Shown here: piece by piece, positions 1 to 64,000 of the stretch | Layout of the letters: the number at the start of each line of letters is the position of its first letter | Position numbering within the stretch: the first letter of the stretch is position 1 | DNA from: an uncultured Jannaschia sp. | GTDB taxonomy: Bacteria; Pseudomonadota; Alphaproteobacteria; Rhodobacterales; Rhodobacteraceae | DNA length: 64,000 bases | Direction of reading: 5' to 3' | Assembly (NCBI GenBank): GCA_947494145.1 | Contig: CANLTZ010000015.1 | Location: 1-64,000, forward strand | Translations under genes and position numbers: made by a program | The notes under the pieces: generated by a model | The model's input: the letters and a program-made list of their open reading frames with translations, nothing else | Database searches by the model: none | What the model was told of the DNA's origin: nothing

Positions 1-83
1 CTACGCAGCTCTGGATAGATCAGACATAGCCGCGTAACTAAGATCAATCAGCCTCCGGCAAACCCGGCGCGGTTCACGGTGAT

Positions 84-557
84 TTGAACGGCTTCGCTTG
101 GCGTCACTATGACGGAACCAATTTGACGCTGACTCAGAACAAGACTGGTGTCGCGCTTCTGCTGCCTTGCACGCCAAATCTCAAAATCGAGCTTGAACAA
201 CTGAAAGAAGCCTTGGGGGACAAGGCCAACCCAGACCGTCCGATACTTGCCAATGAAGACGGGTCGCCGATGAGCTACTTCAAGATCGCTCGAATAATGC
301 GGGACGAGCGGAAGCGGTTGGGAGTGTTGGCTCACGACCTGCATGCTTTGCGCTATCGCGGCGTCATGGAGTTGGCTTGGGCAGGCTGCGATGACGACGA
401 GATCATGAGCTACAGCGGACACAAGACCAAAAAAATGGTCATCAAGTACGCTGGATTTGCCCGTCAAATCATGCGCGCCGGTACGGCAGCCGAGAAGAGA
501 AAGCTGTGGGAGCAGCTTTTGAACGAAACGAGCACAAAACAAGAAAGTGATACCTGA
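84..557 (+). pseudogene. Truncated tyrosine recombinase/phage integrase (C-terminal catalytic part)
   Basis: Translation has integrase C-terminal features (HDLHALRYRGVMELAWAGCDDDEIMSYSGHKTKKMVIKYA). In-frame stops (TAG at 27-29, TAA at 39-41) lie upstream and the N-terminal domain is missing. Adjacent to the tRNA-Cys 3' end. Confidence 0.7.
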
Positions 558-602
558 GGTGATACCACATGAGACGCAAAACTAGTAAGTCATTGAAAAT
601 AT

Positions 603-676
603 TGGAGGCGAGTACCGGAATCGAACCGGTGTACACGGATTTGCAATCCGCTGCGTAACCACTCCGCCAACTCGCC
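603..676 (-). tRNA. tRNA-Cys (GCA)
   Basis: Minus strand GGCGAGTTGGCGGAGTGGTTACGCAGCGGATTGCAAATCCGTGTACACCGGTTCGATTCCGGTACTCGCCTCCA; 7-bp acceptor stem, anticodon GCA, T-loop GGTTCGATTCC, encoded CCA. Confidence 0.95.
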
Positions 677-812
677 GCTGGGGTGAGTGCGGCATACCTC
701 GCACAGACGGGGGCCGCAAGACGCCCGCAGGGGCTTTCAGCGTTGCGCGATGGGGGCATCCGTGCTTTCAGAGATTAACGAATAAGTGATCGACAAGGTT
801 CGGATCAGAAAA

Positions 813-1466
813 ATGGCAGGCTCGCAGTCCTTGCGAACGATGATGGTGGATACGCAGGTCCGCCCGTCGGACGTGACCAAGTTCCCGATCATCGCGGCAA
901 TGCTGGACGTGCCGCGCGAAGACTTTGTGCCGTCTGCCGTGCAAGACGTGGCCTATATGGATGCGCCTTTGGCGCTCGGCGCGGGCCGGGAAATGCCCGA
1001 GGCGCGGACGCTGGCGAAAATGCTCGATGCGCTGGACATCCAGGCGACGGACCAGGTTCTGATCATCGGTGGGGGCTATGGCTATTCTGCGGCCGTGCTG
1101 GCGCATATGGCCGACTCCGTCGTTATGGTCGAAGACGATGCCGACATGGTGGGCGAGGCCGAAGCGGCCCTGGCCCGGGCCGACATTCTGAATGCTGCCG
1201 TTCTTGAGGGTGTCTTGGCCGAGGGGGCGCCGAAAGCGGCCCCTTTCGACGTGATCTTGGTGGAAGGCGGGGTGGAGGCGATGCCCGGCGCCCTGACGGA
1301 CCAATTGCGCGAAGGCGGACGTATCGCCGCCATCTTCCAAACCGGCGCCCTAGGCGAGGTTCGCATCGGTCATCGCATCGATGGAAACACCGCTTGGCGC
1401 TTTGATTTCAACGCTGCCGCACCCGTTCTGCCTGGCTTTGGGGCAACCCGAAGCTTCACGCTTTGA
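813..1466 (+). CDS. pcm: Protein-L-isoaspartate O-methyltransferase family
   Basis: SAM-dependent motif DQVLIIGGGYGYSAAVLA; synteny with TolC and DUF2497 genes. Confidence 0.85.
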   Translation: MAGSQSLRTMMVDTQVRPSDVTKFPIIAAMLDVPREDFVPSAVQDVAYMDAPLALGAGREMPEARTLAKMLDALDIQATDQVLIIGGGYGYSAAVLAHMADSVVMVEDDADMVGEAEAALARADILNAAVLEGVLAEGAPKAAPFDVILVEGGVEAMPGALTDQLREGGRIAAIFQTGALGEVRIGHRIDGNTAWRFDFNAAAPVLPGFGATRSFTL

Positions 1467-1491
1467 CATGTTCCGCCCGAGGGAGGCGCAG

Positions 1492-2871
1492 ATGAAAAAT
1501 CCAACGATAAAAGGGCTGTTGACCGCGTTTGTGTTTGGCATGACGGTCGTTCCCGTTGCTGCTGAAACGCTGACCGATGCGCTGATCCATGCGTACCGGA
1601 ACTCTCCGTCCCTGGAACAACAGCGGTTGCTGCTTCAGATCGAAGATGACGATGTCGCCATCGCACTTGCAGCCTTGCGGCCCACTGTCTCCTTCCAAAC
1701 AGAGATTTCGGGGACGCTGACTGAAGACACGGTCGGGACTGATGCAGTCACGACCGACGCGTCGTTGCGGCTGATCCTTGATTACACGCTTCTGGATGGC
1801 GGACAAAGGCGCTTGCGGTTCGGCGCGGCGAAAGAAGCTGTCTTAGCGGCACGGTGGAATCTGATCGAATTCGAACAAACCGTGCTTCTCGACGCGGTAA
1901 ATGCTTACTTGGTGCTGCGGGAAGCGGTCCTGATCGTAGACGTGCGTGAAAGCAACGTCCGGCTGCTGGAGCAGCAATTGCGCGCCGCCCAAGACAGGTT
2001 CGATGTTGGCGAAGTGACCCGGACGGATGTTGCAATCGCAGATTCGCGTCTTGCCGCAGCGCGTTCATCCCTCGCCCAGGCACGTGGGCAGGTCGACATT
2101 CAGCGCCAAGTCTACAGGCTGGCGATTGGCAAGCTTCCCTCGGGCACACTGGCAGCACCGCCCCCTGCACCAGAATTGCCACCCTCGCTCGATCGAGCTC
2201 AGGCTTTGGCTCTGCAAGTGCATCCGCTTATCCTAGCGGGGCAGCATAATGTCACATCACTAACGCTGCTGGCAGATGCGGCTGAGGCGGATCGTCTCCC
2301 AACGGTGTCGGTGCAGGGTCGGGCCATCCGCTCGAAACCCGATGTCAGCACGGTTGTTGGCGCCATTACGGGCGACGTCCCAATATATACCGGTGGGCGG
2401 CTTTCAGCATTGAACCGCCAAGCCATTCTGAATGCCCAAGCTGCGCGCGCAGCTTTGCAGCAGACAGCCCGCGTTATAACAGAAGATGTAGGCCGGGCCT
2501 GGGCCAACCTGGAAATCGCGCGCGCGCAAATCGTGGCCAACCGCGAAGGGGTGCGCGCGGCGCAGCTGGCCTTTGAAGGATTCCGCGAAGAGGCGCTGCT
2601 CGGCGCGCGGACGACCCTGGATGTGCTTGATGCGGAACAGGAACTTCTGGACGCGCGCACGGCAGTTCTGACCGCCGAAACGGATGCCTTGCAGGCCGTC
2701 TATGCCGTATTGGCCTCGGTCGGGCTGCTGACGACCGAGCACCTTGGCCTGTCGGTCGAACGCTATGATCCGTCGGAATACTACCGGACGGTGTCGAACG
2801 CGCCTGCGGCTTCGCCGTCTGCTCAGGGCAGCCGGTTGGACAGTGTTTTGCGGCGTTTCGGTCGCAACTGA
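1492..2871 (+). CDS. tolC: TolC family outer membrane efflux protein
   Basis: ETLTDALIHAYRNSPSLEQQR N-terminus after a signal peptide; OEP-type repeats; follows pcm. Confidence 0.85.
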   Translation: MKNPTIKGLLTAFVFGMTVVPVAAETLTDALIHAYRNSPSLEQQRLLLQIEDDDVAIALAALRPTVSFQTEISGTLTEDTVGTDAVTTDASLRLILDYTLLDGGQRRLRFGAAKEAVLAARWNLIEFEQTVLLDAVNAYLVLREAVLIVDVRESNVRLLEQQLRAAQDRFDVGEVTRTDVAIADSRLAAARSSLAQARGQVDIQRQVYRLAIGKLPSGTLAAPPPAPELPPSLDRAQALALQVHPLILAGQHNVTSLTLLADAAEADRLPTVSVQGRAIRSKPDVSTVVGAITGDVPIYTGGRLSALNRQAILNAQAARAALQQTARVITEDVGRAWANLEIARAQIVANREGVRAAQLAFEGFREEALLGARTTLDVLDAEQELLDARTAVLTAETDALQAVYAVLASVGLLTTEHLGLSVERYDPSEYYRTVSNAPAASPSAQGSRLDSVLRRFGRN

Positions 2872-2879
2872 GCGAAGTG

Positions 2880-2894
2880 TTAACGTTTCTTTAA
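2880..2894 (+). promoter_or_regulatory. CtrA-type full site TTAA-N7-TTAA (TTAACGTTTCTTTAA)
   Basis: Read directly from sequence; about 100 bp upstream of the PopZ-like ORF and 9 bp past the tolC stop. Confidence 0.6.
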
Positions 2895-2996
2895 GGCTGT
2901 GCTGGACGGGGGCGACCCCGTCCATGCTATTATGCTGGTCGGTCGTGGGGCGCGAAGACCCCGCGACGGGGCAATGGATTTCGGAGCGGAAACGAT

Positions 2997-3992
2997 ATGG
3001 CGCAGACCCAAGATATCGAGGATGTGCTGTCCTCCATCCGCAGGCTCGTGGCGACGGACAACACGACACCGGCGAAACCTTCCCAGGACGTTGACGCTCC
3101 AAAGGCGGAGTCAGAGGCGTTGGTCCTGGCACCCACCCAGCGCGTAACCGAGCCCGAGGACCCCTTTCAGACCATACAATCCGTAGACCAAGATGACCCC
3201 GAGGCACGAAATGCCGAGTCCTCAAGCGAGACTGGGTCGCAGGGCGCTGTCGCCTTCAGCCATGACCTGGGGGGTCAGCGCATGGATGCTTGGATCGCCC
3301 CTGCCCCCATCGCTGCGCCGATGTCTGACGGCTTTGGCGAAGGCGCTAGTTTCGCGCCTTTCCGTCATATGGCGCCTTCCGACCAGAGCCATTTGGATCA
3401 AGCTGCCAACGACACTGGCACTCTCATTCTCAACAGCGAAGACGCGGAGGCGCAGCCAGAGCGCGTTGACGTTGGGGCCGTGCGGGCTGCACTCGACAAG
3501 ATATCTGCCCCGGCAGCGCCCGAGGCCGATGCACCTGCCATGTCTAACGGATTCGATACGGGTGCGATGCCGCCCCCGAGCGAGCCGGTGCAAGCCATGG
3601 ACGGCGAAATCCTGACGCCAGCGGAAGAACAGGCGCTACACCGGCAGCAGGACGCGCAAGATGCAGGGTTCGATGCCGCAGCGGTCGAAGCGGCCTTGGA
3701 TGCACCGTTGGACGAGTATGGGACCGCGCATCGGGATGGGGTGCATGGGACAGCTCAGGCCGCTGAAGAGCCGCCAGTGGTGGATGCGGCGCTTTGGGCA
3801 GAGGACGAAGAGGTCATCGAAGATGGCCTGGCCGAGCTTGAGGTGGATGCCGATGAACGGCTGCGCGAGTTGATTGCCGATGTCGTGCGTGAAGAGCTTT
3901 CGGGTGAATTGGGCGAGCGGATCACGCGCAATGTGCGCAAACTTGTCCGTCGCGAAGTGCGCCAATTGCTAACATCTGACGAATTTGATTGA
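2997..3992 (+). CDS. PopZ-like / DUF2497 family polar organizing protein
   Basis: N-terminal QDIEDVLSSIRRLV and C-terminal LRELIADVVREELSGELGERITRNVRKLVRREV separated by a long acidic low-complexity linker, the PopZ architecture. Confidence 0.75.
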   Translation: MAQTQDIEDVLSSIRRLVATDNTTPAKPSQDVDAPKAESEALVLAPTQRVTEPEDPFQTIQSVDQDDPEARNAESSSETGSQGAVAFSHDLGGQRMDAWIAPAPIAAPMSDGFGEGASFAPFRHMAPSDQSHLDQAANDTGTLILNSEDAEAQPERVDVGAVRAALDKISAPAAPEADAPAMSNGFDTGAMPPPSEPVQAMDGEILTPAEEQALHRQQDAQDAGFDAAAVEAALDAPLDEYGTAHRDGVHGTAQAAEEPPVVDAALWAEDEEVIEDGLAELEVDADERLRELIADVVREELSGELGERITRNVRKLVRREVRQLLTSDEFD

Positions 3993-4040
3993 GGCCCGGG
4001 TCGGGCGCGAAATTCCGCCCTGCCACAACCCCAAACGTGA

Positions 4041-4076
4041 AAAACGCCGCACTGGTTCGCAACCGCGCGGCGTTTT
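4041..4076. terminator. Bidirectional Rho-independent terminator
   Basis: AAAACGCCGC...GCGGCGTTTT hairpin between convergent genes (ends at 3992 and 4117). Confidence 0.8.
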
Positions 4077-4116
4077 CTAAGATGTATCGCTGGCCATCTG
4101 GCTGGCGCGGACAGGC

Positions 4117-4500
4117 TCAGGCGGCTTCCGCGGCCTCGGCCAGTTCGGCGGCCTGGCGACGTTCGCTTTCCTCACGCGACAGCGCGACCGACGTGCGCAC
4201 GCCACGGCTCACGAACTCCATAAGACCGGCAACAACGCGTTCGTTGGGGTCAATCCCGGCGCACGACAAAACCTCGCGGCCATCGCGAGACCGCGCCCAC
4301 CGAGCAATCTGCTCCGGCCCGTTGCCAAACTTCTTGTCGTCAGAAATGGCGTCGTCCAGCGCAGCTAGGACCACGGCGGCGAAAAGCTTGCGGGCACGTT
4401 GCCCTTGTTCAAAGTTGAACGCCGTCGCATCCACGAAATCGGTCATACCCGCTCTCTCCATTATAGCTCTTGCATCTTCCCCGTTGCGTTGCCCTAACAC
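4117..4500 (-). CDS. Conserved hypothetical protein (DUF6280-like)
   Basis: Intact ORF; MTDFVDATAFNFEQGQRARKLFAAVVLAALDDAISDDKKFGNGPEQIARWARSRDGREVLSCAGIDPNERV. Likely starts internally near 4461 or 4446. Confidence 0.65.
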   Translation of the reverse strand: MLGQRNGEDARAIMERAGMTDFVDATAFNFEQGQRARKLFAAVVLAALDDAISDDKKFGNGPEQIARWARSRDGREVLSCAGIDPNERVVAGLMEFVSRGVRTSVALSREESERRQAAELAEAAEAA

Positions 4501-4721
4501 ATGCCCGACTGATTCGCGCTATGCATTCTGGTAATACCACAGTTGCGCCCAGCGCATGTCAGCCTGGACGCACCTACCAAATTTGGTCTGGGGCAACCCT
4601 CTACTGGAACTACATATGGCCAACGGCGAGATTCGATCAACCTTTTGTCAACATTTGGCCATATTGCCCTGGCTGACCCCTGGGGCTATCCACACGCCAC
4701 CTTTCGAACCGCGAGCGTCCC

Positions 4722-5285
4722 ATGCCCAAAATCAACGGCAATGAAATCCGTCCCGGCAATGTGTTGGAACATGAAGGCCATCTTTGGTCCGCCGTGAAGG
4801 TGGACCACGTCAAACCCGGCAAGGGCGGTGCCTTTGCCCAGGTCGAAATGCGTAACTTGCGCAACGGCTCCAAGCTGAATGAACGGTTTCGCAGCGCCGA
4901 CAAGGTGGAACGGGTCCGATTGGAGCAGAAAGACCAGCAGTTTCTGTATGAAACCGATGGGCGTTTGGTGTTCATGGACACCACGACTTACGACCAAGTG
5001 GAGTTGGACGCCGAAATTCTGGGCGACCGCCGCCCCTTCCTGCAAGACGGGATGATGGTGCAGGTGGAGTATTACGACGACGAAGCGCTCAACGCGACGC
5101 TGCCGCAGAAGGTGACCTGCAAGATCGTCGAGACGGAGCCGGTGGTCAAAGGCCAGACGGCCGCCAACAGCTTCAAGCCCGCCGTGCTGGACAATGGCGT
5201 CCGCGTCATGGTGCCGCCCTTTGTCGGGCCGGATGAAGATATCGTCGTAAATACGGAAACGATGGAATATTCCGAGCGAGCCTAG
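4722..5285 (+). CDS. efp: Elongation factor P
   Basis: [46 protein letters not shown]; full length 187 aa. Confidence 0.95.
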
Positions 5286-5442
5286 GGGTCAAAGGCGTGG
5301 CCCCATCCACTTGGCCATCGACCGGACCAAGACCAGCAGGACGCCGGTCCATCCATCGACGGACCGGCCCCGGGCCTGGCGATAGACCAGCTTGCACATA
5401 AGGGCATGGCAATCGTGCGAGGGCTGGGGCGGTTGAAGGACC

Positions 5443-6033
5443 CTACCCCGCCCCGACCATGCCCCGCGCCATGGCGGCATAGATCTCCCCCACCCGGTCG
5501 CGGTCCAGGCGGCCATCCTCGCGAAACCAGGTGTTCACCCCGGTCAACATCGCGATAAGCGCCATGCCGGCCACGCGCACATCGCCCACCTGCATCTGCC
5601 CCAATGCCACGCCATCGCGCAGAATGCCCTCTGGCACCGCCTCATAGCGACGGCGCAGTGCCTCGATGACGGTGAAATTATCGGGCTCCAACGCGCGAAG
5701 TTCCATGTAGGCGACGAAGACCGCATCGGGCCGCTCAATGTGGAAGCCGATATGGAAGCGCACGAAGCTGTCCAGCCGAGCCATGGGCGCGCCGCCGGGG
5801 TCGGCGGCCTGCCAGGCGATCAGAACCTCTTCCAGATGGGCGCGCATCAGGCCCGCCAAAAGCGTCTGCTTGTCGGGTGTGTAATGGTAAAGCGCCCCTG
5901 CCCCGATGCCGACCTCAGCCGCGATCATCCGCATGGAGACGGCGGCATAGCCATGGGCGGCGAAAAGACGCTCGGCGGCGGCAAGAACGCGGGGGCGGGT
6001 CACGCCGGCATCTGATCCGCTGGGTCGGGCCAT
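5443..6033 (-). CDS. TetR/AcrR family transcriptional regulator
   Basis: VLAAAERLFAAHGYAAVSMRMIAAEVGIGAGALYHYTPDKQTLL HTH. Confidence 0.9.
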   Translation of the reverse strand: MARPSGSDAGVTRPRVLAAAERLFAAHGYAAVSMRMIAAEVGIGAGALYHYTPDKQTLLAGLMRAHLEEVLIAWQAADPGGAPMARLDSFVRFHIGFHIERPDAVFVAYMELRALEPDNFTVIEALRRRYEAVPEGILRDGVALGQMQVGDVRVAGMALIAMLTGVNTWFREDGRLDRDRVGEIYAAMARGMVGAG

Positions 6034-6109
6034 GGCGGCACTAGAACCGAACGGGCGTTCAATTCCAAGGTGCTTGTGGGCCTCTCCGCCGCCGCCTAGG
6101 CTGCTGCGC

Positions 6110-6400
6110 ATGAGATACCTCGCGATCTTTCTGTTGCTGGCAGCCTGTTCCGCGGACCTACCCGGCCCCGATGGGGTGATATCGGAGCAATCGCGCAACC
6201 AACCCTATCCGCGCCTTCTGCCGCTGACGCCGCTTTTGGCAGAGGAGGGAATCCCGTCGCGCGCGGCCCAGGCCCAGGACGAATTGGCCGAGCGCGTGGC
6301 CCGCGGGGCAAACCGCGCGGTGCCAAGCCCCGGGACGGATGATCTGGCGGAACGCGCCCGACGCCTGCGGGAACGGGCCGCTGAATTGAACGCGCGCTAA
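6110..6400 (+). CDS. Small hypothetical lipoprotein
   Basis: MRYLAIFLLLAACSADLPGPDG lipobox-type signal. Confidence 0.7.
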   Translation: MRYLAIFLLLAACSADLPGPDGVISEQSRNQPYPRLLPLTPLLAEEGIPSRAAQAQDELAERVARGANRAVPSPGTDDLAERARRLRERAAELNAR

Positions 6401-6477
6401 GGCCGCCCCCTGCGTTGCACCCCGGCGCGCCAAGCGGTAGTTCGACGCCAACCTATCCCCACCCCGGAGATCGCACC

Positions 6478-7767
6478 ATGACCACCCCCCTCCGCCTGGG
6501 AATTGCGGGCCTTGGCACCGTCGGCGTGGGCGTTCTTCGTATCATCGAGGCCCATGGCGCGATGCTGACGGCCAGGACCGGGCGCGCGATTTCGATCAGC
6601 GCGGTCTCGGCGCGGTCACGTGGGAAGGATCGGGGCATCGATCTGTCGGGCTATGGGTGGGAAGACGACCCTGTCGCCTTGGCCCATCGCTCCGATGTGG
6701 ACATCTTCGTGGAACTGATGGGCGGCTCGGACGGCCCGGCCAAGGCCGCGACCGAAGCGGCTTTGGACGCCGGCAAGCCCGTGGTCACCGCCAACAAGGC
6801 GATGCTTGCCCTGCATGGCCAAGCGCTGGCCGAGCGGGCCGAAGCGGCGGGTGTGCCGCTTCGGTTCGAAGCCGCGGTGGCCGGGGGCATCCCTTGCATC
6901 AAGGCCCTGACCGAAGGGCTGGCGGGGAACGCGATCACCCGGGTGTCCGGCGTGATGAACGGGACGTGCAACTACATCCTGACCCGCATGGAATCCTCGG
7001 GCCTGCCCTATGCCGATATTTTTGAAGAAGCCCGCGCCCTAGGCTATTTGGAAGCGGACCCTACTCTGGATGTGGGCGGCATCGATGCAGGGCACAAATT
7101 GGCGCTTCTAGCGGCCATCGCGTTCGGCACACAGGTGGATTTCGACGGCGTGGAGCTTCAGGGGATCGAGAAGGTCAGTATCGACGATATCCGCCGCGCG
7201 GGCGATATGGGCTACCGCATCAAGCTGCTGGGTGAGGCACGCCGCACCGAGGCCGGGATCGAGCAATCCATGCGTCCCACGCTGGTGCCTGCCGCAAGTC
7301 CGCTGGGTCAATTGGAAGGCGGGACCAACATGATCGTCATCGAAGGCGATGCGGTGGGCCAGATCGTACTGCGCGGCGCGGGCGCGGGTGAAGGGCCCAC
7401 GGCAAGCGCCGTCATGGGCGATGTCTGCGATATCGCCCGGGGGCTCAAACTGCCCACCTTCGGCCAGCCAGCCACGTCGCTGACCGCGGCGCAACGGGCC
7501 CATGCCGTGACAGAATGCGCCCACTATATCCGCATGTCACTGCGCGATGAGCCGGGGGCGCTGGCGCGGGTGGCCACGGTGCTGGGCGAGGCCGGGATTT
7601 CCATCGACCGGATGCGCCAATACGACCATCCCGGCGCCGATGCGCCGGTGCTGATCGTCACGCATCCTTGTGCGCCTGGCGCGCTCTCCTCCGCGTTGTC
7701 GGGCGTGGTTGAGACGGGCGTGGTCACCGAAGACCCCGTCGCCCTCCAAATCCAGGTGCCATCATGA
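6478..7767 (+). CDS. hom: Homoserine dehydrogenase
   Basis: LGIAGLGTVGVGVLRII NAD-binding; GVMNGTCNYILTRM; C-terminal ACT domain. Confidence 0.95.
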   Translation: MTTPLRLGIAGLGTVGVGVLRIIEAHGAMLTARTGRAISISAVSARSRGKDRGIDLSGYGWEDDPVALAHRSDVDIFVELMGGSDGPAKAATEAALDAGKPVVTANKAMLALHGQALAERAEAAGVPLRFEAAVAGGIPCIKALTEGLAGNAITRVSGVMNGTCNYILTRMESSGLPYADIFEEARALGYLEADPTLDVGGIDAGHKLALLAAIAFGTQVDFDGVELQGIEKVSIDDIRRAGDMGYRIKLLGEARRTEAGIEQSMRPTLVPAASPLGQLEGGTNMIVIEGDAVGQIVLRGAGAGEGPTASAVMGDVCDIARGLKLPTFGQPATSLTAAQRAHAVTECAHYIRMSLRDEPGALARVATVLGEAGISIDRMRQYDHPGADAPVLIVTHPCAPGALSSALSGVVETGVVTEDPVALQIQVPS

Positions 7768-8792
7768 GCGTTGAGTTCCCCATCCGCTATGCCCCTGCGC
7801 AAGACCGCTATGACGGACGGATGGTCTATCGCCGCTGCGGGGCGTCGGGGCTGAAACTGCCCGCCATTTCGCTGGGGCTGTGGCACAATTTCGGCGATGA
7901 CACGCCCTATCAGACGAAGCGCGCCATCTGCCAAGCCGCCTTCGACCGGGGCATCACCCATTTCGACCTTGCCAATAATTACGGCCCTTTCCCCGGCGCG
8001 GCGGAGCGGTCCTTTGGCCAAATCCTCGACGACGATCTGCGCTATTTCCGCGATGAGCTGATCATTTCGTCCAAGGCGGGCTATGACATGTGGCCAGGGC
8101 CCTACGGCGAATGGGGCAGCCGCAAATATCTGGTGGCAAGCTGCGATCAATCGCTCAAGCGCATGGGGCTCGACTATGTCGATGTCTTCTACAGCCACCG
8201 TTTCGACCCGGACACGCCGCTGGAAGAAACGATGGGCGCGCTTGATTTCATCGTCCGCTCGGGCCGCGCGCTTTACGCGGGCATCAGCAGCTACAATGCC
8301 GAACAGACGCGCCGCGCCGCCGCCATTCTGCGCGACTTGGGCACGCCCTGCCTGATCCACCAGCCCAGCTACAGCATCCTGGACCGCTGGATCGAGCGGG
8401 ACGGGTTGCTGGACGCAGTGGATGAGCAGGGGATGGGCATGATCGTCTTCATGCCCCTGGCCCAAGGTCTGCTGACCAAGAAATACCTCGGCGGCGTGCC
8501 CGAAGGCAGCCGCGCAAGTCAGGGCAAATCCCTGGATGCCGATGGGATCACGGCTGGGATGATTGACGGGCTGAAGGCCCTCAACGAGATGGCGCAGGCC
8601 CGGGATCAGACGCTGGCCCAGATGGCGCTGGCCTGGGCGTTGCGCGACGGGCGCGTGACCTCGGCCCTGATCGGGGCGTCGCGGCCCGAGCAGGTCATCG
8701 ATTGCGCAGGCGCCGTGGGCAACCTGTCGTTCAGCGCCGAAGAACTGGCCCAGATCGACACGCTCAGCCAGGCGATCAGCCCCGCCCCCTGA
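7764..8792 (+). CDS. Aldo/keto reductase (YghZ/MgrA-like)
   Basis: FDLANNYGPFPGAAERSFG, DYVDVFYSHRFDPDTPLEET; overlaps the hom stop. Confidence 0.9.
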   Translation: MSVEFPIRYAPAQDRYDGRMVYRRCGASGLKLPAISLGLWHNFGDDTPYQTKRAICQAAFDRGITHFDLANNYGPFPGAAERSFGQILDDDLRYFRDELIISSKAGYDMWPGPYGEWGSRKYLVASCDQSLKRMGLDYVDVFYSHRFDPDTPLEETMGALDFIVRSGRALYAGISSYNAEQTRRAAAILRDLGTPCLIHQPSYSILDRWIERDGLLDAVDEQGMGMIVFMPLAQGLLTKKYLGGVPEGSRASQGKSLDADGITAGMIDGLKALNEMAQARDQTLAQMALAWALRDGRVTSALIGASRPEQVIDCAGAVGNLSFSAEELAQIDTLSQAISPAP

Positions 8793-8859
8793 CCCGGGCA
8801 GGGGCCTGACGGCTTGCCCTGCCCCGCCCCGCCCCGTAACCGGGGGCCATATTCCAAGC

Positions 8860-9834
8860 ATGAGGGCCCATCCGATGACGACGCACGATTTCAACGACCG
8901 CATGTTGTCCCTTGGGTTGGCCCGTGTCTCGGAGGCGGCGGCGCTCGCCTCGGCCCGCCTGATCGGGCGCGGCGATGAAAAGGCCGCCGACCAAGCCGCC
9001 GTGAATGCCATGCGCGACCAGCTCAACATCCTGGATATCGCGGGCACTGTCGTCATCGGCGAGGGGGAGCGGGACGAGGCCCCAATGCTTTATATCGGCG
9101 AACAGGTCGGCACCGGTGAAGGCCCCCAAGTGGATATTGCGTTGGACCCTTTGGAAGGCACGACGCTGACAGCAAAGGACATGCCCAACGCCCTGACCGT
9201 CATTGCCATGGGGCCGCGCGGATCGATGCTGCATGCGCCCGACGTGTATATGGACAAGCTTGCCATCGGCCCCGGCTACCGCGATGGGGTGGTCACCATG
9301 GACATGACGCCATCGCAGCGCGTCAATGCGCTGGCTGCGGCCAAGGGCTGTTCGACCGAAGATATCACCGTCTGCGTATTGGAACGCCCGCGCCATCAGG
9401 ACCTAATCGCTGAAATCCGCACCACCGGCGCCGCCATTCGGCTGATCACCGATGGCGACGTGGCGGGCGTCATCCATTGCGCTGAGGCCGCGATCACGGG
9501 GATCGACATGTATATGGGCTCCGGCGGGGCGCCCGAGGGGGTGCTGGCCGCTGCCGCCCTGAAATGCATGGGGGGGCAGATGTTTGGACGCCTGACCTTC
9601 CGCAACGACGATGAACGGGGGCGCGCCGAAAAGGCCGGGATCACCAATCTGGACCGGGTCTATACGCGCGACGACATGGTCACGCAGGATGTGATCTTTG
9701 CCGCCACGGGTGTCACCGATGGCTCCATCCTGTCGGGCATCCGACGCGAAGTGGGGTATTTGACGGCGGAGACGATCCTCATGCGCTCCAAGACCGGGTC
9801 GGTTCGGCGCATGACCTACCGCAATCCGACCTGA
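8860..9834 (+). CDS. glpX: Class II fructose-1,6-bisphosphatase
   Basis: VVIGEGERDEAPMLYIGEQVG...DPLEGTT; GSGGAPEGVLAAAALKCMGGQM. Confidence 0.95.
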   Translation: MRAHPMTTHDFNDRMLSLGLARVSEAAALASARLIGRGDEKAADQAAVNAMRDQLNILDIAGTVVIGEGERDEAPMLYIGEQVGTGEGPQVDIALDPLEGTTLTAKDMPNALTVIAMGPRGSMLHAPDVYMDKLAIGPGYRDGVVTMDMTPSQRVNALAAAKGCSTEDITVCVLERPRHQDLIAEIRTTGAAIRLITDGDVAGVIHCAEAAITGIDMYMGSGGAPEGVLAAAALKCMGGQMFGRLTFRNDDERGRAEKAGITNLDRVYTRDDMVTQDVIFAATGVTDGSILSGIRREVGYLTAETILMRSKTGSVRRMTYRNPT

Positions 9835-9848
9835 CTGGGGGCGCGGCC

Positions 9849-11603
9849 TTGTCGGCCTGGTTGGGGGTTGAGGCATCGGCGACCGGGCGGCGATGGGTTG
9901 GCCTGGACCCGGCCCAAGACCGCATCGCCCAGGCCATCGCCCAAACCGGCCTGCCCCACCCTCTGGCCCGTCATCTGGCGCGGCGCGGCGTGTTGCCGGA
10001 AGACGCCGCCGCCTTTCTGGCCCCGCGGCTGCGCGATCTGCTTCCCGACCCTTTGGGCCTGCGCGACATGGGCGTGGCCGCAGCCCGCTTCCTGCGGGCC
10101 GTCGAAAGCCGGGAACGCATCGCCATCTTCGCCGACTACGACGTGGATGGCGGCGCATCCGCGGCACTTCTGGTCTGGTGGCTCCGATTGCAGGGTCAGA
10201 CGGCAACGATCTACGTCCCCGACCGGATCGACGAGGGCTATGGCCCCAATGCGCCGGCCATCGCGCGCTTGGCCTACGACCACGACCTGATCATCTGCGT
10301 CGATTGCGGCACGCTGAGCCACGAGGCCTTGGCCGCCGCCGATGGTACCGATGTCATCGTCCTCGACCACCATCTGGGCGCGGAAACCCTGCCCCCTGCC
10401 CTGGCCGTGGTGAACCCCAACCGCGTGGATGAGGACGGCGCGCTTGGCCATCTATGCGCCGCAGCCGTGGTTTTTCTGTTTCTAGTGGAGGTCAATCGCC
10501 TGCTGCGCGCCAAGGGGGACCCAGGCCCGGACCTGATGGCGATGCTGGACTTGGTGGCGTTGGCCACCGTGGCCGATGTGGCGCCCCTGGTCGGCGTGAA
10601 CCGGGCGTTGGTTCAGCAGGGGCTCAAAGTCATGCGCGGTCGCCACCGGCCCGGCCTGCGTGCCTTGGCCGAAGTGGCGCGCATGGATGCGCCGCCCAGC
10701 GCCTACCATCTGGGCTTTCTGCTCGGTCCACGGATCAATGCAGGCGGTCGCGTGGGTGCCGCCGATTTGGGCGCACGATTGCTGGCGAGTGATGACGCGT
10801 CCGAGGCGGCGGCCTTGGCGGAACGGCTCGATGCGCTTAACACCGAGCGCCGCGCCATCGAGGCGCGCGTCACCGACGATGCCCGCGCGCAAGCCGAAGC
10901 CCGAGTCGAAGGCGGCGCGGCGCTGGCCTGGGCCGCCGGGGAAGGCTGGCATCCGGGCGTCGTGGGGATCGTCGCGTCGCGTCTGAAGGAGGCGTTCAAC
11001 CGCCCCGCCATCGTCATTGGCCTGCGAGAAGACGGGGTCGGCCAGGGCTCCGCAAGGTCGGTGGCGGGGGTCGATATCGGGGCAGCGATCCAACGCCTTG
11101 CCGCCGAAAGCCTGCTGATCAAGGGCGGCGGGCACCGGATGGCGGCGGGGCTGACCGTCGAAGCCGAAAAACTGGAGGAGGCCATGGCACGCCTCGATGC
11201 GCTGCTTGCCCGTCAGGGCGCGGGCACCAGCGGGCCGCGCGACCTGCGCGTGGATGGAACCTTGATGCCGAGCGCCGCGACGGAGGAGTTGTGCCGCCAA
11301 TTGGATGAGGCGGGGCCCTTCGGCCAAGGCGCCTCGGCGCCCCGCTTCGCCTTCCCCGATCTGCGCGCGGTGCATCTTCGCCCCGTGGGCGAAGGGCACC
11401 TGAAAGTGACGCTCAGCGATGGCGGCGCGAAGCGCCTGGACGCCATCGCCTTCCGCGCCGAAACGTCGGGCGTTTCTGCCGCGTTTGAAAGGGCGTCTGG
11501 CGCGCCGCTCCATATAGCGGGCCGGATCGAGATCAACCGCTGGCAAGGCCGCGAAACCGTTCAGTTGCGCATCGAAGACGTGGCCGCGTCTGCATCGGAG
11601 TGA
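9849..11603 (+). CDS. recJ: Single-stranded-DNA-specific exonuclease RecJ
   Basis: IFADYDVDGGASAALL, IVLDHHLGAE, GGGHRMAAGL DHH/DHHA1 motifs; TTG start. Confidence 0.93.
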   Translation: MSAWLGVEASATGRRWVGLDPAQDRIAQAIAQTGLPHPLARHLARRGVLPEDAAAFLAPRLRDLLPDPLGLRDMGVAAARFLRAVESRERIAIFADYDVDGGASAALLVWWLRLQGQTATIYVPDRIDEGYGPNAPAIARLAYDHDLIICVDCGTLSHEALAAADGTDVIVLDHHLGAETLPPALAVVNPNRVDEDGALGHLCAAAVVFLFLVEVNRLLRAKGDPGPDLMAMLDLVALATVADVAPLVGVNRALVQQGLKVMRGRHRPGLRALAEVARMDAPPSAYHLGFLLGPRINAGGRVGAADLGARLLASDDASEAAALAERLDALNTERRAIEARVTDDARAQAEARVEGGAALAWAAGEGWHPGVVGIVASRLKEAFNRPAIVIGLREDGVGQGSARSVAGVDIGAAIQRLAAESLLIKGGGHRMAAGLTVEAEKLEEAMARLDALLARQGAGTSGPRDLRVDGTLMPSAATEELCRQLDEAGPFGQGASAPRFAFPDLRAVHLRPVGEGHLKVTLSDGGAKRLDAIAFRAETSGVSAAFERASGAPLHIAGRIEINRWQGRETVQLRIEDVAASASE

Positions 11604-11676
11604 ACCACCCACCGCGCTCGAAAAACCCCTTGCGGTAGCGCCGCCCGTCGCCTACACACCGCCCACGCAAGGCCAA

Positions 11677-11751
11677 GGCCCGTTCGTCTATCGGTTAGGA
11701 CGCCAGGTTTTCAACCTGGAAAGAGGGGTTCGATTCCCCTACGGGCTGCCA
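11677..11751 (+). tRNA. tRNA-Glu (TTC)
   Basis: GGCCCGTTCGTCTATCGGTTAGGACGCCAGGTTTTCAACCTGGAAAGAGGGGTTCGATTCCCCTACGGGCTGCCA; anticodon TTC. Confidence 0.95.
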
Positions 11752-11910
11752 ATATCCCTGACATTTCTTGCCATCGTAGGGTTTTGTCGGGGCCAAAGTG
11801 TTTTTGTACGTATTGGCTTAGCCGCTGACGCAACCTTCCGCCATGGGCCCTGCAAGCAGCCTCAATGTAGCCTTAGGTCGCATTTTGCCGGGCGCTGACC
11901 AAAAGTGGCT

Positions 11911-12016
11911 TATAACACCGATCAAAAACCTGGGTCATCAGGCATTTTTTGAAACGCAGTCATATCAGTTTAATATCAAGATGTTACCGAAAAATCTGCT
12001 TCAGATTTTTCGATAA
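11911..12016 (+). repeat. Diverged copy of the ~116-bp palindromic repeat (copy C)
   Basis: TATAACACCGATCAAAAACCTGGGTCATCAG...CCGAAAAATCTGCTTCAGATTTTTCG aligns with copies at 28765 and 31061; contains perfect 11-bp hairpin 11988-12012. Confidence 0.45.
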
Positions 12017-12224
12017 TCTGTTTGGCCGTAGTCCAGCTTTCTGACCAAGATGGCATAGAACGATCTTGGCCCGACGCGCTGGGTGAGACCGCTTTACTGT
12101 CGCTCACCGACCGCATCGCCTGGAAGGTCGGGAGCACTTCGGCTATCCGCCCTCTGTCCCAATCTGAGGTCCGCGGCTTTTGAATTGCCTCTTCGCCGAA
12201 ACCCCGGCGCCAGCCGCGATGCGT

Positions 12225-13226
12225 TCAGGCCGCTTGCGAAGGTGTCGCGACAGAGGGGCGGCCGCGCCCGGCGCGCTTCGACACATAAAGAGCTTCGTCA
12301 GCATCCGCCACAAGGCGCTCGGCCTCGGGCGGGTCGTAGAAGCTGCTCATCGTAATGCCGATGCTGCCCGAGATGCGACAAGTTTCACCCTGCCAGATCA
12401 TCGGCTGTTCGAGGCGATAAATGATGCGCTTCGCTATTCCCTTGAGCAAGTCGACATCTTGGCAATCTTCGAAAATCAACATGAATTCGTCGCCACCCAC
12501 GCGCGCGACCATATCGCCGCGCCGCACTTCCTCGCGTAAGATGCCAGCGACTTGCTCCAACACGTAGTCGCCCGCGACATGGCCCAGCGTGTCATTGATG
12601 GATTTGAAATAGTCCAAATCCAGGTGCATCAGCCCGAAATGCGCGCCGGTCTGGCGCGTGAGACTGTCCAGGTGCAGGTCCATGGCGCGCCGGTTTCGCA
12701 GGCCGGTCAGTTTATCGGTGATGGCCTCTTCCTCGGCCGCGGCGCGTGCCATGTCGAGCCGCTTTGAAAGCCCCTCGAATTCCCCCAACACCAAGCTGTT
12801 TGCTTCCAGCACGAAGAGCAAATCCACCGTGGGATCAGCGGCAGCGAAGTCTTGCGCGGTCAGACGATGGCGCTGGATGGCGCCCAGTGGATCTGCCCCA
12901 AACCAGAAATTCATGAAGGCGCCCCCATCGACGAGGGGGGCCACGACGGCCCTGAAAGAAGACCTCTCTTCGCCCTCTGGGATATTGCATTCACCAACGA
13001 GCTCCACCTTCAGACGACGTCCGGCATGGGTGAGGATATCCGCCGTATCCATCTCAACAGCGGGATGTAGGATGCGCAGGAAGTCCGCCAGCTTCGCGCC
13101 TGGCCGTCCATCCGTGATTTTCGACAACGTCCGGCCGACATGGGCGACATATCCGTGGGCCGTGAAGACCAGACACATCGGCAGCCCCATCTCGACCGCC
13201 TTTAGATCGACCGTGATCGACGTCAT
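12225..13226 (-). CDS. Diguanylate cyclase (GGDEF) with N-terminal HNOBA-like domain
   Basis: TDKLTGLRNRRAMDLHL...RVGGDEFMLIFED; N-terminal PMCLVFTAHGYVAHVGRTLSKI; start overlaps the stop of the H-NOX-like gene. Confidence 0.88.
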   Translation of the reverse strand: MTSITVDLKAVEMGLPMCLVFTAHGYVAHVGRTLSKITDGRPGAKLADFLRILHPAVEMDTADILTHAGRRLKVELVGECNIPEGEERSSFRAVVAPLVDGGAFMNFWFGADPLGAIQRHRLTAQDFAAADPTVDLLFVLEANSLVLGEFEGLSKRLDMARAAAEEEAITDKLTGLRNRRAMDLHLDSLTRQTGAHFGLMHLDLDYFKSINDTLGHVAGDYVLEQVAGILREEVRRGDMVARVGGDEFMLIFEDCQDVDLLKGIAKRIIYRLEQPMIWQGETCRISGSIGITMSSFYDPPEAERLVADADEALYVSKRAGRGRPSVATPSQAA

Positions 13227-13819
13227 GCCGCACCCCCAAGCTCAAATTCGCGCGGCGCCTGGTACTCAGCCTCGTAGATGTGGATGGTGATCCGTTCTTC
13301 CCACATGCCGTCAATAACTTCTCGCCGGGCAGGTTCGATCATCGCAAGCACACCATAATCATCGGCCATCGCGCGCAGCACACCGGTCGCCATGGCGCTG
13401 CCGCCAGGTCGAGGAAAGCGCGACAGCACTTCATGGGTTTCCTTGCCAAGTGGACGCACTTGGAATTCCGGTAGAACAAGATCCGGCAGTGCCAGGCGTG
13501 CACGTTCGCGAAGCTCATCCAAGCCGTAGACCATTTCTTCGAATGTGGCGCCGGTGAACCGGATGAGGCGCCGAAGATCCTCCAACGGGGGATGGGTGCA
13601 AATCCAATGGCCCACATCTTCGATCAGTGCAAAGGTGCCGCAGCCCACTTCTTCCGTCACGGCGTCGCACAGACAAACGATCGTATCGTCATCGTAGATT
13701 CGAAGCGCCTCGAACCGATCAAAGGGGAGCCCGGCATTGGTGACAATGCGCGACCAGGCCGCCGGACCATAGCGATCCAGGACAAACCCCTCGATGGATT
13801 TGAAAATCGTGCCGTGCAT
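13223..13819 (-). CDS. H-NOX-like (HNOB heme-NO-binding fold) protein, non-canonical ligand position
   Basis: MHGTIFKSIEGFVLDRYGPAAWSRI...LDELRERARLALPDLVLPEFQV resembles H-NOX/soluble guanylate cyclase beta N-terminal domain; operon with GGDEF gene. Confidence 0.8.
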   Translation of the reverse strand: MHGTIFKSIEGFVLDRYGPAAWSRIVTNAGLPFDRFEALRIYDDDTIVCLCDAVTEEVGCGTFALIEDVGHWICTHPPLEDLRRLIRFTGATFEEMVYGLDELRERARLALPDLVLPEFQVRPLGKETHEVLSRFPRPGGSAMATGVLRAMADDYGVLAMIEPARREVIDGMWEERITIHIYEAEYQAPREFELGGAA

Positions 13820-14072
13820 CCATCCTCCGAAACTGTGATGCGCTTCGTGCGACACACAAACAGCGAAGTCTGAAATTTGCGTTAAGGCGCGGCCTGAAAT
13901 GCACGCCGACCGGCCTTTCGGGCATCAGAACAAGATCGAAGGGACCAGACAGTGAAGGCTAGCCGGAGAGAGGCCGCCGGCCGATATACAGCGCCGACTC
14001 GAATCAACACCATGAAATCAAATGAAATTACGCTTCGCCAAGGCATTCGACGACGCCCAGGGCACCCGAAGC

Positions 14073-14762
14073 TCAATCCACGCGCGCGGCCCCGAGGATC
14101 GCGCCGGGTTTGCCGTCGTTGAAGGCTTGTGCCACCACGGCGCGCTCCAAATCACCATCGGCGGGGGCGGGCAATTCAACCGTCAGGTCACCGCCATCCC
14201 ACTCGGCCAGAAGATACCAGCCGCGCACCACGTTGTGGTAGGTGATTTCGCGTCCCGCATTCTCCCCGTGAAGAATGCGAACGGTTGCTTCGGGCAAATA
14301 ATCCACGACCATGATGCGTCCAGGCTGGCCCGTCGCCGCAGCGATCAACTGCGGCCCATTGGGAGTGGACGCCACATGCAGGATATCGCGCGCGACACTT
14401 CGATGGGCCTGCACACTATCAGCCAGCTTCATGCCCGACGGCCCCGCGATCTGATCTTGCCCGCCGATGACGAATTGCGGAGTGTAAACCAGACTGGACC
14501 CAATCACGCGGGCATAATTGCGCTGACGGACCGTGAATTCGGGCTCGGCGAAGGTATCGGGCCAGCCGATCCAGTCCCAGTAATCCACATGAAAGGACAG
14601 CGGCAGCACATCCTCGCGACCAACCAGTTCGCCCAGAAGTGAGTCCGCTGGCGGGCAGGAGGAGCAACCTTGTGCTGTAAACAATTCCACCACCACGGGA
14701 TCGGCTTCAGCGGTAAAAGCAATACATGAGAGGGCGCAAGCAAGGGCGAGGCGCATCCGCAA
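14073..14762 (-). CDS. DUF1223 (thioredoxin-like secreted) protein
   Basis: Signal peptide then VVELFTAQGCSSCPPADSLLGEL...FHVDYWDWIGWPD. Confidence 0.88.
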   Translation of the reverse strand: MRMRLALACALSCIAFTAEADPVVVELFTAQGCSSCPPADSLLGELVGREDVLPLSFHVDYWDWIGWPDTFAEPEFTVRQRNYARVIGSSLVYTPQFVIGGQDQIAGPSGMKLADSVQAHRSVARDILHVASTPNGPQLIAAATGQPGRIMVVDYLPEATVRILHGENAGREITYHNVVRGWYLLAEWDGGDLTVELPAPADGDLERAVVAQAFNDGKPGAILGAARVD

Positions 14763-15037
14763 CTCCGGTTCGGCAAGTCTGGCCTAGTCTGGGTATTCGA
14801 TGCAGGGCCCCGTTTCCAATCACCTCGTGGTGATGTTTGCGGTCGCAGATACGTTTCTCAGACATGTGCGACGTACCCAGATTTTCCAGGCCATCTTGCA
14901 ACCGACCCTCTTGGATAATTGCACCCTTGCGAAGCTGCTCGTCCGATCAACGTGGCGGAAAATCGGGTTGCCCGAAGGCCAACGGGCAGCAGTCCGGTCA
15001 AACCTCCTGTCCGGTGAAGGACATCCCAAAGACCGCG

Positions 15038-15802
15038 TCAGGCCTCGACCGGACGGCCCGTCCTGGTGGTGTCGCTTGCGGATAGGTCCAGCAACACCTC
15101 AGTCAGGTGGTCGAAGTCCTCGGCGATGACCAAGGCGCCTTCTGCCAGCAGCTCATCCGGGGCGTTGTAGCCCCAGGACACACCGATGGCCCTTATCCCC
15201 GCATTTCGGGCCATCTGCATATCGTATCGCGTGTCACCAACCAGCACGGTTTGACGGGCCTTCCGGTCGGCATCGAAGAAGGCCTTCCAGACCATGGTGC
15301 CATCGGGCTTCGATGGGTTGTCATCGGCGCATTGCACGGTGCGAAACAGACGGTGCCATTGCAACGCATCCAGCATGTGGGTCAGGCTGCGGCGTGATTT
15401 ACCGGTGGTGAGGCCGAGGCCAATGCCTGCACGTCGCAGGGCCAGCAGCGCCGTCTCTGCGCCGGGAAAGATGGGTGGCTCAGCCTCGCGTTCGACGGCA
15501 TCGAAGTATCGAAGGCGGTAGCCCGCCAGAATTTTATCTCGCCGACCTTGCGAGAGATGGGTTGCCAGCGCGCTCACCATTTCGGGTAGCGACAAGCCGA
15601 TGACGTCCTGGATCTGCGCGCTGCCGGGCGGCGCTTCACCGGCCCCGAGAAAAGCCTGCACCATGGTGTCCGAGATCAACCGCCCCCCATCTAGAAGGGT
15701 GCCATCCACGTCGAACAGGACCAACAGATCGCACGCGCACGCGGCGGAAGCGAAAGGTGGCGGCTCTGTCGGGTTCAACCAATGGCGTCCTGGCATGGAC
15801 AC
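15038..15802 (-). CDS. HAD family hydrolase (phosphoglycolate-phosphatase-like)
   Basis: LVLFDVDGTLLDGG, GLTTGKSRRSL, VLVGDTRYDMQMARNAGI. Confidence 0.88.
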   Translation of the reverse strand: MSMPGRHWLNPTEPPPFASAACACDLLVLFDVDGTLLDGGRLISDTMVQAFLGAGEAPPGSAQIQDVIGLSLPEMVSALATHLSQGRRDKILAGYRLRYFDAVEREAEPPIFPGAETALLALRRAGIGLGLTTGKSRRSLTHMLDALQWHRLFRTVQCADDNPSKPDGTMVWKAFFDADRKARQTVLVGDTRYDMQMARNAGIRAIGVSWGYNAPDELLAEGALVIAEDFDHLTEVLLDLSASDTTRTGRPVEA

Positions 15803-15995
15803 GGTTCCCTTTCATCGTGTGAGGGCTCTGGCGCCAGTTCTGCCCCGCTACGCCCAAGGTACGATACTTGGAGCGCTCAGAGAATGTCTCGCGTTAACGA
15901 CGCCTTACCACTCGCAATTGGTCACATGAGCAAAGCTGCCTTGGCAAGATGTTCTCGTGAAATGACGCAACGTTCGGCCCGGCTGCGCATAATCA

Positions 15996-16805
15996 CTACG
16001 AGAGTCGACCGTAGTCGGGCAACGGGGATGTCGGACCATTGGACAGACGCCAAATCTCACCGCCTTCATGGGGAAAGAGGTCACGAACCAAGGGGTCGTG
16101 ACCTGGCACGATCAGATCTGGGGAGGAGGCCAGGCCACCAAGGCGGGCAAAGCCAACCAGCATCTCCTCCATGTCGACAACGATGGGGAAGGGTTTGCCG
16201 GTTAGGTAGTTCTCGTAGAAATGCGTGGCGTCCGAAGCCAGGCAAAGCCAGCCCGCTTGCGTGCGTACCCGCACCGCCTGCATCCCCTTGGAATGGCCGC
16301 CAATGCGGTGGACGGTGACGCCCTCCGCCACCTCCGCGTCGCCGTCATGGAAGACGACCTTCCCCGCATAGAGCCGTTTGACCGCCTCACAGATATGGTC
16401 GCCCGTAAACGGCATCCGCAACGTGTCGTGGCACATGCAGGGCCCCGTGGCGTAGGCCATCTCGGCGGCTTGCATATGCAGTGTCGCGTTCGGGAACAGG
16501 TGTAGCCCGCCCGCGTGGTCGTAGTGCAGATGGGTGACGATGATGCAGTCGATATCGTCCGGTGTCAGGTCGAACGGCGCCAGCGCGGCCCCCGGATCGG
16601 TCAGGATGGGGCGGTCGCGGCGCGCAGCCTCGGCCGCGTCATAACCGGTATCCACCAGGATGGTTTCCGCCCCGCGCCGCAGAAGCCACATGAAGTAGTC
16701 CATGCCATGGGGCGCAGACGGGTGGTCATCGAAGATGAAGCTGTCACCGCGGGTTCTGGCGTTGCGTTCCGCATAGCGGATGGCGAAGACGTCCCAGTCG
16801 CTCAT
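15996..16805 (-). CDS. MBL-fold metallohydrolase (N-acyl homoserine lactonase-like)
   Basis: IVTHLHYDHAGGLHLFP; ASDATHFYENY; IVPGHDPLV. Confidence 0.85.
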   Translation of the reverse strand: MSDWDVFAIRYAERNARTRGDSFIFDDHPSAPHGMDYFMWLLRRGAETILVDTGYDAAEAARRDRPILTDPGAALAPFDLTPDDIDCIIVTHLHYDHAGGLHLFPNATLHMQAAEMAYATGPCMCHDTLRMPFTGDHICEAVKRLYAGKVVFHDGDAEVAEGVTVHRIGGHSKGMQAVRVRTQAGWLCLASDATHFYENYLTGKPFPIVVDMEEMLVGFARLGGLASSPDLIVPGHDPLVRDLFPHEGGEIWRLSNGPTSPLPDYGRLS

Positions 16806-17089
16806 CCGTGGATGACCCCATAGGTCTTGACGGCCTTGTCGCGGATCATATCGGCAGTGCCACGGTCAAAGGTCTTGTAATGGGCGGTCTGGCGATGGGC
16901 GTCGAAACCCGCGGGATCGTCATAGAGTTCATACAGAAACACCTCATCGGGGCGCGCCGGGTCGGTGAGCACGTCGAAACGGTTGCACGCCGGCTCCCCC
17001 AGGGAAGCGCGGGCATTGTCCAACAGAAGCGGTAGGAAATCAGGCATCCGCCCGGGGGCCACTTCGATGGTGACGGTGACTGCGAACAT
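16802..17089 (-). CDS. Putative quinol monooxygenase (ABM domain)
   Basis: MFAVTVTIEVAPGRMPDFLPLLLDNARASLGEPACNRFDVL...FLYELYDDPAGFDAHRQTAHYK; 4-bp overlap with the downstream MBL gene. Confidence 0.88.
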   Translation of the reverse strand: MFAVTVTIEVAPGRMPDFLPLLLDNARASLGEPACNRFDVLTDPARPDEVFLYELYDDPAGFDAHRQTAHYKTFDRGTADMIRDKAVKTYGVIHG

Positions 17090-17147
17090 GCTTTTCCTCC
17101 GCGCAGGCGCTCTCTACGGTCCCGACCGTGACGCAGCGGGAGGGTGC

Positions 17148-18209
17148 ATGTCCAAGACTTTCGAAATCGCCGTGTTCCATGGCGACGGCATCGGGCCCGA
17201 GATCATGGCACCCACGCTGGACCTGTTGCGTGGCCTTGACCACGATTTTCGCTTCACCGACTGCCCGGCTGGCGCGGCGAGTTACCTCGATTGCGGCTCT
17301 GACTTACCGCAGGCTTCGCTGGACACCGCGCGCCAGGCCGATGCCATCTTGCTAAGCGCCCTGGGCGACCCCGCCGTGCGCTACCCGGACGGCACGGAGA
17401 TGACGCCGCAGATCGATATCCGCATCGCACTGGACCTCTATGCCGGTGTGCGGCCCGTGCGGATCGTGCCGGGGATGCGCACGCCGCTGGCCCTGCCAGA
17501 TGGCAAGGTGGTGGATTTCGTGCTGGTCCGCGAAAGCACCGAGGGTTTGTTTCACACCCAAGGCAAAGGCCGGGTGGAGGCCGATCTGGCCGAAGAAACC
17601 CTGCGCCTGACGCGGCGGACAACCGAAAAGGTCTGCCGTTTTGCCTTTGACCTGGCCCGCGACCGCAAAGCCGCGGGGCAAAAGGGGCGCGTCACCAGTG
17701 TGGACAAAGCGAACGTGTTCCGCGCCTTCGCCTTCTGGCGCGAGGTGTTCGACGGCGTGGCGGGCGACTATCCCGATCTGACCTCCGACCACGCCTATGT
17801 GGACGCCATGGCGCTGTGGTTCGTGCTCAAACCCTGGGATTGGGATGTGATGGTGACCGAAAACATGTTCGGCGACATCCTGTCCGACTTGGGCGCGGGG
17901 CTGATGGGCGGACTGGGCATGGCGCCTTCGGCCGATATCGGCGACGACCATGCGGTGTTTCAGCCCTGCCATGGATCTGCCCCCGATATTGCCGGGCAGG
18001 GCATTGCCAATCCCATCGCCATGATTCTGTCGGCAGCCATGATGTTGGATTGGCTGGGGCGGCGGCACGGGGATGACACTTTGGTTCGTGACGGGGCGCG
18101 GGTGCACGCGGCGGTGGATGCGTGTCTGGCGGCGGGCGACGTGACGGTTGATCTGGGCGGGGCGCTTGACACGCAGGGCGCGGCCCGCGCGATCATGGCC
18201 CGGCTTTGA
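17148..18209 (+). CDS. Isocitrate/isopropylmalate/tartrate dehydrogenase family protein
   Basis: FEIAVFHGDGIGPEIMAPTLDLL; FVLVRESTEGLF; ENMFGDILSDLGAGLMGGLGMAPSADIG. Confidence 0.9.
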   Translation: MSKTFEIAVFHGDGIGPEIMAPTLDLLRGLDHDFRFTDCPAGAASYLDCGSDLPQASLDTARQADAILLSALGDPAVRYPDGTEMTPQIDIRIALDLYAGVRPVRIVPGMRTPLALPDGKVVDFVLVRESTEGLFHTQGKGRVEADLAEETLRLTRRTTEKVCRFAFDLARDRKAAGQKGRVTSVDKANVFRAFAFWREVFDGVAGDYPDLTSDHAYVDAMALWFVLKPWDWDVMVTENMFGDILSDLGAGLMGGLGMAPSADIGDDHAVFQPCHGSAPDIAGQGIANPIAMILSAAMMLDWLGRRHGDDTLVRDGARVHAAVDACLAAGDVTVDLGGALDTQGAARAIMARL

Positions 18210-19243
18210 CCTTGCGCGTGGGGCTGTTGGGGCTGGGTTACTTCGCCCAATTCCACCGGGAAGCCTGGGGCCGCACCCCCGGGGCGACGCTGGTGGCCAC
18301 TGCCGATGCCGACCCGACCAAAAGGGCCCATCATGGCGATCTGGCGGCGCTGTTGGGCGAAGGGCTCGACATTCTGGACATCGCCACGCCCCCGCCCACC
18401 CATGCAGCCGCCATTCGCGCGGGGCTAGCCGCGAAGCCGCGTGCCATCATCTGCCAGAAGCCCTTCTGCACCTCGTTGGAGGAAGCCATCGCAGTGACGG
18501 CTGAGGCGGAAGCGGCTGGGGTCCCGCTCATCATCCATGAAAACTTCCGCTTCCAGCCCTGGTTTCGCACCATGAAGTCTGCGTTAGAGGCTGGGCGCAT
18601 CGGACGGCCCCTGAACTTGACCTTCCGGCTGCGCACCGGCGACGGCCAAGGGCCCGACGCCTATGCCGCACGCCAGCCCTATTTCCGCACCATGCCGCGG
18701 CTGCTGATCCATGAGACCGGGGTGCACTACCTGGACGTCTTCCGCTTTCTGCTTGGCGATCCCGAAGGCGTCTATGCCGATCTGCGCCGCCTGAACCCCG
18801 CCATTCGCGGCGAAGATGCGGGCCATGTGCTGCTGGACTATGCCAGTGGCGCGCGCGCCCTGCTTGACGCCAACCGCTTGCTGGATTTCGACACCGACAA
18901 TCCCAGGCGCACCTTCGGAGAGGCCTGGCTGGAAGGCGAAGACGGCACGCTGCGCCTGCTGGGCGACGGTGCGGTGACGGCCCGTGCCCACGGCTCGCAC
19001 AAGGTCGAGACACTTCTTAAAGCCCGCGACTGGCCCGGCTTCGCGGGCGATTGCGTTCACGCCTTGCAATCGAAAGTTGTGTCGGACATTCAGGATGACG
19101 CGCCGTTCGAGAACCGCGCACGCGACTATCTTAGCGTTCTCAGCCTGGTCGAACGCACCTATGCTTCTGCCGGATCGGGCACGCGGCTGCCGACTGGAAG
19201 CCCTGATTTTCCTCTAAAATCATCGGTATTTCACAACCGGTGA
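18206..19243 (+). CDS. Gfo/Idh/MocA family oxidoreductase
   Basis: VGLLGLGYFAQFHREAWGRTPGATLVATADAD; ICQKPFCTSLEEA; translationally coupled to the upstream gene. Confidence 0.9.
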   Translation: MTLRVGLLGLGYFAQFHREAWGRTPGATLVATADADPTKRAHHGDLAALLGEGLDILDIATPPPTHAAAIRAGLAAKPRAIICQKPFCTSLEEAIAVTAEAEAAGVPLIIHENFRFQPWFRTMKSALEAGRIGRPLNLTFRLRTGDGQGPDAYAARQPYFRTMPRLLIHETGVHYLDVFRFLLGDPEGVYADLRRLNPAIRGEDAGHVLLDYASGARALLDANRLLDFDTDNPRRTFGEAWLEGEDGTLRLLGDGAVTARAHGSHKVETLLKARDWPGFAGDCVHALQSKVVSDIQDDAPFENRARDYLSVLSLVERTYASAGSGTRLPTGSPDFPLKSSVFHNR

Positions 19244-19300
19244 TTTACCGCTGATCAATATCTGACGGTGCATCTGACCCTCGTACTGAGTGAGGGCCAG

Positions 19301-19630
19301 ATGACTGACGACGAGCTTCAGAATACCATTCTCGAACGGCTCCACGCTGATGCGGACGCTTATCGGGGGTTGATCCGCGGCATTGCCACGGACTTCCCAA
19401 ACCTGGCGGCACGCCGGCTGGAAAACGCCCTAATGGTCGCAGCCGGGGAAATGGACGCCACTGTGCGCAACGCGGGCTCGCCTACCGACGAAGCGCGGAC
19501 GGCGCGGCGCTTGGCGCTGCTTCTCGGTATGGACATCGACAAGCTCGACGACCGCCGCTCCAGCACGCTGACCATGGGGCAGTTGCTAGAATGGTGGCAG
19601 GCAAACGACGATTTTTTTCTGCGGCTTTGA
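19301..19630 (+). CDS. Hypothetical protein
   Basis: Intact ORF MTDDELQNTILERLHADADAYRGLIRGIATDFPNLAARRLENAL; no family recognised. Confidence 0.5.
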   Translation: MTDDELQNTILERLHADADAYRGLIRGIATDFPNLAARRLENALMVAAGEMDATVRNAGSPTDEARTARRLALLLGMDIDKLDDRRSSTLTMGQLLEWWQANDDFFLRL

Positions 19631-19705
19631 CCGCATATTCCCCAAGGGGTCATCCCCCGATCCAAGCGCTCACGCGCATACGGTGAAACCGACGAAAGGG
19701 TCCGA

Positions 19706-19966
19706 ATGACCTTACCTAACACCCGCCGAACCAAACAGGACATCTGTGTCGCTGTAATCCTGCTCGGCCTCGGCCTGGGAAGCTTGACGCCCATTGCGAT
19801 GTCGGAACCTGCCCCGGCGAAAGCTGCCGACTCGGTCCAGACGGTCGCGGTCTCTTGCGACGAAAACGCGCAGCCAAAGGCTGTGAACCCGTGCGACCCC
19901 ACACCCGTCGGCGCACGCCCCAAGCGGATCGCCTCTTTGATCATGATCGTCGGGCTAATGCCCTGA
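19706..19966 (+). CDS. Small hypothetical secreted protein
   Basis: N-terminal hydrophobic segment DICVAVILLGLGLGSLTPIAMSEPAPAKA. Confidence 0.4.
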   Translation: MTLPNTRRTKQDICVAVILLGLGLGSLTPIAMSEPAPAKAADSVQTVAVSCDENAQPKAVNPCDPTPVGARPKRIASLIMIVGLMP

Positions 19967-20010
19967 GCCCCCTCGTCGACTGATCTACAGAACGGCTTCC
20001 CGGGACGCGC

Positions 20011-20715
20011 CTACGCCGCGTCGCGTGCCGCTTCGGCCGCCGCCCGGATATCGGCAATCGCTCGGCCGTAGCCTTCGGGCGCGTCCGCCTTCCCATGTTT
20101 GAAAACGGCTGACCCCGCCACGAAGACATCAGCCCCCGCAGCCGCGACGAGAGGCGCGGTGGTCGGATCAACGCCACCATCCACTTCCAGATGGATCGGT
20201 CGATCCCCAATCATGGCGCGCAGATCGGCAACCTTGCTGACTTGGTCATGCAGAAAGCTCTGCCCGCCGAAGCCCGGATTGACCGTCATCACGCAGATGA
20301 CGTCCACCATATCGAGAAGCGGCTGCGCCGCGTCCGCGGGCGTTCCGGGGTTAAGCGCCAGCCCCGCGCGCATTCCCGCCCCGCGGATCGCTTGAAGCGT
20401 GCGGTGAATGTGGGGTCCGGCTTCCAAATGCGCGGTCAGCACATCGGCGCCGGTTTCCGCGTAGCTTTCGATCATCGGGTCCACCGGCGTGATCATCAGA
20501 TGCACATCCATGATGCCCGAAATATGGGGCCGGATGGCTGCGCAAGTCGTCGCCCCGAAAGACAAGTTGGGCACGTAATGCCCATCCATGACGTCGACAT
20601 GCACCCAATCCGCCCCATGGTCTGACACCGCGCGGCATTCCGCCCCGAAAGCTGCGAAATCAGCCGCCAAGATCGATGGGGCAATCTTGACGGAGCGGTC
20701 GAAACTGGCGGTCAT
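20011..20715 (-). CDS. rpe: Ribulose-phosphate 3-epimerase
   Basis: KIAPSILAADFAAFG; WVHVDVMDGHYVPNLSFG; MTVNPGFGGQSF. Confidence 0.95.
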   Translation of the reverse strand: MTASFDRSVKIAPSILAADFAAFGAECRAVSDHGADWVHVDVMDGHYVPNLSFGATTCAAIRPHISGIMDVHLMITPVDPMIESYAETGADVLTAHLEAGPHIHRTLQAIRGAGMRAGLALNPGTPADAAQPLLDMVDVICVMTVNPGFGGQSFLHDQVSKVADLRAMIGDRPIHLEVDGGVDPTTAPLVAAAGADVFVAGSAVFKHGKADAPEGYGRAIADIRAAAEAARDAA

Positions 20716-20744
20716 GGCGTCCTCGCTGCGTGGCTCGCCGCCTC

Positions 20745-21314
20745 CTACCCCGTGGGCACGCGGGCGAAAACCCCTGCTTCCGTGACGATCTCGGACAAGG
20801 TAACGTCTGTCCCAGCCAGGGGCAGCGTATCCATCCGCTGCGCTTCCACTGCGAGGCCGATGGCGCGCGCACCGTTCAGCCCCGGCAGCGTGCGGTCATA
20901 GAAGCCCCCACCGTACCCGAGCCGACCGCCATCTGCATCAAACGCAAGAAGCGGGACGATGACGATATCAGGCACCCGCCATCCGCCTTCCGTCGGCACG
21001 TCCACCCCGAACGCGGCCTTTTCCAGCGCAATTCCGGGCCACCATTCGCGAAACCGCAGCGGCGCCCCGCGCGAGGCCACGACCGGCACGCACATCCGGT
21101 TGTCGCGGCCCAGGGCCGCCATGGCATGGCGCGGATCAACTTCGGACCCGATGGGCAGATAGCCCGCGATGACGGCACCGCGCAGATGCATCAGTCGCGC
21201 ATAGAGCCGCGTGGCCGCCGCCGCGCGCGCCAGCGGGCTTGCGCCATCCCGGGCCGCTTTGGCCGCGCGGCGCAATTGCGCCTTCCGTTCGCTCAGACTA
21301 GCGTCGTCCCCCAT
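20745..21314 (-). CDS. 5-formyltetrahydrofolate cyclo-ligase
   Basis: SERKAQLRRAAKAARDG; GGRLGYGGGFYDRTLPGL. Confidence 0.9.
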   Translation of the reverse strand: MGDDASLSERKAQLRRAAKAARDGASPLARAAAATRLYARLMHLRGAVIAGYLPIGSEVDPRHAMAALGRDNRMCVPVVASRGAPLRFREWWPGIALEKAAFGVDVPTEGGWRVPDIVIVPLLAFDADGGRLGYGGGFYDRTLPGLNGARAIGLAVEAQRMDTLPLAGTDVTLSEIVTEAGVFARVPTG

Positions 21315-21915
21315 GCAAGCCTTTGATCACCTCGCCGTCTCCGCCGCAACGCTCTCTGATGGGGTGGCCCATGTCGAGCGGCGACTGGGCCATGCCGTGG
21401 GCCCTGGCGGCCAACACGATGCCATGGGCACCCACAACCGGCTGAGCGGGATGGGGCCGGACGCTTATCTGGAGGTCATTGCCATCGATCCCGATGGCAC
21501 GGCACCCGACCGCCCGCGTTGGTTCGATCTTGATCGGCGCGCGGGACCGTCGCGCCTGTCGAATTGGATCATCCGAACCGACGACATTGACGCAGCGATC
21601 CGCCACATCCCCGTACCGGTGGACGTTTTGTCCCTATCCCGTGGCAATTTCCGCTGGCGCATGGCGGTGCCGCACGATGGCATCCTGCCGTTCGATGGCT
21701 GCTTTCCCGCGCTGATCCAATGGGACAGTGTCCCGCCCACCTTCCCCGAAAGCGGGCTGCGGATGACGGCGCTGACGCTGCGCCATCCCGAGGCCGACGC
21801 CCTAAGCGCCGCCTTGGCGCCCCTAATCGCGGAGCCGCGCATCACAGTGTCACCTGGCCCGGCGAGGCTGACAGCAAACGTCGACACCCCCGAAGGCCCC
21901 CGCACCTTGGCATGA
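21313..21915 (+). CDS. VOC/glyoxalase-like domain protein
   Basis: MQAFDHLAVSAATLSDGVAHVERRLGHAVGPGGQHDAMGTHNRLSGMGPDAYLEVIAID. Confidence 0.8.
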   Translation: MQAFDHLAVSAATLSDGVAHVERRLGHAVGPGGQHDAMGTHNRLSGMGPDAYLEVIAIDPDGTAPDRPRWFDLDRRAGPSRLSNWIIRTDDIDAAIRHIPVPVDVLSLSRGNFRWRMAVPHDGILPFDGCFPALIQWDSVPPTFPESGLRMTALTLRHPEADALSAALAPLIAEPRITVSPGPARLTANVDTPEGPRTLA

Positions 21916-22307
21916 AAGACGCGCTGGCCCCCGGTATCGAGGTCATCGCCGCGCTGGCAGAAGCGGCCCGCGCAGCCTTGCCCGCGGCGTTCGCGCTCGA
22001 TGCGGCAGAGGTATGCCTCGTCGTGCAGGATTGGCCAGACGACGCCACGCTGGATGCGTTGGAAATCGACGACGCCTATGACCTGACCGGCCTCTATGAA
22101 GGTGTCCCCTTGACGGAGCGGAGCGTGGAGGCGCCCGTCCAGCCGTCCACCATTTTCCTCTACCGGCGCGCTATCCTGGACGAATGGGCAGGACGCGGAA
22201 ACGTCACATTGGAAGAGCTTGTGACCCATGTGACGATCCACGAATTCGCCCACCATTTTGGTTGGTCCGATGACGATATCGCTGAAATCGACCGCTGGTG
22301 GGAATGA
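21912..22307 (+). CDS. Metallopeptidase family protein (minimal zincin, MMP-like)
   Basis: VTIHEFAHHFGWSDDDI zinc motif; ATGA overlap with upstream gene. Confidence 0.82.
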   Translation: MKDALAPGIEVIAALAEAARAALPAAFALDAAEVCLVVQDWPDDATLDALEIDDAYDLTGLYEGVPLTERSVEAPVQPSTIFLYRRAILDEWAGRGNVTLEELVTHVTIHEFAHHFGWSDDDIAEIDRWWE

Positions 22308-22342
22308 GTCGACATGAACGTCGCCATATAACCGCTTGAATC

Positions 22343-22365
22343 AAAAAGGGCGCCCAATGGCGCCC
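22343..22365 (-). terminator. Intrinsic terminator for carD
   Basis: Minus strand GGGCGCC-ATT-GGCGCCC followed by T-run, between convergent genes. Confidence 0.7.
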
Positions 22366-22387
22366 CCTTGTCATCTGTCCTGAAAAA

Positions 22388-22897
22388 TCAGGCAGCAGCA
22401 GGCCGCGAATTCAGGATTTCGTCCACCGCTTTGAGTGCGCCGTCTTCGTCCATGTCGTTCACGGCGGCCAGTTCGCGTGTCAGTCGGTCCAGGGCAGCTT
22501 CATAGAGCTGACGCTCGGAATAGGATTGTTCGCGCTGCTCGTCGTTGCGGTGCAGGTCGCGCACGACTTCGGCGATGGCGATCAGGTCGCCTGAATTGAT
22601 CTTGGCTTCGTATTCCTGCGCGCGGCGCGACCACATGGCGCGCTTCACCCGGGCCTTGCCCTTCAAAGTCGCCATGGCCTTCGTGACCACATCGGGAGGC
22701 GAAAGCGAACGCATACCCACTGTGGTTGCCTTATTCGTCGGCACCCGCAGCGTCATCTTGTCCTTGGCGAACGAGATGACAAACAATTCCAGTTCAAGTC
22801 CTGCGACTTCCTGCTTTTCGATGGAGACAATCTGGCCCACCCCATGGGCTGGATAGACGACGAAATCGTTTGGGCGGAACTCGGGCTTCTTGGACAT
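22388..22897 (-). CDS. CarD family transcriptional regulator
   Basis: FRPNDFVVYPAHGVGQIVSIEKQEVAGLELELFVISFAKDKMTLRVPTNKA. Confidence 0.92.
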   Translation of the reverse strand: MSKKPEFRPNDFVVYPAHGVGQIVSIEKQEVAGLELELFVISFAKDKMTLRVPTNKATTVGMRSLSPPDVVTKAMATLKGKARVKRAMWSRRAQEYEAKINSGDLIAIAEVVRDLHRNDEQREQSYSERQLYEAALDRLTRELAAVNDMDEDGALKAVDEILNSRPAAA

Positions 22898-23154
22898 AGG
22901 CATCCTTTCGATGTCTCTTTGGCGCGTTCACCCGATTCTCTGGGCGACAGAAACACCCGGCGCCGGCGTTGATATCCGGCGCGGATGTGACGCGCTATCG
23001 ATGTCGACCCACCACGAGCTATCGGTTGGCGGGCCTAAACGTGGCAGATGTGTCGAAGGCAATCTGCCAACACACTAGAAAATCATATCACAAAATGGGC
23101 TGCCGCGAAAGCGTCACCAAGCCTGACCCTTCGGACAATTTTCTTGACCTAAGG

Positions 23155-23496
23155 TTAGCCACCCTCGCCAGGGCTTTCCGAGAAAAGCTCCATCTTGCCT
23201 TCCTTGCCGTCCATTTCCTCAGCATCGGGCAGCGGATCCTTCTTGGTGATGATCACCGGCCAGTCGAACCCTTCGGAATATTTCCGATTGAACTCGACCC
23301 ATTTTTCCATCTCGGGCTCCGTGTCCGGTCGGATGGCGTCGGCGGGGCATTCGGGCTCGCAAACACCACAGTCGATGCACTCGTCGGGGTGAATGACGAG
23401 CATGTTCTCACCTTCATAGAAGCAATCGACCGGGCAGACCTCGACGCAATCAGTGTATTTGCAGGCAATGCAGGCGTCGGTGACGACGTAGGTCAT
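23155..23496 (-). CDS. fdxA: Ferredoxin FdxA (7Fe-8S type)
   Basis: [29 protein letters not shown]...[20 protein letters not shown]. Confidence 0.95.
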
Positions 23497-23637
23497 GGGC
23501 GGGTCCTTCTGGAAATCCAAGCCGATGTAGCGAGCGACCGGGCGGGGTTCAACCCGGTCCACATGACGTTTCAATGGTTGCACGACATCCTGGTGCACAG
23601 GGGTATGCGACGGGATACCGCAGGCTGGAAACGGCGC

Positions 23638-23991
23638 TCAACCGTCGGGGCCCGCACGGGTTGCATCCAGCCGACGTCGGTCCCGCCCCGTGGGCCGCGG
23701 GCCGACACGCGGGACTGGCGGCGGTGTCTGGTCCACATAGAGCGCCTGTGCCTCGGACGCGGGGCCCCGCCGCGTGCCCAATGCCGCCACTTCCACCACG
23801 CGGACACGGTCGCCTTGCGGAAAGGTCAGGGCATCGCCTGGCGCAACGGTAGCAGACGGCTTCGATATCTTTTCCCCGTTCACACGGATTCGCCCGTCCG
23901 AGACGACGCGTGCCGCAAGACTGCGCGTCTTGAAAAACCGCGCCTGCCAAAGCCACTTGTCGATTCGCAGCTTCGGACTTGCGTCGCTCAC
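23638..23991 (-). CDS. S4 domain RNA-binding protein (Hsp15-like)
   Basis: LRIDKWLWQARFFKTRSLAARVVSDGRIRVNGEKISKPSATVAPGD. Confidence 0.88.
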   Translation of the reverse strand: MSDASPKLRIDKWLWQARFFKTRSLAARVVSDGRIRVNGEKISKPSATVAPGDALTFPQGDRVRVVEVAALGTRRGPASEAQALYVDQTPPPVPRVGPRPTGRDRRRLDATRAGPDG

Positions 23992-26834
23992 TTGTTTTTC
24001 AGCGCCGCCAAAGCAGCGAACGGGTTGTCCGGGTCGATGGCCTTTTCGCGCTTTGGCTTGGCCTCATAGGTCTTGGGACCACCCTGCCCCTTCTTTGGAC
24101 CTTTCGGGCCCTTGCCTTTCGGCTTGCCCTTGCGCGGACGCTCGCCCTGGTGGTCGCGCCTTGGGCCGCGACCCGTGCGGCGTGGGGCCCAGGTGAAGGT
24201 GTAGAAGACCTCCGCCTCGGGGGCTGCATCCGGTGCGGCGGCCGTGTCGGACATCTCGGGCGGGGCTTCGGGTGTGGGCGCTTCGCCTGGCAGTTCGGCC
24301 GGTGGCTCAGCCGGGGTTTCCACAGGCGGGTCAACGGGCGTTTCCTGAGGTGTCTCCGGCGGTGTCTCCGACGGCGTATTGGGCGCCGGTTCTTCCTGCG
24401 GGTCAGCCGCGATGGCGTCGGACGTGGTCGCGCTCGGTGCCTCTGGCGCAGGCTTCACCTTCTCGCGCTCGCCACGTTCGGCGGCATAGCCAAGGCCCTG
24501 CATCAGGTCGGCGAATTGTTCGAGCGTCATGCCGGTAATCGACAGCATGTCCGGCGTCGCCTCGAACCCGCCGCGCGAATCGAGCGGGCGGATCATGTCA
24601 GCCAGACGTTCCAACATGTCGATGCGGATGGCGCGCATCCCCGCCAAACGGTAGCCCGCCATGGGGTAGTAGCCACCCGGCGCACCTTCGACCTTGGGCA
24701 CCGTCACCAAGCCCGGCGGCGGCGCCTCGGGGAATTCCGCCAAGTCGCCCCAAAGCCCCCACAACACCAGGCGCAGCCGGGTTGGCGCGGGCTTCAATAG
24801 AAGCTGTTGGAAGATCGTGAATTGCCCAAATCGCACACCGTGGCGGCGCAACTGGCCGCGTGCGTCCTGATCCAGATCTTTCACCTCGGCGACGACATCG
24901 GCGCGCGGCAGCACGCCCATGGCTTCCACCAGGCGGAAGGCGAAGCCGCGCGCGAGGCCAGTGACCGTTTCATCGCGCGACATGGCGAGAAGCGGCTCAA
25001 AGGCGGCGGCAACCTTGCGGTCGATGAAGTGTTGCAGGCGCCGCTGCACCTTCTGCATGACCTCGGGGCCCGCTTCGTCATCGACGAAGGCCTCAACCGC
25101 CGGTCTGAGCGCCTCGGCCCCCTTCACCAGCTTGCCCACTGCCTGGTCGCCCCACATCAGGCCACCCTGCTCGGTGAAATCCATTTCGGTGTCGGGCGCG
25201 TTATAGAAGCGATCCGCGCGCAGGTGGAATTCCGGCCGCAATGCCTGGGTGGCGGCCTGCCGCAAGGTCTTGGCCTCATCCGGGGTCGCGGTCGAGGTCT
25301 GGTGGAAGCGGAACCCTTCAAGACGACCCAGCGCCTCGCCTTCGACCACCACCTGGCCCTTGTCGTCGATTTCGGCCAAGAGGCCCTCCTTCATCTTCAG
25401 CCGCCGCAGCAGCACGCTTGTCCGCCTGTCCACGAACCGGTTCGTCAGCGCAAGGTGGAGCGCATCCGACAGGCGATCTTCTACCGCCCGCGTCGCGTCA
25501 CGCCAATGGGCTTCGTTGGCAACCCACCCTTTGCGCTGCGCCACGTAAGTCCAGGTGCGGATATAGGCCAAACGCTTGGAAAGCGTGTCGATATCACCCT
25601 GGGTCCGGTCGATGCGCTTGATCTGACGGGCCAGCCAGTCTTCGGGCACAGTGCCAGATTCGTGCAGAAAACCGAAGATGCGCGCCAACAAATTCGTGTG
25701 CTCGCCGTGGCTGATGCCCTGGAAGTCAGGAATACGGCACACATCCCACAAAAGACGCACATCGCGCGCGTCGCGCAAACGCACGGCCACGGATTCGAGC
25801 GCGTTGAGCGTCTTGAGGGAGGCCAGATCGTCCGCCTCACGCCCTTTTGTCAGGATCCGGTCGGTGCTGGGCGCCTCAAGCGAGGCGATCAGCGCCTCGG
25901 CCGTGCCGAATTCCAGCCGGTCGTTGCGCCAACTCAGCCGGTCGATGGCCTTGAAGGCATGGCGCTGGATGGCATCGGCCACACCGTCATCCAGCGGCGC
26001 GGCCTCACCGGTCGTGCCAAACGTGCCGGGTTCCGTGTAGCGGCCCGCGCGTCCAGCGATCTGGGCCAATTCGTGGGGCATCAGGGGCCGGATACGGCGT
26101 CCGTCGAACTTGGACGTCGCCGAAAACGCCACATGCTTGATGTCGAGATTGAGGCCCATGCCGATGGCATCGGTGGCCACCAGGTAATCCACATCCCCGT
26201 TCTGGTACATCGCCACCTGGGCGTTGCGCGTTCGCGGTGACAGCGCGCCCATGACCACAGCGGCACCGCCCTTCTGGCGACGCAGAAGCTCTGCGATGGC
26301 ATAGACGTTTTCAACGCTGAACCCGACGATGGCCGTGCGTCCGGGCATGCGGCTGATCTTTTTAGAGCCGGTATAAGTGAGGTCGCTGAACCGCTCGCGC
26401 CGGATGAACTGCACATCGGGCACAAGCTCCGATATGGCGGGCCGCATCGTGTCAGAGCCCAGAAACAGCGTCTCATGCTGGCCCCGGGTGTGAAGCAACC
26501 GGTCGGTAAACACGTGGCCCCGTTCGGGGTCGGCGCAAAGCTGGATTTCGTCAATGGCCACGAAATCGGTGCCCATGCCCTGGGGCATGGCCTCCACCGT
26601 GCAGACCCAATAGGCGGTGCGGGGCGGCACGATGCGTTCTTCGCCCGTGACCAACGCCACCACCGAGGGGCCCCGCAAATCCACCAGCCGGTCATAGATT
26701 TCGCGCGCCAGCAGCCGCAGCGGCAGTCCGATCACACCGCTGCCATAGGCCAACATGCGCTCAATGGCGTAATGGGTCTTGCCGGTATTCGTCGGCCCAA
26801 GGACCGCCGTCACCCGCCCTCTTTGCTGGAGCAC
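23988..26834 (-). CDS. SUV3-like helicase-related protein with Pro/Glu/Thr-rich tail
   Basis: AVLGPTNTGKTHYAIERML (Walker A), AIDEIQL, QIAGRAGRY; low-complexity C-terminal tail. Confidence 0.88.
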   Translation of the reverse strand: MLQQRGRVTAVLGPTNTGKTHYAIERMLAYGSGVIGLPLRLLAREIYDRLVDLRGPSVVALVTGEERIVPPRTAYWVCTVEAMPQGMGTDFVAIDEIQLCADPERGHVFTDRLLHTRGQHETLFLGSDTMRPAISELVPDVQFIRRERFSDLTYTGSKKISRMPGRTAIVGFSVENVYAIAELLRRQKGGAAVVMGALSPRTRNAQVAMYQNGDVDYLVATDAIGMGLNLDIKHVAFSATSKFDGRRIRPLMPHELAQIAGRAGRYTEPGTFGTTGEAAPLDDGVADAIQRHAFKAIDRLSWRNDRLEFGTAEALIASLEAPSTDRILTKGREADDLASLKTLNALESVAVRLRDARDVRLLWDVCRIPDFQGISHGEHTNLLARIFGFLHESGTVPEDWLARQIKRIDRTQGDIDTLSKRLAYIRTWTYVAQRKGWVANEAHWRDATRAVEDRLSDALHLALTNRFVDRRTSVLLRRLKMKEGLLAEIDDKGQVVVEGEALGRLEGFRFHQTSTATPDEAKTLRQAATQALRPEFHLRADRFYNAPDTEMDFTEQGGLMWGDQAVGKLVKGAEALRPAVEAFVDDEAGPEVMQKVQRRLQHFIDRKVAAAFEPLLAMSRDETVTGLARGFAFRLVEAMGVLPRADVVAEVKDLDQDARGQLRRHGVRFGQFTIFQQLLLKPAPTRLRLVLWGLWGDLAEFPEAPPPGLVTVPKVEGAPGGYYPMAGYRLAGMRAIRIDMLERLADMIRPLDSRGGFEATPDMLSITGMTLEQFADLMQGLGYAAERGEREKVKPAPEAPSATTSDAIAADPQEEPAPNTPSETPPETPQETPVDPPVETPAEPPAELPGEAPTPEAPPEMSDTAAAPDAAPEAEVFYTFTWAPRRTGRGPRRDHQGERPRKGKPKGKGPKGPKKGQGGPKTYEAKPKREKAIDPDNPFAALAALKNK

Positions 26835-27409
26835 TAGAGCGTCCGTTCCCCGGTCTGCGTCCCAAGCCGTTCCACGGCGCCGTTGATGTTGTCATCGGCG
26901 GGGTGAATGTCTTGCGCCCGCTCGAATGCACGCAGCGCGGCCTTAGGCTCCCCCAGCGATTCCAGAATGATGCCCAGCCCCGTCAGCGCCCCGAAATGCC
27001 GCGGCTCCAGGATGAGGACCTGTTCGATATCCGACATCGCCTCGCCGTAGCGGTCCATCAGGAAAAACGCGGTGGCGCGTTGGTTCCAGCCTTCAGCGAA
27101 GTCCGGCGCGTGGTCGGTCAGCGCAGTCAGGTGGGTGATGGCACGCACATAGTCGCCCTCGGCTATGGCGTCCTGTCCGCGGGTCAGCAGCAGGTCAATG
27201 GCCGCACTGCCCGAATGGGTCCAGCGTTCCTGAATCTCGGCGGCAAGGCGGTTGGCCTCAACGGCCTCCTCTTCCGCAGTCAAGGTCGACAACCGATCCA
27301 GCAACTCACCTGCGTCCCGGCTCAGCACGTCTTGCGCAGATGCAGACGTCACGTAAAGAAACGGAATTGCGATGGCGAGGGCCTTGAGAGTGACGCGCAG
27401 GTCAATCAT
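26834..27409 (-). CDS. Tetratricopeptide repeat protein, secreted
   Basis: Signal peptide; FAEGWNQRATAFFLMDRYGEAMSDIEQVLILEPRHFGALTGLGIILESLGEPKAALRAFERAQDIHP. Confidence 0.85.
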   Translation of the reverse strand: MIDLRVTLKALAIAIPFLYVTSASAQDVLSRDAGELLDRLSTLTAEEEAVEANRLAAEIQERWTHSGSAAIDLLLTRGQDAIAEGDYVRAITHLTALTDHAPDFAEGWNQRATAFFLMDRYGEAMSDIEQVLILEPRHFGALTGLGIILESLGEPKAALRAFERAQDIHPADDNINGAVERLGTQTGERTL

Positions 27410-27460
27410 TGTTCTTCCTGCTCCCGCCGCGCAGAAGCGGCGTCCAGTCCAGAGGTTACC

Positions 27461-27742
27461 ATGAGCGACATCATCAACGAAGCCGTCACACAGCTTTCAG
27501 CAAAGATTGGCACCTTCGACGGGTCCGTCAAGTTCGTCGTGGAAGGCGAAGGCACAATCATGGTCGATCAGGACGGTGTACGCGCCGCGGATGAAGACGC
27601 CGAATGCACCCTGACCGCCGACGAAGACACGTTCCGCGGCATCCTCAGCGGTGAGTTGAACCCCACCTCCGCCTTCATGTCCGGCAAGTTGAGCGTGGAC
27701 GGCGATATGGGCCAGGCCATGAAGCTCGGCACTGTTCTCTGA
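27461..27742 (+). CDS. SCP2 sterol-binding domain protein
   Basis: VKFVVEGEGTIMVDQDGVRAADEDAECTLTADEDTFRGILSGELNPTSAFMSGKLSVDGDMGQAMKL. Confidence 0.88.
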   Translation: MSDIINEAVTQLSAKIGTFDGSVKFVVEGEGTIMVDQDGVRAADEDAECTLTADEDTFRGILSGELNPTSAFMSGKLSVDGDMGQAMKLGTVL

Positions 27743-27745
27743 CCG

Positions 27746-28672
27746 TTGGAGGCCGCCCCCTACCACCATGACGTCGCAGCCGACCCGGCCTGCGGCGCCC
27801 AGGCCGTCTGGCTGCGGGCGGGCGACGGAACGCGTTTGCGGGCGGCGACGTGGAGGGCCGGGGAACGCGGCACTGTCCTTCTGTTGCAGGGCCGTACCGA
27901 GTATATCGAGAAATATTCCGATGCCGCGCGCGAGCTTGGTCTGCGCGGCTTTGCGTCGGCGGCCATCGACTGGCGCGGCCAAGGTCTGTCGCCCCGACCC
28001 AAGCGCGACCCGCGCGTGGGCCACGTCAAGCATTTCAGTGACTTCCAGAACGACGTTGATGTACTTTTGGCCCATTGCGACGCGCTGGACATGCCCCGTC
28101 CCTGGCACATGATGGCCCATTCCATGGGCGGCCCCATCGGATTGGCCGCGCTACACCGGCGCCCGGAAATCGCCCGCGCCGTGTTTTCGGCGCCCATGTG
28201 GGGCCTGCCGCTGGCGCCTGGCCGCCGCGCGCTGGCCTGGGGCACGTCGACGGCGGCAACGCTGGTGGGTTTGGGCGACCGGGAAACCCCTGCCTCGGGC
28301 AAAGTGGGCGACCCGGCGGCCGCCCCGTTTAAGGGCAATCTGCTGACCTCTGATCCAGACATGTTCGCCTGGATGAAACGCCAGATCGTCACGCATCCCG
28401 AGCTCGCCCTGGGCGGCCCATCCCTTGGCTGGCTCTTCGCCGCGTTGCGCGAAATGAACCGCCTGGCGCGCGAGGCGGCCCCAGACGTGCCTTGCCTGAC
28501 TTTCTTGGGGGATGACGAAGAAATCGTGTCCAAAGACGCGATCCATGTGCGCATGAAATCCTGGCCCAAGGGCCATTTGGAGGAAATCCCCGGCGCGCGC
28601 CACGAAGTCCTGATGGAAACGCCGGACATCCGCGCCCGCGTTTATGATGCGATTGCGGCCCATCTGGGGTGA
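27746..28672 (+). CDS. Alpha/beta hydrolase (lysophospholipase-like)
   Basis: RGFASAAIDWRGQGLSPRP; MMAHSMGGPIGL nucleophile elbow; TTG start. Confidence 0.85.
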   Translation: MEAAPYHHDVAADPACGAQAVWLRAGDGTRLRAATWRAGERGTVLLLQGRTEYIEKYSDAARELGLRGFASAAIDWRGQGLSPRPKRDPRVGHVKHFSDFQNDVDVLLAHCDALDMPRPWHMMAHSMGGPIGLAALHRRPEIARAVFSAPMWGLPLAPGRRALAWGTSTAATLVGLGDRETPASGKVGDPAAAPFKGNLLTSDPDMFAWMKRQIVTHPELALGGPSLGWLFAALREMNRLAREAAPDVPCLTFLGDDEEIVSKDAIHVRMKSWPKGHLEEIPGARHEVLMETPDIRARVYDAIAAHLG

Positions 28673-28764
28673 GGCGGCGCGGGACGGGACTGTCCACAAA
28701 CAGGATATCTGCTTGGCACCCTGGACCGGAATAAAGCCCGCAGAACGCCTGTTCATAGCAGTTC

Positions 28765-28880
28765 TATAGCGGTTCTCGAAAAACCTGAAGCATCAGCTTT
28801 TCGAGAAACGGTGCAACATCAGTGCGATGGCGGGACGTTTTTCGGAAATGCTGATTCAGGTTTTCCGAAAACCGCTTTAG
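28765..28880 (+). repeat. Nested palindromic repeat, copy A (116 bp)
   Basis: TATAGCGGTTCTCGAAAAACCTGA...TTCAGGTTTTCCGAAAACCGCTTTAG; ungapped match to the reverse complement of 31061-31176. Confidence 0.85.
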
Positions 28881-28982
28881 AAGAACCTGGGCCAACAGCT
28901 TTTCGAGAACCGGTGCAACATCAAGGCTATGCCGAGACAACCTTCGAAAATGCTGGCTTAAGTCTTTTCAAAACGGTGTAGC
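28880..28982 (+). repeat. Degenerate tandem copy of the same repeat (copy A')
   Basis: AGAAGAACCTGGGCCAACAGCTTTTCGAGAACCGGTGCAACATCA... aligns to copy A from its position 14. Confidence 0.7.
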
Positions 28983-29002
28983 ACCAAGCTCGCCCTATCC
29001 GG

Positions 29003-29677
29003 CTACACCAAATGCCCACCTTCCAACCGCAGCGTCCGATCCATCTGCCCGGCCAGTTCCAAGTTGTGGGTCGCGATCAACGCGCCCATCCCCGTTTCTC
29101 GCACAAGCGCCATCAACGCTTCGAACACCGTCTCGGCGGTGCCGGGGTCCAAGTTCCCCGTCGGCTCATCGGCCAGCAGAAGCGCCGGGCCATTGGCCAG
29201 TGCCCGGCAGAACGCGGCGCGCTGTTGCTCCCCCCCGGACATCTCCGCCGGGCGGTGGCTCACCCGATGCTCCAACCCCACGCGGCCCAGCAAGTCCTTG
29301 GCCCGCGTCTCTGCCGCCGCGCGGTCGACCCCATTGGCCAGCTGCGGCAGCACGATGTTCTCTGCCGCCGTGAATTCGGGCAGCAGGTGGTGGAACTGAT
29401 AGACAAAGCCGATCTTCTGGCGCCGCGCCCGCGTGCGGGCTCGGTCGCCCTTCCCCGTCAGATCATCCCCCAGGATTGCCACCGACCCGGCATCGGGCGT
29501 GTCCAGCAGCCCGGCAATGTGCAGCAAGGTCGACTTGCCCGCCCCCGACGGCGCCACCAAGGCGCAGACCTCGCCCGCCTCAACCGCCAAGTCCACGCCG
29601 GTCAGAACGCGGACCTCGTTTGGTTTGCCAAGGTTGTAGGCCTTGGCAATCCCGGTCAGGCGCAGCACGTCACTCAT
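29003..29677 (-). CDS. lolD: Lipoprotein-releasing ABC transporter ATPase LolD
   Basis: VAPSGAGKSTLLHIAGLLDTPDAG; MSGGEQQRAAFCRAL; coupled to permease gene. Confidence 0.93.
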   Translation of the reverse strand: MSDVLRLTGIAKAYNLGKPNEVRVLTGVDLAVEAGEVCALVAPSGAGKSTLLHIAGLLDTPDAGSVAILGDDLTGKGDRARTRARRQKIGFVYQFHHLLPEFTAAENIVLPQLANGVDRAAAETRAKDLLGRVGLEHRVSHRPAEMSGGEQQRAAFCRALANGPALLLADEPTGNLDPGTAETVFEALMALVRETGMGALIATHNLELAGQMDRTLRLEGGHLV

Positions 29678-30938
29678 ATCGCAGCGCCTCGACGGGGTTC
29701 ATGCGGGCGGCCCGACGGGCCGGAAAGATCGTGACGATGAAGCTAAGCGTCAGCGACAGCGTCACCGCGGTCAGCACATCGTCCAATTGCAGCCGCGCCG
29801 GCAGGCGAGAGATATGGCGGAACTCCGCATCCCAGACCCCGCCGCCCGCGATGTAATTCACCACGTTGAAAATCTGGTCGATATAGATCGCAAACAGGCA
29901 TCCCAGCACCACGCCAGCCACGGTCCCCACCACCCCGATAGACGCGCCGCAAAGGAAGAAAACGCGCAGCACGGTGCCTTCTGACAGGCCCATGGTGCGC
30001 AAAATGCCGATATCGCGGCCCTTGTTCTTGACCAGCATCACCAACCCACTGGTGATATTGAGCGTGGCAATCAGCACCAGGATGGAAAGGATGACGAACA
30101 TGATGTTGTCCTCCATCTCCAACGCCCGCAGAAACGCCCCCGACGATTGCTGCCACGTCCAAGTATAGCCCCGCTCGCCCACAACCTGTTGGAGCGCGGG
30201 CACAAGGTCGTTAACGGTCTCCGGGTCGGCTATGGATACTTGCACTTCGTCGGCCACACCCTGACGGTTGAAGTAAAGCTGCGCCTCCTCAAACGGCATA
30301 TAGACGCGGGTGCGGTCGATATCGAAGCGCCCCACCTGGAAGATGAAGGTGACGGGATAGGCTTTGACGCGCGGGCTTGTCCCAAAGGCCGTGCGCACGC
30401 CATCGGGTGAGATCAGCCGAACGGAATCGCCCACATTGATGCCCAATTCCTGCGCGGCACGCGCGCCCATGGCGATGCCCGCCCCGTAATCCTGAAGGGA
30501 GCCATAGGCCAGTTCCGGATTGGCAATGCGCGGCACCTGTTCGAGGTCCGATTGACGCATGCCCACCACTTGCACACCCGCATTGCGCCCGTTAGCGGCA
30601 GCCATGACCTGACCCAGAATGACGGGCGCGGCGCGCTCCACCCCGGGCAAATCCATCGTGGCGGCGGCCACGGCCTCAAATTCCTCCATGGTGCGCGACA
30701 GGGCGCCGTTGGGCAGCACTTCGCCGTAACTCAGCACGCTCACATGGGGGTTGGCGCCGACGATCGTATCCACGAATTCATAGCGAAAGCCCGACCGCAC
30801 GGCGAGCGTGGCAATAAGCGCAAAGACCGCCAACGTGATCCCCACCAGGCTGATCCAGGTCATCACGCTGATACCGCCCTCTGAGCGGCGCGCGCGCAGA
30901 TATCGCCACGCGATCATCCATTCAAATCGGGAAAACAT
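29670..30938 (-). CDS. lolC: Lipoprotein-releasing ABC transporter permease (LolC/E)
   Basis: FEWMIAWRYLRARRSEGGISVMTWISLVGITLAV; C-terminal FtsX-like region. Confidence 0.93.
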   Translation of the reverse strand: MFSRFEWMIAWRYLRARRSEGGISVMTWISLVGITLAVFALIATLAVRSGFRYEFVDTIVGANPHVSVLSYGEVLPNGALSRTMEEFEAVAAATMDLPGVERAAPVILGQVMAAANGRNAGVQVVGMRQSDLEQVPRIANPELAYGSLQDYGAGIAMGARAAQELGINVGDSVRLISPDGVRTAFGTSPRVKAYPVTFIFQVGRFDIDRTRVYMPFEEAQLYFNRQGVADEVQVSIADPETVNDLVPALQQVVGERGYTWTWQQSSGAFLRALEMEDNIMFVILSILVLIATLNITSGLVMLVKNKGRDIGILRTMGLSEGTVLRVFFLCGASIGVVGTVAGVVLGCLFAIYIDQIFNVVNYIAGGGVWDAEFRHISRLPARLQLDDVLTAVTLSLTLSFIVTIFPARRAARMNPVEALRYE

Positions 30939-31060
30939 GGGGAACCTCTCCGGGACTGCTCGCTGCATCAAGTGCGGGCTTCGGGGCGTGGGGTCAAGCA
31001 TCCGGGGGTGCGCCTGCCTTGGAAGGCAGGTGCACCGCGCTTTGAAGCGCATCGGCGCCG

Positions 31061-31176
31061 CTTAAACGGTTCTCGAAAAACCCGGATGAGCACCTCCGAG
31101 AAACGTCCCGATATCACATCACTGTTGTACCGCTGCTCGAAGCGCTGATGGCTCAGGTTTTTCGAGAACCGCTATA
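31061..31176 (-). repeat. Nested palindromic repeat, copy B (inverted relative to copy A)
   Basis: Reverse complement TATAGCGGTTCTCGAAAAACCTGAGCCATCAGC... aligns without gaps to 28765-28880 (about 92 of 116 identical by hand count). Confidence 0.85.
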
Positions 31177-31180
31177 ATCC

Positions 31181-32521
31181 TTAGCGATGGACGGCGTAGA
31201 TGTCGCGCAGCCGGGCGATAGCCTCTTCGGGCGCAAGCTCTTCGCTTTCGCCGCCGCGGCGCGATGTGAGCTCGACGCGCCCATTGGCCAGCCCGCGGGG
31301 CCCCACGGTGATGCGCCAGGGCAAGCCGATCAGATCCATCGTGGCAAACTTCGCCCCCGCACGCTCATTGCGGTCATCGTAAAGCGCCGTCAGTCCCTCC
31401 GCCCCAAGCTGGCGATAAATCCCTTCGCAGGCCGAATCCGTGCTGGCATCGCCCTGCTTCAGGTTCACGATCCCCACATGGAAGGGGGTAACACCTTCAG
31501 GCCAGATGATGCCTTTGTCGTCGTGGCTGGCCTCGATGATCGCACCCAGAAGGCGACTGACGCCAATCCCGTGGGACCCCATATGGACAGGCGTGGGCTT
31601 GCCGTCGGGGCCCTGGACAGTGGCGCCCATGGCGTCGGAATACTTGGTGCCGAAATAGAAAATCTGCCCCACCTCGATCCCGCGGGCCGAGCGGCGGCGC
31701 TCTTCGGGCACCTGAGCGAAAACGGCCTCGTCATGGGTTTCGTCAGTGCGGGCATAGAGCGACGTGAATTCCTCCATCACGCTGCGGCACTGGTTCATAT
31801 CGTCATAGTCGATGTCGCGTTCGCCCAGGCGGATATCGGTGACGGCGGAATCATAAAACACCTCGGACTCGCCAGTGTCAGCCAAGACCAGGAATTCGTG
31901 GGTGTTGTCACCGCCGATGGGCCCGCTATCGGCGCGCATCGGGATAGCCTGCAGCCCCATGCGTTCATAGGTGCGCAGATAGGTCACCAAGTGGCGGTTA
32001 TAGGCGTGCAGCGCGGCGTCTTTGGTCAGATCGAAGTTGTAGCCGTCCTTCATAAGGAATTCGCGGCCCCGCATCACACCGAAGCGGGGGCGCACCTCAT
32101 CCCGGAACTTCCACTGGATGTGGTACAGCGTCAGCGGCAGCGCCCGGTAGCTGGCCACGTTGGAGCGGAAGATGTCGGTGATCAGCTCTTCATTGGTGGG
32201 ACCGTAAAGCATATCCCGGTCGTGCCGGTCGCGGACGCGCAGCATTTCTGGGCCGTAAGCGTCATAGCGGCCGCTTTCCTTCCACAACTCCGCCGATTGC
32301 AACGTGGGCATAAGCATCGGAATGTGGCCCGCGCGCTGCTGTTCCTCATGGACGATCTGTTCGATCCGGCGCAGCACGCGGTAACCCAGCGGCAGCCAGG
32401 AATAGATGCCCGCGCTGGCCTGCTTGATCATGCCCGCGCGCAGCATCAGCCGGTGGCTGACGATTTCCGCATCCGCGGGGGTCTCTTTGAGGACGGGCAG
32501 GAAATAGCGGCTCAGAAGCAT
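31181..32521 (-). CDS. proS: Prolyl-tRNA synthetase
   Basis: [57 protein letters not shown]; class II aaRS motifs. Confidence 0.95.
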
Positions 32522-32652
32522 CTGGGGTCTTTCTGTTGGCGCGACGGACGTGCCGCATTGCTTGCCACAGGGCTGGGTGCCGGGACAAGCGGCGATGCCT
32601 GCTTCTGCCCCGCCTTGCTTTTCAGCAAGCCGCAAATCCAGATGTCGGATTT

Positions 32653-32706
32653 TGAGTATTTCCGGACCAGTGATGGGAGGGGGCATCACTGGTCCGGAAA
32701 TACTCA
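32653..32706. repeat. Perfect 23-bp inverted repeat (hairpin), 8-nt loop
   Basis: TGAGTATTTCCGGACCAGTGATG-GGAGGGGG-CATCACTGGTCCGGAAATACTCA. Confidence 0.95.
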
Positions 32707-32791
32707 GTCCCCGGTCAAGGGTGGCGGTGCTGGCGCCCTCAAATGACGACAAGACCCCCGCGAAGAGGGCGCGCAGCAACCAATGAGCACG

Positions 32792-34381
32792 CTACGCGCG
32801 GACCACCCGAACCTTCGGCTCTGCCCCAAGGGACGCGGCGAGCGACTTGAAACGCGCCTCGGCCACCTCGCCGAAGAGCGCCTCACCATCGCCCCGGGGC
32901 AAGGACAGCTCCAGAATGCCTTTCTTGGGGTATAGCCTCAGCGCCCCCATCAGGGCCGGATCCTGGGCCGAAAACATCGCGCCAAAGCGCATGGCTTTGC
33001 CCACCACTTCAGCCTGCAAAGTGTCCGCTTCCCCAAGCAGCGGCGCCATGGCCTCGAACGGGGTGCCTTCGCGTTTGTTGCGGTAGCGGTGCAGCAGCGC
33101 GAGCCCTAGATAGACCCGCTCCGAATGGGTCAGGCCGCCCAGATTGGCGCGTGTGGCATTGTCGAAGCAAATTTCGGCGCGGTAATCGGGATGGGCCCGC
33201 CAGGACACGTCGTGAAGCAGGCAACAGGCCCGGATGAGCCGCCGCCGCCGGTCCTTCTCCCGTGCGAATAGCGGGGAGATGAAGCGATAAAGCACCCGCC
33301 CGAACCCCGGCAGCCGCGCATCCTTGGCTTCCGCAAAGCGGCAGCTTTCGATGAGCGGGTCGCGGGCGCGCAACACATCGGGCATCTGCTCAAACAAAAG
33401 GCCCTCCCGGATGCCATAGCTCGACACCGCCACTTCCTTCGGGTGGAAAGTCTTGATGACGCGCGACAGCACTTCGGCCGCGATGGGCACCAGCGACATG
33501 CGCGCCTGGGATGTCCCCGTCAGCTTCCCCAACTCCCCCATGTCGGAGCCTGCGATATAGTCGAATGTGGCCCGCAACTCCTTAGGGGTCATGATATATT
33601 CGTGCAGGACACGGAGAGGATAGCCCCGCCGCTCCATGTCAATGCGCGCGATGGCCCGCCAGGAGCCGCCGACGAGATAAATCCTGTCGTAGCGGTCGCG
33701 TCCCAATACGCGCGCCATCTCGACCACGCCCGCATCTATTTCCCGCTTGCGCGCCGAGCGGCCTTTTAGGCCTTCCAGCTTCAAGGGCCCAAGCTTGCCG
33801 GAAACCACGGCCCCCACTTCGCCGCGCGACAATTCCGAGAACTCCATGCTGGAGCCGCCGATATCGCACATCAGTCCATCCGCCTCGGGCCAGCCCAGCA
33901 ACACGCCCTGCCCGGAAAGCCGCGCCTCTTCGGTGCCGTCGATCACCCAAAGCTTCAGACCCGTTTCCGCCTCGACCTCCGCCTCGAAAGCGGGGCCGTC
34001 TTCGGCCTCGCGCACGGCGGCCGTGGCCACAGCAGTGAGCGAATTGACCTCCATCCCCCGCGCCAGGATGGCGAAGCGGCGGAGGGCAACCAGGGCGCGC
34101 GCGCGGCCTTCGGGGTTCAGGCGCCCGGATTCAGCCAGGCCCGCGCCCAGACCGCAGAGCAGCTTCTCGTTGAAGAAGTAGGCGGGCGAGCGCGCCGCCC
34201 CATCAAAAACCACCAGCCGAACAGAGTTGGAGCCCACGTCAATGACACCGACACGGCGCAAACCCCGCGCCTCGGGTCCATCGAAGAGCGGGGCACCGAA
34301 AGGCCCATAGCCGTCCGGGTCCATAGGATCATCGCGCATCCGGCCTCCCCCCGCCGCCACGGTTCGCTCACGATCTGGCAT
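32792..34381 (-). CDS. ppx: Exopolyphosphatase Ppx/GppA family
   Basis: VGVIDVGSNSVRLVVFDG; LMCDIGGSSMEFSEL; C-terminal HD-like region. Start codon uncertain. Confidence 0.92.
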   Translation of the reverse strand: MPDRERTVAAGGGRMRDDPMDPDGYGPFGAPLFDGPEARGLRRVGVIDVGSNSVRLVVFDGAARSPAYFFNEKLLCGLGAGLAESGRLNPEGRARALVALRRFAILARGMEVNSLTAVATAAVREAEDGPAFEAEVEAETGLKLWVIDGTEEARLSGQGVLLGWPEADGLMCDIGGSSMEFSELSRGEVGAVVSGKLGPLKLEGLKGRSARKREIDAGVVEMARVLGRDRYDRIYLVGGSWRAIARIDMERRGYPLRVLHEYIMTPKELRATFDYIAGSDMGELGKLTGTSQARMSLVPIAAEVLSRVIKTFHPKEVAVSSYGIREGLLFEQMPDVLRARDPLIESCRFAEAKDARLPGFGRVLYRFISPLFAREKDRRRRLIRACCLLHDVSWRAHPDYRAEICFDNATRANLGGLTHSERVYLGLALLHRYRNKREGTPFEAMAPLLGEADTLQAEVVGKAMRFGAMFSAQDPALMGALRLYPKKGILELSLPRGDGEALFGEVAEARFKSLAASLGAEPKVRVVRA

Positions 34382-34540
34382 GGGTAAGCAGGATTGGTCA
34401 ATGAACGCAGAGCCAGGTGGTGACAGATCAGCTTTCCAAGTGGCGGCAGCGAATCCCCGCCGTGCTGCGCAATGCCGCCTTGCCATGCCGCCCACGTGCC
34501 GCACCTTCACCCCTCCACGTGATGCAAGAAGGAGCCGCCC

Positions 34541-34675
34541 ATGCCGACCCGTATTCTGCTGTTAACCCTACTTTCCGCGTCCGTCCTTGTTGCCTGCAAC
34601 CGAACGCCTTCACCCGGCCCACTCTCGGAATATGAACGCAGGTTTTCCGGCGATGTAGATGACGGAAGCGATTAA
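34541..34675 (+). CDS. 44-aa small lipoprotein
   Basis: MPTRILLLTLLSASVLVACNRTPSPGPLSEYERRFSGDVDDGSD*; lipobox LVAC; AAGGAG upstream; too short for the ORF track. Confidence 0.65.
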   Translation: MPTRILLLTLLSASVLVACNRTPSPGPLSEYERRFSGDVDDGSD

Positions 34676-34728
34676 TCTGCCAACGCGTCCCGCATGCGCT
34701 TCGGTCATGTCCAAAGCAGCCCGCGCCC

Positions 34729-36924
34729 TCATTCAGATGAGTGGGTCAGCGCGGGCACATCCTTCGCCCCGGCGGAGCCGCGGCCCGACAAAGACGGGTT
34801 TTCCATGAAGAAGCGATGGCAGGAAAACGGGTTCTCAAGAGCAGACAGATCGGGCCGCATCCAATCGCCTTCCGGGCCCAGCACCCAGCTTTGGGCCACA
34901 TCGGCGAAGTTCGCTGCCATGATCTGGCTGACGATCTGGGCCTTCACCGTCGGGTTCACGCATTCTACCAGCGTCTCGACCCGGCGGTTCAGATTGCGCC
35001 CCATCCAGTCAGCTGAGCTGATATAGACACGTGCCTTTTTGGACGGCAGCCCGGCGCCGTTGCCGAAACAGACGATGCGGCTGTGTTCCAGGAACCGACC
35101 CACCACCGATTTCACGCGGATATTCTCTGACAGGCCCGTCACGCCCGGGCGTAGCCCGCAGATGCCGCGGATGATCAGGTCGATGCGCACACCCGCTTGG
35201 CTGGCTGCATAAAGCGCGTCGATCACGTCGGGCTCGATCAGCGAATTCATCTTCGCCCAGATGACAGCGGGCCGCCCGGCGCGCGCATGTTCGGCCTCGG
35301 CGGCGATCGAAGTCAGAAGATGGTCCTTGAGCTGCATCGGCGAGATCGTGAGGCTTTCAAGCCCGTCAGGCGGCGCATAGCCCGAAATGTAGTTGAACAC
35401 CTTTGTCGCATCGCGCCCCAGCTTCTCGTTCACCGTGAACAGGCTCAGATCGGTGTAAATCCGCGCGGTGATCGGATGGTAATTTCCAGTACCAAAATGG
35501 GTATAGGTCACCAGCTTGTCGCCTTCGCGGCGGACCACGGTGCTGATCTTGGCGTGGGTTTTGTAGTTGGTGAAGCCATAGACCACGTGGGCGCCCGCGC
35601 GCTCCAACCGGCGGGATTGGCGGATATTGGCGGCCTCATCGAAGCGGGCCTTCAACTCCACCAGGGCGGTGACCTGCTTGCCCAGTTCCGCCGCCTCGCA
35701 CAAGGCGGCCACGATGGGGCTGTCGCGCGAGGTTCGGTAAAGCGTCTGCTTAATGGCCAGCACGTTCTTGTCCTGCGCGGCCTGTTGCAGAAACCGCACC
35801 ACCATGTCGAAGGTCTCATAGGGATGGTGCAGCAGCATGTCCTTCTGGCGGATGGCCGCGAACATGTCGCCATCATGGTCCTGCACGCGTTCGGGCACAC
35901 GCGGCATGAAGGTGGTCCAGAGCAAATCCTTGCGGTCGTCGACCACCAGTTCTTTCAACGCGGCCAGACCGATCAGCCCATCCACCTCGATCACTTCACT
36001 TTCCTCGACCCCGATTTCGTCGATGATTTCCCGCTTGAGGCCCTCGGGCGCACCCGCGGTGATCTTCATGCGCACCACTTCGCCCCGGCGGCGGCGTTTG
36101 AGCGCGGTCTCGAATTCGCGGACCAGGTCTTCCGCCTCCTCCTCCACTTCCAAGTCGCTGTCGCGCAGCACGCGGAAGGTGCAATGACCCTTCAGGACAT
36201 AGCCCGGAAACAGCCGCTCGATCTGCATCAGAAGCAATTCTTCCAGCGGCAGGAAGCGGATGCGCCCGTCCCGATCTTCAAGCCGCAGGAAGCGGTCGAT
36301 CTGGGCGGGAATAGGCAGAAGCGCGCGCAGCGTGCGGCTGTCGGACCGGCGCTCCAACTCCACGGCGAGGGCCAGGCCTTCATTGGGGATGAAGGGGAAG
36401 GGATGGGCCGGGTCGATGGCCAGCGGCGACACGATGGGGAAGACTTCGCGCAGAAACCGGTCGCCCATGGTGCGGCGTTCATCCGCGTTCAGACCGTCCG
36501 GGGTTAGCAGGCAGATGTCCTTCGCCTCCATCTCGCGCTTAAGGGTCTTCCACGCCTCCTGCTGGGCGGCCAGAAGGCGCACGGCATCTTCGTCGATCAT
36601 CACAAGCTGTTCGGCAGGCGTGCGCCCATCGGCAGCAGGCGTGCGGTTTCCGGCGCGGGCCAATTCCCGAAGGCCTGCCACGCGCACGGTATAGAATTCG
36701 TCCAGGTTGGCCGCACTGATGGACAGAAAGCGCAGCCTTTCCAGCAGGGGCACGCGGGGGTTTTCGGCCTCATCCAAGACGCGCCAGTTGAAGGCGAGCC
36801 AGGACCGTTCGCGGTTGAAAAACCGCTTAGGTGTCTTGGTGCGTTCTTCGTCCAGGTCGGTGGGCGCGGGCAGCGGCGCTTTGAGGAAATCGGCAGCAGG
36901 AATAGGGATCGCGGTATCGGGCAT
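34729..36924 (-). CDS. ppk1: Polyphosphate kinase 1
   Basis: RFFNRERSWLAFNWRVLDEA; GTGNYHPITARIYTDLSLFT; full-length PPK1. Confidence 0.95.
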   Translation of the reverse strand: MPDTAIPIPAADFLKAPLPAPTDLDEERTKTPKRFFNRERSWLAFNWRVLDEAENPRVPLLERLRFLSISAANLDEFYTVRVAGLRELARAGNRTPAADGRTPAEQLVMIDEDAVRLLAAQQEAWKTLKREMEAKDICLLTPDGLNADERRTMGDRFLREVFPIVSPLAIDPAHPFPFIPNEGLALAVELERRSDSRTLRALLPIPAQIDRFLRLEDRDGRIRFLPLEELLLMQIERLFPGYVLKGHCTFRVLRDSDLEVEEEAEDLVREFETALKRRRRGEVVRMKITAGAPEGLKREIIDEIGVEESEVIEVDGLIGLAALKELVVDDRKDLLWTTFMPRVPERVQDHDGDMFAAIRQKDMLLHHPYETFDMVVRFLQQAAQDKNVLAIKQTLYRTSRDSPIVAALCEAAELGKQVTALVELKARFDEAANIRQSRRLERAGAHVVYGFTNYKTHAKISTVVRREGDKLVTYTHFGTGNYHPITARIYTDLSLFTVNEKLGRDATKVFNYISGYAPPDGLESLTISPMQLKDHLLTSIAAEAEHARAGRPAVIWAKMNSLIEPDVIDALYAASQAGVRIDLIIRGICGLRPGVTGLSENIRVKSVVGRFLEHSRIVCFGNGAGLPSKKARVYISSADWMGRNLNRRVETLVECVNPTVKAQIVSQIMAANFADVAQSWVLGPEGDWMRPDLSALENPFSCHRFFMENPSLSGRGSAGAKDVPALTHSSE

Positions 36925-36964
36925 GATGCAGCGTCTGGACCAGTCATGTAACGGAGCCGTGACG

Positions 36965-37624
36965 CTAGGACGTGTCGCCCCCACTGTCCAGAAGCGCCCG
37001 CGCCAGCGCCACATTCGGCGCCGTCCCGCGGGCCAGCGATTCCGCGTCCAGACGCGCCACGATGGATTGCGCGGCGGCAAAGGACCGCTCCATCCGGCCC
37101 AGAAGGTAGCCGACCAATGCGGGCTTCACCGCCAGTTGCCGATCCGCGAAAAGCTTCAACAGGACGACTGACAATAGCGCATCATCGGGGTCTTCCAGCA
37201 CCGCTGGCGTCAGGGAGGCCAGACGGCTGGCCAGATCGGGCAATGTGACGCCCCAATCCGACGGCGCCTTGCGCCCGGTCAGCAAAAGTCGCGTGCCGGA
37301 CGAAACTGTCGCGTTCCACAGATGGAACAAAGCAGCTTCATCCACGCCCCGGTCCACATCCTCTACCACCAATGGCGCCTCAGCCAGCGCAACCACATCG
37401 CCGGCCAGATCCTGCGCGCCGACGATGCGTGCGCCCGCCTCGGCCGCCCAGATCCCGGCCAGATGGGACTTGCCCGACCCTTCGGGCCCAACCAGCGCCA
37501 ATCGGCCGCCAGGCCAGTCGCCATCGATCAGGGCCACAGCCGTGGCGTTGGCACGAGAAATCATAAAATCTTCGCGCCCCCCTGCCTCAAGCTGCGGCTG
37601 TTCAATGACCATTTGCCCGGGCAT
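36965..37624 (-). CDS. hda: DnaA-related regulatory ATPase (HdaA-like)
   Basis: LALVGPEGSGKSHLAGIWAAEAGARIV; DnaA-like domain III; located upstream of ppk. Confidence 0.8.
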   Translation of the reverse strand: MPGQMVIEQPQLEAGGREDFMISRANATAVALIDGDWPGGRLALVGPEGSGKSHLAGIWAAEAGARIVGAQDLAGDVVALAEAPLVVEDVDRGVDEAALFHLWNATVSSGTRLLLTGRKAPSDWGVTLPDLASRLASLTPAVLEDPDDALLSVVLLKLFADRQLAVKPALVGYLLGRMERSFAAAQSIVARLDAESLARGTAPNVALARALLDSGGDTS

Positions 37625-37628
37625 GGTG

Positions 37629-38735
37629 CTATTCGGCCGCTTCTTTGTCGTCCGTCTTGGGTGGCGGCACGACCCGTCCGGTATAAAGCAAGCTCGTCTG
37701 GTATTCGCGGACGAGGAACCGCGTGATCACACCCAAGGCCGCTGCGACGGGCACGGCCACCAGCATGCCCACGAAGCCATAGATCGTACCGAACGCCGAC
37801 AACGCAAATAGCAACCAGACCGGGTGCAGCCCCACGCTTTCACCCACCAGCTTGGGCGTCAGAATATTGCCTTCCAGGAACTGCCCGGCCACAAAAATCG
37901 CGGCCACCAACCCGATGGACGTCCATTCCCCCCAAAACTGGAACAGCGCCAACCCGATGGCCAATGCCCCCCCAACCAGCGCGCCCACATAGGGGATGAA
38001 GGTGATCAGCCCGGCAACCGCGCCAACGACAAGGCCGAATTGCAACCCCACCGCCATCAGCGCCACGGAATAGAACGTACCCAAGATCAGGCAGACCGTT
38101 AGCTGGCCGCGCACGAAACTGGCCAGCGTGGCGTCGATTTCCCGGGCCAGGCTGCGGATCGTGTCCAAGTGGTCGCGCGGCAGCAAGTTGTCGATGCGCG
38201 CCACCATGTTATCCCAGTCGAGCAACATGTAGAACGCCACGACCGGCACAACGACAACGAAGACCAGCGCATTGACCACCCCGAAGACGCCCGCGACCAG
38301 CTGTTGCGCCAGCGCCCCGCCGCGTTCGCGCAGCATCTCGGCCAGATCGGCGAGGCCTTCGCGGATGATGCCGCCTTCGGCCACCAAGTCGGGGAAGCGC
38401 AGCGTCAACCAATCGCGCAGCGCCTCAAAATAGCCCGGTGCGGCGCGTGCAAGGGCCTGGGTCTGCTGGACGAGAAGCGGGATCAGGAACGCCACCGCCA
38501 GCACCAGAAGCGTAACACCCACAAGGGTGATGATGGCCGTGGCTGCCGCGCGCGGCAGCCCCATCGCTTCCAACCGGTCAGCCAGCGGGTCGAGGATATA
38601 GGCAATGGCGCCGCCCACGATAAACGGCAGAAGCACCGGGCCCAGAAACCACAGAAGCAACAGGAAGATCGCCGCCGCGATCCCCCAATACGTCACTTGT
38701 TGCCGCGCTGGCAAAGCCATGATCGCTTTCCTCAC
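37629..38735 (-). CDS. AI-2E family transporter (PerM-like)
   Basis: Multi-TM; FIPYVGALVGGALAIGLALFQFW; FLEGNILTPKLVGESVGLHPVWLLFALSAFGTIYGFVGMLVAVPVAA. Confidence 0.9.
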   Translation of the reverse strand: MRKAIMALPARQQVTYWGIAAAIFLLLLWFLGPVLLPFIVGGAIAYILDPLADRLEAMGLPRAAATAIITLVGVTLLVLAVAFLIPLLVQQTQALARAAPGYFEALRDWLTLRFPDLVAEGGIIREGLADLAEMLRERGGALAQQLVAGVFGVVNALVFVVVVPVVAFYMLLDWDNMVARIDNLLPRDHLDTIRSLAREIDATLASFVRGQLTVCLILGTFYSVALMAVGLQFGLVVGAVAGLITFIPYVGALVGGALAIGLALFQFWGEWTSIGLVAAIFVAGQFLEGNILTPKLVGESVGLHPVWLLFALSAFGTIYGFVGMLVAVPVAAALGVITRFLVREYQTSLLYTGRVVPPPKTDDKEAAE

Positions 38736-38790
38736 ACCATTGGAGGCATCAGCATGGCCCCCGCCCGAGCCGCGCGCAAGCGCCCCCGTT

Positions 38791-39243
38791 TCAGGCGAGC
38801 CGCCCTTTCACAAGTGGCCCCACCGTGCCGAAATCGATCTGACCGGGATACTTCGTCTTCAGCACACCCATCACGCGGCCCATGTCGCGGACCGAGCTGG
38901 CACCGGTTTCGGCAATCGCGGCGCCGACGGCGGCCTCCACTTCGTCGTCGGACAGGCGACGGGGCAGAAACTCCTCGACGATGGCGATTTCATCGGTCTC
39001 CTGCTGAGCCAGTTCCAGCCGACCCGCTTCTTCATAGGCGCGGGCGCTTTCGCGGCGCTGTTTGACCATCTTGGCCAGGATGGCCGTGGCCTCGGCATCG
39101 CCCACGGTGCGGCCTTCAGCCCGCAGGGCGATGTCCTGGTCCTTCAGCGCAGCATTGATCAAACGCAGCGTGCTCACGCGCCGCTGATCCTTGTCGCGCA
39201 TGGCGGCTTTCAGGCCAGAATTCAGGCGCTCCCGCAAATCCAT
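38791..39243 (-). CDS. GatB/YqeY domain protein
   Basis: MDLRERLNSGLKAAMRDKDQRRVSTLRLINAALKDQDIA; PGQIDFGTVGPLVKGRL. Confidence 0.92.
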   Translation of the reverse strand: MDLRERLNSGLKAAMRDKDQRRVSTLRLINAALKDQDIALRAEGRTVGDAEATAILAKMVKQRRESARAYEEAGRLELAQQETDEIAIVEEFLPRRLSDDEVEAAVGAAIAETGASSVRDMGRVMGVLKTKYPGQIDFGTVGPLVKGRLA

Positions 39244-39385
39244 CTGTTTCCCCGTTTCGGTGTCGAACGAACGGCGCATATAGCCACTTGCGATCCATCC
39301 GCAAACCCTGCGCCCGGTTGACGCCCCCTTTGCGTCTGCATACACCCCGGCGAGTTTGCCCGCCTGCCACCCTTCGGAGCCTGAC

Positions 39386-40531
39386 ATGACGCAGCCCCCC
39401 ACCGCTTGCCTCGCCCTCGCCGATGGGACCATCTTCAAGGGGCGCGGTTTTGGCGCCGCGGGCACGGCGGTGGCGGAACTTTGCTTCAACACCGCCATGA
39501 CGGGCTACCAGGAAATCATGACCGACCCGTCCTATGCGGGTCAGATCGTGACCTTTACGTTTCCCCATATCGGCAATACCGGCATCAATCCCGAAGATGA
39601 CGAAACCGCCGACCCGGTCGCCGCTGGCATGGTCGTCAAATGGGACCCGACGGAGCCGTCGAACTGGCGCGCGACGCGCGACCTGGAAGACTGGCTGGCC
39701 GCACGGGGCCGGATCGGCATCGGCGGCGTCGATACCCGCCGCCTGACCCGTTCCATCCGCCAACAGGGCGCGCCCCATGTGGCGCTGACCCATGACCCCG
39801 AGGGCAACTTCGACATCGAAGCGCTGGTGGCTCAGGCCCGCGCCTTCAAAGGTCTCGAAGGCGTCGATCTGGCGAAGGACGTCACGACCGCCCAATCCTA
39901 CCGCTGGGATGAAACCAAATGGGCCTGGCCCGAAGGCTATGGGCGCCAGACCGACCCGAAATACAAGGTCGTTGCCATCGACTATGGCGCCAAGCGCAAC
40001 ATCCTGCGCTCGCTCGCGCATGTGGGCTGCGACGTGACCGTGCTGCCGGCCACTGCCACCGCCGATGACGTGAAAGCGTTGAGCCCTGATGGGCTGTTTT
40101 TGTCCAACGGCCCTGGCGACCCCGCCGCCACAGGCGAATATGCGGTGCCCATGATCCGCGAGATGGTCGCCTCGGGCCTGCCGGTTTTCGGCATCTGCCT
40201 GGGCCACCAGATGCTCGCCATGGCTTTGGGCGCCCGCACGGTGAAGATGAACCACGGCCATCACGGCGCAAACCACCCAGTCCAACGCCGCACAGATGGC
40301 AAGGTGGAGATCACGTCCATGAATCACGGCTTCACCGTCGACACCCAGACCCTACCCGACGGGGTGGAAGAAACCCATGTCAGCCTCTTCGATGGGTCCA
40401 ATTGCGGGATACGTCTGTCAGGCAAGCCCGTCTTCTCGGTGCAATACCACCCCGAGGCGAGTCCCGGGCCCCATGACAGCGCGTATCTGTTCGACGATTT
40501 CGCCGCGGCCATGGATGCACGCGCGGATTAA
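39386..40531 (+). CDS. carA: Carbamoyl-phosphate synthase small subunit
   Basis: CLALADGTIFKGRGFGA; PVFGICLGHQMLAMALGARTVKMNHGHHGANHPV. Confidence 0.96.
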   Translation: MTQPPTACLALADGTIFKGRGFGAAGTAVAELCFNTAMTGYQEIMTDPSYAGQIVTFTFPHIGNTGINPEDDETADPVAAGMVVKWDPTEPSNWRATRDLEDWLAARGRIGIGGVDTRRLTRSIRQQGAPHVALTHDPEGNFDIEALVAQARAFKGLEGVDLAKDVTTAQSYRWDETKWAWPEGYGRQTDPKYKVVAIDYGAKRNILRSLAHVGCDVTVLPATATADDVKALSPDGLFLSNGPGDPAATGEYAVPMIREMVASGLPVFGICLGHQMLAMALGARTVKMNHGHHGANHPVQRRTDGKVEITSMNHGFTVDTQTLPDGVEETHVSLFDGSNCGIRLSGKPVFSVQYHPEASPGPHDSAYLFDDFAAAMDARAD

Positions 40532-40693
40532 GGATTCGCTGACCGTTACGAGACAGCGGTTAATCGTTTCTTGCAAAACCACAATAGCGATCAAAGCAAT
40601 GCTTTGGCCATAACCCTCTCTGGTTGTGTGAAAATCCCTGGGCGGGGATGTGTCGCATTTTTGGCAGGGCCGATTAACGACCGGTCCATATCA

Positions 40694-40708
40694 TTAACGT
40701 TGCATTAA
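40694..40708 (+). promoter_or_regulatory. CtrA-type full site TTAA-N7-TTAA (TTAACGTTGCATTAA)
   Basis: Direct reading; about 25 nt upstream of the predicted GTG start of the glycosyltransferase. Confidence 0.6.
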
Positions 40709-40732
40709 GGACTCCGTGGGCAACCTCCGGGT

Positions 40733-42775
40733 GTGTCACCGCCACTCGCCTCCTCCGCTGCGCAGCAGATCCTTCGAGCGCGCGCCCCGCTGCCCCTCCC
40801 GGCAGATCGGAAGATCGTTCCGTTTCCAAAACTTAAGCCGAAGGCACCTCAGCCGACTGAGCCGCCGCCTCCGCTTTTCCGTCGCCAACCTCGCATCCGG
40901 CGACGCCGGTTGGGCGAGCTTCTCCTCGAATCGGGGGCCCTGGGTCCGGCCGACCTGGCCCATGCCTTAATTCACCAGAAACAATTCTCCGCCAGGCTGG
41001 GCGACGTGCTGCTTCGGCGCGGCCTTGTGGATGAAGAACAACTGGCCGAGGCCCTATCGCGTCAGCGGGGCCTGGGCCGCGCCGGGCCCGCACCCAAGAG
41101 TTGCCCCGCCACCGATGCCCTCGCCCGGCGGATGCCGCTTGAACTGGCGCTACGCTATCGCGCCCTGCCTTGGGGTCGGTTGGGCGGCATGACCCTGATC
41201 GCCACGGCCCGCCCCGACGATGTGGAGGCGTTGCGCGCCGCGCTTCCGGACGATTTCGGGCCGTGTCTGTTTGCCGTGCCCACCGAAAGCGCACTTGATG
41301 CGCGCCTGCATGAGGTCTTTGGCCCCGCCCTGGCCCGGGAAGCGGAATGTCGCCTTCCACAGGACGTCAGCTGCCGCAAATGGCGCGCGCGCCCCGGCGC
41401 CGCCGCCCTTGCCTGCATACTCATGACCTTTCTTCTGGCCGTGCTTCTTTGGCCGGCCACGGCCCTTGCCCTGGTCACCACCATCGGCCTCGTTGTGATG
41501 GTCGCCAATCTGGGTCTGCGCGCCGCCGCGGTCATGGCCCTTCGCCGCGCCCGGCCCGAGACATTCCAGTCCGTGCGCCCCGCCGCGCAAGCAAACCGCA
41601 AATTGCCCTGCGTCTCGATCCTGGTGCCACTTCACCGCGAACCCGACATCGCGGCCCCCCTGACCGAGCGGCTGTCGCGTCTCGAATATCCGAACGAACT
41701 TTTGGATATCTGCCTCGTGGTGGAGGCCGACGACACGGAAACCCTGGACGCGCTGGAAGCCGCTGACCTGCCGCCCTGGATGCGCGTCATCCCCGTGCCC
41801 GATGGCCATCCGCGCACCAAGCCGCGCGCCATGAATTACGCGCTCAACTTCACGCGGGGTGATATCGTGGGCATCTACGATGCGGAAGACGCGCCTGCCG
41901 CCGACCAACTTCACGCCGTGGTCGCCCGCTTCAGCGCCGCACCGCCCGACGTAGCATGCCTGCAAGGCCAACTTGACTACTACAACCCCACCCGCAACTG
42001 GATGGCTCGCTGCTTCACCATCGAATATGCCAATTGGTTCCGTCTGGTTCTGCCCGGCATCGCGCGGCTGGGCCTCGTGGTGCCCCTGGGCGGCACCACG
42101 CTGTTTTTTCGGCGCGAGGCGCTGGACGATGTCGGCGGCTGGGATGCCCACAACGTGACCGAAGACGCCGATCTGGGCGTGCGCCTGGCGCGCAAAGGCT
42201 ACCGGACGGAATTGGTGAACACGACCACGCTGGAAGAAGCGAATGCCTCACCTCTGGCTTGGGTCAAGCAACGCTCCCGCTGGATGAAGGGCTATGTAAT
42301 GACTTGGTTCGTCCATGCCCGGCGCCCCGTGGCCCTTTGGCGCGATCTTGGACCGAAGCGCTTCTTTGGCTTCCATTTGCTGTTTCTGGGCTCGATCCTG
42401 AATGCGATCTTCATGCCCACGCTCTGGTCGCTCGGGGTGATGATCTTCGGTATCCACCATCCCATCGCCAACTGGTTGCCCGGCAATGCGATTTATATCG
42501 TTGTCGGCATAACTGCGTCATCGCTGGTGGCATCTTGGGCCATCGCCTGGATCGGCTGCGCCGCGCCCCATCACCGCAAGCTGCGCCGCTGGATCCCCAC
42601 GACCGAGTTCTACTTTCCCTTGGCCACGCTCGCCATGATCAAGGCCCTCGTCGAGATCGTGCTGCGTCCCTTCCACTGGGACAAGACCGCCCACGGTGCC
42701 TTCGGCGGCGATGCTGGGGCTGCGGAGATCGAAGCGTTGGAGACCGCCGTGGCCGAGGGCCGCAAAGCGGGCTAA
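40733..42775 (+). CDS. GT2 processive glycosyltransferase with N-terminal MshEN (c-di-GMP-binding type) domain
   Basis: RLGELLLESGALGPADLAHALIHQ-KQFSA-RLGDVLLRRGLVDEEQLAEALSRQ; GT motifs YDAEDAP, TEDADLG, QRSRW; C-terminal TMs. Confidence 0.9.
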   Translation: MSPPLASSAAQQILRARAPLPLPADRKIVPFPKLKPKAPQPTEPPPPLFRRQPRIRRRRLGELLLESGALGPADLAHALIHQKQFSARLGDVLLRRGLVDEEQLAEALSRQRGLGRAGPAPKSCPATDALARRMPLELALRYRALPWGRLGGMTLIATARPDDVEALRAALPDDFGPCLFAVPTESALDARLHEVFGPALAREAECRLPQDVSCRKWRARPGAAALACILMTFLLAVLLWPATALALVTTIGLVVMVANLGLRAAAVMALRRARPETFQSVRPAAQANRKLPCVSILVPLHREPDIAAPLTERLSRLEYPNELLDICLVVEADDTETLDALEAADLPPWMRVIPVPDGHPRTKPRAMNYALNFTRGDIVGIYDAEDAPAADQLHAVVARFSAAPPDVACLQGQLDYYNPTRNWMARCFTIEYANWFRLVLPGIARLGLVVPLGGTTLFFRREALDDVGGWDAHNVTEDADLGVRLARKGYRTELVNTTTLEEANASPLAWVKQRSRWMKGYVMTWFVHARRPVALWRDLGPKRFFGFHLLFLGSILNAIFMPTLWSLGVMIFGIHHPIANWLPGNAIYIVVGITASSLVASWAIAWIGCAAPHHRKLRRWIPTTEFYFPLATLAMIKALVEIVLRPFHWDKTAHGAFGGDAGAAEIEALETAVAEGRKAG

Positions 42776-43042
42776 ACGCCCCGGCTTCGGCATGATGCCT
42801 ACGTTGAGGGATCGACATGAAGACTACGCCGCAGCTGGACCCTATACCGGGCTCAAGCCCATAGGGCGCCGGTCCATTGCCGGGCCGCCTCCCGGCACAG
42901 CGATTTGGTTGGTCTTGGCGCATCGCGGGGGCGAAAGATGGATTTGGCGAGCATAAAGCGCTCAAGAAGGTCCGTCAGATCGCCATACCGCGGCCCGTCG
43001 ATCGCCCGTCTTGCACGCAGATTGACCCCATTGTTCGGAAGC

Positions 43043-43678
43043 TCAAACCCGCAAAGCCTCCTCCCGCAGCCGCGTCTCGAAGGCGCGGCTCAGATGCTCC
43101 CGCAAGGCCTGGGCAGCCGCGTCCCCATCACGGGCGGCCAAGGCCTCGACGATGGCGCGATGCTCCGCTAGCGCCACTTCACCCCGCCCTTCGGCGGCCA
43201 GAGACGTGGTGGCCATCAGCGCCATGGTCCGGTGCACCATCCCAAGTTGCTGCAACAGATAGCGATTGTGGGAGGCCCGGTGCAGTTGCTCATGGAAGCG
43301 CCGATTGGCCCGAGACAGGGCGCGGGGATCCCCTAAAAGCCCGGCATCCTCCTCCACCATCTGGAACAGGACGTTGATCTCTTCCTGCGCGGCATGCTGG
43401 GCGGCCAACCGTGCGGCCAAGGCCTCCAACTCGGTGCGCACCGCGTAAAGCTCCGCCATCTGGTCATGGGTCAGCGTCGCTACGATGAGCGAGCGGCCAT
43501 CGCGCACCAGCACGGATTGCGTCTCTAGCTTCTGCAACGCCTCGCGGACCGGGGTGCGCGACATGCCCAGCCGCTCCGCCAATTCCGATTCGACCAGCCG
43601 GTCGCCCGGTCGGAAATCGCCCCGGTCGATGGCGTCGAGTATCTGCGTGGTCGCATCCCGCGTCGGTATCTGGTTCAT
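43043..43678 (-). CDS. GntR family transcriptional regulator (FadR/FCD type)
   Basis: GDRLVESELAERLGMSRTPVREALQKLE HTH; FCD-like C-terminal domain. Confidence 0.92.
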   Translation of the reverse strand: MNQIPTRDATTQILDAIDRGDFRPGDRLVESELAERLGMSRTPVREALQKLETQSVLVRDGRSLIVATLTHDQMAELYAVRTELEALAARLAAQHAAQEEINVLFQMVEEDAGLLGDPRALSRANRRFHEQLHRASHNRYLLQQLGMVHRTMALMATTSLAAEGRGEVALAEHRAIVEALAARDGDAAAQALREHLSRAFETRLREEALRV

Positions 43679-43752
43679 CTCGTCCGTCCCCTTGGCTTCG
43701 CAGTAGCGCCGCCCCCCTTGCGGATCAACCGCCGAGCGGGCAAGCCCGCCCC

Positions 43753-44403
43753 ATGACCGGCTTCGACCACGTGACCACCTGGGTCTTCGACCTGGATGAA
43801 ACGCTTTATCCGCCTGACACCCCGCTTTTTCCGCAGATCGCGGAACGGATGGTGGGGTGGATCATGGCTGAGCTTTCCGTTTCCGCCGAAGAAGCCGAGC
43901 GTCTACGCGCCCGTTGGTGGCACGATCACGGCACCACATTGGCCGGGTTGATGGAGGAACACGGGACCGACCCGGACCCTTTCTTGGCCGACGTCCACGA
44001 TATCGACTTTTCGGTGCTCACGCCCGCGCCCGATCTGCGCGCCGCCATCGCCGTCCTGCCCGGTCGTCGGATCATCCACACCAACGGCACTGCCGACTAC
44101 GCCGAACGGGTGCTGTCTGCCCGCGGTCTCACCGGGCTTTGGGATGCGATCCACGGGATCGAGCATTCCGAACACCATATCCCGAAGCCGAACCCGCGCA
44201 ATTACGCCGCCACCCATGCCCGCGATGGGCTGCGCCCCGACCGCTCCGCTATGTTCGAGGATTCGACCCGCAACCTCGCCGTGCCCCACGCTTTGGGCAT
44301 GGCCACTATTCACGTGGCCCCGGCACCGGAACCGGCACCCCATATCCACCACCACACGGCCGACCTGACGGCCTTCCTGCGCGGCATTGCGTCCCCTGGC
44401 TGA
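43753..44403 (+). CDS. Pyrimidine 5'-nucleotidase / HAD hydrolase
   Basis: TTWVFDLDETLYPPDTPLFPQI; IIHTNGTADYAERVL. Confidence 0.9.
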   Translation: MTGFDHVTTWVFDLDETLYPPDTPLFPQIAERMVGWIMAELSVSAEEAERLRARWWHDHGTTLAGLMEEHGTDPDPFLADVHDIDFSVLTPAPDLRAAIAVLPGRRIIHTNGTADYAERVLSARGLTGLWDAIHGIEHSEHHIPKPNPRNYAATHARDGLRPDRSAMFEDSTRNLAVPHALGMATIHVAPAPEPAPHIHHHTADLTAFLRGIASPG

Positions 44404-44431
44404 CCAGCCCACCACGCCCTATCTGACCTCC

Positions 44432-45613
44432 ATGATCGAAACCGATATCCTCATCGCGGGCGCCGGGCCTGCTGGCCTGGCCGCCGCTTGCGCCTTGGGC
44501 GCCGAAGGGCACCGCGTCACCTTGGTCGACCCCGCCCCGCCGATCACCGGCGAAGACGCGCCCGGCGCCGACCTCCGCACCACGGCCTTGCTGCAACCGG
44601 CCCGTGACCTTCTGGACCGCGCCGGCGCCTGGTCGCATCTGGCGCCCCATGGCAGCGAACTTTGGACCATGCGCATCATGGACGCCTCGGGCCCAAGCCC
44701 GGTGTCGCGCGACTTCGATGCGCTCGACATCTCCGACGCGCCATTTGGGTGGAATTTTCCCAATTGGCTGCTCCGCCGTGAGTTGCTGGCCCGGGTCGAG
44801 GCGCTGGACAGCGTGACCACCCGTGTCGGCACCTCCGTCACATCACTTTTGCAGCGCGAGGCCCATGCCCGCCTGCGTCTATCCGATGGCAGCCGCATCA
44901 CCGCGCAGCTTGTCCTGGCCTGTGACGGAAAGAACAGCCCCCTGCGCGCCATGGCGGGCATTGAGGCGCGCAGCGTCGATTATGGCCAGACCGCGATCGT
45001 CTTCGCCGTCTCCCACGCGCGGCCCCACGACAATGTCTCTATCGAGATCCACCGCCAAGGCGGACCCTTTACGCTGGTGCCCTTGCAATCGACCGATGAC
45101 ACCCATCGCTCGGCCGTCGTCTGGATGGATGACGCAGCCAAACAGACCCGCCGCCTCGCCTTGCCCGATGCCGATTTTGAGGCCGAGGCCAACATCCGCG
45201 CCGCCGACGCGCTGGGTCCGCTCACCCTCGTCTCTCGCCGGGCTGGCTGGCCCATCTTGTCGCGCCTGGCCACCCGCCTGACGGCCCGCCGCGTGGCCCT
45301 GGCCGCAGAGGCCGCACATGCCATGCCGCCCATCGGCGCCCAGGGCCTGAACACGTCTCTGGCGGATATCGCCGCCATCCGCGACTTGGCCGCCAAACAC
45401 CCGCTGGGCAGCGCGCCCATGCTGGCCGCCTATCAGCGCCGCCGCTGGCCCGAAATCGCCGCCCGTATGGCGGGGATCGACATGCTCAATCGCACGTCCA
45501 TTGCCGGAAAGGCCCCGGTGCAGGCCGCCCGCGCCCGCGGGGTGGGCCTGATCCACGATGTGGCGCCGGTGCGGAAGATGCTGATGCGGATGGGACTGAA
45601 CCACGCGGCATAA
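44432..45613 (+). CDS. UbiH/UbiF family FAD-dependent hydroxylase
   Basis: DILIAGAGPAGLAAACALGAEGHRVTLVD; HAMPPIGAQGLNTSLADIA. Confidence 0.9.
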   Translation: MIETDILIAGAGPAGLAAACALGAEGHRVTLVDPAPPITGEDAPGADLRTTALLQPARDLLDRAGAWSHLAPHGSELWTMRIMDASGPSPVSRDFDALDISDAPFGWNFPNWLLRRELLARVEALDSVTTRVGTSVTSLLQREAHARLRLSDGSRITAQLVLACDGKNSPLRAMAGIEARSVDYGQTAIVFAVSHARPHDNVSIEIHRQGGPFTLVPLQSTDDTHRSAVVWMDDAAKQTRRLALPDADFEAEANIRAADALGPLTLVSRRAGWPILSRLATRLTARRVALAAEAAHAMPPIGAQGLNTSLADIAAIRDLAAKHPLGSAPMLAAYQRRRWPEIAARMAGIDMLNRTSIAGKAPVQAARARGVGLIHDVAPVRKMLMRMGLNHAA

Positions 45614-45711
45614 CGCCAGCCCGGAACGGCGCTAACCGAAGTCCGGCGTCATACCAGCCCCCGAAGGTGAAAGCCGGTCCAAGCGCGAACCGGCGCAGCC
45701 AACCAAGACGC

Positions 45712-46860
45712 TCACACCGTCTCCAAACCCTCGGCCGCCAGCACCGGATCCATGACCGCTTGCAAGCGCGCCACGGTGCCGTCCACGTCACGCAATTTGT
45801 CCAGCCCGAACAGTCCGATACGGAAGGTTGCGAAATCCGCCGGCTCATCGCATTGCAACGGCACGCCAGCCGCGATCTGCATCCCGCGCGCGGCAAAGGC
45901 CTTGCCGCTTTGAACCTCGGCCGAGGGCGCGTAGCTCACCACCACGCCCGGCGCCCCAAACCCCTCTGCCGCGACGGAGCGGACGCCGCGGGCCTTGAGC
46001 AATGCACGCACTTTGTCACCCAAATCCCATTGCGCAGCCTTGATCCGCTCAAACCCCATCTCGCGGGTTTCATTCAACGCATCGCGGAAGGCACGCAGCC
46101 CATCGGTGGGCATGGTCGCGTGATAGGCATGGCCCCCGCCCAGATAAGCGTCCATGATCTGCAACCACTTCTTGAGATCGATGGCGAAACTGTCCGACGC
46201 CGTTTCCTCGACACGGGCGCGTGCCCGCTCCGATAACATAACAAGGCCCGCGCAGGGCTGTGCACTCCAACCCTTTTGCGGCGCCGAGATCAGCACATCC
46301 ACACCCGTTTCCGCCATATCGACCCAGACACAGCCCGACGCGATGCAGTCGAGCACCATCAGCGCGCCCACCTCATGGGCGGCGTCGGCCAGCGCCTTGA
46401 TGTAGTCGTCCGGCAAGATCACCCCGGCCGAGGTTTCCACATGGGGCGCAAAGACCACGTCAGGCCGCGTGGCTTGGATACGTTCCACCACCTCTGACAC
46501 CGGCGGTGGCGCGAAGGGGGAACGGCTGTCATTGCCAACCTGGCGCGCCTTGATCACGTCCACCCCGCCGGTGAAGGCGCCCGCCTCCATGATCTGGCTC
46601 CAACGGTAGGAAAACCATCCGTTGCGCACAACCAAGGCCCGGGCCCCCTGGCCCAGCTGCCGGGCCACGGCCTCCATCCCGAAGGTCCCGCCGCCGGGCA
46701 CGATGGCGACATGGTCGGCGCCGTAAACCTCCCGCAGACCGGTATTCAGATCGCGCATAACCTGCTGGAACGCGCCGCTCATATGGTTGAGCGAGCGATC
46801 CGTGAACACGACCGAAAATTCTTCAAGACCCTGGGGGTCCACATTGTCGAGCAATGCCAT
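45712..46860 (-). CDS. Class V aminotransferase (alanine/serine-glyoxylate-like)
   Basis: MLDCIASGCVWVDMAETGVDVLISAPQKGWSAQPCAGLVMLS. Confidence 0.88.
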   Translation of the reverse strand: MALLDNVDPQGLEEFSVVFTDRSLNHMSGAFQQVMRDLNTGLREVYGADHVAIVPGGGTFGMEAVARQLGQGARALVVRNGWFSYRWSQIMEAGAFTGGVDVIKARQVGNDSRSPFAPPPVSEVVERIQATRPDVVFAPHVETSAGVILPDDYIKALADAAHEVGALMVLDCIASGCVWVDMAETGVDVLISAPQKGWSAQPCAGLVMLSERARARVEETASDSFAIDLKKWLQIMDAYLGGGHAYHATMPTDGLRAFRDALNETREMGFERIKAAQWDLGDKVRALLKARGVRSVAAEGFGAPGVVVSYAPSAEVQSGKAFAARGMQIAAGVPLQCDEPADFATFRIGLFGLDKLRDVDGTVARLQAVMDPVLAAEGLETV

Positions 46861-47119
46861 GGCGATGCCTCCCTTTGGTGCGCATAGTTCCATGACGGCG
46901 ACCATCTGGGCAAAGCCTATCTGGGCATACCAAGCGCGGTTTGCCGCCGCAGCCGTTTCCTATTGGCGCCGGGCTCCCCTGATCCGCTCCATGGCGCGGA
47001 TACGCCATGATTTGACAAACAGCCGCATTCTTGAACGACGAGTGCTAGAAAAAGCGCAAGATACGCCAAGAATTCGCGGCGAGCCGAGCCGTGAGCCGGG
47101 CGAGACAGGGAAGATAAAG

Positions 47120-48040
47120 ATGAGCCAGGCAAACGAAGCGACCGATACGTCAGCCTTGCAAGGGCGACTTCGTGACATCAGCAACATTGAAGCGGATTTG
47201 AAAAACCACTTCCACGGTCGCCGTCTGCGCGCCCACCGCGTCGTGCTTCAAGGTCGGGGCAGGTCCAACCCCGTCCTGCCGACCGACCACACATTGGTCA
47301 TGCAATTGGGCGCCGGCACCGTCATGCGCTTCGATGGCCGCAGACAGACGGGTCGCAACGCCCGCGCCCATCGCAGCACCTTTATCCCGGCCAATATCGC
47401 GTATAGTTGGCAGCTTGCTGGGCCCGTGGACGCCCTGCAACTCCATCTCGACGATTCCGACCTGCGCCGCTTCGCGCGCCGTGAATGGGACGTCGATCCA
47501 GACCGGCTCGAAATGCACGACCATATGGGTACGGATGATAGTTTCATGCGCGGCTTGACCCCGACCCTTCTACGCGAAATTTCGACCGACAACGCCTCTA
47601 GTAAGTTGGTCCTGGACCAATTCGAAGCTGTCGTGGCCGCCCATATGTTGCGACGCTATTCCAATGCGTTGGACATCGCTTCGGGCCAAAACGCGACCCC
47701 CAAGACCGGAGAGCGGGATCGCGACACCGTCCGACGCGCCAGAGAGCTGCTTCTGGATCGACTTGGCGAAAACATCTCGACCGAAGACCTGGCCCGCACC
47801 GTGGGCGTCAGCCCGTTCCGCCTGATGCGCTGCTTTCGGAGCGAAATGGGCATCTCGATCCACCGTTTCGTGACCGAAAACCGCGTGAACTTCGTCCGCG
47901 ATCGCTTGCTCAACACAGACGAGCCGTTGGTTAATATCGCGTTGGATGCTGGGTTCGCCAACCAATCCCACATGACAACGTGCTACAAGTCGATCATGGG
48001 CATTTCCCCGGGCCGTCACCGCCGCCAATTGCGGGGCTGA
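47120..48040 (+). CDS. AraC family transcriptional regulator
   Basis: LGENISTEDLARTVGVSPFRLMRCFRSEMGISIHRFVTENRVNFVRDRLLNTDEPLVNIALDAGFANQSHMTTCYKSIMGISPG. Confidence 0.9.
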   Translation: MSQANEATDTSALQGRLRDISNIEADLKNHFHGRRLRAHRVVLQGRGRSNPVLPTDHTLVMQLGAGTVMRFDGRRQTGRNARAHRSTFIPANIAYSWQLAGPVDALQLHLDDSDLRRFARREWDVDPDRLEMHDHMGTDDSFMRGLTPTLLREISTDNASSKLVLDQFEAVVAAHMLRRYSNALDIASGQNATPKTGERDRDTVRRARELLLDRLGENISTEDLARTVGVSPFRLMRCFRSEMGISIHRFVTENRVNFVRDRLLNTDEPLVNIALDAGFANQSHMTTCYKSIMGISPGRHRRQLRG

Positions 48041-48448
48041 CCATCTTCATTTGGGACGTCTTTCGGGTTACCCCGCCGCGCCGCCTGCAGGGGAGCTGGC
48101 GACATGCCGATCCTTTAGGACACCATGCGCCGTCTTATCCACAGACATAACCGGGCGATGACACCAAGCCACGCACCACCGCCTTGCACGAAAATTGGCG
48201 TCCCAATCGCGCGCGCCAGTATCGTCTTTGCCCCATGAACAAACCGCTGGGCGAAGCGCGCGCGATGCGGGCTTCGCCTGCCAGTCAGACGTGACGTCTC
48301 GATACACGGCGCCCAGGGGCATCTCGCACGTCGCCAATGACGCGCCCGCAGAACATCCAAAGCCAAGCATTCCGCAGCCTATCAACCTCAGCGCAGAGCG
48401 GACCAACCCGCCCCAAACCGACCCGGATCAAACACGCCCTGCCGATAG

Positions 48449-48898
48449 CTATAATGGCCCCGGCAAACGCTCCTCACTCAGCAGCACATTCGACTCCACC
48501 TCCCCCACACCCGGCAGCGCCATGATACGGCGTCGCAGGACGCGCTCGAAATCTGCCAGGTCCCGCGCCGTCACACGCAGCCGATAATCGTAGCGCCCCA
48601 ACACATGCTCCACCCGCCGCACTTCCGGTATGGCGGTGACCGCGCGTTCAAAATCCTCCAACGAGACACGCCCCTTGGTCGCCAGCTTGATGCCGAGAAA
48701 CACCGTGACGCCAAAGCCCAGCTTCTCCAGGTCCAGCGCCAATTCCCTGCCTTTCAGAATGCCCGCCTCGCGCAGCCGCCGCAGCCGCCGCCAGGCCGCC
48801 GGTTGGCTCAACCCCACGGCGCGGCCCACCGCGCCTGCGGACAGGGCCGCATTGCCCTGCACGACGCGCAAGATTGCCCGGTCCAGATCGTCAATCAC
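48449..48898 (-). CDS. Lrp/AsnC family transcriptional regulator
   Basis: LDRAILRVVQGNAALSAGAVGRAVGLSQPAAWRRLRRLREAGIL plus RAM-like domain. Confidence 0.92.
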   Translation of the reverse strand: MIDDLDRAILRVVQGNAALSAGAVGRAVGLSQPAAWRRLRRLREAGILKGRELALDLEKLGFGVTVFLGIKLATKGRVSLEDFERAVTAIPEVRRVEHVLGRYDYRLRVTARDLADFERVLRRRIMALPGVGEVESNVLLSEERLPGPL

Positions 48899-48953
48899 CC
48901 CCGCCCCCCTTCATCCTGGCACAAATACTCATATCGCCAGGGTAGCCATCCCG

Positions 48954-49409
48954 TCACAACGGCAGGCTTTGATCGGTCTTCACCGTTGCCACATGCATCA
49001 ACGCTTCAATCTCAGCCAGGTGGGGCAGTGCCAGAATCCGTTCGCGGTACAGCACCTGCCAATGGCCCATATCCCGCGCGATGGCCGTCAACCGCACGTC
49101 GACGCGGCCCAGGAAGGTCTGGATCTCCGTGACCTCGGGCACCTCCCGCGCCGCAGCCAGGAAGGCGTCGAAGGCGCCCTGCACCGACTTTTCCAACTGG
49201 ATGCGCAAGGACACCTCCACGGCGTAGCCCAGCGCGCCCCAATCGACGACACCGTGGATGCCCCGCACGATCCCCGCCTCCCGCAACCGCTCGATCCGGC
49301 GCGCCACCCGCGCCGCGGGCAAGCCGAGAACGACCGCCAGGTCGGCCGAGGTCATCTCCGGCGCGCCCTGCCAGTGACGCAATAAGCGCCGATCTACATC
49401 ATCGAGCAT
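48954..49409 (-). CDS. Lrp/AsnC family transcriptional regulator
   Basis: VDRRLLRHWQGAPEMTSADLAVVLGLPAARVARRIERLREAGIV. Confidence 0.92.
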   Translation of the reverse strand: MLDDVDRRLLRHWQGAPEMTSADLAVVLGLPAARVARRIERLREAGIVRGIHGVVDWGALGYAVEVSLRIQLEKSVQGAFDAFLAAAREVPEVTEIQTFLGRVDVRLTAIARDMGHWQVLYRERILALPHLAEIEALMHVATVKTDQSLPL

Positions 49410-49422
49410 GAAGATTCCGTGA

Positions 49423-50568
<1,146 letters not shown>

Positions 50569-50975
50569 CCAACATGCCGCCCCGGGGCATTGCCCCCGGG
50601 GCCACGGCCGGATCGCAGCGGTCGAAAACGTCCACACCCTGCCGCACTTTCGCGACAACGGCGTCTCCCGGGCCATGATCTGGGCAATCGCGTCGGGTTC
50701 GACATACCTATTTCAGTCCGAACGCTTCGCCTAGGAACCAACGTCGCCCTATTTCAGGAACCACGCCCCTTCGCCCAAGCTTACGGACCTGGCCGAAAAG
50801 ATCGCGCGGCAAGACCCAAAACCCGAAGATGCAAGCTGCGCGGTGACCGCGGCGCGACCGGCTTGCGCTGCTCTTCTTTTGGGGGTCGCAAACTGACACG
50901 CAATTCGCCAGAAGACGTCTTCAATCCGCCACCTTGGCAAACCAATCCTCGTCCGAGAACGACGAGGCCAGGGCC

Positions 50976-51644
50976 ATGCAACACGCCCCAGATGCACAAT
51001 TCGCGCCCGCATCCCCGGCGACGCGCCCGCACACCGCCCCCACCATCAGGCCGGCAATAAAGGCGGATGTGGCAGTCATTCGGAAGTGCACCCGGACAAC
51101 CCACGAAACCCACGCGCGTCGCCTTCCACACCGTTTTGCGATGGATGACGCAGCCGAGGCGTTCATCGATTTGTTCCTCAAACGCGCCTTTCGTACTGCA
51201 AATGGCAACCCAATCGCGCAAAGCGAGACCCTGTTCGTGGCCGAGTCTGACGGACATTTCTGCGGCTACATCCACCTGTCGACTGCGCCCGAAGAGGGCC
51301 TTGAGATCGGGATCGTAGATATCCACACCGCCCCCGAGTTCCGAGGCACGGGTGTAGGTACGGCCTTGCTACGCCATGCACAGCGGCTATGCGAAGAGGC
51401 AGATGTCCACAGCCTCCATGCCGAAGTCTGGCACGGAAACGATGCCTCCACCGCATTGTTCACAGCGGCAAAGTTCCGCGAAGACGGCAAGATGTACAGT
51501 TGGGGCAAAACTACCTCCCCTGACCGCCCACCCCCACCCGGGGTCTGGACGATCAAGACTGTCGCAACTGGCATTGCCTATGGGCTTGGTGGTTATCTTG
51601 CGCTTACCGGGCTCTACACCATCTTGCGCGATCTGCTGGCTTGA
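50976..51644 (+). CDS. GNAT acetyltransferase with C-terminal hydrophobic segment
   Basis: IRPAIKADVAVIRKC...GIVDIHTAPEFRGTGVGTALLRHAQRLCEEADV; C-terminal GIAYGLGGYLALTGLYTILRDLL. Confidence 0.8.
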   Translation: MQHAPDAQFAPASPATRPHTAPTIRPAIKADVAVIRKCTRTTHETHARRLPHRFAMDDAAEAFIDLFLKRAFRTANGNPIAQSETLFVAESDGHFCGYIHLSTAPEEGLEIGIVDIHTAPEFRGTGVGTALLRHAQRLCEEADVHSLHAEVWHGNDASTALFTAAKFREDGKMYSWGKTTSPDRPPPPGVWTIKTVATGIAYGLGGYLALTGLYTILRDLLA

Positions 51645-51648
51645 TCCG

Positions 51649-51927
51649 TCAGCGGCAGGGCGCTTCGAAATACGTTCCGTCGCCACGCGCATAGGCACAT
51701 TGTTGGCTGGCGCTGTTCTGCGCCACGATCGTGCCCGCAGATGCGCCCAACAGACCTGCGATGATCAGCCATTCGTCATCCGCTTCCAACGCCTCGGCGG
51801 TAATCAACCCAGCGGCCGCGCCACCCGTGACACCTGCCACCGTCCGTTGCTGCGGCGTCAAGGTGTTGCATCCCGTCAGTAAAATCAGGCCCGCCGTGGC
51901 GAGCATCGTCGTCATCTTGGCTTGCAT
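51649..51927 (-). CDS. Small glycine-zipper lipoprotein
   Basis: MQAKMTTMLATAGLILLTGCNTLTPQQRTVAGVTGGAAAGLITAEAL; lipobox LTGC. Confidence 0.7.
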   Translation of the reverse strand: MQAKMTTMLATAGLILLTGCNTLTPQQRTVAGVTGGAAAGLITAEALEADDEWLIIAGLLGASAGTIVAQNSASQQCAYARGDGTYFEAPCR

Positions 51928-52160
51928 GTCTGCCCTCCCTTGGGGCGTTTCCCAACCCGTGATGGGCGGGGCAAACGCCACCGCGAAAAGATGATGCGCC
52001 CTGACCCACGGGGTTTGCGAAGTGAGCGCTCTTCGCGCAGCCCAAGGACCAGAACATCTCATTTGAAGCAGAGCCGGATGCCGCACGATTTGACAAAACG
52101 CAAATGGGCGTCGGTGTCGCAGCTCGGCCCGCGACGCGGGCAGGAAGGCGGAAACCGCAG

Positions 52161-52337
52161 TCAGACGTCGGCGGGTGTCCCGCGGGAATCTTTGTCCGAA
52201 GCCAGCGTAGACTTCGGTGCATCATCATCCTTCATGCGCGCCTGGGTGCTGCGACGGCTCCAAAACACGAAAATTAGGGCCGCCAAAAGCGTGCCGAAGG
52301 AAAGAATGGGCAGAAAAAGGTCTGCGAACATGGTCAT
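52161..52337 (-). CDS. Small single-TM membrane protein
   Basis: MTMFADLFLPILSFGTLLAALIFVFWSRRSTQARMKDDDAPKSTLASDKDSRGTPADV. Confidence 0.55.
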   Translation of the reverse strand: MTMFADLFLPILSFGTLLAALIFVFWSRRSTQARMKDDDAPKSTLASDKDSRGTPADV

Positions 52338-52422
52338 GTCCTCACATTGATCAGGATTGTGGGGCACAAACCGCCGGTTCTGCCGATACGTTCCCGAAAA
52401 GCGAAACCCGCGACATTCCACC

Positions 52423-53094
52423 TCAGGTCGGTGGAAACGCCGCATCAAAGGCCAGCGCGCCGTGGGTGGTGAAGCGCACCACCCGGCTGCCCTGCTCGCG
52501 CCGCACCCAGCCTTGTGCCTCCATCTGAGCCAAGATGGCCCGCCCCAGGCGTCCCGCCAAATGGCTGCGCCGTTCCGACCAATCCAGACAGTCGCGGCAG
52601 AGCGGCGCGCGCCCGGAGAGCGTATCGGGGTCCAATTCAAGAGGGACGAGGGCCGCGCCCATCCGTGCGGTGGCTTCCGGCCCCTCAACCAGCGCACCTT
52701 TCCGCATCAAACTGCGATACATCTGAACGCCGCGGCGCCCCGCCAGATGGTCATAGCAGACCCGCGCATCGCGCATCGCGGCATCCTTCGGGCCGGGCCT
52801 TGCCCGTTTTGGGCCGACCTCGGCCGACAAGGACATCAGCCCCTCCAACACGCCAGCCACCTGTGGCGAGGCAAGGCGCAGATACGCATGGCGCCCCTGC
52901 TTGCGACGCGCCAGGAGCCCGCCGCTTTCCAGCTTCGCCAGATGAGTGCTGGCGGTCTGTGGCGTCACCCCGGCCTCCAGCGCCAATTCACTTGCCGTGA
53001 GGGCCCCGCCATCCATGAGCGCCGACAACATGGCCGCCCGCGCCGGATCTCCGATCAAAGCGGCAAGTGTGGCAATATCAGGTCCGTCTTGCAT
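52423..53094 (-). CDS. ArsR family transcriptional regulator
   Basis: IGDPARAAMLSALMDGGALTASELALEAGVTPQTASTHLAKLESGGLL. Confidence 0.9.
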   Translation of the reverse strand: MQDGPDIATLAALIGDPARAAMLSALMDGGALTASELALEAGVTPQTASTHLAKLESGGLLARRKQGRHAYLRLASPQVAGVLEGLMSLSAEVGPKRARPGPKDAAMRDARVCYDHLAGRRGVQMYRSLMRKGALVEGPEATARMGAALVPLELDPDTLSGRAPLCRDCLDWSERRSHLAGRLGRAILAQMEAQGWVRREQGSRVVRFTTHGALAFDAAFPPT

Positions 53095-53171
53095 AGTTCG
53101 ATTTTAATCGAAGCATTCCGACGCGGCAATCCGCTATCCCCGAAACCATCCATACCAAACTCGGACCCACC

Positions 53172-53477
53172 ATGCTCACATGCATCATACGATATGAAAT
53201 CGAGCCCACCCAACGCGCCGATTTCGTCACCTATGCCCAGACCTGGAACACCGCGATCCCGCGGTGCGGTGCCACCCTCACAGGCTATTTCGCGCCCCAT
53301 GAAGGCGCCTCGACCGTCGCTTACGGGATCTACGACATTCCCGATCTGGCCGCCTACGAAACCTACCGCACCAAGCTGGCCGCCGACCCTTTGGGGCGCG
53401 AAAACTATGCTTTCGCGCAGGAAAGACGGTTCATTCGCCGTGAAGACCGCCTCTGGCTCAGGCGTGTCGAAGGCTGA
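53172..53477 (+). CDS. NIPSNAP family protein
   Basis: YEIEPTQRADFVTYAQTWNTAIPRCGATLTGYFAPHEGASTVAYGIYDIPDLAAYETYR. Confidence 0.85.
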   Translation: MLTCIIRYEIEPTQRADFVTYAQTWNTAIPRCGATLTGYFAPHEGASTVAYGIYDIPDLAAYETYRTKLAADPLGRENYAFAQERRFIRREDRLWLRRVEG

Positions 53478-53581
53478 GGCCCTCGCACCGCGAAGAGGGC
53501 TGCGGCCCAAAGGGCCCGCAAAAGCCCGATGAGCAAACGACCCAGGTTCCAAGCGCAGACGAAACCTTCTAACAGCCGCCC

Positions 53582-54499
53582 ATGGCCAGCACGACCGACA
53601 CTCCCGTCTCGACACCTACCCTCAGCAATTGGCTGTCCATTCTGTCGCTGGGGCTGATCTGGGGCGGCACCTTCATGGTCGTGGCGATCGCGTTGCGCGG
53701 CTATGGCCCCGTCACGGTAGCCGCTGCGCGCACCACGCTGGGCGCCTTAGCATTGCTGGCCCTCGTCGCGGCGCTTCGGCGCCCGCGGCCCGATTGGTCC
53801 CCCTCTCTTGGCCTCTTCGTCCTGGCATTGGGCGTCTTGACCACGGCGCTGCCGTTCCTGCTGCTGGCCTGGGGTCAGCAACATGTGCCTTCGGCCTTTG
53901 CAGGCCTCTCCATGGCCGTACTGCCGCTTTTCGTGCTGCCGCTGGCCCATTTCTTCGTGCCGGGCGACCGGATGACCTGGCGCAAGACGGGTGGCTTCGC
54001 CCTGGGCCTCACCGGCGCGCTCGTCCTGCTGGGACCGGGCATCACCGCCGCCGGTGGCGGAGACCTCTCCGCCCTGGGTCGCATCGCCTGTATCGCGGCC
54101 TCTATCAGCTATGCCTTCGGCTCCATCCTCACCCGGCGCTGCCCGCCCATCGACGGCATGTGGCTGGGCACATTGACCCTGGTGGTCGGGGCGATCTTGC
54201 TGCTGCCCGCCATGGTTGTGACCGAGGGCCTGCCCGCCGCGGCGCCCCCCGGCATCATGGTCGCCATCGTCTTTCTGGGCCTCGTCCCAACGGCCTTCGC
54301 CGCCCTTCTGCGCGTCCAGGTCATCCGCAGCGCGGGCCCCAGCTTCATGACGCTCGTGAATTATCAGGTGCCCGTCTGGTCCATGGTCTTTGGCGCGCTG
54401 ATTCTCAACGAAGACTTACCTGGCCGGTTCTTCGCGGCCCTGGCACTCATCGCCGCGGGACTGGCCGTCAGTCAGTCGCGCCGCCGCAGCGCCGCTTGA
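53582..54499 (+). CDS. EamA/DMT superfamily transporter
   Basis: About 10 TM; LSLGLIWGGTFMVVAIALRGYGPVTVAAARTTLGALALL. Confidence 0.92.
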   Translation: MASTTDTPVSTPTLSNWLSILSLGLIWGGTFMVVAIALRGYGPVTVAAARTTLGALALLALVAALRRPRPDWSPSLGLFVLALGVLTTALPFLLLAWGQQHVPSAFAGLSMAVLPLFVLPLAHFFVPGDRMTWRKTGGFALGLTGALVLLGPGITAAGGGDLSALGRIACIAASISYAFGSILTRRCPPIDGMWLGTLTLVVGAILLLPAMVVTEGLPAAAPPGIMVAIVFLGLVPTAFAALLRVQVIRSAGPSFMTLVNYQVPVWSMVFGALILNEDLPGRFFAALALIAAGLAVSQSRRRSAA

Positions 54500-54530
54500 C
54501 AGCGCGGCCGCTGCGCCCGACACCGATCCG

Positions 54531-55979
54531 ATGCTCGACCCCCGCCCCGTCGGATACGTGATCGGCCTGCTCCTGATGGCCCTGGGCGCGTCCATGGCGC
54601 TGCCGCTTCTGGCGGATCTTCAAGCGCAAAACGGCCACTGGCCCGCCTTTCTGGAGGCCGGGCTGATGACCGGCCTGATCGGCATGTGCCTGTCGCTGGC
54701 CACGTCCAATGCCGTGCGCGACCGGCTCAGCCTGCAACAGACCTTCATGCTAACCACCGGCGTCTGGCTCGCGCTTCCCATCTTCGCCGCCCTGCCCTTC
54801 GTCTTCGGGGCCAGCGGCACCAGCTATACCGATGGCTTCTTCGAAGCCATGTCCGGCCTGACCACAACGGGCGCTACGGTGCTGACCGGGCTTGACGATA
54901 TGCCAGCTGGCCTGCTGCTTTGGCGTGGGCTGCTGCAATGGTTTGGCGGCATTGGCGTCATTGTCGTGGCCATGGTCTTCCTGCCCGAGCTTCGCGTGGG
55001 CGGCATGCAGATCTTCCGGTCCGAAGGGTTCGACACGATGGGCAAGGTCCTGCCCCGCGCGGCCGAGATCTCGTCGACCATTTCAACCATTTACATCATG
55101 ATCACCGTCACCTGCGCCCTGGCCTATGGCGCCGCAGGCATGGGCGGCTTCGATGCCATCGTCCATGCCATGACCACCGTGTCGACCGGTGGTTTCGCCA
55201 ATTACGATGCCAGTTTCGGCGCTTTCAAAGGTGGCCACGAATATATCGCGACCGTTTTCATGATCACCGCCGCGCTCCCCTTCGTTCTCTATGTCCAACT
55301 GATCAACGGCGAAGCCCGGCCCCTTTGGCGTGACCCGCAGGTGCGCGCGTTCCTTGGTACGGCTGCGATCCTCATCGCCGTGGCGGCTTCTGTTCTGGTC
55401 GCCCTCCAGGGCCTACCGGTGGAGCGGGCTATTCGCGAAGCGCTCTTCAACCTCACCTCGATCCTGACGGGCACCGGCTATGCCAGCACCGATTACATGA
55501 CCTGGGGCGGCTTTCTCATCGGGATGTTCTTCTTTGCGGGGCTCATCGGCGGCTGCGCTGGCTCCACCTCCTGCTCGGTCAAGATTTTTCGTTATCAGAT
55601 CCTGTTCGCCGCGGTGAAAGCCCAAGTGCGCCGCATCCACTCGCCCCATGGCATCTTCCGCCCCCGCTACGATGGCCGCACCGTGACCGAAGACGTGCTG
55701 TCGTCGGTCATGGCCTTCTTCGTGCTGTTTGTGGTGACGATGGGCGTCTTTTCCGTGGCGCTGGCGCTGACCGGCCTGGACCTTGTGACCTCGGTCTCGG
55801 GCGCCGCGGCCGCGGTGGCCAATATTGGGCCAGGCCTGGGCCCTGTGATCGGCCCGGCGGGCAATTACGCACCGCTGTCGGATCTGGCGAAATGGCTGCT
55901 GGCGGCGGCCATGTTGATCGGGCGGTTGGAATTGGTGGTGGTCTACGTGCTGTTCACCCGCCGGTTTTGGCGGGCGTGA
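54531..55979 (+). CDS. trkH: TrkH family potassium uptake protein
   Basis: DGFFEAMSGLTTTGATVL; MTTVSTGGFANYDASFGAF; GGCAGSTSCSVKIFRYQIL. Confidence 0.93.
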   Translation: MLDPRPVGYVIGLLLMALGASMALPLLADLQAQNGHWPAFLEAGLMTGLIGMCLSLATSNAVRDRLSLQQTFMLTTGVWLALPIFAALPFVFGASGTSYTDGFFEAMSGLTTTGATVLTGLDDMPAGLLLWRGLLQWFGGIGVIVVAMVFLPELRVGGMQIFRSEGFDTMGKVLPRAAEISSTISTIYIMITVTCALAYGAAGMGGFDAIVHAMTTVSTGGFANYDASFGAFKGGHEYIATVFMITAALPFVLYVQLINGEARPLWRDPQVRAFLGTAAILIAVAASVLVALQGLPVERAIREALFNLTSILTGTGYASTDYMTWGGFLIGMFFFAGLIGGCAGSTSCSVKIFRYQILFAAVKAQVRRIHSPHGIFRPRYDGRTVTEDVLSSVMAFFVLFVVTMGVFSVALALTGLDLVTSVSGAAAAVANIGPGLGPVIGPAGNYAPLSDLAKWLLAAAMLIGRLELVVVYVLFTRRFWRA

Positions 55980-56494
55980 CGGGGCGTTTGATCCTGTTTT
56001 CGGGGCGGCCCGGTGTGGGCAAATCAACCCTTGCCCGGCGCCTGGCCGAAAAGACAGGTGCCATCTGGCTGCGCATTGACAGCCTTGAGGCCGGTTTGCG
56101 CGCCTCCACCCTCGCCATCCATTCCGCCGAAGATGCCGGACACCGCGCCGCGCAAAACACCGCGATGGACAATCTGGCCCTCGGTCACACGGTCATCGCC
56201 GACGCTGTGAACGAAACCAACTGGATGCGCAACTGGTGGACACAGGCCGCTCGATCCGTTGAAGCCTCGACCTTCGGTGTGGAAGTCACTTGTAGCGACA
56301 CCACGCTGCACCGGATGTGGGTCGAAACCCGCCACGCATCTGAGCCCTTCACACCCGACTGGCCCACGGTCACCGCCCGTGTGTGGGAGCCGTGGACAGA
56401 CGCGGACCACCATGCAGACAATGCGGGTCCTGATCCGCTGGCGGAGCTACTTAAAGTCTTGGGTCACGCCGATGGAACGGCGAAAAGGACATGA
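55976..56494 (+). CDS. AAA-type P-loop kinase-like ATPase
   Basis: LILFSGRPGVGKSTLARRLAEKTGAIWLRIDSLEAGL; GTG start overlapping the trkH stop. Confidence 0.8.
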   Translation: MTGRLILFSGRPGVGKSTLARRLAEKTGAIWLRIDSLEAGLRASTLAIHSAEDAGHRAAQNTAMDNLALGHTVIADAVNETNWMRNWWTQAARSVEASTFGVEVTCSDTTLHRMWVETRHASEPFTPDWPTVTARVWEPWTDADHHADNAGPDPLAELLKVLGHADGTAKRT

Positions 56495-56590
56495 AGAACT
56501 CGTCATAGAGCCCTGATGAAAATAGATTTCAAAGGCGAGGCGATGGACTTCAGCCGCCCCCGCAGCCGCAATCAAGCGTGAGCGCCCGCC

Positions 56591-58357
56591 CTATTCCCAA
56601 CAGCTCACCAGCACGGTCATTCCCACCGCCCGGGTCGTCAAGTCCTCCGGCGCGATGGGGAAGCCCGCCTGCTCCACCGCGACCTCTACGCCCGCAGCAT
56701 CCAGCACACCGGCCAAGGCCGAGGCTTTCTTGGCAAACGTTACGTCACCCGGCAGTGCCCGCGCGCCGTCTTCGGGGTCGGGCAGCAGCATCCCGGCCAC
56801 GCGCCCCGCCGCATCCAGCACAGGGCCGCCCACATCGCCATCCCGGCTGTCCAGTGACAGGCGCAGCACGTCGTCCGAGCCGTCGAGCCCGCGCACATCC
56901 TGCAAGGTACCAAACGACAAGGTGGCCGCCCCCAGCACGCCGCCATAGGGGAAGCCCCCCACCGACACCGCCGAGCGCAGACGCCCCGCATTGGGCGCCA
57001 GGGCCGCCACTTCCACAGGCGCAAGGCGGGCCACCGGGCGCAGCACGGCCACGCCATCCTGGCTCAGCACGACGTCTGCGTCGTGCAGACGGTCCAGCGT
57101 CACGCGCGCGCAGGCCTCCACCGTACTGGCGGCCGTCACCGCCGTGCCGCTGCCATCGACGAAGAACCCCGAGGCCGAGCGCTTGGGTTTGCGCACTTCC
57201 AAGCCCGACACCATGTCGAAGCTCTGCTCGCTGGGCTCAAACCCTTCATCTGCGGGCAAGGCGGGGCCGGTCGAGGCCAGCGTGCGCTGCATCTCCGGCA
57301 GGGCCCGCGCGGCCAGATTGTCCTGCGCCTCGGGCCAGCTTAACAGGTAGCCGACGATGTGTCCGTCCTCCAACTTCGCGAAAACCTGCGTCGTGCGGTC
57401 GGGCGCGACGCCGGTGATCTCGAAGCTGTCGCGGCTCTTGGCGCGTGGGCCTTCCGGGGGCACCACCTCCAGCGTCTGCAGGATCTCATAGAGCCCCCCC
57501 AGCGCAGCGCGATCCCCGGCTTGAGAAATCAACGACATCTCGACGCCTGACCCGTCCTTGGCGTTGTAGTGCACGAAGGGGGCCTCAAGCCGGTCGAACT
57601 CGACCAAGCCCAGGGGCGCCGTCAGCGCAACGCCCGCCTGGGCAACTTGCAATGGCCCCAGCCCCAAAGCGGCCTGCCCAACAGCGTAATCGTTCAGCAA
57701 CCGGGCCCGCTGGCGTGTGGTCAGCACACCCGTGGCATCGAAGCCGCGCCCCGCCTGCCACGCCGCCATGGCCGTCCGGGTGCCGCGGCCATAGGCACCG
57801 TCGATGGCCGCCGAATAATAGCCGAACCATTGCATTGCGCGCTGCAACTCCATCCGTTCCTCGCGGGTCAGCAAGGCCTCGGACCGTCGCGCCTGGCGCG
57901 GCGTCTCGTCAGGCGCGGGCTCTGGGGCGATATCCGTGCGGGCTGCCGCGGTCTCGGTCGCTACCGGACCGCCGGGCGTGGCTGGCACCCCCGCAACGGG
58001 CGCGTCATCGGGCGGTGCCACCGGTTGCAAAGCCCCCGCGCCCACGGGCCAAAACCGGTCGCGATACTGCGCCCCGTCCGTCAGATAGCTGTCCCGCGGG
58101 ATCAATCCGTTGTCACGCAACTGGCGCAGTCGCGCCTGCGCTTCCGTCGCCTCGTAGGGCCCCAGGGCAAGCCCGTACCATCCGCGCCCAAGTCCGAAGC
58201 CGTTCACATCGGGAAACAGACCGCCATAGGCCCGCGCCCGCTCCTGCGCTTCGCGCAGACTTGGATGGGCCTCGATTTGGACGAAGGCGCGCCCCTGCGC
58301 CGCGGCGCTGGTGGCAAAGACGACTAGGATGGACAGACATGCCAAAATGCGGCGCAT
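56591..58357 (-). CDS. SPOR-like + peptidoglycan-binding + trypsin-fold (pseudo-protease) secreted protein
   Basis: Signal peptide; LQRAMQWFGYYSAAIDGAYGRGTRTAMAAWQ; SGFFVDGSGTAVTAASTVEAC...GDVGGPVLDAAGRVAGML. Confidence 0.8.
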   Translation of the reverse strand: MRRILACLSILVVFATSAAAQGRAFVQIEAHPSLREAQERARAYGGLFPDVNGFGLGRGWYGLALGPYEATEAQARLRQLRDNGLIPRDSYLTDGAQYRDRFWPVGAGALQPVAPPDDAPVAGVPATPGGPVATETAAARTDIAPEPAPDETPRQARRSEALLTREERMELQRAMQWFGYYSAAIDGAYGRGTRTAMAAWQAGRGFDATGVLTTRQRARLLNDYAVGQAALGLGPLQVAQAGVALTAPLGLVEFDRLEAPFVHYNAKDGSGVEMSLISQAGDRAALGGLYEILQTLEVVPPEGPRAKSRDSFEITGVAPDRTTQVFAKLEDGHIVGYLLSWPEAQDNLAARALPEMQRTLASTGPALPADEGFEPSEQSFDMVSGLEVRKPKRSASGFFVDGSGTAVTAASTVEACARVTLDRLHDADVVLSQDGVAVLRPVARLAPVEVAALAPNAGRLRSAVSVGGFPYGGVLGAATLSFGTLQDVRGLDGSDDVLRLSLDSRDGDVGGPVLDAAGRVAGMLLPDPEDGARALPGDVTFAKKASALAGVLDAAGVEVAVEQAGFPIAPEDLTTRAVGMTVLVSCWE

Positions 58358-58517
58358 GAACGAACCCTCGGGAATCATAAGAAATACCTTCCCAACCTTC
58401 CGTAACGGGACCGAAAGGAAAAGGCACGGCACCGTCGCACCCTACCTGCGGCCCCGCGTTGACGGACCGAGTGTTGCCGCATAGACGCGGTGCCGGTCCC
58501 GAACCCCGGAGGTTTCC

Positions 58518-59453
58518 ATGCCCGCCCAAGACGCCCCCCGCTCCTTCCAGGAGATCATCCTTCGGCTGCAAAGCTACTGGGCGTCCAAGGGCTGCGCGGT
58601 GCTGCAACCTTACGATATGGAGGTGGGCGCCGGCACCTTTCACCCCGCCACAACCTTGCGCGCCCTGGGCCCCAACGCTTGGGCCGCCGCCTATGTGCAG
58701 CCCTCGCGCCGTCCCACCGATGGGCGCTACGGTGAAAACCCCAACCGGCTGCAGCATTACTATCAGTTCCAGGTCCTCATCAAACCGTCGCCGCCCGACT
58801 TGCAGGAACTCTACCTCGGCTCACTAGAAGCCATCGGGATCGACATGGACCTGCACGATATCCGCTTCGTGGAAGACGATTGGGAAAGCCCCACACTCGG
58901 CGCCTGGGGCCTGGGGTGGGAGGTATGGTGCGACGGCATGGAAGTCAGCCAATACACCTATTTCCAGCAGGTAGGCGGCCATGATTGCCACCCGGTTTCG
59001 GGTGAGTTGACCTATGGTCTGGAACGCTTGGCCATGTATGTGCTTGGCGTCGACCACGTAATGGACATGCCCTTCAACGACCCGCAAACAGCGATCGCGC
59101 TGACCTATGGCGACGTCTTTCGCCAGACCGAAGAAGAATACGCCCGTTGGAATTTCGACACCGCCGACACGGAGGTCCTTCTGCGCCATTTCGAAGAGGC
59201 GGAGCGTCATTGCCACGACATCCTGTCACGCGACGCCGATGACCCCAAGACCGGCCGGCGCATCGTCATGGCGCATCCGGCTTACGACCAATGCATCAAG
59301 GCGAGCCACATCTTCAATCTGCTGGATGCCCGCGGCGTGATCTCCGTCACGGAACGCCAGGCCTATATCGGTCGTGTCCGCGCGCTGGCCAAAGCCTGCG
59401 CCGATGCTTTTCTCGACACACGCGCCGGTGGCTGGACACCCGAAGCCGCCTAA
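58518..59453 (+). CDS. glyQ: Glycyl-tRNA synthetase alpha subunit
   Basis: [43 protein letters not shown]. Confidence 0.97.
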
Positions 59454-59568
59454 ATTCGCCAGGGACCGGCGGGCCTTCGCTATTTTTGCTTCGCATTTTC
59501 CGGGTGTTCCATAGCAGAAACCTTTTGCTGCTATCCCTTCGGGCATCGACCATCCGAAGGGGCGCATC

Positions 59569-60327
59569 ATGGAAATCGCTGACAGCCCAGACCGCACCTC
59601 ATCCGAAGTGGACCGCCTGCGCGCCGCTTTTGACACTGAACGCGCGCGCCTCAAGCGCCGCATGGCCGGGCGCGAACGCCGGGCCGCCGCGCGCGGCATT
59701 CTTGATGGTGTGCTCTCGCAACTTCGGCCCGGCGACGTTGCACTCGATTGCGGGGCCAATGTGGGCGACATCACCTGTCCGCTCGCCGAAACGGGGGCCA
59801 CGATCTTCGCATTTGAGCCCGATCCCGTGGCGTTCGCTGCCCTTCAGACCCGCACCGACACCCTGCCCAACGTCCACGCCATCAATGCCGCGGTCGCCGT
59901 CCAGGCGGGCACAGCCACGCTTCACCGCACCCGCGCTTTCGCCGATGATCCCTTGGCCTCCACCGTCAGCTCCACACTTCTGTCTGGCAAGCGCGACAGC
60001 GACGCGCGGGGCGCCAACGATATCGACGTGCCTGTCCTCTCCCTTCCTGGTCTGCTTCGCGACTTGACCGCTGGGCGCATCCCCGCCGCCCTGCCCGCCA
60101 CGGCACGAAAACCTTGGCGCGTCACCCTCCTCAAACTTGATGTGGAGGGGGAGGAGCTGAACCTCCTCCCCGCGCTCCACGATGCCAACCTGCTGGAGCC
60201 CATCGGCTGTACCCTGGTGGAAACGCACCAGCGCAAATTCCCCGACCGGCGCCGCGATTTCCTGCGGATGCGGCGCCGCATCGGCGCGCAATATCCCACC
60301 AGCAAGGTCAATCTCGACTGGATCTGA
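59569..60327 (+). CDS. FkbM family methyltransferase
   Basis: GDVALDCGANVGDITCPLAETGATIFAFEPDPVAFAAL; LKLDVEGEELNLLPAL. Confidence 0.88.
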   Translation: MEIADSPDRTSSEVDRLRAAFDTERARLKRRMAGRERRAAARGILDGVLSQLRPGDVALDCGANVGDITCPLAETGATIFAFEPDPVAFAALQTRTDTLPNVHAINAAVAVQAGTATLHRTRAFADDPLASTVSSTLLSGKRDSDARGANDIDVPVLSLPGLLRDLTAGRIPAALPATARKPWRVTLLKLDVEGEELNLLPALHDANLLEPIGCTLVETHQRKFPDRRRDFLRMRRRIGAQYPTSKVNLDWI

Positions 60328-60416
60328 CCGCGCCCTGGCCCCCAACGGTTGCCCCCCCGTGGGGCGTGGTGTAGCCCGCCCGGCGAACCCGCTACCCCAC
60401 CCGTTCGGAGGCCGCC

Positions 60417-60986
60417 TTGGGCAAGATCGTTGTCATCCTTCTGCTCGGCACGGCGCTCATGGCGGGCGCCGGGCTCTGGTACGCGCAGACGCGCGGCTAT
60501 TACGACCCGGTCGACGGCCCCGTCACGCTGACGCTGGAAGGCCCCAACGGTCTGATCAAAATCCCCGCGCGCGAGGTGCAGGCCATCGCCTCCAATTCGT
60601 CGCCCCTGGGGTTCCGCGCCTGCTTCGCCCATGACCTGGACCTTGCCGTTCTGGCCGGTGTCACCCCGGATGCGCCACAGGGCGACGGCGCCCTGCGCGC
60701 CTATACCGCGCCCGACGCGGCCCCCACCATCGCGCCCGGCTGGTTCGACTGCTTCGATGCGCCCGCCTTGGGCGCCCTGCTGGCCGATGGCACCGCGCGC
60801 GCCTTCACCGCCTATTCCAACGCCGCCTTCGGCGTGGACCGCGTCGTGGCGCTGACCGCCGATGGCCGCGGCTGGGCCTGGCACGCGCTCAACGATTGCG
60901 GCGACCGCGCCTATGACGGCACGCCCGTGGGCGAAGAATGCCCGGACCGCGCCACCTTCCAGCCGCTCACCGAAGGAAGCCTTTGA
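60417..60986 (+). CDS. DUF6446-like protein (single N-terminal TM)
   Basis: IVVILLLGTALMAGAGLWYAQTRGYYDPV; immediately upstream of glyS. Confidence 0.7.
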   Translation: MGKIVVILLLGTALMAGAGLWYAQTRGYYDPVDGPVTLTLEGPNGLIKIPAREVQAIASNSSPLGFRACFAHDLDLAVLAGVTPDAPQGDGALRAYTAPDAAPTIAPGWFDCFDAPALGALLADGTARAFTAYSNAAFGVDRVVALTADGRGWAWHALNDCGDRAYDGTPVGEECPDRATFQPLTEGSL

Positions 60987-60987
60987 T

Positions 60988-63276
60988 ATGCCCGACCTTC
61001 TGATTGAGCTCTTCTCGGAAGAGATCCCCGCGCGCATGCAGACCCGTGCCGCCGCCGACCTGAAAAAGCGCGTCACCGATGGCTTGGTCGAGGCGGGGCT
61101 GACCTATGCGGGCGCCGTGGCCCATGCCACGCCGCGGCGCCTGACGCTCGCCATCTCGGGTCTGACCGATGAAAGCCCGACCACGACCGAAGAACGTCGC
61201 GGCCCCCGGGTCGACGCGCCCGAAAAGGCGCTGGCCGGCTTTCTGCGCGCCACAGGGCTGACAAAAGACCAGCTAGAGGTCCGCGACGACAAGAAGGGCC
61301 AAGTCTATCTGGCAAGCATCACCCGGCCCGGTCGCCCCGCCGCCCAGATCGTGGCCGAGGTCTTGGAGGCCACGATCCGCGATTTCCCCTGGCCCAAATC
61401 CATGCGCTGGGGGGCCGGGTCCTTGCGCTGGGTCCGCCCGTTGCGCCGCATCTTGTGCATCCTGACCCGCGAAGACGGGGCGGAAATCGTGCCCTTGGAC
61501 ATCGACGGCATCCCATCGGGCGACGTCACCGAGGGGCACCGCTTCATGGCGCCCACGCCCTTTTCCGTCACCTCGTTCGAGGATTACGAAGCCAAGCTGA
61601 AACGTGCCTTCGTGGTCCTGAACGCCGAGGAACGGGCCGACCATATCTGGCAAGACGCCACCAACCAGGCCTTTGCCGCGGGGCTTGAGGTGGTCGAAGA
61701 CCGGGGCCTTCTGGCGGAAGTGGCGGGCCTTGTGGAATGGCCCGTCGTGCTGATGGGCGAGATCGGCGCCGACTTCCTGGACCTGCCGCCCGAGGTGCTT
61801 CAGACCTCCATGAAGGAGCATCAGAAGTTCTTTTCGGTCCGGGACAAAACGGGCCGCATCACCCGCTTCATCACGGTGGCCAATCGCGAAACGGCTGACA
61901 ACGGCGCCACCATCCTGGACGGCAATGCCCGCGTCCTGTCGGCCCGCTTGGCGGATGCGAAATTCTTTTGGGAAAATGACTTGCGCAGCGTGAAGACTGT
62001 GGGCCTCGAAGGCATGGCCAAGCCCCTGGCTAACGTTACGTTCCACAACAAGCTGGGCTCCCAAGCTGATCGCATTGCCAGGATCGAGGCACTGGCCCGC
62101 GAGATCGCCCCGTTTGTCGGCGCCAAGCCCGATCTGGCAGCCGAGGCCGCCCGCATCTGCAAGGCGGATCTGGCCTCTGAGATGGTCTATGAATTCCCCG
62201 AATTGCAGGGGATCATGGGCCGCTACTATGCCCAGGCGGCGGGCCACAATGACGGCGTGCCCGAGGCGTGCGAGGAACATTATGCGCCGCTTGGCCCGTC
62301 CGACGATGTGCCGTCGGCGCCGGTTTCGGTTGCGGTGGCGCTGGCGGACAAGCTCGATACGCTAATAGGTTTTTGGGCCATTGACGAGAAACCAACGGGC
62401 TCGAAAGATCCATATGCACTAAGGCGAGCGGCATTAGGCGTTATCAGATGCCTGCTTCAACACCGTAGCTTTGGTCGGCTTCGAGACCATATTGATTTTG
62501 CGTTGCTAACGTTCGTTACGCAAAGAGCAAAATCTGCTAAAGCCTCACGCGTCGCGAGACATCCAGAAGACCCCCAACAAGCTGTTCTGATAAGTTTTGG
62601 CGCCGATGAAGTCGATGGCTATGATGGTGACAATGCCGTCCGAGCGAGCCTTAGCGATGGAACACTCTGTCTAATACCCGCTAACAGCCCAGACTCCGCG
62701 GCCTTCTACGACGGCAAAATCACTGAAATGGCGAAAGGTACTACACTAGTCGCCAGCCTCCTCTCCTTCCTCCACGACCGCCTCAAGGTCCATCTGCGCG
62801 ACGAAGGCATCCGTCACGATGTCATCGACGCTTGCCTGACAGGCGAGCGCACCGATGATCTGACCGACCTTGTCGCCCGCGCGCGCGCCCTCAACGCGTT
62901 TCTCGGGACGGATGACGGGGAAAACCTGATCCAGGGATACAAGCGGGCGAAGAACATCCTGGACCAGGCCCAGGAAAAGGATGGGGTCGAATATTCCTAC
63001 GGGGCCGACGCCAAGCTGGCGGAGACGGGCGAGGAGCAAGCGCTCTTTGCTGCGCTCGATGCCGCCCGCCCTGCTATCGACGGGGCACTCAAGGCCGAAG
63101 ATTATGCTGCTGCCATGTCTGCGCTCGCCGCGCTCCGCGCGCCCATCGACGCCTTTTTCGAGGCCGTGCAGGTCAATTCCGAACACCAGGTGACTCGTCG
63201 CAATCGGCTGAACCTGCTGTCGGAGATTGTGCGCATATGCGAAGGCATCGCCGATCTCAGCCGGGTAGGTGCATAA
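60988..63276 (+). CDS. glyS: Glycyl-tRNA synthetase beta subunit
   Basis: MPDLLIELFSEEIPARMQTRAAADLKK; KDPYALRRAALGVIR; contains an anomalous internal segment (see findings). Confidence 0.95.
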   Translation: MPDLLIELFSEEIPARMQTRAAADLKKRVTDGLVEAGLTYAGAVAHATPRRLTLAISGLTDESPTTTEERRGPRVDAPEKALAGFLRATGLTKDQLEVRDDKKGQVYLASITRPGRPAAQIVAEVLEATIRDFPWPKSMRWGAGSLRWVRPLRRILCILTREDGAEIVPLDIDGIPSGDVTEGHRFMAPTPFSVTSFEDYEAKLKRAFVVLNAEERADHIWQDATNQAFAAGLEVVEDRGLLAEVAGLVEWPVVLMGEIGADFLDLPPEVLQTSMKEHQKFFSVRDKTGRITRFITVANRETADNGATILDGNARVLSARLADAKFFWENDLRSVKTVGLEGMAKPLANVTFHNKLGSQADRIARIEALAREIAPFVGAKPDLAAEAARICKADLASEMVYEFPELQGIMGRYYAQAAGHNDGVPEACEEHYAPLGPSDDVPSAPVSVAVALADKLDTLIGFWAIDEKPTGSKDPYALRRAALGVIRCLLQHRSFGRLRDHIDFALLTFVTQRAKSAKASRVARHPEDPQQAVLISFGADEVDGYDGDNAVRASLSDGTLCLIPANSPDSAAFYDGKITEMAKGTTLVASLLSFLHDRLKVHLRDEGIRHDVIDACLTGERTDDLTDLVARARALNAFLGTDDGENLIQGYKRAKNILDQAQEKDGVEYSYGADAKLAETGEEQALFAALDAARPAIDGALKAEDYAAAMSALAALRAPIDAFFEAVQVNSEHQVTRRNRLNLLSEIVRICEGIADLSRVGA

Positions 63277-63455
63277 TTTCGGTGTACCGCGACTAGGACC
63301 CTGCGGCATACCATCTGGCAGAGCGAGATCTCAGCATCTCTGGGCTTGTCCGGCAGCGTTTGTCTGGTCCATCTTCCGCGCGACTGTAACACCGGGATGA
63401 CAGTCCTTGCTGCGATGCAGCAATTCGCTATGCTGCGGGCGCGAGGTAATTGCCC

Positions 63456-64000
63456 ATGCTTGAGACGCCAGGCTTCATCGAAGTCACGCCCACTGCCGAC
63501 GTTCGGGCCGACCGCCACGGCAAACGTGCCAAATGCCTGCAACGGCTGATCCGCATGAAGCTGCCGGTCCCGCAGACGGTGGCAATCCCCTTTGATATCG
63601 TTCGCGAAATGGCCGATGGGCACATGCCCGATCTGGCCACGCTGATGGCCCTATTCGAAGGTCAGCCGATGCTGCTTTCGGTGCGCTCCAGCTCTGAGAC
63701 GCCGGATTGGGGCGGGCCCGGGGCCGTGCTGAATATCGGCATGAATGACCGCGCCCACGCTTGGCTGTCCAACACGCTTGGCGACCGCGCCGCCGATACG
63801 ATTTACCTGAGGTTTATCAGAGCCTTCGCTATCGATGTCATGCGCCTTGATGAACAGCCCTTCATGGAGGCAGCAAGCCCCGCCGAAGCGCGCGAAGTCT
63901 ACGAATCCGAAATGGATGAACCGTTTCCCCAGGACCTGGTGCAGCAACTTCGCGCCGTGCTGCAAAGCATGGCGCGCGCCTGGGAAGGCACCTCTGCCCG
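63456..64000 (+). CDS. PEP/pyruvate-binding (PPDK/PEP synthase N-terminal-like) protein, runs off window
   Basis: ATG at 63456, no in-frame stop to 64000; GKRAKCLQRLIRMKLPVPQTVAIPFDIVREM...QPMLLSVRSSSETPDWGGPGAVLNIGMND. Confidence 0.75.
   Translation, partial: MLETPGFIEVTPTADVRADRHGKRAKCLQRLIRMKLPVPQTVAIPFDIVREMADGHMPDLATLMALFEGQPMLLSVRSSSETPDWGGPGAVLNIGMNDRAHAWLSNTLGDRAADTIYLRFIRAFAIDVMRLDEQPFMEAASPAEAREVYESEMDEPFPQDLVQQLRAVLQSMARAWEGTSA

Follow-up and report, generated by a model that had tools for sequence, protein, structure and literature searches.

Exchangeable, hypervariable allelic cassettes are well known from proteins such as surface antigens and from the target-recognition domains of type I restriction enzymes. 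Rickettsia palindromic elements are repeated and palindromic, occur in many copies per genome, and lie in frame within genes. The tips of Rhs proteins are a further example of exchangeable cassettes (PMC2935791), and the Rickettsia elements are listed in PMC3767692. In the glycyl-tRNA synthetase of Escherichia coli, Loop H18-19 and helix H19 of the beta subunit GlyS (PDB 7yse, 7eiv) insert into the acceptor stem of tRNA-Gly (PMC9908026).

The glyS gene of an uncultured Jannaschia sp., found in a 64,000-nucleotide stretch of DNA (below, the window), codes for the same enzyme, with all domains and the tRNA-gripping Loop H18-19/H19 conserved. However, the link of ~25 residues that follows H19 in E. 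coli is replaced here by a species-variable module of 104 residues written in foreign codons. Like exchangeable cassettes, the gene combines a conserved frame with an AT-rich, unrelated and horizontally exchanged insert of incongruent distribution. However, the known cassettes belong to surface, toxin or defence proteins, whereas GlyS is an essential cytoplasmic tRNA synthetase without a known recognition role. The likeness to the Rickettsia elements is that of an in-frame foreign segment in an alphaproteobacterial housekeeping gene; unlike these repeated, many-copy elements, the GlyS module is single and occurs in glyS only. The features of the gene are as follows.

60988-63276, plus strand: glyS, glycyl-tRNA synthetase beta subunit, 762 aa (Pfam tRNA_synt_2f, E 1.6e-179, and DALR_1; matches to GlyRS beta in PDB)
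62356-62748, plus strand: foreign-codon tract, GC3 0.42, presumed recombination tract (maximum-likelihood GC3 segmentation)
62356-62445, plus strand: left arm, which spells conserved GlyS residues GFWAIDEKPTGSKDPYALRRAALGVI with atypical codons (GC3 segmentation, comparison with other alleles)
62398-62448, plus strand: Loop H18-19 and helix H19, GSKDPYALRRAALGVIR (alignment to E. coli GlyRS; PMC9908026)
62446-62757, plus strand: hypervariable module, residues 487-590, RCLLQH...TTLVAS (linker comparison, Roseovarius match)
62743-62787, plus strand: candidate right anchor, core CTCCTCTCCTTCCTCCACGACCGCCTCAAGGTC (synonymous-site homogeneity across species with divergent modules)
62758-63273, plus strand: end of the HD domain and anticodon-binding domain, in ordinary host codons (Pfam, GC3 segmentation)
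62416-62475 and 62743-62800: stretches of GC skew converging on the module, at the same place in ~116 relatives

To judge from its domains, its intact reading frame and the glyQ ORF upstream (58518-59453), the gene encodes the beta subunit of GlyRS. The frame is of full length, and both tRNA_synt_2f and the anticodon-binding domain are present. A sequence-only reading had noted a rare-codon block at 62362-62748. The block is real, and its borders, read by hand, lie within two codons of the maximum-likelihood two-breakpoint split of third-position GC along the gene. GC3 is 0.42 in the tract and 0.80 in the remainder of glyS; for 62362-62748 the counts are 54/129 vs 506/634 elsewhere in the gene (Fisher p = 5e-17), and total G+C in 62400-62599 is 0.485. 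Among the 49 ORFs of the window this GC3 dip is the deepest, and no internal dip of similar size occurs in any other. Those ranking second and third are artefacts of reading ORFs from stop to stop, as they lie upstream of the real starts of ilvC and recJ.

The first ~30 codons of the tract do encode conserved GlyS residues in atypical codons, as had been claimed. This left arm appears, from its codon usage, to be donor DNA extending to the left of the module into the invariant flank. Most other divergent alleles turn low in GC3 near the module start; in the window gene and a few others the change comes further left. The remainder, which had been described as unlike GlyS, is so indeed: no GlyS with a structure in PDB shows a match to residues 487-590. 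The variable segment starts at the end of helix H19 and ends ahead of the LLSFLHDRL helix, and alignment to E. coli GlyRS thus places it within the HD domain.

The glyS genes were sampled from the genus of the window and its relatives, 80 named Rhodobacteraceae records and 120 further genomes of other genera. The GlyS module is ~25 to 160 residues long and is swapped for unrelated AT-rich versions even between nearly identical genes. The sample contains 204 distinct linkers. The canonical module (n=60) is ~85 aa long, carries the motif EIADHGVFGAA and uses near-host codons (GC3 0.73 vs 0.78). In 25 cases there is a stub linker of ~28 aa. The remaining 119 modules are divergent (~80 +/- 25 aa), with GC3 of 0.56 vs 0.81 in the same gene; the class was set by the motif, so that a few canonical variants (e.g. 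L165, L184, L206, L342, L345) are counted here. The divergent modules fall into 98 BLAST clusters, the biggest of which has four members (Chao1 ~330); as BLAST overlooks remote homology, there may be fewer unrelated kinds than these counts, which are upper estimates. GlyQ encoded at the same loci has no such variation, with 303-315 residues from the conserved start. The result that the sequence-only reading named as fatal to its observation, namely that every close relative has this segment in normal codon usage, was looked for and is false. In a second alphaproteobacterial family (loci L292-L316, family f5 of the class) the GlyS linkers are also variable in length and partly of low GC.

What follows helix H19 is exchanged as one block; the replacements are mostly mutually unrelated and AT-rich, and close relatives differ. 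Among pairs with flanks at least 90% identical at the amino acid level, 42 include a divergent module, and the modules are homologous in only 1 of these 42; the canonical-canonical pairs are homologous in 12 of 12. Even when the flanks are 92-97% identical, the modules are usually non-homologous. Two Leisingera strains, SS27 and ANG1 (L133/L134), have flanks 97.5% identical and unrelated modules of 69 and 75 aa. The DNA-level similarity between such genes stops at the edges of the module. From one genus with 54 species, 30 loci were fetched; about half of these are canonical and ~13 divergent, and the latter include only one homologous pair.

At the same time, module families recur across genera, incongruent with the phylogeny of the flanks. 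The only detectable relative of the window module comes from Roseovarius sp. MMSF_3350 (L096; 34% identity over 70 aa, E 5e-7). Other such families are L006/L104, L013/L135, L157/L164, and a family comprising L016 (its module is identical to that of Jannaschia donghaensis, L092), L156 from Tateyamaria and L332; the last of these belongs to the single genus above, whose modules also match other genera. On the flank tree the three module classes need 61 changes vs 70-80 with shuffled labels. Thus non-homologous alternative inserts lie between conserved flanks in close relatives, and insert families are common to several lineages, as in exchangeable cassettes. Allelic replacement by a distant donor, one of the explanations offered by the sequence-only reading, is supported, as the foreign codons reach conserved positions and the sole detectable relative belongs to another genus. 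Its suggestion of a lineage-specific inserted domain is half borne out: every relative carries a module or a stub at this site, and the one it carries varies between species. The modules of L141 and L328 look chimeric, with a divergent N-terminal part joined to a canonical DHGVFGA/ERGIFGA part, which suggests recombination within modules.

The borders of the replaced segment differ in sharpness. A significant GC3 segment was found in 95 divergent genes and covers the module in 87 of them. The right end of this segment has its median position two codons ahead of the conserved helix (quartiles -4 to 0), and the left end is less sharply defined. Among species with divergent modules, codons -5 to +10 at the right border have become alike at synonymous sites: in successive five-codon bins, homogeneity is 0.57, 0.73 and 0.70 in divergent genes vs 0.41, 0.54 and 0.59 in canonical ones, with little difference beyond codon +10. 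This pattern suggests a short common recombination anchor, or else hitchhiking of the flank. Third-position GC skew converges on the module, G-rich on the left and C-rich on the right, and is far stronger in divergent glyS (+0.52 and -0.67) than in canonical glyS (+0.18 and -0.26). This convergence creates GG-tract patterns on the inward strands, seen in 67% and 84% of divergent genes vs about 25% in controls. In the window glyS the right codon pattern is present and the left one absent. RNA pairing between the borders across the module was considered and is no stronger in divergent than in canonical genes.

The canonical module is modelled as an all-helical domain (mean predicted pLDDT 89), and a structure search with it retrieved nothing from PDB beyond E. 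coli GlyRS, to which the similarity is weak. For the window module, which had only one aligned relative, the AlphaFold model is poor, with residues 520-573 below pLDDT 50. The weak likeness of the window module (~32% over 73 aa) to glycine decarboxylase subunit 2, GcvPB, in several genomes (L032, L034) is probably due to chance. The best match, from a single genome among 397, has E 4e-5 and 33% identity over ~75 aa, and the genes hit are ordinary glycine decarboxylase subunits.

We somewhat favour the explanation that the HD domain contains a hypervariable module open to exchange, of which the window tract is one allele; it would be spread by recombination between glyS alleles and diversified by selection from a binding partner. 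It is well supported that species exchange the module through homologous recombination of their glyS genes, very probably anchored in conserved codons on its two sides. The DNA could plausibly be carried by gene transfer agents or taken up by natural transformation. RcGTA is reported to move fragments of ~4.5 kb by allelic replacement (PMC9690577), and the genome of the window contains a gene for a gene transfer agent TIM-barrel protein (G000:C10:157239-158120), so that a vehicle exists; we infer its use here. The module as such would be dispensable for aminoacylation, and a putative binder of the module (a phage protein, an interbacterial toxin or a host partner) would impose diversifying, frequency-dependent selection, under which new modules would be favoured repeatedly. 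Such selection may be invoked because the fast turnover of modules that are mutually unrelated, conserved within families and set in a fixed frame is its usual mark. Neither an antagonist nor the donor of the window tract was found, and no partner gene adjoins glyS. A more tentative reading, to which we would give somewhat less than an even chance, is that the segment, which lies beside the part of GlyS gripping the tRNA acceptor stem, is a dedicated specificity module in an arms race or in self-non-self recognition, where phages, toxins or competitors would use it to bind GlyS and swapping by gene transfer would provide the escape.

The main rival is a tolerated insert replaced neutrally: the loop after H19 would take almost any in-frame sequence, so that foreign or de novo DNA would be gained and lost fast. 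The stub linkers of ~28 aa, which work, are a counterweight to the proposed selection and may mean that the insert is merely tolerated; many modules have no relative anywhere searched, and the model of the window module is of low confidence. However, single families are found in several genera with their motifs PRNLYLGDDEMAF conserved, and some pairs within families are under purifying selection (L120/L147, pN 0.18 and pS 0.70). Further, the residue make-up of divergent modules is like that of folded proteins, with an order-promoting content equal to that of the GlyS body (0.29), and the canonical module is conserved in many genera. Nor was a source detected: the two families tested have no occurrence outside glyS in 397 genomes, apart from one weak match (E 0.007). 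We hold neutral replacement to be unlikely, although of some weight. One young pair, L018/L019, has dN 0.10 and dS 0.08 over 61 codons, which hints at positive selection.

It is quite unlikely that every module is a homologue of the canonical one and has simply evolved fast, with AT-richness resulting from relaxed codon selection. The first ~12 residues (RLVLENxxRxxL) are indeed common to the modules, and mean lengths are similar (80 aa in divergent vs 85 aa in canonical). However, unalignable modules between flanks 92-97% identical leave no time for divergence, different genera have module families in common, and in the window glyS the foreign codons reach into invariant residues.

The right border is exact to a few codons and carries a short conserved DNA anchor, and GC skew converges at both borders; these features could also be expected of a selfish element that restores the frame, or of a poison-antidote system bringing a resistant 3' part of glyS with a linked toxin. 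We consider this very unlikely. Canonical and divergent alleles have the same genes next to them, with no companion gene tied to the divergent ones, and inversion of the module or reuse of the same DNA in another frame was tested and is not supported. The window module has no match in phage records, plasmid records or IMG/VR, and neither the insert nor its glyS flank was found in such records, as an integrated prophage or plasmid would require. In its own genome it is single-copy (next best match E 0.44), and several copies per genome, as in repeated elements of the Rickettsia type, are not seen. Among the window module and 52 others there is no splicing or homing endonuclease domain that would indicate an intein or homing element, and no Pfam match beyond chance. 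Capture of a known domain, phage gene or defence gene was rejected by comparing 53 modules with Pfam, PHROGs and PADLOC: at most one member hits any family, with E-values at chance level for 53 queries except for one PHROG helicase match (3e-4). The scar of an element integrating in glyS, suggested by the sequence-only reading, thus finds neither a standalone copy nor a class-specific neighbour. Finally, the dip does sit at a domain boundary, but selection of foreign codons to slow translation there is barely credible, as canonical modules at the same site have near-host codons and the unrelated protein sequences would be left unexplained.

No description of hypervariable GlyS or of GlyS insertions was found in the open PMC literature. 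To our knowledge, swapping of unrelated hypervariable modules has been described in antigens, in toxins and in defence proteins, but in no core translation enzyme. Such variation would be expected of surface antigens or immune genes and is surprising in an essential translation enzyme. One consequence is that glyS cannot safely serve as a phylogenetic marker in Rhodobacteraceae. Should selection be responsible, some unrecognised antagonist would target GlyS in this abundant family of marine bacteria, and the module would offer a handle for finding it.
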